Shown here one piece after another: positions 1-64,000 of a stretch of DNA of 64,000 nucleotides. Within the stretch, counting starts at the first letter, position 1, and each line of letters begins with the position of its first letter. The stretch lies in contig WHVA01000132.1 in assembly GCA_015179125.1 (NCBI GenBank), forward strand, positions 62,001 through 126,000. Reading direction: 5' to 3'. The notes under the pieces are model-generated. The model was not told the DNA's origin. It saw only the letters and a program-made list of their open reading frames with translations, and searched no databases. A program made the position numbers and the translations under genes. This DNA is from Gautieria morchelliformis (lineage: Eukaryota; Basidiomycota; Agaricomycetes; Gomphales; Gomphaceae).

Positions 1-523
1 GTAAGCTGCACGCCAAAAGACGAAGTAAAAGAAGAAAAAGGGTTTGGCGACATGATTGGGAAGGATTCCAAATAGGACAAGCTGTAAACCCAAAAGAGCA
101 AGATTGACCAGATCCAGATGTGACTTGGGATGCCACGGATGGAAAAGGGACGTCAAGACATCATGCGTTGTTGGGACACGGAAAACTGTCTCCAAATCGT
201 GTCAAAGGCTTCAAAATCGCCAAGGGGAGTGTCCTCACCTGTTCCACTCTGGGTTTTGCCCCAAACAATCTCTTCGCGACGCGACGCGTCCGGATCTCCT
301 ACAGCGACGCCGACAGTAGACGAGGTCACCTGTTCACCAAGTGAGCGGCGGCTTCGCGTGCCCTGCGGTCCCATCTTACAGATGTAAAAGAAAAGCCCCC
401 AAAAAGCGGACAAACGTGTCCGTTTAGCTATTACGACGATATTTTGTCACACGCACGGTCACACGGCTTTAATGAATTACCGCACGGACACGCAACGTCG
501 ACGTGACTATAGCTGGTTCAAAT
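1..523. other. No supported gene
   Basis: No recognisable protein motif or RNA gene was found here. The last part before position 524 is probably the 5' flank or an unresolved upstream exon of the DUF1365 gene, because that family usually starts with an N-terminal membrane segment that is not seen in the exon called below. Confidence 0.4.
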
Positions 524-2240
524 ATGATGACTGGAGCATCCTGGTACAAGCTCGGGGGACCAGAGCTTGCAGGTCGAGCTTATATTCTTCAAAACCAAGT
601 GACACACACAAGATTTCTTCCCACCGCTTCCAGACATTCGTTTATATACCCTACACTCTCGCTCTTGGTATCATTAAACTGTCTAGAAGACAAGCAACTG
701 GATCTGTTGGGAGGTTGGCTATTTGCTTACGGTGCCCCTTGGGGATGTGTGACCGGTCTGCGCCGCTCGGACTACCTTTATAATGGCCCTTCAGACAATC
801 GGTCAATCAGATGCAAAATTATGGACATTCTTGATCAACATGGTCACTCGGGGTGTGAGTTCCACGATGCTTGGCTCATGACAATGCCAAGCTTTTTGGG
901 CGTGCAAGGAATAAACCCTCTGTCAGTGTACTTTTGTTACAGGCAGGGAAGAGCTATCCTGTGGCTTGTAATATTAGAAGTGAGTCGCAGTGAAACGCTA
1001 TACGATTGGTCTGAGTTCGGAACAGGTGCATAATACCTTTGGGGAACGACATGTCTATGTTCTCGAAGCTGACGATGAGAGCACACAATCTTCATCAGCG
1101 AGGTTAGTGAGTCAGTCCGACCCTATGGCTCCTATATTGATCTGTATTCTCTCCGTCTATAGATTTGATCATCAGTGGATTTTTCCTCGCCAATTCCATG
1201 TATCACCGTTCAATGACCGATCAGGACATTACAAGTGCCAGATTATTGCCCCCTCAGGTCCACCCTCTGCCGTCGAAGACCCTTCACTCTCATCTCCACG
1301 CCCTGTCATTAAAATTACACTAATGACCACACCCCCTCATCCAGAGAAGAAACTAGTTGCAATTATCCGTGCCACGTGTTCCATCCCTCTCTCAAGTGCG
1401 AACCTAATCTCAGCTCTTGGACGTGCACCGTTTACCCTTCTCTTATCTTTTCCTCGCATTATCTACCAAGCGTACATATTGCATTACCACAAACGACTCG
1501 ATGTGTACCAGCGCCCTGAGCCATGTGCCCCCGACCTAACCGTCGAGTCACACCTCCCCGCAGTACCAAATCCAATACAGCCCGATGTTAAATATGTCGG
1601 CCGTGGCGTAGGCTGGCAGAAGAAAGGATTCCTTGAGCGTTGGTGCGAACGACGCGTTTATGCCTTTTTGCATCATAAATGCAAGGAAACAAACATATCG
1701 GTCATCTTTATTCCGGCCAACCCCATCGACAAGGGGACCACAATCCACTCTTCAGGCGTTGATAATCTCAAAAACAGCCGCACCCTGACTATATATTACC
1801 GGTCACCCCGTGTCTTTACCGTTCTTTTCATGATGCCCTCGCCGGTGCATGCGATCCTGCTAGGGGTGCAAGCAGACAGAATATTTTCTGTCTCCTCAGA
1901 AGAACTTTTCATTGACGTATTTGCTGCACCCACATCTGCACGGCCACGGCGGTCATGGAGTCGTTTGGCATGGCGGATTCGCATGGTGACGGTCAGAGAC
2001 TCGCCAGACCTACCTGTCCCCCCGTTTCATGCGTTGGATAATCCCATGACACCAATGACAGTGTTCGTGCTGGTTGTGCTCTCGATGCTGACGATATTGG
2101 AAGAGAAGCTATCTAATGCACTCGGTGCCAGGTTCGTACGTGGAAATGAGCCCTGGGGCGGTTGGGCGAGACTTCATCCGAGAACGCTATTTTATCCCCG
2201 GGATAGGCTGGGGAGTGTGAGACGGGATGAAAGCATCTAG
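524..2240 (+). CDS. DUF1365 family protein
   Basis: Seen: three exons, 524-979, 1026-1102 and 1163-2240. Both introns (980-1025, 46 nt; 1103-1162, 60 nt) are GT-AG and keep frame, giving 536 residues. Exon 1 carries MPSFLGVQGINPLSVYFCYR and exon 2-3 carry NTFGERHVYVLEADD and QFHVSPFND, the three landmark stretches of DUF1365. The block around PVIKITLMTT and the helix near SALGRAPFTLLLSFPRIIYQ match the family's second half. Known: DUF1365 proteins are widespread in bacteria and fungi and in bacteria often sit with cyclopropane-fatty-acid synthase or dehydrogenase genes; the biochemical role is unsettled, so no reaction is assigned. The start is uncertain: the first in-frame ATG of this exon is 524, but a good acceptor (ttgcag) just before RAYILQNQVTHTR suggests an earlier exon could replace it. 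The gene converges on the TPR-CHAT gene that ends at 2563. Confidence 0.85.
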
Positions 2241-2562
2241 AATATTTTATTTTGTTATATTTTCTTGCAGTGGGGGATCGAGGGAAGCAGGCTTTCGCCT
2301 GTAATTGCGATATAGGTGCGCACCAAGACGACCTGACCGAGTCGCACTTGATCCCATGTATTATAACTATTTGCATCTCAACCCTAGACTTGGGCTTGAA
2401 AAACTAGCAACCCTTGTACACAAGACTGCCCCCTCGTCCAGCTCGATCGGTTGAAATATTAACATCAGGCAAGGGTGGCTCTGATGAAGGCCTGCCATTA
2501 CATCGGCACACATGGCCGGTTGGGGGAGACTCGCGGTCCAATGACGCGGGTATTTCTACCAC
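2241..2562. other. Convergent 3' spacer
   Basis: Spacer between two convergent gene ends. The tandem-duplication unit begins inside it at 2311, where sequence identical in order to 11801 onwards starts. Nothing else is seen. Confidence 0.6.
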
Positions 2563-5500
2563 TCACCTCCCTAAGTGAATAAATGGGACCCATCGCTTGA
2601 ATGAAACCCCTTCGGCTCGTAACTTGGCAACAGCGACATGGAGGGCTCGGGCAGCCTGAGTGGTATCCGGTCGAAAAGTGTCTTCCGCGTTAGAAGAACT
2701 GTTATCTCTAAAGAGATATTCATAGAACGCGTCCGCAACCTTGGGACCATCCTCATCGAAAATGGTCCTGCAAATGGTCAGACACTAGACCTTGAGCCGA
2801 CTTAGTGGACTCACCACATAGTCCCAACGACTCCCCGAAAGCCGGCATATAACAAGGTCGACGCAAGATGGATCACTTCATCGGGAAGATTTCCATCGCC
2901 TGTCGCAGTCTTGCACGCGCTGAGAAATGCCAGTGTTCCATTCGGAATGGGTTGTTGCATTATTTGAGAGACCTTCAGCGGATTGTCATGAAGCATTAAT
3001 GCACTATCAAGTGGTCTCTCTGGATGTTGTTCCCCATGGCAAGCGAAGTGAGCAATGGATGTGGTCGGCAGATGCGAAACGACCTCCTTCACAGTTGCAG
3101 ACTCCAGTTTAACTAACTTACCGGCCGGCACACGGGCCTCGATTCGCCTCAGTTCATCGACAGTACATGGAAGTGCTACTTGGCCAGGTGTGAACGGTTC
3201 GACGACAACCATCATCTTAGACGAGCTGTGGGGTAGGGACGTGTCGCTGAGAAGGCTACTGATCGTTGGCGTGTACGAGGAAACCACGTAGTCGGAAATG
3301 CATTCCGGTGTTTTGAGATATATTCCTGCAGCGTGTATTGGAAGGAACGAGAATGGACCTGTGGGGCACCACCACAAGTTCGGTGGTGCATCAGATTTCT
3401 GCAAACACTCGTAAACTCGAGGCAACGACGATGTTCGCTGGGAACGACCAACTCACCTCCAAAGCCAGTGACTGGATGACAGGCTTAACCACTGACCTCC
3501 ACAATACAGCCAAAACCGTTTGGAGGTCGTCTGTCTGTCCGCCGAATTTGGCTCGTGCCATTACTCGGCTCTCCGAAGTGTGCCGCAACAACTGTAGGGT
3601 GTTAAAAGGGAGCATCTGTTCAAGACCCTCTACATGAGCACGTATAGACGCAGACAGGGCCGGATCTCGACTGCCTGACGCAGTGGCAAGTTGTATGCAG
3701 TTCACAAGCGCCGTCACATCAGCTAAAACCAACACCAGTGGCACATGCTGAACGCCACTTGAAGTTAATATTAATCCGTCGCAACCGGTGTTGCTCGCAT
3801 TGAGGATGACCACCGGTCCTTCGGTTGCCGCAGGCAGCAGTGTGGAGAGTCGTCGCGGGCGCAAGAAATCCTCAAAGCCTTCCAGCTGGCGCACTTCTTC
3901 AATAACCATCAACCACTCGTCATTGAGACGACGGAAATGAGATGCCTCGCGCTCCATTGACACCGCTTTTTGTGAGCAATCAGACATATCCCTTGACACA
4001 TCTCGAAGAGAGCCCTGTTCAAGCGTGAGAGAGATGCGCCTTAGTCTTTGCTCAAGCTCCGGCGCCACATCACGGAGGTCAGACATCGGTGTACGTAGTT
4101 GCATAGCCTGCGACCAAAACACTGCACGGCCTTCTTCAAGCAGCTCAACTGCCCTCTCATACTGACCCATTCGAATTGCGCAAGCTGCGGCGTCACGAGC
4201 CAAGCCGTCGCTACCAGATGTCAAGGCACGATGGCGAGATGGCAAATCCAGGCCAAGCATCGCCAGGCGGGGAAGAAGCTGAATCGCTATATAGTACGCG
4301 TCCAAGGCTGATTCATGCCTCGAATCGGCATGCGTTGCCCATAACTTGGCAATACGGAGACGTTGAGATGCAGATGCAGTTTCGCATGTCGCTGCAGCCC
4401 GAAAGGCATCCATGGCATCCTGCAAATACATCGCCTTATCGCTGTGGGTGTATGCCGCCATGAATGCAACGCCCAGGTTACCTGAAAAAAAGCACGCTGA
4501 GGGGTGGCCTGCGACAAGTGCATTTTGGGATTGAGATAATGCATCGATAGCCTCCTCCAAGTCCTCCCATCGACCCAATTGCCCGAATCGTGCACATAGC
4601 GCGGTAGCAAGGTTGTTGAAGGACAAGGGCCGGTCGGGATGGGGTGCAGGTCGCAGCTCGAGTGCGTCTCGACCCAATGAAATTGCCGCTTCTAAGTCTG
4701 CAAGTTGACCCGACTGTTCAAACCGTGTCTTTAGCGCCAATGCCAAGTTGTCGAAAAGGGTCGCTCGTGCAGGATGGGGTGCAGCTCGCAGCTCGAGTGC
4801 TTCTCTGTGGAATGAAATTGCCGCCTCCAAGTCTTGGTGTTGAGCCGACTGTCCAAATCGTGTCGATAGCGCGAGAGCGAGGTTGTTGAGGGAGTCGGGT
4901 CGATCAGGGTGGGATGCAGGTCGCAGCTCGAGCGCCTCCTGGTGTAAAGAAATTGTCGCTTCTAAGTCTTCCCGTTGACCCGACTGTCGATATCGTGCTG
5001 AGAGCGCGGACGCGAGATTGTTGAGGTAGGTGGCTCGTGCAGGATGGGGGGCAGCTCGCAGCTCGAGTGCTTGTCGGTTCAATGAAATTTCTTCCTCCAA
5101 GTCTTCATGTAGACCTGACTGTTCAAACCGTGTCGATAGCGCGAGGGCGAGATTGCTAAGGGAGACGGGTCGATCAGGATGGGGTGCAGCCCGCAGCTCG
5201 AGTGCCTCCCGGTGAAATGAAATTGCGTCCTCCAAGTCTTCGAGTCGACCCGACCGTTCAAACCGTGTCCATAGAAATGAGGCGAGGTTGCTGAAGGACA
5301 TGGCTCGATTAACATGGGATGCCGGGAGGATCTCGACTGCTTGTCGGTTCAATGAAATTGCTGTCTCCAAGTCTTGAAGTTGACCTGACTGGTCAAAGCG
5401 TGTCGATAATGCGTCGGCGAGGTTGAGGAGGGAAACGGGTCGATCATGATGGGGGGTAGGTCGCAGCTCAAGTGCCTCTTGGTGCAGTGAAATAACCGCC

Positions 5501-6591
5501 TCCAAGTCTTCCTGTTGTCCCGACTGATCAAATCGTGCACGGAGCGCGCATCCAAGCTGGGTGAGGCACTTGGCCCGACGAGGGTTGGGTGCAGGGTAGA
5601 GGTCAACTGCTTGTCGGGCCAGTGAAATTGCTGTCTCCAAGTCATGATGTTGACCCGATTGTTCAAATCGTGTCAATAGAGCGGTGGCGAGATTGGTGAG
5701 AGAGACGGGTCGATCGGGATGAGGTGCAGGTCGCAGCTCGAGTGCTTCTCGGTGGAATGAAATTGCCATCTCCAAGTCTTCATGCTGACCAGACTGCTCA
5801 AATCGTGTCAATAGCGCGGTCGCAAGGTTGCTGACGGAGAAGGATCGATGGGGGTGGGAAGCAGGGAACAGCTCTAATGCTTGTCGTTGCAAATAAATTG
5901 CGCCCTCCAAATCTTCGTCTCCACCGGACTGTTGAAATCGTGCTAACAGCATATTTGCAAGGTTGGAGAGGGAGGAAGGCCGCTCAGGATGGGGTGCAGG
6001 TTGCAGCTCAAGTGCCTCTTGGAGGAATGAGACTGCCTTCTCCAAGTCTTCATCTTGACCAGCATGCGTGAATCGTGCCCATAGCGCGGTCGCAAGGTTG
6101 TTGAGGGCGATAGATCGATTGGGGTGGGAGGCAGGGAACAGCTGGAGCGCTTTTCGGTACAATGAAATCGCGGCATCCAGGTCTTCGTCTTCACCTAACT
6201 GATCAAACCGTGTCGATAGCGCGTATCCAAGACCGTTGAGAAGGGAGGGTCGATCAGGATGTAGGGCAGGGCTCAGGTCGAGTGCTTGTCGATGCAATGA
6301 AATTGCAGCCTCCAAATCTTCGTGTCCGCCCGACTGTTCAAATCGTGCCATGATATCCATGGCCTGGTTGTACCGGAAATTTATTCGAAGCTTAATCCAC
6401 GAATCAGAAAACGTCCTGAATAGCGTGGTGCGGTATAAACGATCCAGCACAGCTACAACTGGCTTTGAGGCGCTCTGTGTCAAGACATGCTTGTCCTGAA
6501 GAAATGCAGAGACTAAGTACTAGACAGACGTGAAGGATTATTTGATAGTACGTACCTGAAGGAAAACTTGAACGTCACTGTTATGGGCCAT
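2563..6591 (-). CDS. TPR-CHAT domain protein (copy 1)
   Basis: Seen: four exons on the minus strand, 6556-6591, 3457-6495, 2815-3398 and 2563-2767, with GT-AG introns of 60, 58 and 47 nt, all keeping frame; 1287 residues. After a short N-terminus there are 14 TPR-like repeats of 45 residues, each with the pattern EDLE-AIS-REALEL-P-HP-R-LNNLA-ALSTRF. A mixed helical region follows, then a C-terminal CHAT domain with WWCPTGPFSFLPIH, HFACHGEQ (catalytic His) and LAFLSACKTATGDG (catalytic Cys). The last exon ends RWVPFIHLGR. Known: CHAT is a caspase/separase-clan cysteine protease domain; fungal TPR-CHAT proteins form large families of unproven function. Inference: an active protease, perhaps with the TPR solenoid as sensor or substrate platform. 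The start is the first ATG in frame after a stop. No signal peptide or membrane segment is evident. Confidence 0.88.
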
Positions 6592-6860
6592 GACAAGATG
6601 CGTGAATGATGAAGAATTGCTATCACGGACTGACGAAGGCTGCTGCACTGTGCCTCCTTACGAATGTCTACGAATATATATATAAGTAAGAGGAAGACTC
6701 GTACTTCACCCTTCTTTTAGACCTAGAAATCCATACCTGATTTGGCGGGTTCCGCGTTCAACTCCAGTCCGCAGTTGCAACTATTAATGATCCGGGCAAT
6801 GCCGCTGAAGTATATTGCGGTTCAACCGCAAAAGGCGCACACATGCATTCACCGCAAGTA
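6592..6860. promoter_or_regulatory. Upstream region of TPR-CHAT copy 1
   Basis: Presumed promoter and 5' leader of the minus-strand gene. A tatatata run at 6675-6683 lies about 90 bp upstream of the start codon and is also present, slightly altered, in unit 2 near 15920. It is a possible TATA element. The segment ends where unit 1 loses alignment with unit 2 at the inserted element. Confidence 0.35.
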
Positions 6861-6993
6861 CGTCACTAGCTTCCAGCTTCAATTGGGGGGAGGTGAGGTG
6901 AACTCACCAGCTGCGCGGAGCGGGGGTCGCCGCTCACCCATAGCTGCTCCCTCCGCGGTGCTCCGCGATGCGCTACCCAACCCAGGCAGCTAT

Positions 6994-8106
6994 TCAGGGA
7001 TCCTGTCGAGCACTTGCAAGTGCCTCGACGCTATTTGTTCGAAGGCTCGTATGTACGTTTCGTACGCTAATGACTTCCATCTTCCGGCCAGGCGCACTAT
7101 CTGTGCGTTTACTCCTTGGGCCAGGTAGAAGGACACCCCGCCGATTCGGAACGAATGGCCGAACGTCGTCCCCTAGCCCCACGTGTTCAGGATGTCGTTG
7201 ATGCGGGATATGGCCCTCGTCTTGATCATCGTCTCCTTTGGCGTCCCTCCAGGAGAAGAGGGGGTTGTTCAGGGCTGCCGGTACTACGGCAGCTAAGTTC
7301 CGTAGCACTTGCAGGGGGCACAACTCTCCTTGCGATACCATGAATACAGCTTGAGTCTCTCCCGGGCGTGCGGTCTTGGCTGAGGGCAGGTCTAGCCTTG
7401 CGTAGTGCTTTCCGTCGTTGTCCCTGCTCAGCAGGGCATCGTGCCTTTTTAAGTGCTTGCTGTGTCGAAGCTGCTGCGCGCCGACACGCATACTTCGCCA
7501 AATCTCATCATACCCCAAAATGCGCATGTTGCCATCGCCCACACGCATGCGTCGAATGGGTTATCGAGGCTCAAAGTCACTTCCAGCGCCTTGGGCATGC
7601 GTGTGGTTACGGGGGGTCGTAGTGGCTTCTTGCGTGCTGTACCGCTCAGGTTCTCTATACCTCGCAGTGACCAGCTGATCCACGTCAGCCTGTCTTCTGG
7701 TTGGGGCGGGGGCCAGCGAGTTGGGGTCAGACACTAACCAGAGGGCGAACGAGTGTAGGAGTTCGAAGGATGCGGGGAGCCTCTTTGCTTCCGGTATTGA
7801 GAAGATGTCGCAGAAGATATGGAACTTGTGCAATCTGGCACCATAGCTGATGGTGTCCCAGAGCAAGGACCTCGACACCATGCTTTCCATGTACTGGATG
7901 AAAACATTGTTGATGGTGGTCAGGGGTGGTGTGTAGATGCCTTTCCAGTGGAACAGGTGGTCCTTGGCCCTACACCTTAGCTGTAGCAGGGATGGCTGGA
8001 GCTGGAGTTTGGTCCCGCTGCTTGCATGGGGTGGGTGTTGTGGCTGGGGGAATGCTGAGCATTGCCACTGTGATAGCCGGCCTTTGAGGGAAGCTGGCAG
8101 CGGCAT
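6994..8106 (-). mobile_element. DIRS-like part: tyrosine recombinase remnant
   Basis: Fossil part. An N-terminal core-binding-like stretch (SYGARLHKFHIFCDIFSIPE, then LPASFELLHSFALWL) and downstream residues (LDLPSAKTARPGETQ) resemble the recombinase of basidiomycete DIRS-type elements. It is broken. Confidence 0.6.
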
Positions 8107-8118
8107 GCCAGAGCTGTC

Positions 8119-8520
8119 TCACGCGTCCAGGAAGGCCTTGGTAAAGGCCGTGATGTCACCTCTTGACAGGGGGTCGGTTATGTTCTTGGCCGATGGAATG
8201 TAGTCTGCAGTCAGGCGCAGGGCATGGGCAGTGAGCAGCTTGTATATCTGCTTGAGGATGATGTTTGTCTTGTTTTGCACTCTCCCTTTGTTTACTACTG
8301 CCACCATGCTGGTATTGTCCGACCTTACTAGTCCTTGTCTGCCCTCTAGCCCTTTGGTGGTGCTGCTCTGAATTGCTAGAGTTAGCCCTAGCAGAATGGC
8401 CATGGCTTCTCCACATGCTATGTTGAATTCCTGTTTGGGCCCTACCCTCATGCCTGGTGCCCAGCTCCTTGCTGCCCACTGAGTGCCCACTACAATGCCC
8501 ACTCCATGAGGAGCTAGCAT
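8119..8520 (-). mobile_element. DIRS-like part: RNase H remnant
   Basis: Fossil part. The stretch LVRSDNTSMVAVVNKGR followed by LTADYIPSAKNITDPLSRGD is the characteristic end of the DIRS-type RNase H domain. It directly precedes the recombinase part, as in the family. Confidence 0.7.
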
Positions 8521-8526
8521 CGCACC

Positions 8527-9470
8527 ACCAGCCTATGTCAGGTGGCACATAATAGCAGAACAGTGGATCAGATGCTACTCCACAGCATTTGACCAGGCGA
8601 TAATTGGCCCATTCCACTCAGCACCACTCAGGCTAGTACCCAAGCCACATTCTAACACCCTGAGGATGGTCCAAGACCTATCATTCCCCTGCGATGACCT
8701 GGCAATCTGCTCTATCAACACTGGAATAAGCTCCAACAACTTCCCCACAGAATGGGCCACCTTTGACAGCATGGCAGCTATGATCACCGAACTACCTGAT
8801 GGTTGCAAGGCCGCAACCTCGACATCTCATCAGCTTACCACCTGACACCGGTCCACCCACAGCAACAGAATGCACTGTGTGCATACTGGAACGGCAAAGT
8901 TTACGTCGACCAAGCACTGATGTTTGGCTTGACATTGAGTGCAGGAGTGTTTGGCATATGGTAGCCAACATGCTTGTCAATGTACATCTTGCAGCCAGAT
9001 TCGGGCTATATGCAAGTGGGTAGACGATTTCATGGCCATCTGACTACCACACCAGACATGGACAGAGGAAGACTTCGTGCAACTGACAGAGCAAGTGGGC
9101 ATGCCATGGAGCCTCACAAAGGCAAGGGCATTAGCAGTGACCCAAAGGTACCTTGGCTTCCTCTGGGATCTTGACAGGAGAATAGCCATGCTTCCCCCAG
9201 AGAAAGTCAAGGTGACCTTGGACATGCTGGGAAAGTGGCTCAGCGAGGGCAGCAGGTTCTCCGAGCACAAAGCAGCCACTGCCCATGGAAAACTAATTCA
9301 TGCCTCATGTATCTTCCATCTGATGTGCCCCTTCCTCCAGTCCATAGTGAAGTTTGCCCAGAGTTTCAGATCCAACTGAGTGCAGCTCAAACCCCACCTA
9401 GCAATGAGGGCAGACCTGATGTGGGTCCGCTATATCATGGAGACAGCACCCAATGAAGTTCTGCTGGCGG
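8527..9470 (+). mobile_element. DIRS-like part: reverse transcriptase remnant
   Basis: Fossil part on the plus strand. Recognisable pieces are PFHSAPLRLVPKP, LRMVQDLSFP, ALCAYWNGKVYVDQALMFGL, the RKWVDDF-like active-site region near 9025, and VTQRYLGFLWDLDRR with HGKLIHASCIFHLMCPFLQS. This order and wording is that of DIRS/Ngaro reverse transcriptases of Agaricomycetes. It is broken and its strand is opposite to the neighbouring parts. Confidence 0.7.
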
Positions 9471-9521
9471 TGCAAGAAGTTGTCTATTATATCTGGGTTT
9501 AGGCATGAGGAGCTGTAGTTT

Positions 9522-11337
9522 TCAAAATAAGTATGTGTGTTGGGGGGGCTCTGGTATTCCAACATCAAAGCCATGATGCAGGCCATCTATAACCTGGCAC
9601 CATTTGTTCAGCAGGTTGTATTTACAAAGTAGCAACTCCACTTGATCTGGATTGAGTGGAGTTACTACACCTCTTGGATCAGGCATGGGGCTGGCATGTG
9701 CCAGCTCCATGCATGGTGTCTCCACACAGGCTGCAACTATGAGCATTGCTGCATGTGTCGCTGAAGGCACAAGATGATCCTTTGGCCCAACTGAAGCAGA
9801 ATGGCTTGCCATTGGGGGCAATGAGGGTGTGTCTGCTCCTTGCATTGCTGGCAATGGCCAGCCATGACTGGTTGTGGTTGCCGTGCAGTCCACAGGAAGG
9901 TGTCCACTGGCTGTGCATTGAAAACAGCATGCACGGGCCTTCTTGCATGCTGGTGGGGGGGAGAATTCTCGTGGAAAGGACGTTTGCCAGCCAGGGACAT
10001 GGCCCATGCCATGGGTAGTCTGGCAGCTGGCTTGGTGGCTATGATCATCAATGCTGTCAAGTCTAGTGTGCTTAGGTTGTGCATTGGGTGCAGCACTGCC
10101 AGCTCACATCGCTGGATGTCATATTTCATCGCTATGTCCCAGCCATGGGACTTGCCTAGGTCCATCACCAGCCTGTGGTGTGACACAAGGGCACATGCCC
10201 TGGTCTCACCATGATAGAGCTTGGTTTGCTCTTCCACTGCTCTGGCTGCTACATACCATTCCACAGTCAAAATGGACTTCTCATTGCAGCAATAGAGACA
10301 CTTGGCTGTGAGACCTCTGTGGGCATTGACAATGAAGTCTTCCTCACCCCTGCTGGCTCTGATCTGAGCCAACAGAGAGAGGGCAGTGTATGGGACATAA
10401 CAGAAGGCCCTGAAGGCATCATCCACTTTCTGCGGTATGGCTGGTGGACGGATGGGTCAGTATGCGGTGGTTCGGGGAGTTGCAAAGGGTAGTAGAGAGA
10501 GTGCGGACGAAAGAGCGGGTAGGGATGGTGGGGGGGAGAAGAGGGAGGGTGGCAGCCTTTAGCTGGTTAGGAGACGCGGCCTTTAGCCGGTATGGTGCTG
10601 CGGCCTTTAGCCAGCAACCTGGGGGTGGCCTTTAGCCGACGGTTGAAAGCGCGCGAGCCTATTGCTCAGCCGGCTACGCAGGTTTGGGCGGCCTGACGCA
10701 CGCCTCTGGTATGCGGAACATAGTGCAATGGATTGGGGGCGGAGGGGTGGGCGGTGGGGAAGGTGATGCGTGTGATTGGTAGAGAAGTGGGGTATGGGTG
10801 CGTGAGCTGGATGGTGGGAACTGGTGGGAACGCTGGCTCACCTATGTCAAGTGCGCTCGCTTTGAAGCCCGGTATGAGGTCCGGGAGCTGCGCCTTCTTG
10901 TTTTCGTCCTTGGTGGCTGCTAGCGCTCTCGCTCGTTCGATGGCTGCGTCGTCGGCGAATAGGGCGTCCTGTCCGTCTGCCTGTGCTCGCTGCTGATTAG
11001 CCTCGGGTTGCTGTGGTGGGGGCGGCTGCAGCTGATGCGGTAGTCGCTGTTGCTGTTGCTGTTGCGGCTGTTGTTGCGGCTGCTGTTGCTGTTGCTGGGG
11101 CCTCGTGGCCGCTATTTCCACTCGGAGCCACAGAATTTCTTCCTCTTGCTTTTTTAGCTTGGCTGCTATTTCTTGGCTGACTGGTGGTGTGTCCTGTGGG
11201 CGATGGGCGTTGGGCGCGATGGGGTCGCGGCTACGGGTTGTGGGTGCGGGTCTGGGCGGGAGATGGTCTAGCCGTTGGTGCGCTGGGCGGCGTCCGACTG
11301 CATTGCTGCCTTGGTCGGCGTGCTGGTCGCTTTGCAT
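9522..11337 (-). mobile_element. DIRS-like part: gag-like region
   Basis: Fossil part. The upstream end has a predicted coiled coil (EIAAKLKKQEEEILWLRVEI) and a glutamine-rich run. The downstream end has a cysteine-rich knuckle region (GKPFCFSWAKGSSC then HSCSLCGDTMHGAGTC) as in gag-like ORFs of fungal DIRS-type elements. It is broken, and a non-coding gap with four phased GCCTTTAGC motifs lies inside it. Confidence 0.55.
10555..10636. repeat. Four phased GCCTTTAGC motifs
   Basis: The nonamer GCCTTTAGC occurs at 10555, 10579, 10603 and 10628, spaced 24, 24 and 25 bp. Flanks vary (cagcctttagctgg, cggcctttagccgg and so on). It lies within the DIRS-like element between two gag-like open stretches. 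Confidence 0.8.
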
Positions 11338-11547
11338 ACGGTGGGGGGGTTAAGTTTAGCCCCAGATGCTCATGCCTCATCGTTGTACCGTGTCTAACGA
11401 AAAAGATAGAAATAATGGAAAGGAATGTAAGGCTCTGGTGACAGTGGGCTACTACGAGGCTCGTGCGAGTGGTAGAAGTGAAAATGGTGCGACGAGCGAG
11501 GCGCCCGCGCTTCAGGGATGCGTGCCGGCCGGCACCTATCCTTGCAC

Positions 11548-11800
11548 CTCACTTAGTCGGCATTCTAAGCAAAGATAGCTGTCGTTCGGGGCGCCCGGGG
11601 AACAAGTGGGCGGCATCCGTCCGTCTGTCGAGCGATCGATGCGGACTGCGGTAAACCCTCAGGAAATATCAGGAAGCATTCATGAGTTTAAGTAGTGTGG
11701 CACGCGAGCCTGATGCGGTCGTAATGACAAAAATAATTAGCAAGGGACAACGTCATCCAACAAATCACTACACGAAAGCCACACGACCTGTTACATTTCA
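11548..11800. repeat. Duplication end block (first copy)
   Basis: About 250 bp colinear with 16112-16399, starting acttagtcggcattctaagc and ending ttacatttca. It is the far end of unit 1, cut off from its gene by the DIRS-like insertion. Confidence 0.8.
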
Positions 11801-12047
11801 TATAGGTGCGCACCAAGACGACCTGACCGGTCCGCACTTGCTCCCATGTATTACTATTTGCATCTCAGCCCTAGACTTGGGCTTGAAAAACTAGCAACCC
11901 ATGTACAGAAGACTGCCCCTCGTCCAGCTCGATCGGTTGAAATATTAACAGGAGGCAAGGTGGCTCTGATGAAGGCCTGCCATTACATCGGCACGCATGG
12001 CCGGTTGGGGGAGACTCGCGGTCCAATGACGCGGGTATTTCCACCAC

Positions 12048-15000
12048 TCACCTCCCTAAGTGAATGAATGGGACCCATCGCTTGAACGAAACCCCCTCGG
12101 CTCGTAACTTGGCAACAGCGACATGGAGGGCTCGGGCAGCCTGAGTGGTGTCCGGTGGAAAAGTGTCTTCCGCGTTAGAACTGTTATCTCTAAAGAGATA
12201 TTCATAGAACGCGTCCGCAACCTTGGGACCATCCTCATCGGAAATGGTCCTGAAAATGGTCAGACACTAGACCTTGAGCCGACTTAGTGGACTCACCACA
12301 TAGTCCCAACGACTCCCCGAAAGCCGGCATATAACAAGGTCGACGCAAGATGGATCACTTCATCGGGAAGATTTCCATCGCCCGTTGCAGTCTTGGACGC
12401 GCTGAGAAATGCCAGGGTTCCATTCGGAATGGGTTGTTGCATTATTTGAGAGACCTTCAGCGGATTGTCGTGAAGCATTAATGCACTATCAAGTGGTCTC
12501 TCTGGATGTTGTTCCCCATGGCAAGCGAAGTGAGCGATGGATGTGGTCGGCAAATGCGAAACGACCTCCTTCACAGTTACAGACTCCAGTTTAACTAACT
12601 TACCGGCCGGCACACGGGCCTCGATTCGGCTCAGTTCATCGACGGTACATGGAAGTGCTACTTGGCCGGGTGTGATAGGTTCGACGACAACCGTGATCTT
12701 AAACGAGCTGTGAGGTAGGGAAATGTCACTGAGAAGAGCACTGATCGTTGGCGTGTACGAGGAAACCACGTAGTCGGAAATGCATTCCGGTGTTTTGAGA
12801 TATATTTCTGGAGCGTGTATTGGAAGGAACGAGAATGGACCTGTGGGGCACCACCACAAGTTCGGTGGTGTATCATATTTCTGCAAACACTCATAAACTC
12901 GAGGCAACGACGGTGTTCGCTGGGAACAACCAACTCACCTCCAAAGCCAGTGACTGGATGACAGGCTTAACCACTGACCTCCACAACACAGCCAAAACCG
13001 TTTGGAGGTCGTCAGTCAGTCCTTCAAGACCCTCTACGTCAGCGCGTATAGACGCAGACAGTGCCGGATCTCGACTGTCTGGCGCAGTGGCAAGTTGTAT
13101 GCAGTTCACGAGCGCCGTCACATCAGCTAAAGCCAACACCAGTGGCACATGCTGAACGCCACTTGAAGTTAATATTAATGCGTCGCAACCAGTGTTGCTC
13201 GCATTGAGGATGACCACCGGTCCTTCGGTTGCGGCAGACAGCCGTGTGGAGAATCGTTGCGGGCGCAAGAAATCCTCAAAGCCTTCCAGCTGGCGCACCT
13301 CTTCAATAACCATCAACCACTCGTCATTGAGACGACGGAAATGAGATGCCTCGCGCTCCATTGACACCGCGCTTTGTGAGCAATCAGACATATCCCGCGA
13401 CACATCTCGAAGAGAGCCCTGTTCAAGCGTGAGAGAGATGCGCCTTAGTCTGTGCTCAAGCTCTGGCGCCACGTCACGGAGGTCAGACATCGGTGCACGT
13501 AGTTGCATAGCCTGCGACCAAAACACTGCACGGCCTTCTTCAAGCAGCTCAACTGCCCTCTCATACTGACCCATTCGCATTGCGCAAGCTGCGGCGTCAC
13601 GAGCCAAGCCGTCGCTACCAGATGTCAAGGCACGATGGCGAGGTGGCAAATCCAGGCCAAGCATCGCCAGGCGGGGAAGAAGCTGAATCGCTATATAGTA
13701 CGCGTCCAAGGCTGATTCATGCCTCGAATCGGCATGCGTTGCCCATAACTTGGCAATACGGAGACGTTGAGACGCAGATGCAGTTTCGCATGTCGCTGCA
13801 GCCCGAAAGGCATCCATGGCATCCTGCAAATACATCGCCTTATCGCTGTGGGTGTATGCCGCCATGAATGCAACGCCCAGGTTACCTGAAAAAAGGCACG
13901 CTGAGGGGTGGCCTGCGACAAGTGCATTTTGGGATTGAGATAATGCATCGATAGCCTCCTCCAAGTCCTCCCATCGACCCAATTGCCCGAATCGTGCACA
14001 TAGTGGGGTAGCAAGGTTGTTGAAGGACAAGGGTCGGTCGGGATGGGGTGCAGGTCGCAGCTCGAGTGCGTCTCGACCCAATGAAATTGCCGCTTCTAAG
14101 TCTGCAAGTTGACCCGACTGTTCAAACCGTGTCTTTAGCGCCAATGCCAAGTTGTCGAAAAGGGTCGCTCGTGCAGGATGGGGTGCAGCTCGCAGCTCGA
14201 GTGCTTCTCTGTGGAATAAAATTGCCGCCTCCAAGTCTTGGTGTTGAGCCGACTGTCCAAATCGTGTCGATAGCGCGAGGGCGAGGTTGTTGAGGGAGTC
14301 GGGTCGATCAGGATGGGGTGCAGGTCGCAGCTCGAGCGCCTCCTGGTGTAAAGAAATTGTCGCTTCTAAGTCTTCCCGTTGACCGGACTGTCGATATCGT
14401 GCTGAGAGTGCGGACGCGAGATTGTTGAGGTAGGTGGCTCGTGCTGGATAGGGGGCAGCTCGCAGCTCGAGTGCTTGTCGGTTCAATGAAATTGCTTCCT
14501 CCAAGTCTTCATGTAGACCTGACTGTTCAAATCGTGTCGATAGCGCGAGAGCGAGATTGCTAAGGGAGACGGGTCGATCAGGATGGGGTGCAGCCCGCAG
14601 CTCGAGTGCCTCCCGGTGAAATGAAATTGCGTCCTCCAAGTCTTCAAGTCGACCCGACTGTTCAAATCGTGTCCATAGAAATGAGGCGAGGTTGCTGAAG
14701 GACATGGCTCGATTAACATGGGATGCCGAGAGGATCTCGACTGCTTGTCGGTTTAATGAAATTGCTGTCTCCAAGTCTTGAAGTTGACCTGATTGGTCAA
14801 AGCGTGTCGATAATGCGTCGGCGAGGTTGAGGAGGGAAACGGGTCGATCATGATGGGGGGTAGGTCGCAGCTCAAGTGCCTCTTGGTGCAGTGAAATAGC
14901 CCCCTCCAAGTCTTCCTGTTGTCCCGACTGATCAAATCGTGCACGGAGCGCGCATCCAAGCTGGGTGAGGCACTTGGACCGACGAGGGTTGGGTGCAGGG

Positions 15001-15837
15001 TAGAGATCAACTGCTTGTCGGGCCAGTGAAATTGCTGTCTCCAAGTCATGATGTTGACCCGATTGTTCAAATCGTGTCAATAGAGCGGTGGCGAGATTGG
15101 TGAGAGAGACGGGTCGATCGGGATGAGGTGCAGGTCGCAGCTCGAGTGCCTCTCGGTGGAATGAAATTGCCTTCTCCAAGTCTTCATGCTGACCAGACTG
15201 CTCAAATCGTGTCAATAGCGCGGTCGCAAGGTTGCTGACGGAGGAGGATCGATGGGGGTGGGAAGCAGGGAACAGCTCTAATGCTTGTCGTTGCAAATAA
15301 ATTGCGCCCTCCAAATCTTCGTCTCCACCGGACTGTTGAAATCGTGCTAACAGCATATTGGCAAGGTTGGAGAGGGAGGAAGGCCGCTCAGGATGGGGTG
15401 CAGGTTGCAGCTCAAGTGCCTCTTGGAGGAATGAGACTGCCTTCTCCAAGTCTTCATCTTGACCAGCATGCGTGAATCGTGCCCATAGCGCGGTCGCAAG
15501 GTTGTTGAGGGCGATAGATCGATTGGGGTGGGAGGCAGGGAACAGCTGGAGCGCTTTTCGGTACAATGAAATCGCGGCATCCAGGTCTTCGTCTTCACCC
15601 AACTGATCAAACCGTGTCGATAGCGCGTATCCAAGACCGTTGAGAAGGGAGGGTCGATCAGGATAGCGTGGTGCGGTATAAACGATCCAGCACCGCTCCT
15701 ACAACTGGCTTTGAGGCTCTCTGTGTTAAGACATGCTTGTCCTGAAGAAATGCAGAGACTAAGTACTAGACAGCCGTGGGGGATTATTTGATAGTACGTA
15801 CCTGAAGGAGAACCTGAACGTCACTGTTATGGGCCAT
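12048..15837 (-). pseudogene. TPR-CHAT copy 2, damaged, Cys to Ser
   Basis: Seen: exons matching copy 1 at 12048-12249, 12297-12880 and 12939-about 15750 with the same introns (12250-12296, 12881-12938), plus a first exon with ATG at 15835-15837. Compared with copy 1, 161 bp spanning the first TPR repeat are missing near 15664, which shifts frame and gives a stop at 15658-15660 after about 39 codons. A second, in-frame loss of 26 residues lies near 13020, just before the CHAT exon. The CHAT motif reads LAFLSASKTATGDG: the catalytic Cys codon TGC is TCC (Ser), while HFACHGEQ is intact. From about 15650 down to 12939 the frame is open, with 13 repeats. Inference: either a pseudogene or, if another start or splice skips the stop, a catalytically dead paralogue. 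The otherwise open 2.7 kb frame keeps the second option alive. Confidence 0.75.
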
Positions 15838-16111
15838 GACAAGATGCGTGGATGATGAAGAATTGCTATCACGGACTGACGAAGGCTGCTGAACTGTGCC
15901 TCCTTACGAATGTCTACGAACATATATATAAGAGGAAGACTCGTTCTTCGTCCTTCTTTTAGACCTAGAAATCCATACCTGATTTGGCGGGTTTCGCGTT
16001 GAACTCGAGTCGCCACTGGTCAGTTGCAACTAATGAACGCAATGCCGCTGAAGTATATTGCCCAGGTTCGAATCAACCGCAAGGCGCACATGCACCGCAA
16101 GCTTTCGGCAG

Positions 16112-16399
16112 AGTACTTAGTCGGCATTCTAAGCAAAGATAGCCATCGATCGGGGCGCCCGGGGAACAAGTTGCCGCGACTCGTTGGCGGCTCTTCTGGC
16201 AAACATCCGTCCGATCGGTTCTGTCAAACGATCGATGCGGTCTACGGTAAAGCCTCAGGCAATATATATCAGGAAGCCTTCATGAGTTTAAGTAGTGTGG
16301 CACGCGAGCCTGATACGCCGTAGTGACAAATATAATTAGCAAGGGACAACATCCAACAAATCACTACACGAAAGCCACTGCACGACCTGTTACATTTCA
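16112..16399. repeat. Duplication end block (second copy)
   Basis: Second copy of the block at 11548-11800, slightly longer by small insertions. Here it is directly continuous with the upstream region of TPR-CHAT copy 2, the arrangement unit 1 had before the insertion. Confidence 0.8.
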
Positions 16400-16659
16400 A
16401 TACACGAAACTTGGCGATGCACGAGAAATACAACCACATAATCAGAATACACATAATTTCATTAGGCCCAGCCTGGTCATGATTCATCTGCTGGCAATCC
16501 GGCTTCCTAACGCCTTTGCCAACGTTTTTGCCGTAACCTCTAGTTTCTCGTCCTTGGCTCGTCCGCACTCTAGGATTGTCGTGCGTTTTTGAGGTATTCG
16601 GCGCGAACCCGACTTTGAGGCTGGGGTGAGTAGCACTACAGCAACCTAAACCAGGCCCG
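16400..16659. other. No feature seen
   Basis: Spacer between the duplication and the 3' end of the next gene. No motif recognised. Confidence 0.5.
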
Positions 16660-17454
16660 TCAGCATGTGTACGAAGAGGGGTGACAACGTAGAAGAAGTC
16701 GTACTTTACGTGCAGAAAAGGATACAGTCAGTTGTGAAAAGGGTATCGCAGTCTGGCCAGATGGAGGGGAATCGGAAATAGTGATGTAGCCATATCGAAC
16801 GCCAAAATATCGGAGGAGATCTTCCATCCGACGACGTGGCTGTATAAAAGCTATCGTAAGCTGGGAGTCTCTTGATATTGGAAACGTATACGCACCTGCA
16901 TTAGAGCAAATAAATCATTAAAACTCTCTTCCCGCTCGAGATGCAGATCTGTCTCGTCTAGCCAAACATCCTCGCGAGTCTTGAGCGCGATAAAATGATC
17001 TAAGACTTCTGTTTCTCTTTGTATGGATTGGATGGACGACGATGCCGGGGATTCAGTGCCGCCAGAGGCTTCAATTGAACATAACGGGAAGGGGTCGGAC
17101 GAGTACGGGCGTTTGACGAGGGAGAAGTAGGCTTCTACGTAGGTAGAGCGCAGAATATGCATGCATGCTATATTAAATCGTGAATCAGCCGAGTCGTGCG
17201 GCATCGGTCTAGCGGGACATACCAATGTAGAAGCCACGATTGACAAGCCTCAGGCCAACTGTGAGCCAATAGAGATTGCGCCTCTGGAGTTCATGGCCTT
17301 CAACAGGCGAACAGGGAGGGAAGGTGGCTTCCACGACATGTAGAAGGAGGTTAGAGGGAAGATCGGAAAGCTTGGGACCATCCCAAGACCGCCTGGGTGG
17401 CACCGCAGACGGGTAAGGAGGCGGAGGGGCGCGCTTGTCGTCTGGGAGAATCAT
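16660..17454 (-). CDS. Conserved basidiomycete protein, F-box-like start
   Basis: Seen: three exons on the minus strand, 17223-17454, 16896-17167 and 16660-16839, with GT-AG introns of 55 and 56 nt; 227 residues. The start is the ATG at 17452-17454. After a proline-rich head (RAPPPPYPSAVPPR) comes KLSDLPSNLLLHVVEATFP, which has the spacing of an F-box-like helix, then LYWLTVGLRLVNRGFYIACM and ILRSTYVEAYFSLVKRPYSS. A stretch rich in Ser separates this from LDHFIALKTREDVWLDETDL and the C-terminal RMEDLLRYFGVRYG. I recognise the pattern as a family of uncharacterised Agaricomycete proteins but know no function. It has no signal peptide or membrane helix. Further exons beyond 16660 cannot be excluded. 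It is divergent from AKR1 with a 690 bp shared upstream region. Confidence 0.7.
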
Positions 17455-18148
17455 GCTAGACACACTGCGAATTTGCTACAGCTCTTTCCCTTTAATTCGC
17501 GCCGTAGCCGCGTGCGCAGCATGTACTGCGCATGGAGGCGCGTGGAAGACCTGAGAATCGCCCACTGGTGCCCTCATCGGAGTCAGTCTCAGCTATTATC
17601 TGCGTCTCGCAGCAATGGCAACCGCCGAGTCGCAGCTACTACGGGCACCAAGGCTCAACACAGCGTGTGGCTCGATAACGCAAACTGACAGCAGGTCCTT
17701 TTTCCGAGTGATAGACAAGACCACTGTATCTCGATATGCTGTGAGGATAGAACGAGAGGTACCGGGCATAGAGCATTCTCGGGAGCCAATGCGGAATTGG
17801 GTGCTCTAGATACTGCCAGCACGATAACAGTGGGACCAAGTTTAGCCATCATTGGCTGTAAATTAGAGCTATGAGGGAGAAGTTGACACGTCTTCACAAG
17901 GCACACAGCTTTTCGGCGAATAGAGATGTTCTTACTGCCTGTATTGAAGAACTCAGCTGCTTTATACCCCCCTCAGTTGTGCCCAACCCTTGAAAGTACA
18001 CTCGACGGCCCAAATGGAGGTACCTGGTGGAGGCGATGCGGGGCTCACTCCGCCGCGGCTTACCCAACGGGTACTCCCCGAAGTCTACTTGGCAACCTGC
18101 CAGCCTCTAACGACTCCTTTCTGACCACCCAGCCACAAGGATACATAC
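17455..18148. promoter_or_regulatory. Divergent intergenic region
   Basis: Shared 5' region of the minus-strand gene ending at 17454 and AKR1 starting at 18149. No clear TATA element was identified. Open frames inside it have no coding character that I can recognise. Confidence 0.4.
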
Positions 18149-20810
18149 ATGCCATCCGATCCCACAGGGATCGTACCTGCTAAAGGGGATGCCTCTACCA
18201 TATTAGCGACCGAAACAGCGCCGGGGAGCATGAGTTTTGCAGAAGCCTTGAACGCGAGTGAGCCAGAGGACGTGAGTCTTTGCATGGGTACCGTTCTAGC
18301 ATGATGTTTATTCTTGCGTGGCCCCAGTCTCAAAGCATCTTCGTGGCCGCTCAGCGTGGAGACCTCGATGTAGTACGACAGCTAGTAGAGTCTGGCAAAG
18401 CAAAGGCCACCGACCGCGACGACCAAAACATAACACCACTCCATTGGGCTGCCATCAATGCTCAAATGGCAACCTGCAAGTATCTGCTTGAGCAGGGCGC
18501 AGAAGTGGACGCCCTTGGAGGGGATCTTGTGGCTACACCAATGCAGTGGGCAGCTAGGTAAGCCACACAACTATTTTGAGGCGTATAAATGTTCATACGA
18601 GTGTGCAGGAATGGGTATCTATACGTCATTCACCTTCTCATTGCACACAATGCCGACCCCACCATAACCGACTCCCAAGGCTATAATACCCTTCATCTCG
18701 TCACCCACTCGTCCGCCATTATGCCCCTCCTGTATTTGTTACATCAGCCTATAGCTGTGGATTCGCTTGACGCTCAGGGTGCGCTGCCATTTGTACACTG
18801 ACTGTAGCTACTCTTTACCTTAGACCACAGGTCATACGTCTCTTATGTGGGCGGCATACCAAGGAGATGCGCTCTCTGTAGAACTTCTTCTCAAGCACGG
18901 CGCCTCAGTATCCGTGCGGGACAATGCTGGTCTTTCTCCTCTCCATTGGGCGGTTGTGCGAGGAAACAAGGTACATGGCTTCCTAATGACATGCATACTC
19001 GACTAACGTGCCTGCAGATATGCATTCGGAAACTCGTAGAGGCTGGTGCTGATATTAATGCACGTGATGATGCGGGCAAAACACCTCGCGACATGGCAGT
19101 CGAACTGAAGTCCCTTGGCGCGTGGCGTCGGGCGCTAGAGGAGGGCGGATGGGCAGAAGATGGGGGACGACGGGGAAAGCCATTCAACGAGCGCAATACG
19201 CGCATTGCAATCCTCGTGCTCCCAACTTTCTTTTTGTATATGATTTTTACCACTCTCTCTATCCTGCCGTGGTACACAGGAATGCCGCTAGCCTTCGCCG
19301 AGTTCTTTGGCATGCATCATGTGCGTTCTGTGGCATTTTTTCAACTTGTTTAGCCCTTCTGACCGTTGTTTCTAGGTTGTTACGCGTGTTCTTCTAAATC
19401 ACAAGAGCTATACCGACAGTGTCACGCATAGTCCTTACTTTGTAGGTATCATCACTGGGTCCTTCATTTGGGTCGGATTCTGCTGGTTCACGCGCGTTGT
19501 CCAAGGTGAGCATACCTCTTACTCGAGTTTGACCTGCGGTCGTGACAGACCGCATATGCAGATACCCCAGGATATGCATTCACCAACCTCACTTTTGCCA
19601 TTCTGTTCCTTCTGTGTTCATATAATTTCTTCCGTGCCATTACTTTGGATCCTGGAACATGTCCGAAGCCAGGAAATGATGCAGAGCTCAAAGACGTGAG
19701 TTATTTTACCTTGCCATCTGCAGACATGCCTTACGGACTCTCGTCTCGTAGATTGTTGAGGATCTCGCCAGCACCGGGCGTCTATCCGGGCAGACTTTCT
19801 GTATATCTTGCATGGCCCGCAAGCCATTGCGCTCGAAGCACTGCCGTGTGTGTGATCGTTGCACAGCCCGGTTCGACCACCACTGTCCATGGGTCTGGAA
19901 CTGCGTCGGGGTGAACAACCATCGCCAATTCGTTGTATTTGTCCTCACGCTCGTCTTGGCTATCGGTCTATTTGACTACCTCACCTTTGCCTACTTCTCC
20001 GCCATCTTCCCGTCGTCTCCTGCCGTTCCCATCCCCGGCTCTCCAAGCACAACCACTTCGGCTGACGCGGTAAGCTCCACGCCCGTTGTGCGAGACGAGT
20101 TATCCCCCGAGCCGTCGTCCTCGTGCCTGCTCCCCGAGTCGTTTTGTGCGGCAACATCGCACGATCCGTTTCTTTTCGCCGTGGCAGCATGGGCCACGCT
20201 CCAGCTCTCTTGGACACTTGTCCTCCTCGCGGGCCAGCTTTGGCAGATCATGCGCCAGATGACCACCCTCGAGGTATCGAACCTCGGCCGGTATGGGTTC
20301 CTGGGCGGGCGCGGCGGCACCAGCCTCAGCTCACAGCAGGGCCACGCGCACCAACATACGCATCACCAGCACACGCTGGACGACGACGTATCGGCCAGCA
20401 GCGTAGGCGGGGAACACACGCACAAGCACGCCGGCGGGTGCACAGGATTCATCATGAACATCCTGGGGCTGGACCGCTTCACGAAGGGCAAGGCGACGGA
20501 AGGGCTGGCGCGCTCGTCGTCCGCAACGAACCCGTTCGACCTGGGCTGCATGGGGAACTGCATGGACTTCTGGACGACTGGGAAGGAGCTTGGCGTGGAG
20601 TACGAGACGCTGTACGACGTGCCTTTGGAGGGCTTCAGAGCGGCGAGGGCGAGGCGACGGAGGGAGGAGGAGCGGGAGCGGATCGAGGATCCACATGGGT
20701 ACGCTACGAGGCGGAAGGGCAAGGGTTTGTTCATGGGGATGAGCTTGGGAAGAGGCTCTGGGGGAGCGAGGGACGGATATCAGCCGGTAAGAATGGATGA
20801 TCAAGTGTAA
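18149..20810 (+). CDS. AKR1: Ankyrin-repeat DHHC palmitoyltransferase
   Basis: Seen: eight exons, 18149-18271, 18328-18557, 18609-18778, 18831-18970, 19018-19320, 19376-19505, 19562-19695 and 19752-20810; all introns 46-56 nt, GT-AG, frame kept; 762 residues. Ankyrin repeats occupy about residues 45-240 ([60 protein letters not shown]). Membrane segments follow ([43 protein letters not shown]). The cysteine-rich DHHC domain has the acylated motif DHHC at residues 452-455 in [20 protein letters not shown], then two more membrane segments and a conserved tail [13 protein letters not shown]. Known: Akr1 enzymes palmitoylate casein kinases and other cytosolic proteins at the Golgi. Length matches the yeast protein (764 residues). 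The histidine-rich loop ([11 protein letters not shown], residues near 607) is notable. Its last 885 bp are duplicated at 35163-36046. Confidence 0.93.
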
Positions 20811-21380
20811 GCGACGCCACATACTTTCCTCGATATACACCTACACATTGTCTACGGTACATTGGTGTTTTCTCGTATTTAAGCCTTTATTAATGCGGTC
20901 GAGCACACGGTCGGTCTCTGGTCAAGCGATGTGAAGTATTTTCGTATCTGATTGATCGTGCACCCCCGCTGTGCTGGCATCGGACGCCAGCGGGAAAAAT
21001 ATATATGCTCGCTCAAAAAATGTCCGGCCAGAGTAGATAAATGAGAGACAAGCCGCTGAGAGCAGACTGCGAGCGCCGAGAACGTACTATATCGTGTAGC
21101 ACAATTATTTAATTCTGCCGTGGTCTGTGTAAATCAGATAAAATAGAATTTTGACAAAGCAGACCAGCGCAGATTTAGCAGGTTTACTGCATGAATACCG
21201 ACTAGAGTAAGGGCTGATACCGGCCGTTCCCTTGCTCCGGAATTAAGCTGGATCATCGAAATTTGTACAGTTTATTCACGCAACATAGAGGGTCAGACTA
21301 AGATACATAGCCAATACAAAGGCAAAACGCAACAAGTTACATACGCATATGTTTCTTAGGGCTCGTCGATGGGCCATCTC
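20811..21380. other. AKR1 3' flank
   Basis: 3' flank of AKR1 and of the minus-strand gene that follows. It is colinear with 36047-36425 in copy B up to about 21200, where B jumps to the equivalent of 22528. Confidence 0.6.
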
Positions 21381-21878
21381 TCATATTTTCTTTTTCATAG
21401 GTGATGCAATTGGAGGCCTCGGCGGTGATGCAACGAGCATCTCCCGGATTACAGGTATGTTCATTGCCTTAGCGTCCTTCCCAAGGAATACCCAGCTTGT
21501 GAGGGCGAAATGGACTTCCACAGTGGCTCCATATAGGAGTTTTTCGTATTGGGACGGTACGATAGGGTCGCCGTTGATGTCGAAGGCAGGTTGTGGTGAA
21601 ATATCGCGCGTGAGCTTCATGGTATCCATCACGTCTTTCGCCCCATGGCTCACAGGCCAATTAGCAAAGGTGAAAGGATCGTTTAGATTACGTGTCAGCC
21701 TGATCTTCGTTGCACATTGAAACTGTTAAGTACCTTCATCATCGGGATCGGATGAAGGCGTGGCTGGGACATACACAACCGTTCGAATTACTTAAAATTC
21801 ATGGTACAGCAAGTCAGGAAACTGACCATTAGCTTCAGAAGCTTCTTCACTTTCGTCTGGAGGATTCTCTTGTTTTTC
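21381..21878 (-). CDS. Conserved fungal hypothetical, partial (copy A)
   Basis: Seen: three coding stretches on the minus strand: 21827-21878 (EKQENPPDESEEASEAN), 21734-21790 (VIRTVVYVPATPSSDPDDE) and about 21381-21704, which ends in a lysine run (PMKKKI). The last holds LNDPFTFANWPVSHGAKDVM, then DINGDPIVPSQYEKLLYGA, TVEVHFALTSWVFLGKDAKA and PVIREMLVASPPRPP. The wording (insert asked for, query at a position, then a short beta segment with an all-purpose RIxVL-like ending) recalls a common group of uncharacterised Agaricomycete proteins. The 5' end and the splice joining the last two stretches are not resolved. The same gene sits in copy C and is absent from copy B. Function unknown; the lysine tail could be a nuclear signal. 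Confidence 0.5.
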
Positions 21879-24100
21879 CTGATGAACAAGTTAGCATTTT
21901 GCTACTTCCACGGTGACGTTCTTCAATAAGGAGAGATGGGGGGACAACCGAGACGTCAATACTAAGACCAGGGGGTGGAGGAAGAGATAGGAGGACGGAG
22001 GTCGTGACAGAGACGAAAATTGCAGATGTAGGCAAGGACGAGATCGTGGACAGGCGGTTGAGAAGGAATGCATCAAAAGGGTCAATGAATACGACTACGA
22101 TCGGCCACATTCTGTGGCCATGCGTAGGTAAAAGAAATGAAGCCACAGGCACCGGCGCCGTGACGTGGTGAAGAATGCTAGGATGAATACCAAGTAAATA
22201 CAGAGTGAAAGAAGCAACTCACTGAGAGGGAGCGGGATGTCATCGAGGATACAAGAAGAAAGAAGGACACCTAGTTAAATATTGAAAAAGTTGGTAACGC
22301 AGGTCCGGTAGGAAAGAGTCTCGGACACCGAAAACAGAAAGGACAAGCAGTAACCGGTAAGGGACGCAGCATTGGGAAGACGACCCTCGAACCTGGAGAC
22401 GCACTAGAGGGAAATGGATTGAATAAGTGGAACGATTTACATGGAACTGCCGACGCTGCAACGGGACTAGTACATGTGCCTGGTGCCTGCAGCTTTCCCA
22501 CGAGGTTTCCGGTTCTTGCAGAGCAAGGGTTAAGAGCAGGCGCAGTTTACTGAGAGCAGGTGGGTGCATATAATCAGCTAATGAACAGACTAAGATTCTG
22601 GCTAGTAGGTATCGGAAAGTAGCCTCGCATCGCAATCTTCAACGTCGAAGCAGAAAGCGCAAAGCGCCGCCGTATGGTACAGGAATCCGAGGCAGGTCCA
22701 TGATGTCACGAGCGAGTGGAGATCATCGGAGCACAATATTTCGAAGAGGTTCTAGACTCGCATGGTACTAAAACAAAACATCCTGGGTAAAAGATATCAA
22801 ACGCGAAACTACGGCTCACAGTAAGCTCCAATATTATAATTCTAGAGAACACAATCGGACCACACTAACACCCGTTTATCAACCCCCCTGATCCACACCG
22901 CTTTGATCTCTAGACGCAATGTATCGGAAGCCTGTTGACTCCACCTCGTTGTAAGAGTGCATGACCGTGAGTCCGTAACCATCCGAGTCACCAATTAACA
23001 CGCCCTGCCTGCGCAGTTGTTCTTTGTTAGGCACACCATTCAGTGCTGATATCTATTGGTAGCATTGTATTTTCAGTGCCAATAGATATTAGCAACTGCA
23101 CCCGGGCTGCATCCTGACGTCATCACCCGCAGAGACATCTCTCCGCTCAAAATGTCCAGTCTCCGATCTATGGACCAGGGTACCGTACAAAGAACTTAAA
23201 TGGTCGTATGTGATAACGCCGTTCATGACGGTGAACCTAGCTAGGTGAGCTTGTTACCGGTGTGCATGCAAAGCCAGCTACTCTACTATGATAGACATCA
23301 GGCTGATTCACGACAGCTAGGTTGTTTTTCGCATAGATTCCGCGGTCATACGGTGCATCTCTACATCACCCTTTCAGCTGTTGCGTGGACACCACTGTGT
23401 CAAGGATAGGAGGTTGGGCACCACATAGCAATGCTAATGAATTACATAAGAGTTTCTTCATCCTGCCATATCAAGCAATATTGTCACGACGATGATCTGT
23501 TACTGAGATTATCCAACAACATCGCTCTATAATTAAACCCCATGCCCCCCTCCGGTGGTTGATCTTGCCATTCTAGTTCGTGATTCTTCTCCCTTCCTCG
23601 TGTTGCCATCTTACCACACCATTATAGGTTGGACTCCAACCTATTGATCGCCCTACATTACGGCGTCCGATGCCGTAATGGAGGGCGATGCCAATGGTTC
23701 AGCATTATTTGCAACGCCAGGTTTTTATCTGGCTAGGCTGATACTCACATTCTAGGTCGGCAAGGACTGCCAATTGTTCTTACATGCCGTTTGATGTGAA
23801 GTTGCTTGAACGGCTGAGAACGTTCCGAATAGCCTATTCCAACCCGAGGCAGTGCCGGACCCCCGAGATATGATGTCTTACATGGCTGAATTGGTTCTAC
23901 ACATGGCGATACTCTGTCAGACCCGTCCCCCTTGCAGTTCGCGATTTGCTTCCCACCGAGAGAGTATACTGTGAACATCTGTGAACATGGGGGCGCCCAT
24001 GGCTAGACTCTTATGTATATCCTCCTTCTGCGGTCTGCTACTCTAACCTCAAATTGTTTAATCTTACTCGTCACTGGCAGCATACCGTATTGCTTGTATC
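21879..24100. other. Upstream region of DUF6533 copy A
   Basis: Over 2 kb without a gene I can support. It contains possible 5' exons of the minus-strand hypothetical gene up to about 22250. From 22528 it is shared with copies B and C. A short inverted pair (atatctattgg at 23049 and ccaatagatat at 23079) marks a small foldback that is larger in copy B. Confidence 0.5.
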
Positions 24101-25872
24101 ATGTCTCAATCGCTTGCCTCCGTCATCCAGGCACGTTCAGACAAGTAAGCACATAATCCGTTAAACGACATGCAGAAATTCAATACCTAACCTAGCTTTG
24201 CGGTGACCTCTGTCTCCATCGCGGCACTTGGTATGTGCACATGTCTCTGTGTAATTCCATAATTTACATGTCCTAATCACACAGCACTAATCATTTTCGA
24301 CACTCTTATTACACTGCCAACTGAAATCAAGTACATTTGGTGCAAGAACGTCAAAATCGGGACCATTCTCTACATACTACCTCGTTACCTAACCATGGTT
24401 GTACTTCTTGTTAATCTATACAGCAGCTTCCCTGGTGTGTCCCTTCAGGTGCGTTTTTGTGTCCCCCCTGCGTAACACCTGTACTGATTTCCATGAGTAT
24501 GTAGTACAGTTTTTCACGCCTTATGATGAAGCAACGTAGACTCATATATTTAAAGGACATGTAATGATCTAACTCGCCTAGCCAATGTTCTGCATATCCC
24601 CATTACGGCTGGAATACAAGGTGATTATTGATAACCATATATTTCACAAGTAATTAACCTCTTTCACCTATCTAGGCCTTCTTCTTGCTCGTGCCTATGC
24701 TCTCTCCACCCAGAATAAAACTGTCTTGGGGGTTCTCGGGCCGCTTACTCTTGGTGGCCTAATAATCCTAGCGGTATGCCCTCATCCAGACATTGTAGAA
24801 TGACTTATATTAATGTCGTCGGATGTAGTACATGTGCATTATTGTCCGCTGCCCTACTAGTGGACCACAGAATACATGGACTTTGTCAGTACTGACTATG
24901 ACATTCCCTCTGGATGATGCTAACTAACTCTCCAGGTGTACGAGACCCTGCGCTCTGCATTTGTTCGGCTCTCTGAATGCCTTTCTTGATAGTGAACACC
25001 ATCAACTATGTTAGTGGAATCCTTACGGAGACTGGAGCGGTGATAGCAATCATTCGGAGCACAATTGAAACCTTGATGCTTTGGAGTAAAGGTGATAGTT
25101 GCGAGAAATCACTTATGAATTTATTGATTTGCCAAGGTATGTATATTTGCTATGTTTACTGGATTATCACTGATTTACATAAAAGGTTTTATCCGATTTG
25201 GGTATAGTGTGTTTTTCCTATGATACTGCATGTATTTGATCCCTCATCAGATTTATGATTACAATTAATTTGGCTAGTGCTATTACACCTAGGGTATTGT
25301 TACTTACACTGTTGTTGAGCTTACGGAGCCTAACGTTTGTATTTCAGGTATTGAGGGTAAGTACGACCTTGATTATTATAAGAAGAAATCTGCTAACTTA
25401 AGCTCTTTGATGGTTTACAGCCAAGCCTCAGCGCCATACTAAACCCTCTTCAGCACAGGTAGATTCTGACCAGATTAGCGAGGCATAATTACACTGATAG
25501 TGCACATACAGTTTGTCAGCAATTACCATCTGCCGGTTCCATCTAACTCTCCAAGCGATTCATGATCGTCTCAATAGCCGTTCCTTACCCACTATTTCAC
25601 TTCCCAGCTTCCGAGCAACCAGACAATGGGTTCACGATACTATAATGGCCGAATTTGGGAATCAGCCTCGTAGCGCTGGGACCTGGGAGGACGAGACAGA
25701 TGAGCAGGAAAACCGGCAATCAACTGAAGAGATTGGGGCAAGTGGGTATACGGGAAATGTAGTTACCGCGGGGTCCACTGTGTCCAGTGAGCATTCAATG
25801 TCTCTTTCAGCCATTGGATTAATTACTCTGGACCTGAACGTACGGCAGGGGCTTGATGACAGTCATAGTTAA
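24101..25872 (+). CDS. DUF6533 multi-pass membrane protein (copy A)
   Basis: Seen: ATG at 24101; exons 24101-24144, 24196-24230 and 24285-24448 are firmly placed and join in frame to read SVSIAALALIIFDTLITLPT then EIKYIWCKNVKIGTILYILP-RYLTMVV, the core of DUF6533 (hydrophobic helix, acidic-Trp turn, K-x-G-T-x-LY-x-x-RY). Later exons include LLLARAYALSTQNKTVLGVL (24677-24771 region), the helix ILTETGAVIAIIRSTIETLM, LWSKG and a QG-x-IRFG stretch. The final exon from about 25512 reads SAITICRFHLTLQAIHDRLN followed by an acidic Ser/Thr tail to the stop at 25870-25872. Known: DUF6533 proteins are seven-helix, receptor-like proteins very numerous in Agaricomycetes, ligand unknown. The middle exons are not all resolved, and one helix joins poorly in frame, so partial decay is possible. 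Confidence 0.65.
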
Positions 25873-26237
25873 CGCATCACGGCTGCAGTCCAACACAAAC
25901 CGCCAGTAGCCAAAACGCTCCTCACAGTGACCAACTCGTTCTCGTAGTTTGATATCACGGCACTTAGCCCCCTCTCTCCCCCCGCCCCGCCCCCCGGTAG
26001 AAGAATAGATTACTGGTTCACTTCAAGGATGTTGGTAGTCAGTTCACAGTGTGCACTGAGATCGAGGGACTCTAGCTGGAGAGAGCCGTGGAGACGGCCT
26101 AGGCTGATCGCCAGTGAGTGCATGTGGTGTGAAGAAGTAGGGCTCAATTATTTCATTTGTCAACGCCACGACATGGCATGAGACATGAGACTATCGCTGT
26201 TTTGAGTCATCTAGCTCACTTTGCACCCGCCTACTAC
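25873..26237. other. 3' flank of DUF6533 copy A
   Basis: Shared with copies B and C. No gene seen. A C-rich run lies near 25978. Confidence 0.5.
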
Positions 26238-26525
26238 CACTAAAAAGGATTCCAGTAACATTACTGATGGTAATTACTGTCAAAGGTATTCAGAGGCAAA
26301 TTGGGCAAATGCAGACCTATAGATCTTACCCCTGAAGAATTTGTTAGTGTTATTCTAGGCGGAAAGTCCAAGTCAGTACTGACAATGGCACTGTATTAAA
26401 TTGTGAACTAGTCATATTGCAGTTATCCAAACAGACTGGTACTATATTCAGTGGAATGAATGTATACTACTTACATGGATGGGGACATACCACATCAGTG
26501 ATAATAGCATCAAGAATAACCTGCG
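26238..26525 (-). repeat. Inverted fragment of a DUF6533-type gene
   Basis: About 290 bp absent from copies B and C at the same place. On the minus strand it matches parts of the disrupted DUF6533 gene D: its middle exon region (30660-30825) joined directly to 31222-31380. The fragment lacks the 396 bp element found between those two pieces in D, so it left the D lineage before that insertion. Confidence 0.7.
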
Positions 26526-26922
26526 ACACTTTAGTTTCGCCCCAACAACTCCAATCATGTTCATGCCATATTGAGATGCACTCCAGTACACCATTGTAAT
26601 GGGCACAAATATTACCAGTATTGATTCAGCAACTATCCTAGGTAACGCACTACTTGCACTCCCCTCAGTGCTGCGGAAGATGAACCTGTAATTTCAACCT
26701 GTGTTACATGAGGGGGACGTACCTGATGGATTCTGAGCGTAATACCAAGACTAATATTCCAGGGGGCATCCTATACTGATGACAAGTTCCATTGGGTGTG
26801 TTGTATTTTTGAGTAGTTTCTGATAGGACATTTGGATATGGGGTTACACAATGTGACACAAGAGCATTGTGGGACAGGACACTAGGCTAGTTAGTGACCA
26901 ATCGACAACTGACAGCCCAAGA

Positions 26923-27664
26923 AGAGGACTTGGAAGAGCTGGAGAAGCACTGGGATGACTACCACCAGTGTGAGGCAACTATCAAAGCACAGATTTTTTT
27001 ACCACAGTGCCCGACAGTGTCCTCATTGAGGTCCAGAACCTAGATACCACAAAGAAAGTCTGGGATGCCATGTCTGTGAGGCACAAGGCAAAGGCACTCA
27101 CCGTCAAGGTCGACATTCATCATTGGATGTACAAAGTGAAATGCGAAGATGATGCAAATGTCTGCATGCACCTGGAGTCACTCACAAAGATGCATGAGCA
27201 ACTTGCAAGTATGAATGCAGCACTCACTGATGATGACCTGGTCACCATTATCCTTGGGTCACACATAAAATCTTACCGCCCACTCATAGATGCCATCACG
27301 ATGTCTGCAACACATGTGAAGGCTAAATTGGAGCCCAATCAGGTGGTTGAGATGCTGATCAATGAATTTGAGTGACTAACCATCGAAGAATGCCAGTTGA
27401 AAGTGAGTAAGAATGCTCTCGCTGCAGCAAAGGCCTGTGGGAAACCCCAGCCATGCAGTGGCACCTCCAGCAATGCAAAGCCTTATGTTGAATGTTGGAA
27501 CTGTGGGAAAAAGGGACATAAGAAAGCGGACTGCCATTCTAAGGCCAAGAAGAAGGATAAAAAGGAGGGTGACACTGACAGGAAGGGAGGTGACTCAGTG
27601 AACACAGTGACTGAAGGCGAGGAGTTTGCCTTCACAACACCATTTGCTGGGACCGCGCTTGCAC
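26923..27664 (+). mobile_element. Copia gag fragment (fossil)
   Basis: Ty1/copia fossil. It carries the UBN2-type gag fold (VWDAMSVRHKAKALTVKVDI, then ASMNAALTDDDLVTIILGSH) and the zinc knuckle CWNCGKKGHKKADC with a lysine-rich tail. Only gag is present; no LTR was recognised beside it. It abuts copy A on the left and a LINE on the right. It is broken. Confidence 0.8.
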
Positions 27665-28696
27665 TTTTAGAATTAATATCAGATATATGAGATATGATAT
27701 TCTGAATGCTCAGGGAGTAGGGTATCCTTTGTGAAGCCCTGTGTGTGATGTATGCGTGTGATGGTGGGCGCAGCCCCGTTCGGCCTTGGTGTGTCGGTCG
27801 GTATGAATCCCCTCCCAGGAGGTATGTGTCCACCTGCGTTGCTGCCCTGTTGCGGAGCCTGGTGGGTGGGGCTGGGGGCGGTGGTCCCAGCTCTGTTGCT
27901 GTACTTACCGATTCCCAAGATTGCGGGTCCCTGCTGGAGGGAAAGTATCAGAAGTTGCTGTCTGGGTTCCTCTGTTGTATTCTACTGCTCTGATCTTTGA
28001 ACGCAGGGCACTCGCGATCCCAGGTGGTGTGCCCTGCCTTGTCGCAGTTGATGCACCTGTATCTGTTGGGGTCAGTTACAGTGCAGGCCGAGGATCTGTG
28101 TCCTTCGGTTCCGCATGTTCCACAAACGTCTGTGGGGTGGGGGCACTGCACGGCCCTGTGAGTGACTCCCAGCCTCTGGCATTTGAGGCATCTCTTGGCC
28201 TCCTGGATGAGTTTCCTGGCCGTTGTTCTAGTGCTCGCTATGAGCAGTCCCAATCGGATCAGTGTGTTGGCGGCAGTTCAGCTGCGCATCTGAATGATGA
28301 GGTGTGCCATGGCTTGCCTTTCCGACCTTCATTCGGGTGGTTTGATCCACCGTGCTGTCACTATGTCTCCTCTCCCAAGCCCATTGGAATACTTGACCAC
28401 CTCTATGTTATTGCGCGAGCTGAGGTCAAATCTTACTGGAACGAACTCCACTATGATGGAGTAAGAGTTGGGTCTGATTTCTGATGTATCGTCAAAGTGG
28501 GCCAGGAAGTCTTGGGCACATCGCTGGTCCTGGAAGTGCTCCGCTTCCTCCTCCCTGGAGAACTCCACAAATATACCACTGCTGGGTAGTCGCTGCACTC
28601 CCATGGCTCTAGGTTTCTCCAACTCATTGTCCCATTCCATGGCCTCTATGCCATGGTGACTTTGTTGAGGATGTCGGGTTCGGAAAGGTGAGCTAT

Positions 28697-28872
28697 CATT
28701 TGATCTTGGGCATCTTGTCATTTGATCTTGGGCATCTTGTCATTTGATCTTGGGCATCTTGTCATTTGATCTTGGGCATCTTGTCATTTGATCTTGGGCA
28801 TCTTGTCATTTGATCTTAGGCATCTTGTCATTTGATCTTGGGCATCTTGTCATTTGATCTTGGGTGTCTTGT
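28697..28872. repeat. 22-bp minisatellite, 8 units
   Basis: Eight head-to-tail units of catttgatcttgggcatctt plus gt, with one unit carrying a single change and the last unit decaying. It lies within LINE ORF1; 22 is not a multiple of three, so the expansion breaks the frame. Confidence 0.95.
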
Positions 28873-29125
28873 CATCTGTCGATGAGGATCTGTCTTGCGC
28901 AGAGGTTGCATTTGGCTAGTGTGCTAGACTGCAGGCTGACCGGCCTGGTGGTGCACGCTGTGAGCGCTGCAGCGTATGTTGGGTATTGAGTGGTGGGTGG
29001 TGGGGTCCCAGCCAGCTTGTCCACGCCGTGATTTGGGTCTGCCGGGATCTGTGCTGCTACCGCCTCCACTATCCTTTGGGCGGTGCTGTCACTTTCTTGC
29101 CGCAGTTCCTCCACTGTTCCCGCTA

Positions 29126-29787
29126 AGGTAGAGGCAGCTAGGAACCGGCACCCCCTTACATAAGCCTGCAGGCCTGTTCGAAGAAAACCTATAAGCAATT
29201 ACTCAAGATAGATAATTCATATATTTTGCCTAGAATCCATTCATTATATGTCAGGCTATCATTTGTTGCAAAGGATTTATTCATTTTCTCAAAGTTGGTA
29301 GAGGAGTTGCATTTCCAAAGTTGGAGTGTCAAAAAAATTATATTTTTATTTCTACATAGTTTTGGAGTGATTTGGAGCAACTTTCGTTTTTCCAAGGAGA
29401 TGGATTTTGCACGTCACGTGACCCCACGTGACCTCGGCTAGCCTAAGAAAACTTAAAAAAATATTTATCTAAATTTATTGCATTTCATTTGCATTTTTAA
29501 AACTAGTTTCATTGCGAGTTAACTTTCATAGCAGTATTGGGGGGCTCCCTACCAAAAGATGTTGATTGGTTCCCAAGCTGTCTGGGCTAACCGGTGGTAT
29601 CACAGGCACTACATTCTTCCAAACACTATACTAGATGAACTTCAGAAGGCTGGGAAGAGATACAGATTTTATATCCTAATTTATATTGCTAAAAAAATTT
29701 TTTTTATCCTAAACCCTCAGATTTTGCGCTCACGTGACGTAGGCGCCCATATTACATAAGGGTGCCGGTTCCTAGCTGCCTCTACCT
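29126..29787. mobile_element. TA-flanked inverted-repeat element (662 bp)
   Basis: Non-autonomous DNA element. Its first 28 bases (AGGTAGAGGCAGCTAGGAAC...) are a perfect reverse complement of its last 28 bases. It is flanked by TA on both sides (29124-29125 and 29788-29789). Removing the element and one TA restores the LINE ORF1 frame (read as GSLAGT across the join), proving the insertion and the TA target duplication. The inside is AT-rich and has no transposase. The TA duplication suggests a Tc1/mariner-like or similar mobiliser. Confidence 0.9.
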
Positions 29788-30825
29788 TAAGCTTCCCGTG
29801 GAGTCACGGATGGCTTGGGTCGTGGGTTCAATCTGCTGGATGACTGGTGCCAGGATGTCATTGACACCTGACAGTCTCTCCCTGACAATTGTTGCTATTT
29901 ACGAAGTGGTCATTCTATCTGCCAGATCAGTCAGTAAGGTGGAAATTGCCCTTATACCTTCCTGTGTTATTTTGGGGATCGTGGATTGCGCCTTTGCCAA
30001 GTGTAGCAACGCTGTCGCCAGGTTGTAGTAGGTTATCACCTGTCATTCCGGTAGAAGCCTCCTGGCAAGCAGGTACTGGTGCGCATCCTCCGGTGTAAGT
30101 TGCGGCTTTCTGATCATGTCCTCAGCCTCGCCTTCGATGGCGTTTTGAGATGCAGAACGGAGGTTGCGAGCGTTGTGGTTGGTTGGGGATGCTTGCGAAG
30201 GCAGAACCCTCTTTCCGGGGATCGCCGCCATTGGGTTCTACTTTTCGCGTGTCGTTTGTGGATGCTGATGACTGGGGGCTGAGTGTCGCGTTCTGTGTGG
30301 TGTTAATTGGGGTTTTGTGGTGATTTCGAGCTTGGAGGCTCTGGAGGAGTGTGTGAAAATTGCCGATGGTGGTGGTTGACTTCTTAGGTAAGTCTAACAA
30401 GACCTTAGTTGTGATAGCATTAGCTAAAGTAATGGTAAGCACAAATCTGAATATAAATCAACATATGAAATAGTCATAGAAACAATATTCCACACCCATA
30501 TCTGACAAAGCCTTACCTGTAGATTAGTGATATGTTCATATATATAAGCAATAAGTTGTATGCTCACCTTGGTAAATCACTAGACTAATGAGAGATTCCC
30601 GAATATCACCTTTCCGCCAAAGCCTCAGGGTTTGAATTGAGCTCAGAATGGTTACCATCACCACTCCAGTGTCAAAGAGGATTACAGTAACATTATTGAT
30701 GGTAATCACTGTCAAGGTATTCAGAGACAAACTAGACAAATACAGGTCCCTAGCTCTTACACCTGATGAATTTGTTAGTATAAATCTAAGCAGAAAGTCT
30801 TAGACACTAACAAAGTCATTGTATT

Positions 30826-31221
30826 GTCAGGGGACACCCTGTTTTCCATTTCCAGTTCCAATGACACACCCAGTTCCGACTCCATTTCTGACTCTGCTTT
30901 TGGAAATGATTACGCTTCTGGGAGAACTTCCACCAGTTCTGTTCGCTTTGCCAGTTCCACTCCAATTTCCGACTTCCGCTCTCGGAACAGTGTCGGAAGT
31001 CAAGCGACTTGCGTAATAGGTGGCATCAAGGGTCGATAAAGGGTCAGGGAGGTCAGGGGGATGCAGGGTTGATGGCGAGTGCCAAGTGTTGACCCTGACT
31101 GCGGAGCGTAGTATAATACGGGCTCGCTGACATTGGGGGTCCTTAGACTTTTCTCTTTGGATTTCCCCTTGTCAGTTGTGTGGTAGTGTGATCTCCACAA
31201 CCAGCTAGGGTTGCCCTTACA
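30826..31221. mobile_element. 396-bp insert with TGTATT duplication
   Basis: Absent from the related fragment at 26238-26525. It is flanked by TGTATT on both sides (30820-30825 and 31222-31227). It begins GTCAGGGGACACC and ends TTGCCCTTACA, without clear terminal inverted repeats. The left half is rich in ttcc-type low-complexity sequence. The class is unknown; a 5-6 bp duplication would fit a small LTR-derived or hAT-like piece. Confidence 0.7.
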
Positions 31222-31435
31222 TGTATTAAATTGTGAACTAGTGAAATTGCAGTTGTCCAAAACAGACTGGTACTATATCCAGTGAAATGAACATTGCTAT
31301 TTATAGACAGTCTGCACAGTGACGTACCACTTGAATGATAATAGGACTAAGAATAAGCAACCCAAGAACACCCAAAACTTTTTGATTCTGATGGGAAATA
31401 GCATAGGTGCGAGCTAGCAGAAGGCTGTCAAGATT

Positions 31436-32457
31436 GGTCTTCAGGCGTTAATATCGTGTATTAGTGAACACAGCGAATGCCCGAATAACTTGTGCGAATA
31501 AGTATGCCGTTCGGCGAATAGGTGAACCAATGAATGTTCACAAGGTAAGAGGGTTTGCCTAAACGGGGCTCACCCTATCTACAGTCGTAGCGAAATAGCC
31601 CGTGACTCTTGACGATGTAATGTGCAAGGTCTCACGGAAGGGCTGTCTAAGTCTCGACAATCCCTTCGCTGGCAAAGGTGCTCCTTCAGAACCCTTCGCC
31701 AACAGCACAGAAAATGGTTCGAAGGCTAAGGTAACGAAGATGAAGTATGAGAACTCACCAGTGATGCCTAAGTCCTTTGCTAGTCGAAGATGGGAATCTC
31801 CAAGAGAAGGCTTAAGATGATGACCATGGCGAGGTCAAAGCTGCACAAGATGAACGACGTATGATAATTGAACTGGGGAATATACATGCGAATGTAAACT
31901 ACTTATATCGAATGCTCGTAAGGTATCAGCGAATAGGAAAGAGGCCCTTGTGAGTCAGGGTTGGATAGGGGTGCGCGGTCATGATACTAGGTAGATGGAA
32001 TAAACACACAATAGAGTGAGGGGAGAATGCGAACATGAAACGACGGAGAATAAAGGGAGCGAAGGCATTTATGGACAAAACCATGTCTTGGGACCCGCAT
32101 ACATGCTACCCTGCACGGGCTCTTCGTTTACTGGGTTGATCCCGCACGACCTATGGAAGGGACATCCTGCGATCACACCTTGGCCATACGAACACCCAAT
32201 GAGGTTGGATTAAGAAGATGATGGGGTTAATGATGAGCCATCATGCCGGGTGAATGGTATCGATCATATTTGATGGCGTGCCTGCTGACGAAATGCGCGA
32301 GCAGCGAATAGCGGTTCGGAGAATGGGGCGAACAGCGGGTAGAGTGGACGTAGAGGGGAAGTGGTCGGTAGGTGCGGCGAACTCTGGCGAAGATGCTAGG
32401 GAGTGACAAGGGGGAACATAGAGGTAGCGCGGTAGGAGAAATAAACCGGTCGTGACA
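31436..32457. mobile_element. LTR-like element X, copy 1 (fossil)
   Basis: Begins TGTCAAGATTGG and ends TCGTGACA. It is colinear with 47264-48506, with internal length differences. It has TG...CA ends and no coding domain, as expected of a solo LTR. An exact target duplication is not evident here. It lies inside the disrupted DUF6533 gene D. Confidence 0.7.
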
Positions 32458-33044
32458 GGCCTAGAGAAGTAATTTTATTTGTCCTTCAACTTGAGAAACA
32501 TATAGGCATTATCACTCACCCTGTACTCCAACCACAAAAGGAACTTGTAATGCATCAACTAGGTGACTTAGAGTATTACATTTCCTTCAAACATATGAGT
32601 CTCTAGGTTGCTTCTTCATAAAAGATGCAAGTGATACTAGATACTCATTCCAGTCAGTAAGAGTGTTACATATGAGAGCATTGTCATAATATACCTTAAA
32701 GGACACATTATATAAATTGACATATATGATAACAAGAAACACAACCATGGGCAGGTAACGAGCAAATAAATAGAGAATGGTGCCAATTTTGACGGTCTTG
32801 CACCAAATATGCTTGATCTCAGATGGCAGAGTGAAAAGAGTGTCGTAGATGAGCAGTGCTGTATAACAAGCTATGGAAATCGTGGAATTAGATAGGGGAT
32901 ATGTACGCATACCAAGCGCTGCGACGATGGTAGAGTTGACCGCAAAGCTAGTTCAGATAAGTTCTTGTGCATCTCACACAATGTGGTAAGTACGTACAAG
33001 TCTGATAGCACCTGGGTTTCACCCGAAGGGTCCGCCTGTGACAT

Positions 33045-33765
33045 GATAGAGCAAAGAAAAACTGAAATGCACACGAGGGACTAAGTTTGGCGTACCACTG
33101 TGGGGTTGGAGTCGCAGACCGCGGAGGGTGTCTATATAGGATTCTGGCTATGGGTGCTTCCAGGTCAACAGATATTCATAGCATCCAATATCAGTGCCGA
33201 AGCATCGCACAATTTGCAAACGGATGGCCTGATAGAAGAACATCACGTGTAAAAGAACTAAAGTTAGTAATGCAACCAAGAAGCATCACGGAGCGAGTAA
33301 TTGAGGCTTGGCTTCTTGTCAGAAGTTGCCTCGATTTGCCTAGCTTAGGCGGAATGCATCTAAAACTTGTTGTCCTGTAAGCACACTTAGCACACATTGT
33401 CGACTCATTGTGCGGTGTCAGCATAACGACACATGAAACAATGCGACAAAACTCAGTAATGTGTGCATTAGGATGACGCATCTCCGAGTCCAGTGTGTTA
33501 CCTATGATGGGACACGGGGAAGCGAGATGCCATGGTATGAGAGACTAGCTCAATCCCCAGAGTATGCAAACAGCTTCATTCTACAGCGATATTGGAGCTG
33601 TATCAGCCCCTGTCAATGTTGCGGGATGTGGCGACACGAGACGATTCTCGTCTTGACAGCATGTCCTGTATGACGTGAGAAGAGGTAGTATGAAGACACC
33701 ATCGTATTTCAACATGGAACACAACGACATGGCAACCGCGATCATTCGGTGTATCAGCTGTGATG
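33045..33765. promoter_or_regulatory. Upstream region of DUF6533 gene D
   Basis: Presumed 5' flank of the minus-strand gene D. A tatatag motif at 33134-33140 on the plus strand (ctatata on the minus strand), about 90 bp upstream of the ATG, could be a TATA element. No other gene is supported. Confidence 0.35.
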
Positions 33766-34920
33766 TCATCCCTCATACCCATACATCCACACATCCCACG
33801 CCTCCCAAGCCTTAGTAAATGCGCCTAATGCCACCCCCGCCCCAGGACGCACCCCGGGACCCACACCCACACCAGACCCACAGGCGAGCGTGGTGTGGCT
33901 TGCGTTTGCGTTTGCGTTAGCGCTCAAGTGCTGCGCCGGCGGCGGGTCACGGTGTGCATGCGGGCGCGGGGAGGGCGGCGAGCCCAGGCGCGTGCGGCGG
34001 CGGCGACGGGGGGAGCATGTGTGCGGGGTACGCGTTGGACGCGGTTCCTTTCCCGTTCCCGTTCCCGAGTGGCGTGACGGGTGGGTGCAACGAAGACGCG
34101 CTTCATGTATTTTCCCGCGCGGCGGCGGGAAGGAGGTTTGGGGGGTGTAGGGCGCCAGGATGGCCGTGCTCCGCCGCGGCGACTGGGGGGACAACGCGCG
34201 CACGTGCTCACGTGCGTCGCGCACGCGGGCCCCAGGGCGAGAGGGACAGCGTCGTCAGCAACGCATCGACCTTGGCCATGCTCTCCGCCCCCAGCCCCAG
34301 CCCCTGCCCCTGCGACGCTTCGACGGGGGCTCGTCCCTGGGCCCTGCCCCGCCAATCGCGCGCATGCGCTCCCCCCGACATGTAACTCGCGCTTGGCTGC
34401 GCCGCCGAAGTCCCGCGTGGGCGCCGTCTTGAAGAACTCCCGCCGTCTGAGGGCGTCGGTGTCGTCGCCCGCCCGCCCGCCCGCTTTTGAGCACGCGCCC
34501 GGCCCCGTCCCCGCTGCTGAACAAAGCGCGTTCCTACGCCAAACCATGCGGACATCCCGCGCCACGCGCCGCTGCCACGCTCGCGCGTGATCTGCCTATT
34601 CTTCTCGAGCTCGCCCTGCGCACGTCTCGCATGGGCAGCGCGCGTCCTCCACGTCGCGGTGACCGTGCGGGTCGTTTGGGAAGGAGCCGCCGCTCGAGGG
34701 ACAGGTTGGGAAGGGCTTCATGAGCTCGTGCCCGGTGGGCGGGGGCGGGAAGGGCCCGCGGCGGAGTTGGACGGCGGTGCAGGACGTGAGGGGCGGGAGA
34801 GAGGGGACGGTAGGAGATATGACACCCGGGAGGGGAGGCTGTTAGTCTCATCTTGGGGTTTGGAGTGGACGGGTAAATATATGCATAGGATTACCTTTTC
34901 GAGCGACACCCAAAAATAGC
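33766..34920. other. GC-rich island, content unknown
   Basis: A stretch of about 1.1 kb with far higher G+C than its surroundings and long overlapping open frames on both strands, which is what high G+C alone produces. The only stretch that looks natural is a minus-strand end, LGAFTKAWEAWDVWMYGYEG, with its stop near 33766. It could be a C-terminal exon of an unknown gene. No domain was recognised. It sits directly before segment copy B. Confidence 0.4.
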
Positions 34921-35041
34921 AATTAGCGCCAGGATACTTCGGCGATTCCCCTTTAGGGCTGTGGGAAGGGAGGAGGGACGACACGTGCGTACCTGGCAAA
35001 GACGACGATATCGGCTTGTTGTCTGTGTCCGTGTCCGTGTC

Positions 35042-36046
35042 ATGCTGCTAGGATGGCCCGTGGGATTGATACTTTTTGTGCAAACTGACCGTCATAGCAG
35101 TCACCGGGGATACCCGTCCTGGGAATGGCAAGCCATTGAACAGGTCATTCAACAGGAGACGGAATTCGTTGTCTTTGTCCTCACGCTCGTCTTCGCTATC
35201 GGTCTATTTGACTACCTCACCTTTGCCTACTTCTCCGCCATCCTCCCGTCGTCTCCTGCCGTTCGCATCCCAGGTTCTCCAAGCACAACCACTTCAGCTG
35301 ACGCGGTAAGTTCCACACCCGTCGTACGAGACGAGTTATCTCCCGAGCCGTCGTCCTCGTGCCTGCTCCCCGAGTCGTTTTGTGCGGCAACATCGCACGA
35401 TCCGTTTCTTTTCGCCGTGGCAGCATGGGCTACGCTCCAGCTCTCTTGCGCACTTGTCCTCCTCGCGGGCCAGCTTTGGCAGATCATGCGCCAGATGACC
35501 ACCCTCGAGGTATCGAACCTCGGCCGGTATGGGTTCCTGGGCGGGCGCGGCGGCACCAGCCTCAGCTCACAGCAGGGCCACGCGCACCAACATACGCATC
35601 ACCAGCACACGCTGGACGACGACGTATCGGCCAGCAGCGTAGGCGGGGAACACACGCACAAGCACGCCGGCGGGTGCACAGGATTCATCATGAACATCCT
35701 GGGGCTGGACCGCTTCACGAAGGGCAAGGCGACGGAAGGGCTGGCGCGCTCGTCGTCCGCAACGAACCCGTTCGACCTGGGCTGCATGGAGAACTGCATG
35801 GACTTCTGGACGACTGGGAAGGAGCTTGGCGTGGAGTACGAGACGCTGTACGACGTGCCTTTGGAGGGCTTCAGAGCGGCGAGGGCGAGGGGACTGAGGG
35901 AGGAGGAGCGGGAGCGGATCGAGGATCCACGTGGATACGCCACGAGGCGGAAGGGCAAGGGTTTGTTCATGGGGATGAGCTTGGGAAGAGGCTCTGGTGG
36001 AACGAGGGATGGATATCAGCCGGTAAGGATGGATGATCCAGTGTAA
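35042..36046 (+). pseudogene. Orphan AKR1 3' end (no DHHC)
   Basis: From 35163 to 36046 the frame is about 97 percent identical to the C-terminal part of AKR1 (19926-20810), and the stop is conserved. The copy starts just after the DHHC motif and zinc residues, so the catalytic domain and ankyrin repeats are missing. The frame is open upstream into unrelated sequence, with an in-frame ATG at 35042 followed by a hydrophobic stretch (MLLGWPVGLILFVQ). A chimeric protein of about 334 residues with three membrane segments is therefore possible. The middle (20240-20545 versus 35476-35781) is identical by eye while the flanks differ, which suggests recent gene conversion. Most likely a truncated pseudogene. 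Confidence 0.8.
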
Positions 36047-37101
36047 GCGACGCCACATACTTTCCTCGATATACTCCTACACTTTGTCTACGGTACATTG
36101 GTGTTTTCTCGTATTTAATCCTTTATTAATGCGGTCGAGCACACGGTCGATCTCTGGTCAAGCTATATATGTGAAGTATTTTCGTATCTGATTAATCGTG
36201 CACCCCAGTCAAAACCCGCTGTGCTGGCATCGGACGCCAGCGGGAAAATATGCTCACTCAAAAAATGTCCGGCCACTGCAGATAAATGAGAGACAAGCAG
36301 CTGAGAGCAGACTGCGAGCGCCGGGAATGTACTATATCGTGTAGCACAATCTGCCGTGGTCTGCGTAAATCAGATAAAATAGAATTTTGACAAAGCAGAC
36401 CAGCGCAGATTTAGGAGGTTTACTGCATGAATGCCGATAAGAGCAGGCGCATTTTACTGAGACAGATGGGAGCATACTTATAATTAGCAGATGCCTAATA
36501 AACAGACTATAGCGGATTCTGGATAGCTGATAGTAGGTACCGGGAAAATAGCCTCGCATCGCAATCTTCGACTTCAACGTCGAAGCAGAAGGCGCAAAGC
36601 GCCGTCGTATGGTACAGGAATCCGAGTCAGGTCCATGAGGTCACGAGAGACTGCGGATGGGGTACAATCGAAGAGGTTCTAGACTTGCATCGTAAGTACT
36701 AAAACGAAACATCCTTCGAGTCGGTAAATGATATCAAACGAGAAACTACCGCTCACAGTCAATGATTCAATGATGAGAGTGATCGGTCCTGCGGGGCCGA
36801 TGCTCGTATAAGGTTAGAGTTCGTTCGCCTTGCTGTACGTACTTACATAGATCCATATAATGCTAGTGAACACAATCAGACCAGTGGCACTAACGCCCGA
36901 AACTTTATCACTCACCTCGTTGAAGCGTGCATGACCGTGAGCCCGTCAACACGCCCTGCCAGTGCCTGCTCACTGCGCAGTTGCTCTACTGTTGACTCCA
37001 CCTCGTTGAAGCGTATGACCATCCGAGTGACCATCCGAGTGACCATTGAACACGCCACAATTGGGCATAGAATTCTCTATAGAATTCTATTTTCAGTGCT
37101 A

Positions 37102-37170
37102 CCAATAGATATTAGATCAACTGAATGGTGTGCCCAACATTTTCAATTCAGTTGAGGTATTATCTATTGG
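37102..37170. repeat. Foldback in upstream region of copy B
   Basis: CCAATAGATATTAGATCAAC... at 37102-37126 is an imperfect inverted match of 37146-37170 (...TTATCTATTGG), arms of about 25 nt. Copy A keeps only 11-nt arms at 23049 and 23079, with a different loop. Confidence 0.7.
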
Positions 37171-38235
37171 CAGCAAAAACACTATTCTATAAGAGGATAG
37201 AATAAGATCGCCCATGTACAGCAACCGAGCTGCATCCTGACGTCATCACCCATAGAGACATCTCGCCGCTCAGAATCTCCTGTCTCCGATCAATCCGATC
37301 TACGGACCAAGGTACCGTGCAAAGAACTGTTTCGAAATTCAATGGTCATATGTTAACGCAGTGTTTGACAGTGAATCTACATAGGTGAGCTTGTTACATA
37401 CCGCTGTGCATGCAAAGACAGCTACTCTATAGACATCAGGCTGATTCACGACAGCTATGTTGTTTTCACATATGTTCTAGGGTCACAGGGCGCATCTCTA
37501 CATCACCGTTTTGACTATTGCGTCGAGACCACTGTGTCAAAGACAAGATGTTGGGCACCACATAGTATTTATGTAAGAGTTTCTTCATCCTGCCATATCA
37601 AGCAATATTCTCACGACGATGACCTGTTACTGAGATTATCCAACAACATCGCTCTAGAATTAAACCCCATGCCCCTCCGGGGATTGATGGCATTCTAGGT
37701 TCAAAATTCTTCTCCCTTCGAGTCATGTTGCCATCTTACCCACCATCATACTATAGGTTGGACGCCGTAATGGAGGGCGATGCCAATGGTTTACAACGCC
37801 AGGTTTTTATTTAGCGTTAGGTTGATACTCACATTCTAGGTCGGCAAGGACTATCAATTGTTCCTACATGCCGTAACCCGTTCGATGCCAAGTTGCTTGA
37901 ACGGATATCTGAGAACCTTCCGAATAAATTCGAACCCGGGGGAGTCACGGACCCCTGACGAGAAGCCTCGCTCCGTGTCGGGTGCATAACCATGCACGAT
38001 GTCTTACGTGACTGAATTGAGTCTACACAGGATAATACTCTGTCAGACCAGTCCCCCTTGCCGCTCGCGATTTGCTTCGCCACCGAGAGAGTATACTGTG
38101 AAAATCTGTGGACCTACTGGCGCCCATGGCTATACTCTTGTATATATCCTCCTTCCGCGCCGGGTCTGCTACTCTAACCTCAAAAAAATTATTTAATCTC
38201 GCTCGTCACTGGCAGCATACCGTATTGCTTGTATC

Positions 38236-40046
38236 ATGTCTCAGTCGCTTGCCTCCGTCATCCAGGAACGTTCAGACAAGTAAGCACATACTCCGTTAAA
38301 CGACATGCAGAAGTTCAATACCTAACCTAGCTTTGCGGTGACCTCTGTCATCGTCGCGGCACCTGGTATGTGCACATGTCCCTGTGTAATTCCGTAATTT
38401 ACATGCCCTAATCACACAGCACTTCTCATTTTCGACACTCTTATTACACTGCCAACTGAAATCAAGTACATTTGGTGCAAGAACGTCAAAATCGGGAGCA
38501 TTCTCTACATACTCGCTCGTTACCTAACCATAGTTGTACTCCTTGTTAATCTATACAGCAGCTTCCATAGCGTGTCTCTTCAGGTGCGTTTTTATGGCCC
38601 CCCTGCGTAACACCTGTACTGACTTCCATGAGTATCTAGTACAGTTTTTCACGCCTTATGATGAAGCAACATAGACTCATATATTTAAAGGACATGTAAT
38701 GATCTAACTCGCCTAGTTGGTGTTCTGTGTATCCCCATTACGGCTGGAATACAAGGTAATTGTTGATAACCATATATTTCACAAATAATTAACCTTTCAC
38801 CTATCTAGGCCTTCTGGTTGCTCGTGCCTATGCTATCTCCGCCCAGAATAAAACTGTCTTGGGGTTTCTCGGGCCGCTTACTCTTGGTGGCCTAATAATC
38901 CTAGCGGTATGCCCTCATCCAGACATTGTAGAATGACTTATATTAATGTCGTCGGGTGTAGTACATGTGCATTATTGTTCGCTGCCCTACTAGTGGACCA
39001 CAGAATACATGGACTTTGTCAGTACTGACTATGACATTCCCTCTGGATCATGCTAACTAACTCTCCAGGGGTACGAGACCCTGCCCTCTGCATTTGTTTG
39101 GCTTGCCTCTGAATACCTTTCTTGATAGTATCCACTATCGGCTATGTTAGTGGAATCCTTATTGAGACTGGAGTGGTGATGGCGATCATTCTGAGCACAA
39201 TTGAAACCTTGGTGTTTTGGAATAGCGGTGAAATTTGGGGTAAGAAATCACTTATGAATTTATTGATTTACCAAGGTATGTATATTTGCTGTTTACTGGA
39301 TCATCACTGATTTACATAAAAGGTTTTATCCGATTTGGGTATAGTGTGTTTTTTTTTATGATACTTCAAGTATTTGATTCCGCATCAGATTTGTGCTTAC
39401 AATTAGTTTGGCTACTGCCATCACACCCAAGCTATTGAGGGTAAGGACGACCTTGATTATTATAAGAAGAAATCTGCTAACTTATGCTCTTTGATGGTTT
39501 ATAGCCAAGCCTCAGCGGCGTCATAGGCCCTCTTCAGAACAGGTAGATTCTGACCAGATTACCGAGGCATGGTTACACTCATAGTGCACATACAGTTTGT
39601 CAGCAATTACCATTTGCCGGTTCCATCTGACTCTCCAAGCGAGACACGATCGTCTCAATAACCCTTCCTCCTTGCCCACTATTTCACTAGTCAGCTTCCG
39701 AGCAGCCAGACAAAGCGTTCATGATACTATAATGGCTGAATTTGGGAATCCACCTTTGAGTCGGTCTGGTAGCGCTGAGACCTGGGAGGACGAGACAGAT
39801 ACGCAGGAAAACAGGCAATCAACTGCAGAGATTGGGGAAAGTGGATATACAGGAAATGTAAACACTACGGGGTCTAGTGTGTCCAGTGAGCATTTAACTT
39901 ATAATGTCGCTTTCAGCCCTTGGATTAATTACCCTGCAGGACATGAACGAAATGTAGACACTGCGGGGCCCAGTGTGTCCAGTGAGCATTTAATGTCTCT
40001 GTCGGCCTTTGGATTAATTACCCTGCAGGACATGAACGAAATGTAG
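38236..40046 (+). CDS. DUF6533 multi-pass membrane protein (copy B)
   Basis: ATG at 38236; exon 1 ends at 38279 with the same donor as copies A and C. The second and third exons give VIVAAPALLIFDTLITLPTE-like sequence followed by IKYIWCKNVKIG, the DUF6533 core, with small substitutions. The late helix reads ILIETGVVMAIILSTIETLV and FW. The final exon from about 39597 begins SAITICRFHLTLQARHDRLN. Its acidic Ser/Thr tail is lengthened by a tandem repeat (see 39854-40135), and the frame now stops at 40044-40046. Compared with A, a candidate donor in the middle (caac|gtag in A) reads caac|atag, which may change splicing. Family role as for copy A. Whether it is expressed is unknown. Confidence 0.6.
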
Positions 40047-40135
40047 ACCCTGCGGGGCCCAGTGTGTCCAGTGAGCATTTAATGTCTCTTTCAGCCCTTG
40101 GATTAATTACTCTGCAGGACATGAACGTACGGCAG
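39854..40135. repeat. Minisatellite in DUF6533 copy B tail
   Basis: Three units starting aaatgta at 39854, aaatgtag at 39950 and 40039, spacing 96 and 89 bp. Each has cagtgtgtccagtgagcatt and ggattaattac. Copies A and C have one unit. The first step (96) keeps the frame, the second (89) does not, so the protein ends shortly after. Confidence 0.9.
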
Positions 40136-41455
40136 AGGTTTGATGACAGCGCCATAGTTAGCGCATCACGGCAGCAGTCCAACACAAACCGCCATTAGCC
40201 AAAACGCTCCTCACAGTGACCAACTCGTTCTCGTAGTTTGATATCACAGCACTTTGCCCCCCCCCCCCACTGCTCCGTAGAAGATATATTACTGGTTCAC
40301 TTAAGTATGTTGGTGGTCAGTTCACAGTGTGTACTGAGATCGAGGAACTCTAGCTGGAGAGAGAGCCGTGGAGACGGCCTAGGCTGATCGCCAGTGAGTG
40401 CACGTGGTGGTGCGTCGCGCTTGAGAGCCTGAGATCTTCATTTGGTCTGAAGAAGTAGGGTTCAGTTATTTGATGTCACGACATGGCATGAGACTGTTTT
40501 GAGTCATCTTATCTCACGTTACACCCGCCTACAACACTATCACTCACCCCCGACACTCCAGTTTCGCCCCAACAACTTCAATCATGTGCATGCCATATTG
40601 AGATGCACTCCAGTACGCCATCGTAATGTGCACAAATTAAAGACACTTGTTAATTCCCAGTGGCAGCAAATAGTCACTGTATAAGCTACCTAGATTAAGA
40701 CAATTGTTAACTACAAGCTAGTTAGCTATGAACTACATTATACAGGTTGAATTGAGGACTTACTTCTCAGTGGCAGCAATAGTCACTGGGAAGACTACAT
40801 TACTGTACATGTGCGCATACATATATGCGTGTCTCAAATCGAAAGGGGTCGAGTACAGACCAATTGCTCCATATTTCCATTCCAAGTAATGCCGAGCTAC
40901 AAGACGCTCGACATCCTACACAAATATTACCAGTATTGATTCAGCAACTATCCTGGGTAACGCACTACTTACACTGGTTTCAACCTGAGTTAGAGGAGGG
41001 AGACGTACCCGACGGATTCTGAGCGCAATACCAAGACTAAGTACTATTCCAGGAGGCATCCTATACTAAGTACAAGTTCCGTTGGGTGTGTTGGATTTTT
41101 GAGTTGTTTTTGATGGGACATTTGGATATGGGGTTATACAACGCGACGCGAGATCGGGGCCTGGCAGGACACGAGACTACTAGTAGTGACCGATCGACAA
41201 CCGACGGCCCAGGCTAGGATATGCCAGTGGAGCGTTGGTCTCAGTGGGAGTAGGTTCGGGCTGCATGATGCCAGTTGGTCGCAATTGAGGTAATTGAGTA
41301 GGACTGAATAGAACGTAAGGAGAGGAAAGCATGTAGAGTCGGACAATGCCAGCCTGCCTGCAAATACATTTCGTTGAGTGCGGGCTCGGAGTCTAATATT
41401 TATGGAGAAAAAAAGGCTATGGATATGGATAAGACGCACATCCATATACAGTGGG
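40136..41455. other. 3' flank of DUF6533 copy B
   Basis: Shared with copies A and C; no gene seen. It contains a C run near 40258 and ends near 41455. Confidence 0.5.
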
Positions 41456-42148
41456 CTCTTACCACCACCATACTATGGTGCGTTCTTACTAGTAGTAAGA
41501 ACGCTTAGTATAGATTTCCTAGCTTTCGGGTAGTTTTCCCCATAGATATAACTCCAAGGCCCTAGTACTCGTAGTAGAATCCATCCTATCCCAATCCTGG
41601 TCCTGAATGTCGAACGAAGCGACGGACGACGGGGGCAAGGGTCGCGATTCCCCTATTCCTCGGGTAGCCTCGACCTCGAACCTGGCCCAGGCGAAGCTCG
41701 ATAACCAGGGCCGAATACAACAAAGGAAGCCCACGATAGACGTAGCGATGAAGCAGAATGATCCGGTGCCCGAGAAGAAGGCTCCAGCGGGGCGGCCAAC
41801 GACCAGGGGCATGATGGCGGCCCCGGCCACTCTTACGCGAGATGAGATAAGGGACCTGCCTGGTCAAGAAATACATGACGGGGAAGACGGTAAGCTCTAT
41901 CTAGAGCGTACATTGCTGACGGTTCTAGGTGCGCCCTGGACGCTGGAGGCGATGTCGACCGCCATCATGATCCTACAGGTCACACAATACAAAGGCGCCT
42001 CCCGCCAGGTCACCAACGCGCTGAGATCCATCGCCTTGTGCTTGAAGGCCTCGACGTAGATAACAAGGGTGAACGGATCGCGGCAGCCGTCAATAAATGC
42101 CTGGTGGCGCATGACCATGCTCTTACGCACTGCAGTAACTCGGGGCAC

Positions 42149-44340
42149 TTAATATAAGTACATTACGCACCAATTTTTCAGTGCCCAAGTTACTGATAAT
42201 AAGTATCCAGGGAGCAGATTTTTGACGCTTCCTCTTGATAAGCTTGGTACTGAAATCTAGTAGCTAGAATGTCCGCTTTCAGTGCCCTAGAACACTGATT
42301 TTCAGTTCTTAAGTTACTTATAAATGGTACTTTAGAACACAGTATAACAGTGCTTTCTATTACTGAAAGACAGAATGAAAGCTATGTCCCAACCCATCCA
42401 ACGTCGCCCTACACACCTCCTCAACCCCAATGCTCTCGGTGCTATACAAACTCGTCTCCATCCGCCGCTAACCGCCCTTGTTCTTCCTGCCCAGGACGCG
42501 TATAACGACGTCGCCCGCCTCCGAGTCCGGGCTCTCGTCGCCCTCGCCCTCAAACACGAACTTACTGCCCTTGGCAATGCCCACGGGGAGATTGAGCGTG
42601 TAGTGCTGCATGTGCGGAACGAGCACGTGGAACACGTCTGGATGTGCGAGTCCTCCGGAGCCGAGGAAGTGATCACAGAGGACCTTTTTGTTAATCATGA
42701 ACTGGATACCGAGTCACAAGATCATGAGAAATGGAGATGAAAGCCAAAGGCAGGATCGGAATGGGCTTCGAAAGCATAATTGTCAGTGCAGAAATCACGC
42801 AAAGACGATGTTTGGAACCTATATCGATCTCGACACCCTTGTACATATCCTCGAGGTTCACCTCAAAGTCGCTTGTTATCATGGGCCCGTGGCAGACCTC
42901 CTGTTGTTGGGCTGCAGTGTCACAGGATCACAAGTGTCGATCATGGATGATATGGCACATGAGTACGAGGAGTATTATACGGCAAAGTATCATTTTGAGC
43001 GTGCAGAACGATAAATTCACAATGAAACGACTCACGTCCGCCGCCACCGAAGAAGGACGAAAACATATCGAAGGGATTGGGGTGCTGACCGCCTTCATGT
43101 TGTGTCAGGCCTTCCTGGATGAGGGGGAAGGGTAATATTTGTCAGCTCACGTCCGGGCAAGTATAAAATGATAAGTGACGAAGTAAAATAAAGGGAGCTC
43201 AAAGAACAATGACAAGGGCGAATTGCAACACGTACCTCCCCATGTCGATCATAAAGGCCGCGTTTCTGTACAAAAAAAGAAATACAGTGGTCAGGTTGAG
43301 TTAAGGAATAGTAGAGATGTTCATCGGCGCACCTGGGGGTCTGATAGGACTGCGTATGCTGGAAGGATCGGAATGTGAGCATGTGAGCGATGAGGAAGGT
43401 AGGCATATAAGGCATGCAACATGGTTCCCAATACTTGCGACAGCCCAGCCCCCACACTCACCTCTCGCAACCTCCATATGAGTGGGAGCAGAAGTGGTCT
43501 ATTGTAAGAGCGAGGGCAGCCGAGGGGACATATGGCGAGAGCGAGGGCGGGAGCGGTCTATTGTGAGAATGAGCAGGCGAGGGGAGATGGTACGAGAGCA
43601 AGACCCAGAGTGCAAGAGCGAGAGCAGCAGAGGGGCACGTAGCAATAATATATTGAGTATATGCATGGTATTTTCAATGAAAGAGTAGCTTACCAGGAGG
43701 CACCCTCTAAACCACCGTGATTTTACCCAACCCCGCGATATTATTTGTAAGAAGAGCTTTTTGATGCGGGTGTTGAGTGGGATCACGCGATAACATCACG
43801 ATTGTGCACATACTCCGCATTTTCCTGCTAGTACGCTCCATCATAACTGGGCACGATCAAAAAATTGATGAGGGAAAGCATTATAGTTTGTTTTCTGTTG
43901 GCCGTGGTCATGGTGGGAAGAGACGAGTTAGAATTCAAGCGGGTTGGAGATTCAAATTACTTGGGGGAAAAATTCGGATGCGCGTACAAGGTACATTGGC
44001 CGCCACGATGTTGGTGAGCAATTATTTCATGCTATAGTGGCGGCGGCGCTAATTACTTGGCGGCCTCGGTTCGATAACAAGAGTAAATTGCTCTGTACGC
44101 CTAATGGTCTAACATGCGCTCGGCGGAGTGAAGGGGGCGATCGTGTTTCTTTTTTTTTTTTTTCACATACCTGTATGTTTCTTAGTATCTGAAAATCAGT
44201 GCTCAAAAGCACTTATTTTTGGTGTTCATTTAATGATATTTTTGAGCACTGATTTGTCAGTGCTCAAAGGTACTGATTATTGCCGTTTGTGTAAAAGGTA
44301 CTGAAATCTAATGTCGGAGTTTTCTACAGTGTACGTTTAA
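42149..44340. mobile_element. TTAA-edged insert with gene fragment
   Basis: About 2.2 kb that interrupts LINE ORF1. TTAA occurs at both edges (42149-42152 and 44337-44340). The last 170 bp at each end carry several copies of related motifs in both orientations, such as cagtgc, actgattttcag (42294) against ctgaaaatcagtgc (44189), and ggtactgaaatcta (42247 and 44298). There are no obvious long terminal inverted repeats and no transposase. The middle holds a decayed DnaJ gene. TTAA edges suggest a piggyBac-like mobiliser, but this is inference. Confidence 0.55.
42360..43270 (-). pseudogene. DnaJ (Scj1/ERdj3-type) pseudogene fragment
   Basis: Minus-strand pieces in family order: KRGLYDRHGE (end of the J domain) at about 43265-43236, after an intron-like gap EGLTQHEGGQHPNPFDMFSSFFGGGG-type Gly/Phe region at 43140-43050, then MITSDFEVNLEDMYKGVEID near 42890, remnants of the zinc-finger region, and HYTLNLPVGIAKGSKFVF with EGEGDESPDSEAGDVVIRVL and GRKNKGG at 42620-42470. 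A stop follows KNKGG where the family has a Trp, and the sequence fades at 42360. The HPD-bearing part of the J domain was not found. Known: this subtype (Scj1, DNAJB11) works with the ER Hsp70. The fragment retains intron-like gaps, so it was copied as DNA, not as a processed transcript. Confidence 0.8.
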
Positions 44341-44829
44341 GATAAAGGCTGCCTCGATGCTGATTGATAAGGCTAATGCTGCGACCGAGGCTACCACCCT
44401 ACTATCACAACAGATATCTGAAGCCACAGCTATGGCCCTGCTTGAAATCAAGGCGGCATCCTCAGCGGTCACCAGCTCAGCCACTCAACTCTCCGAGACC
44501 ACTACCTCCTACAAAGACGCCGCGACAAGGCTGTCACCCTCGCACCCTTGTCCGCCCCAGGGACAAAACCCACCGACACCTTAAATGTATGTACGATTCT
44601 GAGCCAGGGAAGGTATCAAACTCAGGCAGATACTGGTTGATGCTATAGCCCCTGGAGTGCAGCTGCTTAGCGGTGTGGATAACGTGGGCTTAGCAAAAGC
44701 AGCTAACGAAGCTATATGCACTTTGGATGGCCCAACGGAGTGTAAGGTGGTCTGCGCCAGGCGGCTGAACAATGGAGGGGTCAGAACACTGAGTGTGGTA
44801 GCGCGAAAGGAAACGATATTGACAGTATT

Positions 44830-44936
44830 TATAGCTCACGAGGCAGCGAAGAAGAGGGAAAAAAGAGAGAATACGTGTATTACATAACGGCAATACGGGT
44901 GGATACATCGGTCAGGTAAGGGGGCAGCCCTACCCT
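44830..44936. repeat. Short repeat flanking the copia relic (left)
   Basis: Sequence from tagctcacgaggcagcgaag to cagccctaccct resembles 49125-49215 (cgctcacctaatagcgaaga ... cagccaccct), including gtcggtcaggtaagg. The two lie on opposite sides of the copia relic in the same orientation, so part of this was probably a direct repeat before the copia insertion. Confidence 0.6.
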
Positions 44937-45165
44937 TATAGGTCGAAGTAGAATAATAGTCCGGGGTAGATTCAATGTCTAGCAGCGACCTTCAGTCGCT
45001 GCCTTAAATACATAGAAGCCGGTACTAATTATAAGTCGTTCCTTTGTCTATTCTACCTTGTTCTCTTTTTCCCTTGTTCCTCCTACCCGTTCCTCCTTTG
45101 TCTATATACGCGAGTGTGACGCGTCAGCGCACCAAAGTGCCGCCCGGGATCCCCAGATCCCAACA
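44937..45165 (-). repeat. Copia LTR, 3' copy
   Basis: 229 bp, matching 48807-49035 at about 98 percent. On the minus strand it begins TGTTGGGATCTGGGGATCC. Confidence 0.9.
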
Positions 45166-45739
45166 CTCCCCCTCACTTCGGTGAGTCCTAACCCTTCGCA
45201 CATACCCGTGTTGATGCCACTCCAATCATTTCACCATCAAATCCGCGAGACCTTCCTTCGACCTGGCATAAGTTTAGCGAAGCCTCGTTAGAGGCCGCTT
45301 TCTCGCAGATCAAGTGGTACTTGGCCTTTGTCATAGGTATTGCTACCGTGTGCTGGTTCATTGAACTCCAAGCAATAGACCCTCCAATTTCTTTCCATGC
45401 TATCGTGACCGACTGGTCCACATGGAACCCCTTTTCGGGCAATGGCGGTCGCGATGGAGGGCGTGTCTCCACATGTGCCTCGTTGGTTCCCAGCTTCGCC
45501 TGCACCTCTCCCACTGCTTTATTGTCCCTCTTGGGTACCTCGTCCAGCATCGCGTTGTCTACCCTCCACCCGTCCGTCATCCCATCCCACATGATCTCGA
45601 TCCACGAATACTGGCTCGATGCCGGGTCCTGCGCCGAGTATTGGAAGTTGCACAGCATGTCGAACTTGTTGGATCTGCCACATACCAGGCTCCGCCATGT
45701 GTAGTTGTTCGCCGACGACAGAGGCAGCAGCAGCAGCGC

Positions 45740-46085
45740 CGTCCCCGGCAGCAGTCCAGGAAAACCAGCCGCAAGTTCGCGTGCATTGAGTGCGTCGTGT
45801 ACCCGAGGTTCGTTGGTGACGCCTTCACCTTGAACATGTCCAGCCCCTTGGGCACCACCACATGCAGCGTAAAGTTCGTCCCAAAGTCCGTCACCGTCCC
45901 AAGCCTCGTGTGCATCAGCCAGGACAGCCACTCCACCCGGTACTCCATCGGGAACTTGCGCAGCGTCCAGTTCGTGTTCGGGATGCTCCCCATGATCATG
46001 ATGTTCCCGTTTGGCGTCAGCATCACGACCGAGTGGTACAGCCACGTGCCCCAGCCCGCTCATTTTCTCATGCAGGTACCGGGCA
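45740..46085 (-). pseudogene. Glyoxal-oxidase-like gene fragment in copia relic
   Basis: Between the copia protease and the RNase H-like end, the minus strand encodes TWLYHSVVMLTPNGNIMIMG, then FPMEYRVEWLS, TDFGTNFTLHVVVPKGLDMF and NLGYTTHSMHANLRLVFL. This is the C-terminal region of fungal glyoxal oxidase (copper radical oxidase, AA5): YHS holds the Tyr-His copper ligand pair and THSMHAN the second His region. Only this portion is present and it is decayed; further downstream similarity fades within about 60 codons. It lies in the same orientation as the copia parts. The source gene is not in this window. It is either a captured host gene fragment or a piece inserted later. Confidence 0.75.
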
Positions 46086-47263
46086 TCTTGCAATAGTTGG
46101 TCTTTCACTTCCTGGCTGCCCAGCTCGATCTTACCATACTCCTTCGACAGTTGGTGGTTAATTGTCGTAGCCATGTGTGGACCCGCCGCTGCTTGCACTG
46201 CCACTCCCCCTGGCTGTTGCTTGTGTGCCGTATGTTCCTCCCCCTCGAGCACAGCCGTCCTCTCATTGTTCCCTGTCCCTCGGCATGTAATTTGATACAT
46301 AGGTCCCACCTTTTGGCCAATTCCAAAGATAGTTCCAATTCTTGATTTGAATGTAACACCTGATGATGTAAACATAGCCGTGTGTCCGATATCAGTAAGG
46401 CGTCCTATACTGATGACGTTGTTGGGGGCGTCAGGTGCATATTTTACATCGTGGAGTTTGACTGTGAATATGTCGGTTCCGACCATAAATTCTAGAGGCA
46501 CTGTTCCTCGTCCATGGGTTATAAGGGAAGTGCCTGGTGTGATACCATCGATTTCAGAATGTTCCGCCGTGTAAGTTGAAAAATTATCTCGGTTGCGAGT
46601 TATGTGTGTGGTTGCGGCTGAGTCGGCAAGCCAGTCTGATGCCAAATTAGAGATGAGAGCCGTGCGATCAGCCATGAACGCAAAATCTTTTACTTCAGCT
46701 TGCTTAACAGTGTCATTCTCCTTTGATTTATACCACGTGGGTGCCTGGCCTTCTTTGCCTCCACCTTTTGCCCAACAGTCTTTTACGTAGTGCCCTAGTT
46801 TTCCACAGTTATGGCACTTTCCCTTCGTGGCTCCTGAGTCATCACGTGACTGAGTCCGAAGAACCGTCTGTCGGCCCGATGCTGCGTGTCGGGCTCGATC
46901 TTCGTCCAGGATCCTGGCTATCAGGACATCCGACGATATTGCAACACCGCTGGCGTTGACCGTGGTGACAAATGAGGACCAAGATTCCGGCAATGAGGTA
47001 AGTAGCGTACTTGAAAAATCGGCATCTGTAATCAATTGACCACGGGCATTTAGTTCCTGTCTGAGTCCTCGAAGCTTTCGAACGTGTTCCTCCATGTTGG
47101 CGCCGTCCTTGGCAAAGGTACGAAAGAAGTCGCGGCGGAGATTGACGATGCCGACGGCTCCTTTAGACTCAAATATGCCCTGTAGCCTAGTCCAGATAGC
47201 ATTGCTTGTCATAGATTGATCAATATAAACCAGGTGTTCATCAGATATACGCAAGCAAATTTC

Positions 47264-48506
47264 TGTCAAGATTGGTTTTTAGGCGTTAATATCGTGTATT
47301 AGTGAACACGGCAAATGCCCGAATAACTTGTGCGAATAAGTATGCCGTTCGGCGAATAGATGAACCAATGAATTTTCACGAGGTAAGAGGGTTTCCCGAA
47401 CGGGGCTCACCCTATCTACAGTCGTAGCGAAATAGCCCGTGGCACTTGACGATGTAACGTGCAAGGCCTCACGGAAGGGCTGTCTAAGTCTCGACAATCC
47501 CTTCGCCAACAGCACAGAAAATGGTTCGAAGGCTAAGGTAACGAAGATGAAGTATGAGAACTCACCAGTGATGCCTACGTCCTCTGCTAGTCGAAGATGG
47601 AAATCTCCAAGAGAAGGCTTAAGACGATGACCACAGCGAGGTCAAATTTGCACAAGATGAATGACGTATGATAATTGAACTGGGGAATATACATGCGAAT
47701 GTAAACTACTTATATCGAATGCTCGTAAGGCATCAGCGAATAGGAAAGAGGCCGTCGCGAACCAGGGTTGGATAGGGGTGCGCAGTCATGATACTAAGCA
47801 GATGGAATAAACATACAATAGAGTGAGGGAAGGGTGCGAACATGAAACGACGGAGAGTAAAGGTGGTGAAGGCATTCATGAACAAAACCATGTCTTGGGA
47901 CCCGCATACATGCTACCCTGCACGGACTCTTCGTCTACTGGGTTGATCCCGCACGACCTACGGAAGGGACGTCCTGCGAACACACTTTGGCCATATGAAC
48001 ACCCAAAGGGGTTGGATTAAGAAGGTGATGGGGTTAGTGATGAACCATCTTGCCGGGTAAATGGTATTGATTGTTCTTTGATGGCGTGCCTGCTGGTGAA
48101 ATGCGCGAGCAGAGAATAGCGGTTTGGAAAAATGCAAGGAATGGCGAACAGGAATGACATAGGGGAGAAGTGGTTGAAGTGGAGGACAAAGCCGAGCGAA
48201 CATGGGAGAGGAGTGGCGAAAGGGGAAATGGGGATAACAAGGTCCAGGAAATACACAAGTCCTGACAGTCCGATCATAGGAACACCATCGAAAGAAGGTT
48301 GAGCAGAGGAGGTGATAGGCCCAGTGATGACTGCTAAGTTAGTTCAGGGACGTAGATCGTGCTTCGACGGCGTGGCCATGGTAAATGGCGCGAACAGCGA
48401 GGATCGGCTTCCGAACATGGCAAGGGCAGTCGGAACGAACACAAAGGTGGGGTGAGAAAATAGGAGAACTGAGCATCTGAGTATGGGAAATAAACGCGTC
48501 ATGACA
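47264..48506. mobile_element. LTR-like element X, copy 2 (fossil)
   Basis: 1243 bp beginning TGTCAAGATTGG and ending TCATGACA, flanked on both sides by ATTTC (47259-47263 and 48507-48511), a 5-bp target duplication. It is inserted in the gag of the copia relic. TG...CA ends, a 5-bp duplication and lack of genes mark it as a solo LTR. Copy 1 is at 31436-32457. Confidence 0.85.
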
Positions 48507-48806
48507 ATTTCCTTCCTTGCCTTCTTGTCCTTTTTCTTCCATTCAGCGATCGCCTGTCTCTCTGCCACTGTTATTCTCCTTGGATCGGCCCGTTCCGGTT
48601 CTGCCTCGGTGCTGCTGGTCACATCCCAAAGTTCTTGGTCATCCAAGATCCATTCAAGGCGGCGGCGCCATGCAGCATAGTTGTCCCCATTCAGCGGGTC
48701 AACTCTGTATGTATTAACTGTGCCGGCAAGAGACATTGTTGGTCGATTTGTTACTGATGTAGAAGTTCGATATAATAGATATTAGTTACGGCCGGGGCCC
48801 ATAACC

Positions 48807-49035
48807 TATAGGTCGAAGTAGAATAATAGTCCGGGGTAGATTCAATGTCTAGCAGTGACCTTCAGTCGCTGCCTTAAATACATAGAAGCCGGTACTAATT
48901 ATAAGTCATTCCTTTGTCTATTCTACCTTGTTCTCTTTTTCCCTTGTTCCTCCTACCCGTTCCTCCTTTGTCTATATACGTGAGTGTGACGCGTCAGCGC
49001 ACCGAAGTGCCGCCCAGGATCCCCAGATCCCAACA
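48807..49035 (-). repeat. Copia LTR, 5' copy
   Basis: 229 bp, pair of 44937-45165. It lies upstream of gag on the minus strand. Confidence 0.9.
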
Positions 49036-49040
49036 ACCCT

Positions 49041-49619
49041 CAGGCTGAGAGAGAGACTGTACCGAAGGACATTGCACGGTCAGCGTATTACCAGGTGAGA
49101 ATTCACTTCATCGCTCACCTAATAGCGAAGAAGGAGAAAAATGAGAACATGAGTGTGTTAATGGCACATGCACAAGAAATTTGATATGTCGGTCAGGTAA
49201 GGCCGCAGCCACCCTTAGCTGCTGAGAAAGATATCGCATCGAGTGTCATTCCATGGTATGAGCATCCCAAGTGCAAATTGACCCAGTGAGAAGGCGGTGA
49301 AAGACTAGGGCTCAGCGCTGCACCGTATACGTGTACAGCCGTACATTGTACGGTGGCATTACGGCCTCATCCGTACCGTATGTTGGGCTGCTAGAACCCC
49401 GAAGGTACGCGTTGCAGTACCAGTTCATCGGGTCTTTCAGAAAGACCCGATGAGCACTAGTGACTGCAACCGACCCACATCCCTATTTCGCCCTGGAGGG
49501 ATGATGACATAAGCGGCATCCGAGAATTCTGAGAATTCGGTACCAACATCTTTGCGGATGATTCAGCGGGTTGTTTTTCCCATGGGGGATTGCCACACAG
49601 AATTATCCCCAACACAACC
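49041..49619. other. Spacer between copia relic and copy C
   Basis: No gene. It contains the short repeat at 49125-49215 related to 44830-44936, and a strong hairpin at 49425-49453. Confidence 0.5.
49425..49453. repeat. Perfect 13-bp hairpin
   Basis: TCATCGGGTCTTT, loop CAG, AAAGACCCGATGA. A perfect stem with a 3-nt loop in otherwise featureless DNA. Confidence 0.95.
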
Positions 49620-49724
49620 ACTAGAGTAAGGGCCGATACCGGCAGTCCCCTTGCACTGGAATTGAGCAGGACGGTGAACATTTGGCTAATTAATTTACAG
49701 ACAAAGGCTATGTGACTAAGAACA

Positions 49725-50220
49725 TTATGCGTGAATCTTTTTCTTAGGGCTCGTTGAAGGGCCATCCCTTATATTCTTCCTTTTCATGGGAGATGCAACC
49801 GGAGGTTTTGGGGGAGATATGATCAACATCTCGCGAATCACGGGTATGCTCATGGCCTTAGCGCTCCTACCAGCGAATACCCAGCTCGTGAGGGCGAAGT
49901 GCACCTCCACGACGGCCCCTTTTAGCAATCTATCGTACTGGGACGGTACGATAGGGTCTCCGTTGACGTCGAAGGCGGGGAGGGGAGAAATGTCGTGCAT
50001 GTGTTTCACAGTGTTCATTGCATCTCTTGCGGCATCGGTCACAGGCCAAGTAGCGAAGCTGAAAGGGTCTTTTAGAATACGAGTCAGGCACGTGTACCTT
50101 CAACAAAGCAATGAGGTCATACCTTGGTCATCATCATCGGTTGAATGCGTGGCTGGGCGAACACCACACGAGTTACGCTTATCTTTGTAGTATGAAGTTG
50201 GGAAACTGACCGTTGACTTC
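49725..50220 (-). CDS. Conserved fungal hypothetical, partial (copy C)
   Basis: Minus-strand homologue of the gene at 21381-21878. The long exon (about 49725-50085) reads LKDPFSFATWPVTDAARDAM, DVNGDPIVPSQYDRLLKGAV, VEVHFALTSWVFAGRSAKAM and PVIREMLIISPPKPPVASPM, and continues into a longer lysine-rich tail (KRKNIRDG...KKKIHA) than copy A. In the preceding exon (near 50115-50170) one base fewer than in copy A would shift the frame if the same splice sites are used, so this copy may be damaged or spliced differently. Function unknown. Confidence 0.45.
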
Positions 50221-50694
50221 ACTGCCGCCTTCACGACCGTCAGGACAAGCTCTTCACGCAACATCCAAGCAAATTCTTGAGGGTAGAAGACCAGTGGTTG
50301 GAGAAATTGGACACAGAAACAAGACAGTGGTGGGAGGACAGAAGACAGAGAAGCGTAAGCAATGAGGACAGATAAAGAGAAGAGGAAAGGAAAAATATCT
50401 CACTGTCATGTAACGCGCAAGCCCCAGGTAAGGACACGAGAGAAAGCAATAAAAGAGACACAAAGTTATAAGTAGCGGGGAAATAACTACAAGGCACAAA
50501 GACTTATTATCAGCATGCATGCCATTGCGGGGAGGCTTACATAGGCCAGTAAAACGGTGCAGGTAAAGATCCGAGTACCAAAACGAGGACAAGTCTACAG
50601 TTTCAATGATCATGGATAACAGTAAATGAACTGTAAATAGACAATGTGGTAGTAGCGCAGGACAAACAAGAGCTGTAGGAAACGGACACGGATC

Positions 50695-51030
50695 AAAAAT
50701 AAGGGACGAAAGAGGACAGTCGAACGACGAACCTGCAGACGCACCCGGAAATAACGAGACTTTTCAAAACTACCTTGAAATCAGAAAGAAATCCGTAGGA
50801 GGGGGATACGATCCATAGTTGAACCATTGGAATGTTGAGGAGTGGGCACGACATTAGGACACTCAAGAAAAGACCCTGCAGACACACCCGGAAATAAGGA
50901 GACATTTGCAACACCACCATGAAAAGAGAAAGAAAGCCGCAGGAGGGGGACAGGAACAGTACCTGAATGATTGGAATGTTGGGGAGAGGCCACGACAATA
51001 GGACACTTAAGAAAATCGCACGAAGAGAGA
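50695..51030. repeat. 143-bp tandem repeat, about 2.3 units
   Basis: cctgcagacgcacccggaaa at 50732 recurs as cctgcagacacacccggaaa at 50875, with the rest of the 143-bp unit (aggagggggat/c..., ggaatgttg, gacattaggacact) also repeated and a partial third unit after 50990. It lies in the spacer of copy C. Confidence 0.85.
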
Positions 51031-52138
51031 CACGTATGACACGCAAGTATGAGCAAAAGTAGGCCGTGCCGACGCGGCAAGGGGCACTAATGCACGTGCC
51101 CATGTGCCTGGTGCCTGCAGCTATCCCACGATTTTCCAGTGGGAGAGCCCTAGCAGAGCAAGGGGATGTAGTGGTCGGCTATATCAGCATGAGCGCCGAC
51201 ATCACCTACAGCACCCGAGCTATATCCTAACGTCATCACCCATAGAGATATCTCGCCGCTCAGAATCTCCCGTCTCCGATCTATGGATCAAGGTACCGTG
51301 CAAAGAACTGTTGCGAAATTCAATGGTCGTATGTGGTAACGCTGTTCATGTTTGACGGTGAACCCTAGGTGAGCTTCTTACCGGTGTGCAACACTGCAAA
51401 GGCAGCTACTCTATAGACATCAGCCTGATTCACGACAGCTAGGTTGTTTTTCGCATAGGTTCCATCATCCAGGGTCACGGCAGGGCGCATCTCTACATCA
51501 CCGCTTCAGCCGTTTCGTCGACACCACTGTGTCAAGGATAGGATGGCGTCGGGCACCACATAGTAATTAAACAGTCTGTTCAGAAAACCAATGCTAATGA
51601 ATTACATAGGATTTTCTTCATACTGCCATATCATGCAAACAATATGTGATCTGTTACTGAGATTATCCAACATCGCTGTAGAATTAAACCCCCCCCCCCC
51701 CTCCAAAGATTGATCTCGCCATTCTAGGTTCGTGATTCTTCTCCCTACCTCGTGTTGCCATCTTACCCACCATCATAGGTTGGAGGCCGCAATGGAGGGC
51801 GATGCCAATGGTTCTGCATTATTTGCAACGCCAGGTTTTTATTTGGCGTTAGGTTGATACTCACATTCTAGGTCGACAAGGACTGCTGATTGTTCTTACA
51901 TGCTGTTTGATGTCACGTTGCTTCAACGGATCTCTGAGATCCTTCCGAATAAATTCGAACCTAATAAACCCACTGCACTCAAACGCCGAAACACCGGCAG
52001 CCCGGGACAGTGACGGACCCTGGCGGCTCGGGCGGCTAACCATGTATTACATGGCTGAATTGGTTCTACACAGGATAATACTCTGTCAGAACCGTCCCCC
52101 TGGCAGATCGCGATTTGCTTCGCCACCAAGAGAGTATA
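51031..52138. other. Upstream spacer of copy C
   Basis: Colinear with parts of 22470-23980 in copy A. No gene is supported. Confidence 0.5.
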
Positions 52139-52932
52139 CAGTCGACTCCCTCCTAACGCATACCCCTCGGGATAGCCCCAAAGGTATGTGTTTTCAGGGA
52201 GTATGGGGTGTTGGAGTCAGGGTCGATAAGCGGAGAACGCAGGGCCAAGTAGGTTAGGGGAAGGATTTATCATCGTCTAGTAAAATAGTATTACTGGCCT
52301 CGGTCAAGTTTGACCGAGGCCCTATATCTACTCGCTCCACAATCGCTAACCCCTCAGTGAACTGACCGTTCACTGAGGTACGTGCCCCCATCCCATTATG
52401 TATCCTAATGGTATACTTACTATCATGTAGGCTTCATTACTATTAGGTAGAGTACTTATATATACTCAGTGAACTGACCGTTCACTGAGGCTTCATTACT
52501 ATTAGTACTGCGCATAACCGCTACATGGGGTACTCGAGAGACGGCTTATTGGCGCCTGTCTAAGCGCGCAAAATTTGGGTTCATTAAATAATTTATTTAT
52601 GTAGTTTACACACATTCTATACCAGCATGTGACATGTGATGTGTCGGGTACTGAATCAGCTGTCCAGCCGCTGACCAAGAATCTTATTTGAGCTTAGCAG
52701 CCATGCCGGCCTTGCCAGTTTCGGATGGATTACATAATAAAATTTCCTATTTTGGTGCTACAATGGGGTAATCATAACCCATGCCTAAGGTAAATAATGC
52801 AAAATATGCATGGGGTATGGCCTATGGGTTATACTCACCAAATCCCTGCAAACCAACTCGGGAAATCCAAAAACGTATGGCCTTTCAGGGAGTATGGGTT
52901 ATACCTGGTATGCATTAGGAGGGAGTCGACTG
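52139..52932. mobile_element. TA-flanked inverted-repeat element (794 bp)
   Basis: Terminal inverted repeats of about 26 bp start CAGTCGACTCCCTCCTAA on each strand with one mismatch inside. TA flanks both sides (52137-52138 and 52933-52934), and copy A has the empty site (gagagtatactgtg at about 23960). The CAGT start and TA duplication fit pogo/Tc1-type elements. There is no transposase. Inside are a near-perfect palindrome at 52297-52320 and two copies of another (ctcagtgaac-tgacc-gttcactgag at 52353 and 52465). It sits about 135 bp upstream of the DUF6533 copy C start codon. Confidence 0.9.
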
Positions 52933-53066
52933 TACTGTGAAAATACGTGAACCTGGCCGCGCCCATGGCTAGACTCTTATATATATCCTCTTTCTGGGGT
53001 CTGCTACTCTAACCTCAAATTGTTTAATCTTACTCGTCACTGGCAGCACACTGTATTGCTTGTATC

Positions 53067-54848
53067 ATGTCTCAATCGCTTGCCTCCGTCATCCAGGCAC
53101 GTTCAGACAAGTAAGCACATACTCCGTTAAACGACGTACAGAAATTCAATACCTAACCTAGCTTTACGATGACCTCTGTCTCCATCGCGGCACTTGGTAT
53201 GTGCACATGTCCTTGTGTAATTCCATAATTTACATGCCCTAATCACACAGCACTTCTCATTTTCGACACTCTTATTACACTGCCAACTGAAATCAGGTAC
53301 ATTTGGTGCAAGAACGTCAAAATCGGGACCATTCTCTACATACTCGCTCGTTACCCAAGCATGGTTTTACTTCTTATTGATCTATACAACCACTTCCCGG
53401 GTGTGTCCCTTCAGGTGCGTTTTTATGGCCCCACTGCGTAACACGTGTACTGACTTCCATGAGTATCTAGTACAGTTTTTCACGCCTTATGATGAAGCAA
53501 CGTAGACTCATATATTTAAAGGACATGTAATGATCTAACTCGCCTAGTTGGTGTTCTGTATATCCCCATTTGGGCTGGAATGCAAGGTGATTGTTGATAA
53601 CCATATATTTCTCAAGTAATTAACATCTTTCACATATCTAGGCCTTCTGCTTGCCCGTGCCTATGCTATCTCCGCCCAGAATAAAATTGTCTTGGGAGTT
53701 CTCGGGCCACTTAGTCTTGGTGTTCTAATAACCCAAGCGGTATGCCCTCATCCAGACATTGTAGAATGACTTATATTAATGTCGTCGGATGTAGTACATG
53801 TGCATTATTTCCCGCTGCCCTACTAGTGGACCACAGAATACATGGACTTTGTCAGTACTGACTATGACATTCCCTCTGGATCATGCTAACTAACTCTCCA
53901 GGTGTACGAGATCCTGTACTCTGAATTTATTTGGCTTGTCTCTGAGTGCTTTCTTGACAGTGAATACCATCATCGATATTGATGAAATCCTTATTGAGAC
54001 TGGAGATGTGATAGTGCTCATTCTGAGCACAATTGAAACCTTGATGCTTTGGAATAAAGGTGAAAGTTGGGATAAGGAATCACTTATGAATTTATTGATA
54101 TACCAAGGTATGTATATTTGCTGTTTACTGGATCATAACTGACTTACATGAAAGGTTTTATCGGATTTGGGTATAATGTGTTTTTCCTATGATACTTCAT
54201 GTATTTGATTCATCATCAGATTTGCGCTTACAACTAGTTTGGCTACTGCCATCACATCTAGGGTATTGTTACTTTTACTGTTGTTGAGCTTACGGACCAT
54301 CCCAAGCGTTTGTATTTCAGGTATTGAGGGTGAGTACGACCTTGATTATAATAAGAAAACTGCTAACTTAAGCTCTTTGATGGTAAATAGCCAAGCCTCA
54401 GCCTCATCGTAGTCATTCTTCAGATGAGGTAGAATCTGACCAGGTTAGCGAGGCATAATTACACTGATACTGCACATACAGTTTGATACCAATTATCATC
54501 TGCCGGTTCCATCTGACTCTCCAAGCGAGACACGATCGCCTCAATAGCCCTGCCTCCTTGCCCACTATTTCATTTGCCAGCTTCCGAGCAGCCACTCAGA
54601 GCGTTCACGATAATATAAGGGTGGAATTTGGGAATCCACCTTTGAGTCGGTCTCGTATCGCTGAGACCTGGGAGGACGAGACAGATACGCAGGAAAACCG
54701 GCAATCAACTGAGGAGATTGGAGCAAGTGGATATACAGGAAATGTAGACACTGCGGGGACCAGTGTGTCCAGTGAGCATTTGATGTCTCTTTCAGCCCTT
54801 GGATTAATTACTCTGCATGCAGGACCTGAACATATGGCAGAGGCTTGA
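53067..54848 (+). CDS. DUF6533 multi-pass membrane protein (copy C)
   Basis: ATG at 53067, exon 1 ends 53110; exons 2 and 3 match copy A in position and frame and encode FTMTSVSIAALALLIFDTLI and TLPTEIRYIWCKNVKIG, then TILYILARYPSMVLLLIDLY. A later exon gives LLARAYAISAQNKIVLGVLG. The late helix reads ILIETGDVIVLILSTIETLM and LWNKG. The final exon (about 54483-54848) begins IPIIICRFHLTLQARHDRLN, with an acidic tail ending GPEHMAEA. As in A and B the middle exons are not fully resolved. Of the three it differs most upstream, where a 794-bp element replaces the promoter-proximal sequence beyond -135. Family role as for copy A. Confidence 0.63.
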
Positions 54849-56964
54849 TGACAGCGTTATAGTTAGCGCATCACGGCCGCAGTCCAACACAAACCGCCAA
54901 TAGCCAAAATGGTCCTCACAGTGACCAACTCATTCTCGTAGTTTGATAGTATCACAGCGCTTCCCCTCCCCCACCACCCCCTCCGTAGAAGATATATTAC
55001 TGGTTCACTTCAAGGATGTTGGTAGTCAGTTCACAGTGTGCACTGAGATCGAGGGACTCTAGCTGGAGAGAGAGCCGTGGAGACGGCTTAGGCTGATCGC
55101 CAGTGAGTGCACGTGGTGGTGCGTCGCGCTTGAGAGCCTGAGATCTTCATTTGGTCTGAAGAAGTAGGGTTCAGTTATCTCATTTGTCAACGCCACGACA
55201 TGGTGAGACATGAGACTATCGCTGTTTTGAGTCATCTCACGTTGCACCCGACCCCCGACACTCACTGATCACCGCCTCCCTCGTGTGATCTTGTGGGTTT
55301 GGGAATGGGTTCGTACAGCCCCGAATGTGTTTGGTCTGTGAAGGGAGGACCTTGGTCGACCCTCGTACGATCCAGACTCTACGTTGCCTGAGGATGAATG
55401 GGTGCCGCAAATGAAAACTTCACCAGGTGCCACCGAGTCAAGCAATCCCACTGCTCGTGCCAGTTTCGCCCCAACAACTCCAATCATGTGCATGCCGTAT
55501 TGAGATATGCGCTCCAGTACGCCGTTGCATTGCAATGCGCACAAATATTACCAGATTGATTCAGCAATAACGCACTACTTACAGTATTGCTCTCAGCGCA
55601 CCCACGGAAGATGAACCCGTGGTTTCAACCTGAGTTACACGAGGGAGACGCACCCGACGGATTCTGAGCGTAATACCAAGACTACTATTCCAGAGGGCAT
55701 CCTAAGAAGTTTGGACTTTTTGAGTTGTTTTTGATAAATCATTTGGATATGGCGTTATACACCGACGGATTCTGAGCGTAATACCAAGACTACTTACTAT
55801 TCCAGGGGGCATCCTATACTGATGACAACTTCCGTTGGGTGTCTTGAATTTTTGGATTTTGGAGTTGTTTTTTGATGGGACATTTGGAATAATATGGAGT
55901 TATACAACGCAACGCGAGATCATGGCGGGACCTCACAGGACACGAGGCTACTAGCAGTGACCAATCGACAACCGACAGCCCAGGCTAGGATATGCCAGTG
56001 GAGCAGTGGAGCGTTCTTGTTACATAATTATATCTCAGTGCGTTGGTTGGTCTTGTCAGTGGAGTAGGTTCGGGCTGCATGATGCCACGATGAAGGTGCC
56101 ACTAGTGATCCAATTGAGGTAATTAAGTAAGACTGAATAGAACGTGAAGCAGAGGACAGCATGCAGGGTCGGACAATGCCAGCCTGACTAGAATACATTT
56201 CGTTGGTGCGGACTCGGAGTCGAATATTTATTTATGGAGAAAAAAAAGGCTTCACCTAAGTACGGATAAGACGCGCATAAATATAATTACCATCGTGCCT
56301 CGAGAAACTCGCATTACCGTAAAGTGTCCAAAATGTCTCGGAGAATAAGTATGTCGAGCATCATCTCGAGCATCACTCATAATAAGTTAATTTCTGACGA
56401 AAACACACGATTCTTGCGTCTGCAGATGCTCTCCGCTTCAAGCATCTGACGGTACCGTGACTGACACCAATCACAGACAAGCCGCCAGGTTATAGACACC
56501 GACTCACCAACAATGGAGAGAGATATAACCAAAGCGGTCAGAAGGCGATATCACCGCGTCCGAAAGTCTTCATACCGGCTCAATCGTGCACGCCAACAAA
56601 CAGAATGAAGATACAGGACCCCATCAAATCAAGAGGTTGCGAAAAGCACGTGCACAGCGAGAGATCCAATCAATATATACATGCCACTACGTATTACGTA
56701 CCACGTACCAGCCACCGGGGACACCCCCGTCCTGGGCCCTGGGCCATGCACCAGGAAGACGGGGGGGGAGGGGGGGTTTATTATGTATGCCCAATCAATC
56801 AATCAATCATCACGAGTTCAAGAGTCAGCACCGCAGGGCCAGTGCCCAAGCAAGCAGCTCTGGACAAGAGGCCCCAAGACCAACGAAGATGGGAGCGCTC
56901 CGGCAGAAAGGTGCGTGGGTCGAGCGTCGGCGGGCGGGCGGCGTCGCCTCTCGGCCTCGCGGCC
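54849..56964. other. Spacer after copy C
   Basis: To 56290 this is the shared 3' flank of the DUF6533 segments. It contains an internal short duplication (cacccgacggattctgagcg at about 55653 and 55760). From 56290 to 56964 it is unduplicated, with no gene recognised. A G run lies at 56760-56776. Confidence 0.5.
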
Positions 56965-58147
56965 TCACAGCCGCTTTAGGGCCTTCTTCTTCTTTTCGAC
57001 GCCCCCGGCCACGACGCTGCTGACCCGCTTTCCCGACGTCTTCCCGCCGCTGGCGGCGGCGGGGGCGGCGGGGTCACTCGCACCGGGGGCCGGGCCGATA
57101 TTGCTCGACGGCTGGAGCACCGTCGACGCGGCCGGGCTCGGCGGGAGGATAGTGCTTGTGCTCGTGACGGGGGAGGCGTTCACGGAGGGCTGGAACGGGG
57201 TGATGGGGACGGAAGGCGGGGGAGAGGAGGCTTTGGTGAGGCTCGCGATGACGGAGGGCGCCTTTGCGGACGGGGGCGGTGCTTGGTTGCTTGGAGAGGG
57301 CGATGTCCGTGGGGATGCCGGGGTGGGAGATGGGGGCGTTGATGGAGGGTCTGTGCGGGAGGTGGATGCGCGCGGCGGTGACGGTGATGGCGTGTCGAAT
57401 TCAACGGGTCGAACCTGTAGGTGGATGAATCGTCAGACGGTGCGATAGCAGACAGTAACCCCGCAGACCTTCGGCTGGGCATGCACTTCGCAAATGAGCC
57501 TCGCACGCTTCTCAAAGGCGCTGTAGTCCTCTAAGAGAAGCTTCCCCGCCTCCTCGTCCAGCGCAGACTCCGGGTTTGGATATATGAGCAGACATTTGAT
57601 GGTGACGAGGATGTGCGAAATGCCAAAGGACGGCTGCCAATCCTTCTTCAACGTGTTGACGCATATCTCGCCCGATGCCGAGACATTCGGGTGGAAGAGC
57701 TTTGTGGTAAAATGGCCTGTGCCACAGAGGACAATTGAGCTCCCAACGCGCTACAGAACGTGTCACGTGACGTACATTTTGGCGGCGCGGTGGGGAAGTC
57801 ATCTGTGAAGGCGAATTTGACACGGAAGTAACCGCCTTCATATGGGGTGCCGGCTGGATGAGAGTGCAGCAGCGGAATTCACGTGAAAGGCACGAGATAC
57901 GAGATGGAGGCAGGTGGGGTCAATGGGGGTAATATCGTGGAGGATGTGCAGACAGACCTGGGCCTTCGATGATGCCGGTGAGGTCGAGCATGTTCGCCTC
58001 GTTTGGGGATATTCGGATGCCCTCTGGGGGATCCTGGCGCAGCTGGATTATCTCGCGGACGAGCTGACGCGTGACCTGCGGCGAGGGCTACTCGCAGGGC
58101 AAGGGTTGACGGGTGGCGCAACACAGAACGCGGGGATCACATACCAT
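56965..58147 (-). CDS. UBE2S: Ubiquitin-conjugating enzyme E2 S
   Basis: Seen: five exons on the minus strand, 58145-58147, 57958-58075, 57776-57853, 57469-57716 and 56965-57414, introns 69, 104, 59 and 54 nt, frame kept; 298 residues. The first exon holds only the ATG, followed at once by a donor; the preceding frame has a stop. The UBC fold reads [40 protein letters not shown], the HPN motif in [20 protein letters not shown] with the active-site Cys in EICVN, and [21 protein letters not shown] long Pro/Ser-rich linker of about 140 residues leads to a basic C-terminus ending KKKKALKRL. Known: UBE2S builds K11-linked ubiquitin chains with the anaphase-promoting complex, and its extreme C-terminal basic-Leu tail (RRL in animals) docks on that complex. 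The preserved tail strongly supports orthology. Confidence 0.92.
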
Positions 58148-59002
58148 GACGAGAAAGGTGTACTATGGGAAGCAACGGCGGCGCTGAGACGGGTAGTGAG
58201 AGTGAAGAAGCTGACTTTGAAAGTTGCTTGCGTGAAACAGACGCCAAACAGACGTAAACTCGGTACAGTATATAAACGAGCCTGTTCCTTTGAGCACTGT
58301 GCACTCGAGATCCCTGCATTGCTGCTTGTACATGTCCTCGACGCGACTGGCAGACTACATGTACAAGGCTAGATGTCCACTGTGTCTCGGTCGATTCTGT
58401 GCTGCACCTACTGCTCCCAGGGTTGCACCTCTCGCAAATCGCGACTATGCTCGTCGCGTGAGAGTAATGTATGCATTGATGCTTGTTGCCTCATATCGGC
58501 GATGCAATAACGCCTCTTTGGGGGACGCCTGTGTGCCAAGCTTCCATTTTCATTTCACTGCGCTGTCCGCAGCATTTCTCTGCGCTGTCCTTGGTTTGGG
58601 CGCGTTATCAGGATCGCTGCGACGATCATCGCCCGACCAACGACTTCCACAGATGAGATCCTGTCTGCACCACGATGATCATCTTTGATATGATCGATAT
58701 CACTTCAACTGGGCATCAGCTGAGGCATTCCGGGCAGCGTCGATCTGACATATCCTTGCCCTGATTAGCATAGAGACGTAGATCATATTCATCCCTAATA
58801 TATATAAGTGCTTCGTGGATGTCGTTATAATGTAACTAAGTATAATATGCTAGGCGTGACGGTGGATGCATTGCTCAAGTCCTGATAACTGCAAGAAAGA
58901 ACAAAGTCGTGATGGGGAGTCGTGCCGTGCGGGACGTGACAATGCAAGAATCGATGGAAATACAACAGCCCTCGTAGCCGCTCACCCGGGCCCGCACCCG
59001 TG
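58148..59002. other. UBE2S upstream region
   Basis: 5' flank of UBE2S and 3' flank of the OTU gene. A tatata element on the minus strand at 58269-58274 is about 125 bp upstream of the UBE2S ATG. No gene is supported. Confidence 0.4.
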
Positions 59003-60838
59003 CTATATCTTGAGCTCGCGAAAGCCCCTGACGTCCAGGCGCCCAGTGCCGTTCGTTTGCCACTCCCCGGACATGTCCGCGTTCTCCAGCTTGCTCGAGG
59101 ACCGGAGCATCCGCCGTCCCCCGGGGATCACGATTTTCCCCGCACTCCGCGTCTTCCCGGCACTCGCCAGCGCCGTCCGCGGATGCGGCAGACCGAGTGC
59201 CTTCCGCTGCCTCCGCGTGAACGGCTTCTGCACGGGCTCCGGCTCCGCCGCAGCGGGCGGTGTCGGCGGGCTGGGCGAGGACAATGCCGACGACGACGAC
59301 GACGTAAGAGACGTCAATCCCGACGACGACGAATCGTCAGAAAGTGACGGCGTGTTCTCATCCGCTTCTTGGTTCCCGTCTATGTCCATGGTATCGCTCG
59401 GATTTTTCCGACGTTTTGTCGTAGCCGACGGCCGCGATGCAGAGCCCGGGCATTCATCAAACCCGCGCTTAGGACTGCGCGCCGTGTGCACGAGCGAAGA
59501 GATGTCGGGAGGTGTGAGGGGTGCAAGGCTCGATGGCGCCGTGCTGGAGCTTGTGCTGGATATGGCTTGCGAGAGTGGCGGTGAGAGCGAGCTGCATGCA
59601 GTCGAAGGCGACGGGGAACGGGATGGCGGAAGCGGAACCTGCGTTGGCGCTATTGCATCGATAGGAGTCGAGGGTGTAATCACAACCGAGGCCGGCGCCT
59701 TCGCCTTTGCCTTCGCCTTGCCACGTGGGGTGGGGGTCCTGCCCGCCCCTCTGGGCGCCGGCGCGCTGGGCTCGTCGTGCGCGCAGTCCGGACGTTCAGG
59801 GCGCTCTACGACATTGGGCAGCCCCGTATGCGGACCCGCGAGATTCCGCACGGACGAGAAATGCTCCCAATCGTGGTAGCTGCATAATCATCATCATGCG
59901 TAAGAAAAGATGCACGGCACGAGGCACCTCGGAAGAAGGAAGGACGCACGCAACATAGACAGTGCCGCTGCGCTCCGCAGCCTCCGCCTCCTTCTCCTTC
60001 TCTAGTTTCTTCCGGTCTCTGCGTAGCCGTCGTTTCTCGCGCTCATTCAACCCCGTTTCGTCTATGGGCTCCTCTTGCACCGGCGGCGGCGGCGAGTCCG
60101 CGCCCCAGCCGCAGTCCCACTCGATTATGTACACGAGCCCCGGCTGGATCACCTTAACGTTGCGGCGCTTCAAGTGCGAAAAGGCGCTCAGCTCGAGGTG
60201 GCCGCCGTATGTGCCTACATCGACCAGCTGTTCATAACTAGCACATTGTAAGAAGAGACAAGGACTGACCAGGGACACGCATGCACTGGATGTGTGTATC
60301 GAAACTCCGGTCCTCGTCGACGAACCCTTCATACCGCTCTTTCCGCGCCTCCATCCAGTTACATACTTCCGCGCGCAATGTCAAATGCCCACTGGGCGAG
60401 CCCCACAGCTGGTCCGCCAACGCGCGGAACAAACAGTTGCCGTCACCTGCGTGCGGTGTGTAAGAAGGGGTGGACATGGCGGGGCACGGAAAAAATAATA
60501 ATCGTAAGCGCGCACCGAGCGTGGGGGCTGCATAAAGGCCTAGGCCACGCAGCTGATTTGTGAGCTGCAGCGTGCTCTGCGCGGGGTCGGTGATGAGCTA
60601 GACGAAGGTAGCGAGGCAGCGTGGTCAGCGTTGTCACGGCGCCTGCCTGGCGGCAAGGACAGGAGCGGGCGCACCTTGGGCTTATGAAGGCGGGTCCGAT
60701 GGCGTGCTTTATATCATCACGGTTGGCACGTGTTGCATGAAAAATCGACGATATAAAAAAGCATTACTCACTGTTCCTCGGAACAGGGACCTTGGCCGCC
60801 TTCTGCGTCTGGGCTGCCACTTTTTTCGAGGGACCCAT
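59003..60838 (-). CDS. OTU-domain deubiquitinase
   Basis: Seen on the minus strand: ATG at 60836-60838 (MGPSKKVAAQTQKAAKVPVP); an N-terminal stretch around LTNQLRGLGLYAAPTL at 60595-60530; the OTU exon to 60260 with GDGNCLFRALADQLWGSPSG, the D-G-N-C catalytic motif, and WMEARKERYEGFVDEDRSFD; then across an intron GTYGGHLELSAFSHLKRRNV and VIQPGLVYIIEWDCGW; a charged coiled-coil (EREKRRLRRDRKKLEKEKEA); and, after another intron, YHDWEHFSSVRNLAGPH holding the catalytic His. The last exon (about 59003-59880) is a long Ser/Pro-rich, basic tail ending GFRELKI with TRRQRKALGLPHPR as a likely nuclear signal. This is the OTUD3-type layout with an extended fungal tail. Known: OTU enzymes cleave ubiquitin chains. 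Exact splice sites of the first two introns are not certain. Confidence 0.87.
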
Positions 60839-61412
60839 TGCGCTGCAGGACAGGGAGATGGTTCGTCTAAGGTTAGGGTGGTAAGGCGAAGAATGAGTGT
60901 GTGTGTTCTGCGGACTGGGACTGGGACGGGCGGCGCTGTGGAGGGTGTGTTGTGGCAAAAGGTTGGGTGGTTGGAAAGGTATGAAGGCGGGCACTGCGGT
61001 CTGAGCTCCCTTGATTGTACTAACTACGGAAAGAAGGGGTGTCGCGGGTCCACCCGCGGCAAGACAGGACACTAGAGACACCCACAGCCAATAAGTAATT
61101 AGCCAATTTTCCTCTGTTTTGATGATGTGGCACAAGAATGGTAATGCATGTTTCACAAGGTAATGACATATATCCCACAGCGAAGCAGGGTCGTATATAG
61201 TATATCAAATGTGGAGATGATGGCACTAGTTGTTAATCGTGCCCCCTGTCGACTCCTCGGGGGCTTTTCCGAGACTTTATTATTCGACTTTTTTGAGCTG
61301 AAATAAGTATGGATGGAATGTCCACTCCAACAAGGATGCACCATATTCTCAGGACTAGCGCTGTTATCACAGGTACTCCATAAGGCAAACACTAACCAAA
61401 GGCATACTTAGG
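60839..61412. other. OTU gene upstream region
   Basis: 5' flank of the OTU gene; no other gene seen. Confidence 0.4.
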
Positions 61413-62160
61413 GGTACCTCAACATTCAACGCTGCATTGAGGTTCCACGCTGAAGAAAGGTATGAAACCTTCTGGATATACAGGAAATCGTTTGGCTTTC
61501 CTGACGGAAAGCGTCAACCGTGGAAGGCAAGCAGAGACGTTGTATTATCGATCTAGTGAAAGACAATCTCAGGCTGAATACACTTAATCTACGCTCAGCA
61601 CTCAGGCTATCAAGATTTGGGCTTTTGCGCCTTTACAGTAAAGGCATAGGGTACCTCAACATTCAACGAGCATTGAGGTTCCACGCTGAAGAAAGGCATT
61701 CCAGTTTTTGGATACAGGCTATTACAGGATTGTGTTTGGCTTTCCTGACGGAAAGCGTCAACCCGTGGAAGGCAAGCAGAGTCGTTGTATTATCGGTCTA
61801 GTGAAAGACAATCTCAAGCTGAATACACTTAATCTAAGCTCAGCACTGGCTATCAAGATTTGGGCTTTTGCGCCTTTACAGCATAGGGTACCTCAACATT
61901 CAACGAGCATTGAGGATCCACGCTGAAGAAAGGCATTCCAGTTTCTGGATACAGGCTATTACAGGATTGTGTTTGGCTTTCCTGACGGAAAAGCGTCATT
62001 GTACCCGTGGAAGGCAAGCAGAGTCGTTGTATTATCGATCTCGTAAAAGACAATCTCAGGCTGAATAAACTTAATCTAAGCTCAGCAGACGGTGCTGACT
62101 CTGAGCGGCGCAAAATGCGCAACGCTGGCTATCGCGATTTGGGCTTTACGCCTTTACAGT
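61413..62160. repeat. 237-bp tandem repeat, three units
   Basis: Units start ggtacctcaacattcaacg at 61413, 61650 and 61887, so the period is exactly 237 bp twice. Each ends near tttgggcttttgcgcctttacag. The third unit carries an extra 40 bp near 62085 and then ends. Units 2 and 3 are closer to each other than to unit 1. There is no protein similarity. Confidence 0.9.
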
Positions 62161-62249
62161 TAATAATTGATTTGTCGTTCGGCGTGTAAACCCTCAAAAA
62201 AGGTTTCTTTGGCCTCATTACTAACGGCGGTAGGCATCTGGCTGCTCTA

Positions 62250-63932
62250 ATGCCTTCATGCGGCGGATGGACAGTGAGCCTACGTGTGGACGAGGAGAGC
62301 TTACCCGAAAGCAACGTCCAGAATGTCGGCAGCAAGACCACATGCGCCATCAGCTGCAAACCAAACGAAGTTCGCCCGTAAAGCCATCGGCAGCCTGAGT
62401 GCGGCACATTGACATCTTATCTTGTTCGCAGGTCTTTGACATTAAGTTATCCAACCCGGACAACAACAAGTCACATGTGCTCCTTGTTGAGCTTGACGAT
62501 GTCGTGGTAAGTTGTGTCTTTGCTTCCGACACCCTGAGGGGTCTTTGCTTCCATGGGCACTCGTCATCTACTGTAATGGCATTGTTATTCATGAATCATG
62601 ATATCAGCACGATGAGACTCTCATTACAGAGACAACCACCCTGGACATTTCTTGTGGGTGGATCTGTAGCAAGCATCTGTTCTACCCGTACATGTGGCTT
62701 CCCGCCAATAAGTTTGGTAGGTGAAAAAAATAATTTTGTTTCGCTGGCGTATTTGACAGATATATGGGCTGGATATTCAGATCATAGCACACCTAAGATC
62801 CAAAGGAACGTCATTTCTGGAGTGATCCGAGTCCGACTTTATCCTGCCAAAGGCGTGCAGACTATGGCCCCACATACGTTTCTCTCTAGACCAATCAAGG
62901 GCCGATATACCGCCCCGCTTAAACACAAACTCACACATTACGCTGGAATAGGCCCCTACGCGGACCTTACGCACCCCACACGCGCGGTTGTCGGCACAGT
63001 AGACTATTTCCAATGTGCGACGGCAGGGCCTGCAGACCTGGACTTCATGTTTGAATACTACCATAGTATGCACCCCTCGAGACTTGACTTATCATGGCAA
63101 TGACATGCAATGTGCCCCGCTGTGAACGCCCGCAGATGTGATCAGACCCCGTACTCATATCGTACGTAAAGAAAAACGCCACCTCAACCCCGAGGCGAGG
63201 ATGCGTGAGCCAGACAGTAGCGTAGAGCGGGTGCGGGGTCATCCCAGTGGGCAGGCAGCGCCGAACAGTGGTTATAGTGGCCGTCGAGTACCACCGAGCT
63301 CGAGTGCCTCCAGCAACGATTTATACTCATTCATCTCTAAAATTGTAAGTTTATCTGTTTAAGTAGTCTCAGACTAGTGTCGTTCACAATTCTCGCAATA
63401 GCGTGGCCAGCTGAAGGCTCTGGTAGGTTCATTGTTTCATCGTCTATAATCTGATCGAATATGACCGTGTCCTTGGCCAACTACCCTACATAGAGCCAGG
63501 AACAAACATTTCTGGTTTGTGGTAGCTTTCTTCTCGGAATAGCAGCAACGTTGGCTTACATTCAATTTGTGACGCAGAACGAGTCGTCAATATCGCTTGA
63601 TGCGTCCTTGCTCGCGAGGAAGCGCGAACTTGTACGTTTGCCTACTTGCGTCTGGAAAGCAAGGAAGATGCCAATATACTGTTAACATGCTTGCGTTAGG
63701 ATGCCGAAATAGCAGTTTTGGTATGTGCAAATCCAGTTAGTTCCTCGTGTGACTGTCGTTAATCTCTGGTTTACAGGAAGCCCAAAAAAAGCGGTATAAA
63801 GTGAGAGCTAAATATCTGCAGTGCAGTGCATCAGGGCGCTCACAAGAATACCGTGGTGTTTGTGAAATAGGCTCTTCTGCGCCACGAGACTGCTTAAACA
63901 TAAGTAGCCGGTCCCACAGAGATACTATATAA
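62250..63932 (+). CDS. DUF7918-like protein
   Basis: Seen: exons 62250-62369, 62432-62506, 62632-62716 and from 62760, all GT-AG and in frame. The start is MPSCGGWTVSLRVDEESLPE, then CAISCKPNEVFDIKL, LDISCGWICSKHLFYPYMW, GVIRVRLYPAKGV, a Pro-rich hinge, HYAGIGPYADL and VGTVDYFQC, the beta-sandwich pattern of DUF7918. If exon 4 is not spliced it stops at 63101-63103 (207 residues). A donor at 63067 (cata|gtatgc) joined to the acceptor at about 63135 gives NVIRPRTHIVRKEKRHLNPE and a basic tail, and further short exons (ISLDASLLARKREL; EAQKKRYKVRAKYL) reach a stop at 63930-63932, which fits the coiled C-terminus usual in the family. I prefer the longer form. Function unknown; the family is expanded in Agaricomycetes. 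Confidence 0.68.
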
Positions 63933-64000
63933 TCGATGATGTGGCAAGACGGTGCCATGAATGAAGCGGGAAATGGGCATCCTCTTTTCATAGTCACAGT
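63933..64000. other. 3' flank, window end
   Basis: Too short to interpret. Confidence 0.5.

Follow-up and report, generated by a model that had tools for sequence, protein, structure and literature searches.

A copia-related Gag-protease element in Gautieria morchelliformis carries intron-free pieces of two host genes between its LTRs

We describe an LTR element of Gautieria morchelliformis in which the slot for integrase and reverse transcriptase (RT) holds pieces of two host genes, VPS54 and a glyoxal-oxidase-like gene (GLOX), arranged VPS54/GLOX/VPS54. The element very probably belongs to a non-autonomous Gag-protease copia lineage that has acquired pieces of host mRNA by template switching. 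The chimera is present in several independent insertions with target duplications, its source genes were found, their introns are lost from it, and the scanned copies contain no integrase or RT. The element lies on the minus strand of the window, by which we mean the whole 64,000-nucleotide stretch analysed, and its features are listed below in window positions.

44932..44936, no strand: target-site duplication ACCCT, left copy (flank reading)
44937..49035, minus strand: copia-type LTR element, Gag-protease (paired LTRs, target duplication ACCCT, gag match)
44937..45165, minus strand: 3' LTR, 229 nt (97.8% to the 5' LTR)
45188..47269, minus strand: open frame of 693 aa spanning gag-protease, VPS54, GLOX and tail
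45190..45379, minus strand: short RNase H-like copia pol tail before the 3' LTR (translation likeness)
45380..45549, minus strand: captured VPS54 piece 2
45538..45750, minus strand: captured GLOX-like piece A, whose source position is upstream of B-C
45751..46041, minus strand: captured GLOX-like piece B-C, a join of two late exons that lacks the 52-bp intron
46042..46167, minus strand: captured VPS54 piece 1, two joined exons without the intron
46185..47263, minus strand: remainder of gag, zinc knuckle and protease region (Pfam matches)
47264..48506, no strand: nested 1,243-bp repeat, solo-LTR-like, with TG...CA ends and an ATTTC duplication on both sides
48507..48736, minus strand: first part of gag (DUF4219, start of Retrotran_gag_2), interrupted by the nested insertion
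48807..49035, minus strand: 5' LTR, 229 nt (TGTTGGG start and CCTATA end in element orientation)
49036..49040, no strand: target-site duplication ACCCT, right copy (flank reading)

In element coordinates (p = 49036 minus the window position) the order is gag-protease to ~2851, VPS54 at 2869-2994, GLOX B-C at 2995-3285, GLOX A at 3286-3498 and VPS54 again at 3487-3656, followed by the RNase H-like tail and the LTR. We class the element as copia-related by the similarity of its gag and protease: the gag matches the copia gag family PF14223 (E 4e-24, and E 6e-35 in the capture-free relative C134) and the protease region is a Pol_BBD match. No Pfam match to integrase or RT was found in three ORFs of the window copy, nor in the ORFs of the copy on C36 or of C134, and with gag present and no RT or integrase domain match the element has the make-up of a gag-only (TR-GAG-like) element. 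The RNase H-like tail likewise gave no Pfam match; a similar tail is present in C134. In the copies read the LTRs end in TG...TA, whereas the usual ends in Ty1/copia elements are TG...CA; the target duplications fit the TG...TA ends, which therefore seem to be a family trait. The 4.1-kb span is not wholly copia, since gag is split by a separate repeat of 1,243 bp that is flanked by a duplication of its own and has removed the gag start from the 693-aa frame of the window copy. This repeat has at least 37 other near-full-length matches at 85-94% identity among the best 40 of 4,268 candidates scored, and it is missing at this gag site in the copies on C257 and C36.

The original prediction, made from the letters of the window, had recognised the intact LTRs and ACCCT duplication correctly, and had described about 350 bp of a copper radical oxidase gene lying between protease and RNase H-like sequence in place of integrase and RT. 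The oxidase similarity is real, with both GLOX parts 88% identical (gaps excluded) to a gene on contig C113 which comprises a 570-aa ORF and a further, last exon and has a Glyoxal_oxid_N domain (PF07250, E 5e-25); the window fragment itself matches the Pfam family GO-like_E_set at E 1.4e-4, below Pfam's cut-off. The slot was also placed correctly, but the GLOX portion is larger, ~500 bp (46041-45538) in two blocks whose order is inverted relative to the source gene: block A lies upstream of B-C on C113, so the element's blocks are in permuted order. The RNase H-like sequence is there, but merely as a short tail, and GLOX was an incomplete account of the load, since VPS54 sequence borders it on both sides (46167-46042 and 45549-45380). 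These two parts are 90% and 80% identical to a source locus on C159, gaps again excluded. A Vps54 domain (E 6e-27) lies there in the immediately preceding ORF, which runs in the same direction; the captured exons themselves gave no Pfam match and are named via the DNA match to this locus. The second VPS54 piece comes from the same source exon as the end of the first, 225 nt further on, and overlaps the end of GLOX A in ~12 nt of homology. Loss of the source introns was a check that the prediction had itself proposed. At the exon joints the pieces lack precisely the 52-bp GLOX intron (GT...AG) and the intron of VPS54, and the templates were therefore spliced mRNAs. The suggested link to wood decay was not supported. 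The two permuted pieces, ~500 bp in total, do not make up a complete glyoxal oxidase (AA5) catalytic domain, B-C is read outside its native frame within the long ORF, and we rejected a peroxide-supplying function because the piece is partial and permuted.

Ten places in the assembly (1,113 contigs, 122 Mb) matched the GLOX stretch, and all ten were scored as candidates: seven element copies (the window and those on C36, C257, C399, C682, C770 and C906, the last with block A only in part), two GLOX-like genes (on C113 and on C352, the latter named by DNA likeness alone) and the VPS54 gene. Target duplications flank all five copies in which both ends were read, every one different (in element orientation AGGGT in the window, GTTAG on C682, GAGAA on C257, AATAC on C399 and, with one mismatch, GTAAC/GTAGC on C36). 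The LTR pairs of the five copies differ at 5/229 positions in the window copy, at 7/239 (plus 11 gap columns) and 6/240 in two others, at 2/271 (plus 23 gap columns) in C257 and at 0/225 in C399, whose LTRs are identical. A 66-bp deletion between ACGAAC repeats marks C257, C399, C682 and C770 as a subfamily. An all-against-all comparison of the flanks found few shared stretches (parts of the C36, C257 and C906 flanks are 82-90% alike at non-matching positions, and the flanks downstream of C770 and C682 are 73% alike) and none at the identity expected for two alleles of one insertion. The five different target duplications, together with the identical LTRs of one copy, indicate that the load was transposed repeatedly and until recently. 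Host gene pieces thus lie inside the LTRs and move with the element, in the manner of the maize element Bs1, and the predicted capture before transposition is supported by the six further copies with GLOX sequence.

The capture is not confined to these two genes. Between gag and the VPS54/GLOX part, the copy on C682 contains pieces from three further loci (C391, C177 and C815; all five candidates scored), and so holds pieces from five source loci in one copy. The C391 source is coiled-coil-like by eye and has a paralogue on C793, and the C815 source matches a PH domain at E 4e-4, below Pfam's cut-off. The gag search returned 42 match rows, from which, beyond the carriers, the best-scoring six relatives without VPS54/GLOX were read downstream of gag; in all, the protease-to-3' LTR slot of the gag clade was read at 13 loci, including a few that were covered partially. 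Among relatives without VPS54/GLOX, the best five match the window element at 85-86% as far as window position 46185, and none matches beyond it. Four of the six (C134, C487, C415 and C825) have an RT/RH remnant in the slot, which in C825 is interrupted by a young repeat; the other two are C1026, with repeats, and C382, with other captured pieces in the same slot (one from C193 and two from C504, 92-97% identical to their sources). The C504 source is an ABC transporter gene (PF00005, E 2e-25). The C193 source (C193:362520-362920) has no Pfam match and is low-copy and coding-like, and may be either a host gene or a rare transposon. The captured frames in C382 gave no Pfam match and are named by DNA match to their source loci. 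C825 and C1026 were rejected as further captures because their slots contain repeated elements; the young repeat in C825 (L062 360-1500) occurs in at least 40 places, its own included, at 96-100% identity. As the capture-free relatives have only a remnant in the slot, the loss of integrase and RT probably preceded capture.

All six introns in the spanned source stretches, counted on gene structures read by hand, are absent from the captured pieces, as expected of pieces that derive from RNA. Three of them (GLOX, VPS54 and the first PH intron) are gone exactly at the joint; the other three, including the second PH intron and the C391 intron, were lost within larger gaps, where splicing is not proved as the cause. 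Short homology marks part of the junctions: 5 of 12 scored p < 0.05 against random pairs (Fisher 1.8e-5), for example with nine identical bases at C391/C177 and ten of twelve at GLOX/VPS54, and the remaining seven have no significant homology across the join. On the gag side this test used the relative C134 in place of the true parent, and junction J3 was scored 3 nt out of register. Taken together, the short homologies, the intron loss, the confinement to the LTRs and the returns to the same template (VPS54-GLOX-VPS54) fit template switching. A circular RNA template for the permuted GLOX was rejected, as the C/A join does not fall at source splice sites.

Intron loss alone would be compatible with pieces that entered resident copies later, as separate processed pseudogenes inserted, for instance, by a LINE. 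We regard this as scarcely credible for the VPS54-GLOX part, where independent insertions carry the same chimera with identical junctions at different sites and the pieces are fused to one another in permuted order. The original prediction had named two signs that would point to such later insertion, the fragment being missing from all other copies of the element and a duplication around it. Neither was seen: four further copies carry the fragment within target duplications unlike that of the window, and by eye the fragment edges have no duplication or poly-A tail, the GLOX edges instead continuing into VPS54 sequence common to the copies. The additions in C682 and C382, each present in a single copy, may have been separate later insertions. 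Capture at the DNA level, by break repair or ectopic recombination with the introns lost through chance deletions, draws on the fact that DNA repair also yields short junction homologies and on the three introns lost inside larger deletions, but three introns gone exactly at their GT/AG boundaries, with none of the six retained, make it very improbable. We consider it just as improbable that a chimera already existed in the host, as a trans-spliced or fused VPS54-GLOX gene or transcript, and was captured in a single jump. VPS54 does lie on both sides, as though GLOX sat within a VPS54 transcript, but no VPS54-GLOX chimeric locus was found outside elements among all ten candidate places scored, and C682 and C382 have further joins within elements.

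The chimeric open frame raises the question of whether it encodes a selected Gag-host fusion protein or is passive cargo. At 8 of 12 junctions the native frame is kept on both sides (binomial 0.019, the only part of this test that was computed, frame status having been assigned by hand from translations), and 9 of 12 indels relative to the sources are multiples of three once the introns in the C391 and C504 gaps, whose bounds were read by eye, are set aside; the three exceptions are two in C193 and one at the C177 edge. The source genes are themselves constrained to indels of three, however, and GLOX B-C is in a foreign frame that is also open in the source gene. Variable sites per codon position (49/39/61) show no significant departure from evenness (p 0.087), and the pairwise dN/dS values for the captured portion are mixed, at 0.25-1.1 (from a separate gag table plus the capture rows, with the gag/PR rows of C257, C399 and C770 set aside because frameshifts and truncations mix frames there). 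Much of the 693-aa frame is still open in the other carriers, but it is broken by frameshifts or stops in several. A selected fusion protein is on this evidence unlikely, and we treat the captured pieces as cargo and the production of any Gag-fusion protein as putative. We hold the wider reading, of a recurrent exon-shuffling lineage whose Gag particles regularly take up host mRNAs and yield in-frame Gag-host fusions, some of them selected, to be doubtful to the same degree.

Under the favoured reading, a non-autonomous lineage switching between templates, we infer host mRNA packaging, a strand-transfer step and a helper. Host mRNAs would have been packaged together with the element RNA, and an RT supplied in trans would have jumped, partly at short homologies, from the element RNA to VPS54 mRNA, to GLOX mRNA (twice), back to VPS54 and finally to the element RNA, the two jumps on the GLOX mRNA giving the permuted order. 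Such a chimera would have retained the LTRs and 5' signals and could then have been mobilised in trans to new sites, where the descendant C682 would have gained pieces of three further loci and the relative C382 would have captured others in the same slot. Because no scanned ORF from the window copy, C36 or C134 matches integrase or RT, the enzyme must come from elsewhere. A candidate helper that could move the element in trans is on C461, where an LTR 94% alike lies ~760 bp from an RT domain whose matched part is stop-free; among the best 150 of 2,723 RT candidates scored, further RT domains lie downstream in the gag relatives C154, C178 and C693.

Retroviruses and plants already offer examples of host-gene capture by LTR elements. 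Bs1 of maize is not known to have an RT of its own. It is the closest case to ours in that host gene pieces were joined as a chimera within an LTR element; a review describes pieces of three unrelated host genes forming a chimeric gene (PMC13317346). Ours differs in being a copia element in a fungal genome whose load includes a host gene in permuted order; several copies have transposed, one has gained further pieces and a relative has captured others. Retroviral oncogene transduction and mRNA capture by yeast Ty1 likewise bring spliced host mRNA into an LTR element through template switching, frequently at the expense of pol; the present case is a record left naturally in a genome, in which a single copy combines as many as five source loci. 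TR-GAG elements, LTR elements with gag only, share the LTRs, the gag and the lack of RT and integrase, and would need a helper; they have been described in plants, and ours has captured host exons. The fungal literature, in the titles, abstract openings and passages available, offers chimeric retrogenes made by LINEs, and gene capture by Helitrons and by one other DNA transposon. In Magnaporthe grisea several transcripts were joined by template switching (PMC2104539), as in our element, but by LINE machinery, from non-coding RNA and TEs as templates, and not between LTRs. Pleurotus ostreatus has Helitrons that carry genes (PMC4289320) and Pyrenophora shows hAT transduplication (PMC3538342), so that fungal transposons with host genes or gene pieces are on record; these are DNA transposons, and the absent introns of our element show an RNA route. 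The fungal literature also includes a screen of TE-host fusions (PMC10799480) and a TE survey (PMC4905642). No fungal LTR element with spliced host genes was found among the open-access titles, abstract beginnings and passages, a weak sign of novelty.

The assembly preserves a natural series, from a capture-free relative through two-gene carriers to a carrier of five source loci, with other captures in a relative. Because it also contains the source loci, the steps of RNA-level exon shuffling can be followed from one junction to the next. The element illustrates exon shuffling in that spliced pieces of host genes were joined inside it and carried to new places, and as one carrier (C399) has identical LTRs, capture and transposition may still be ongoing.

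Three further observations concern sequence change and context. All five mismatches of the window LTR pair are transitions, as are all 20 of the 20 LTR-LTR mismatches in the window, C36, C682 and C257 copies, and differences from the source genes are often CpG changes (12 of 25 between the window copy's GLOX A and its source, for example); together these may be read as methylation-linked or RIP-like decay. The window copy looks mosaic, which suggests recombination between subfamilies: in gag C257 is the nearer (94%, against 86% for C36), and in the captured 3' part C36 (92%, against 85% for C257). Similar short stretches flank the element at 44828-44929 and 49107-49210 (71% and 86%), and may represent an older repeat within which the element landed.
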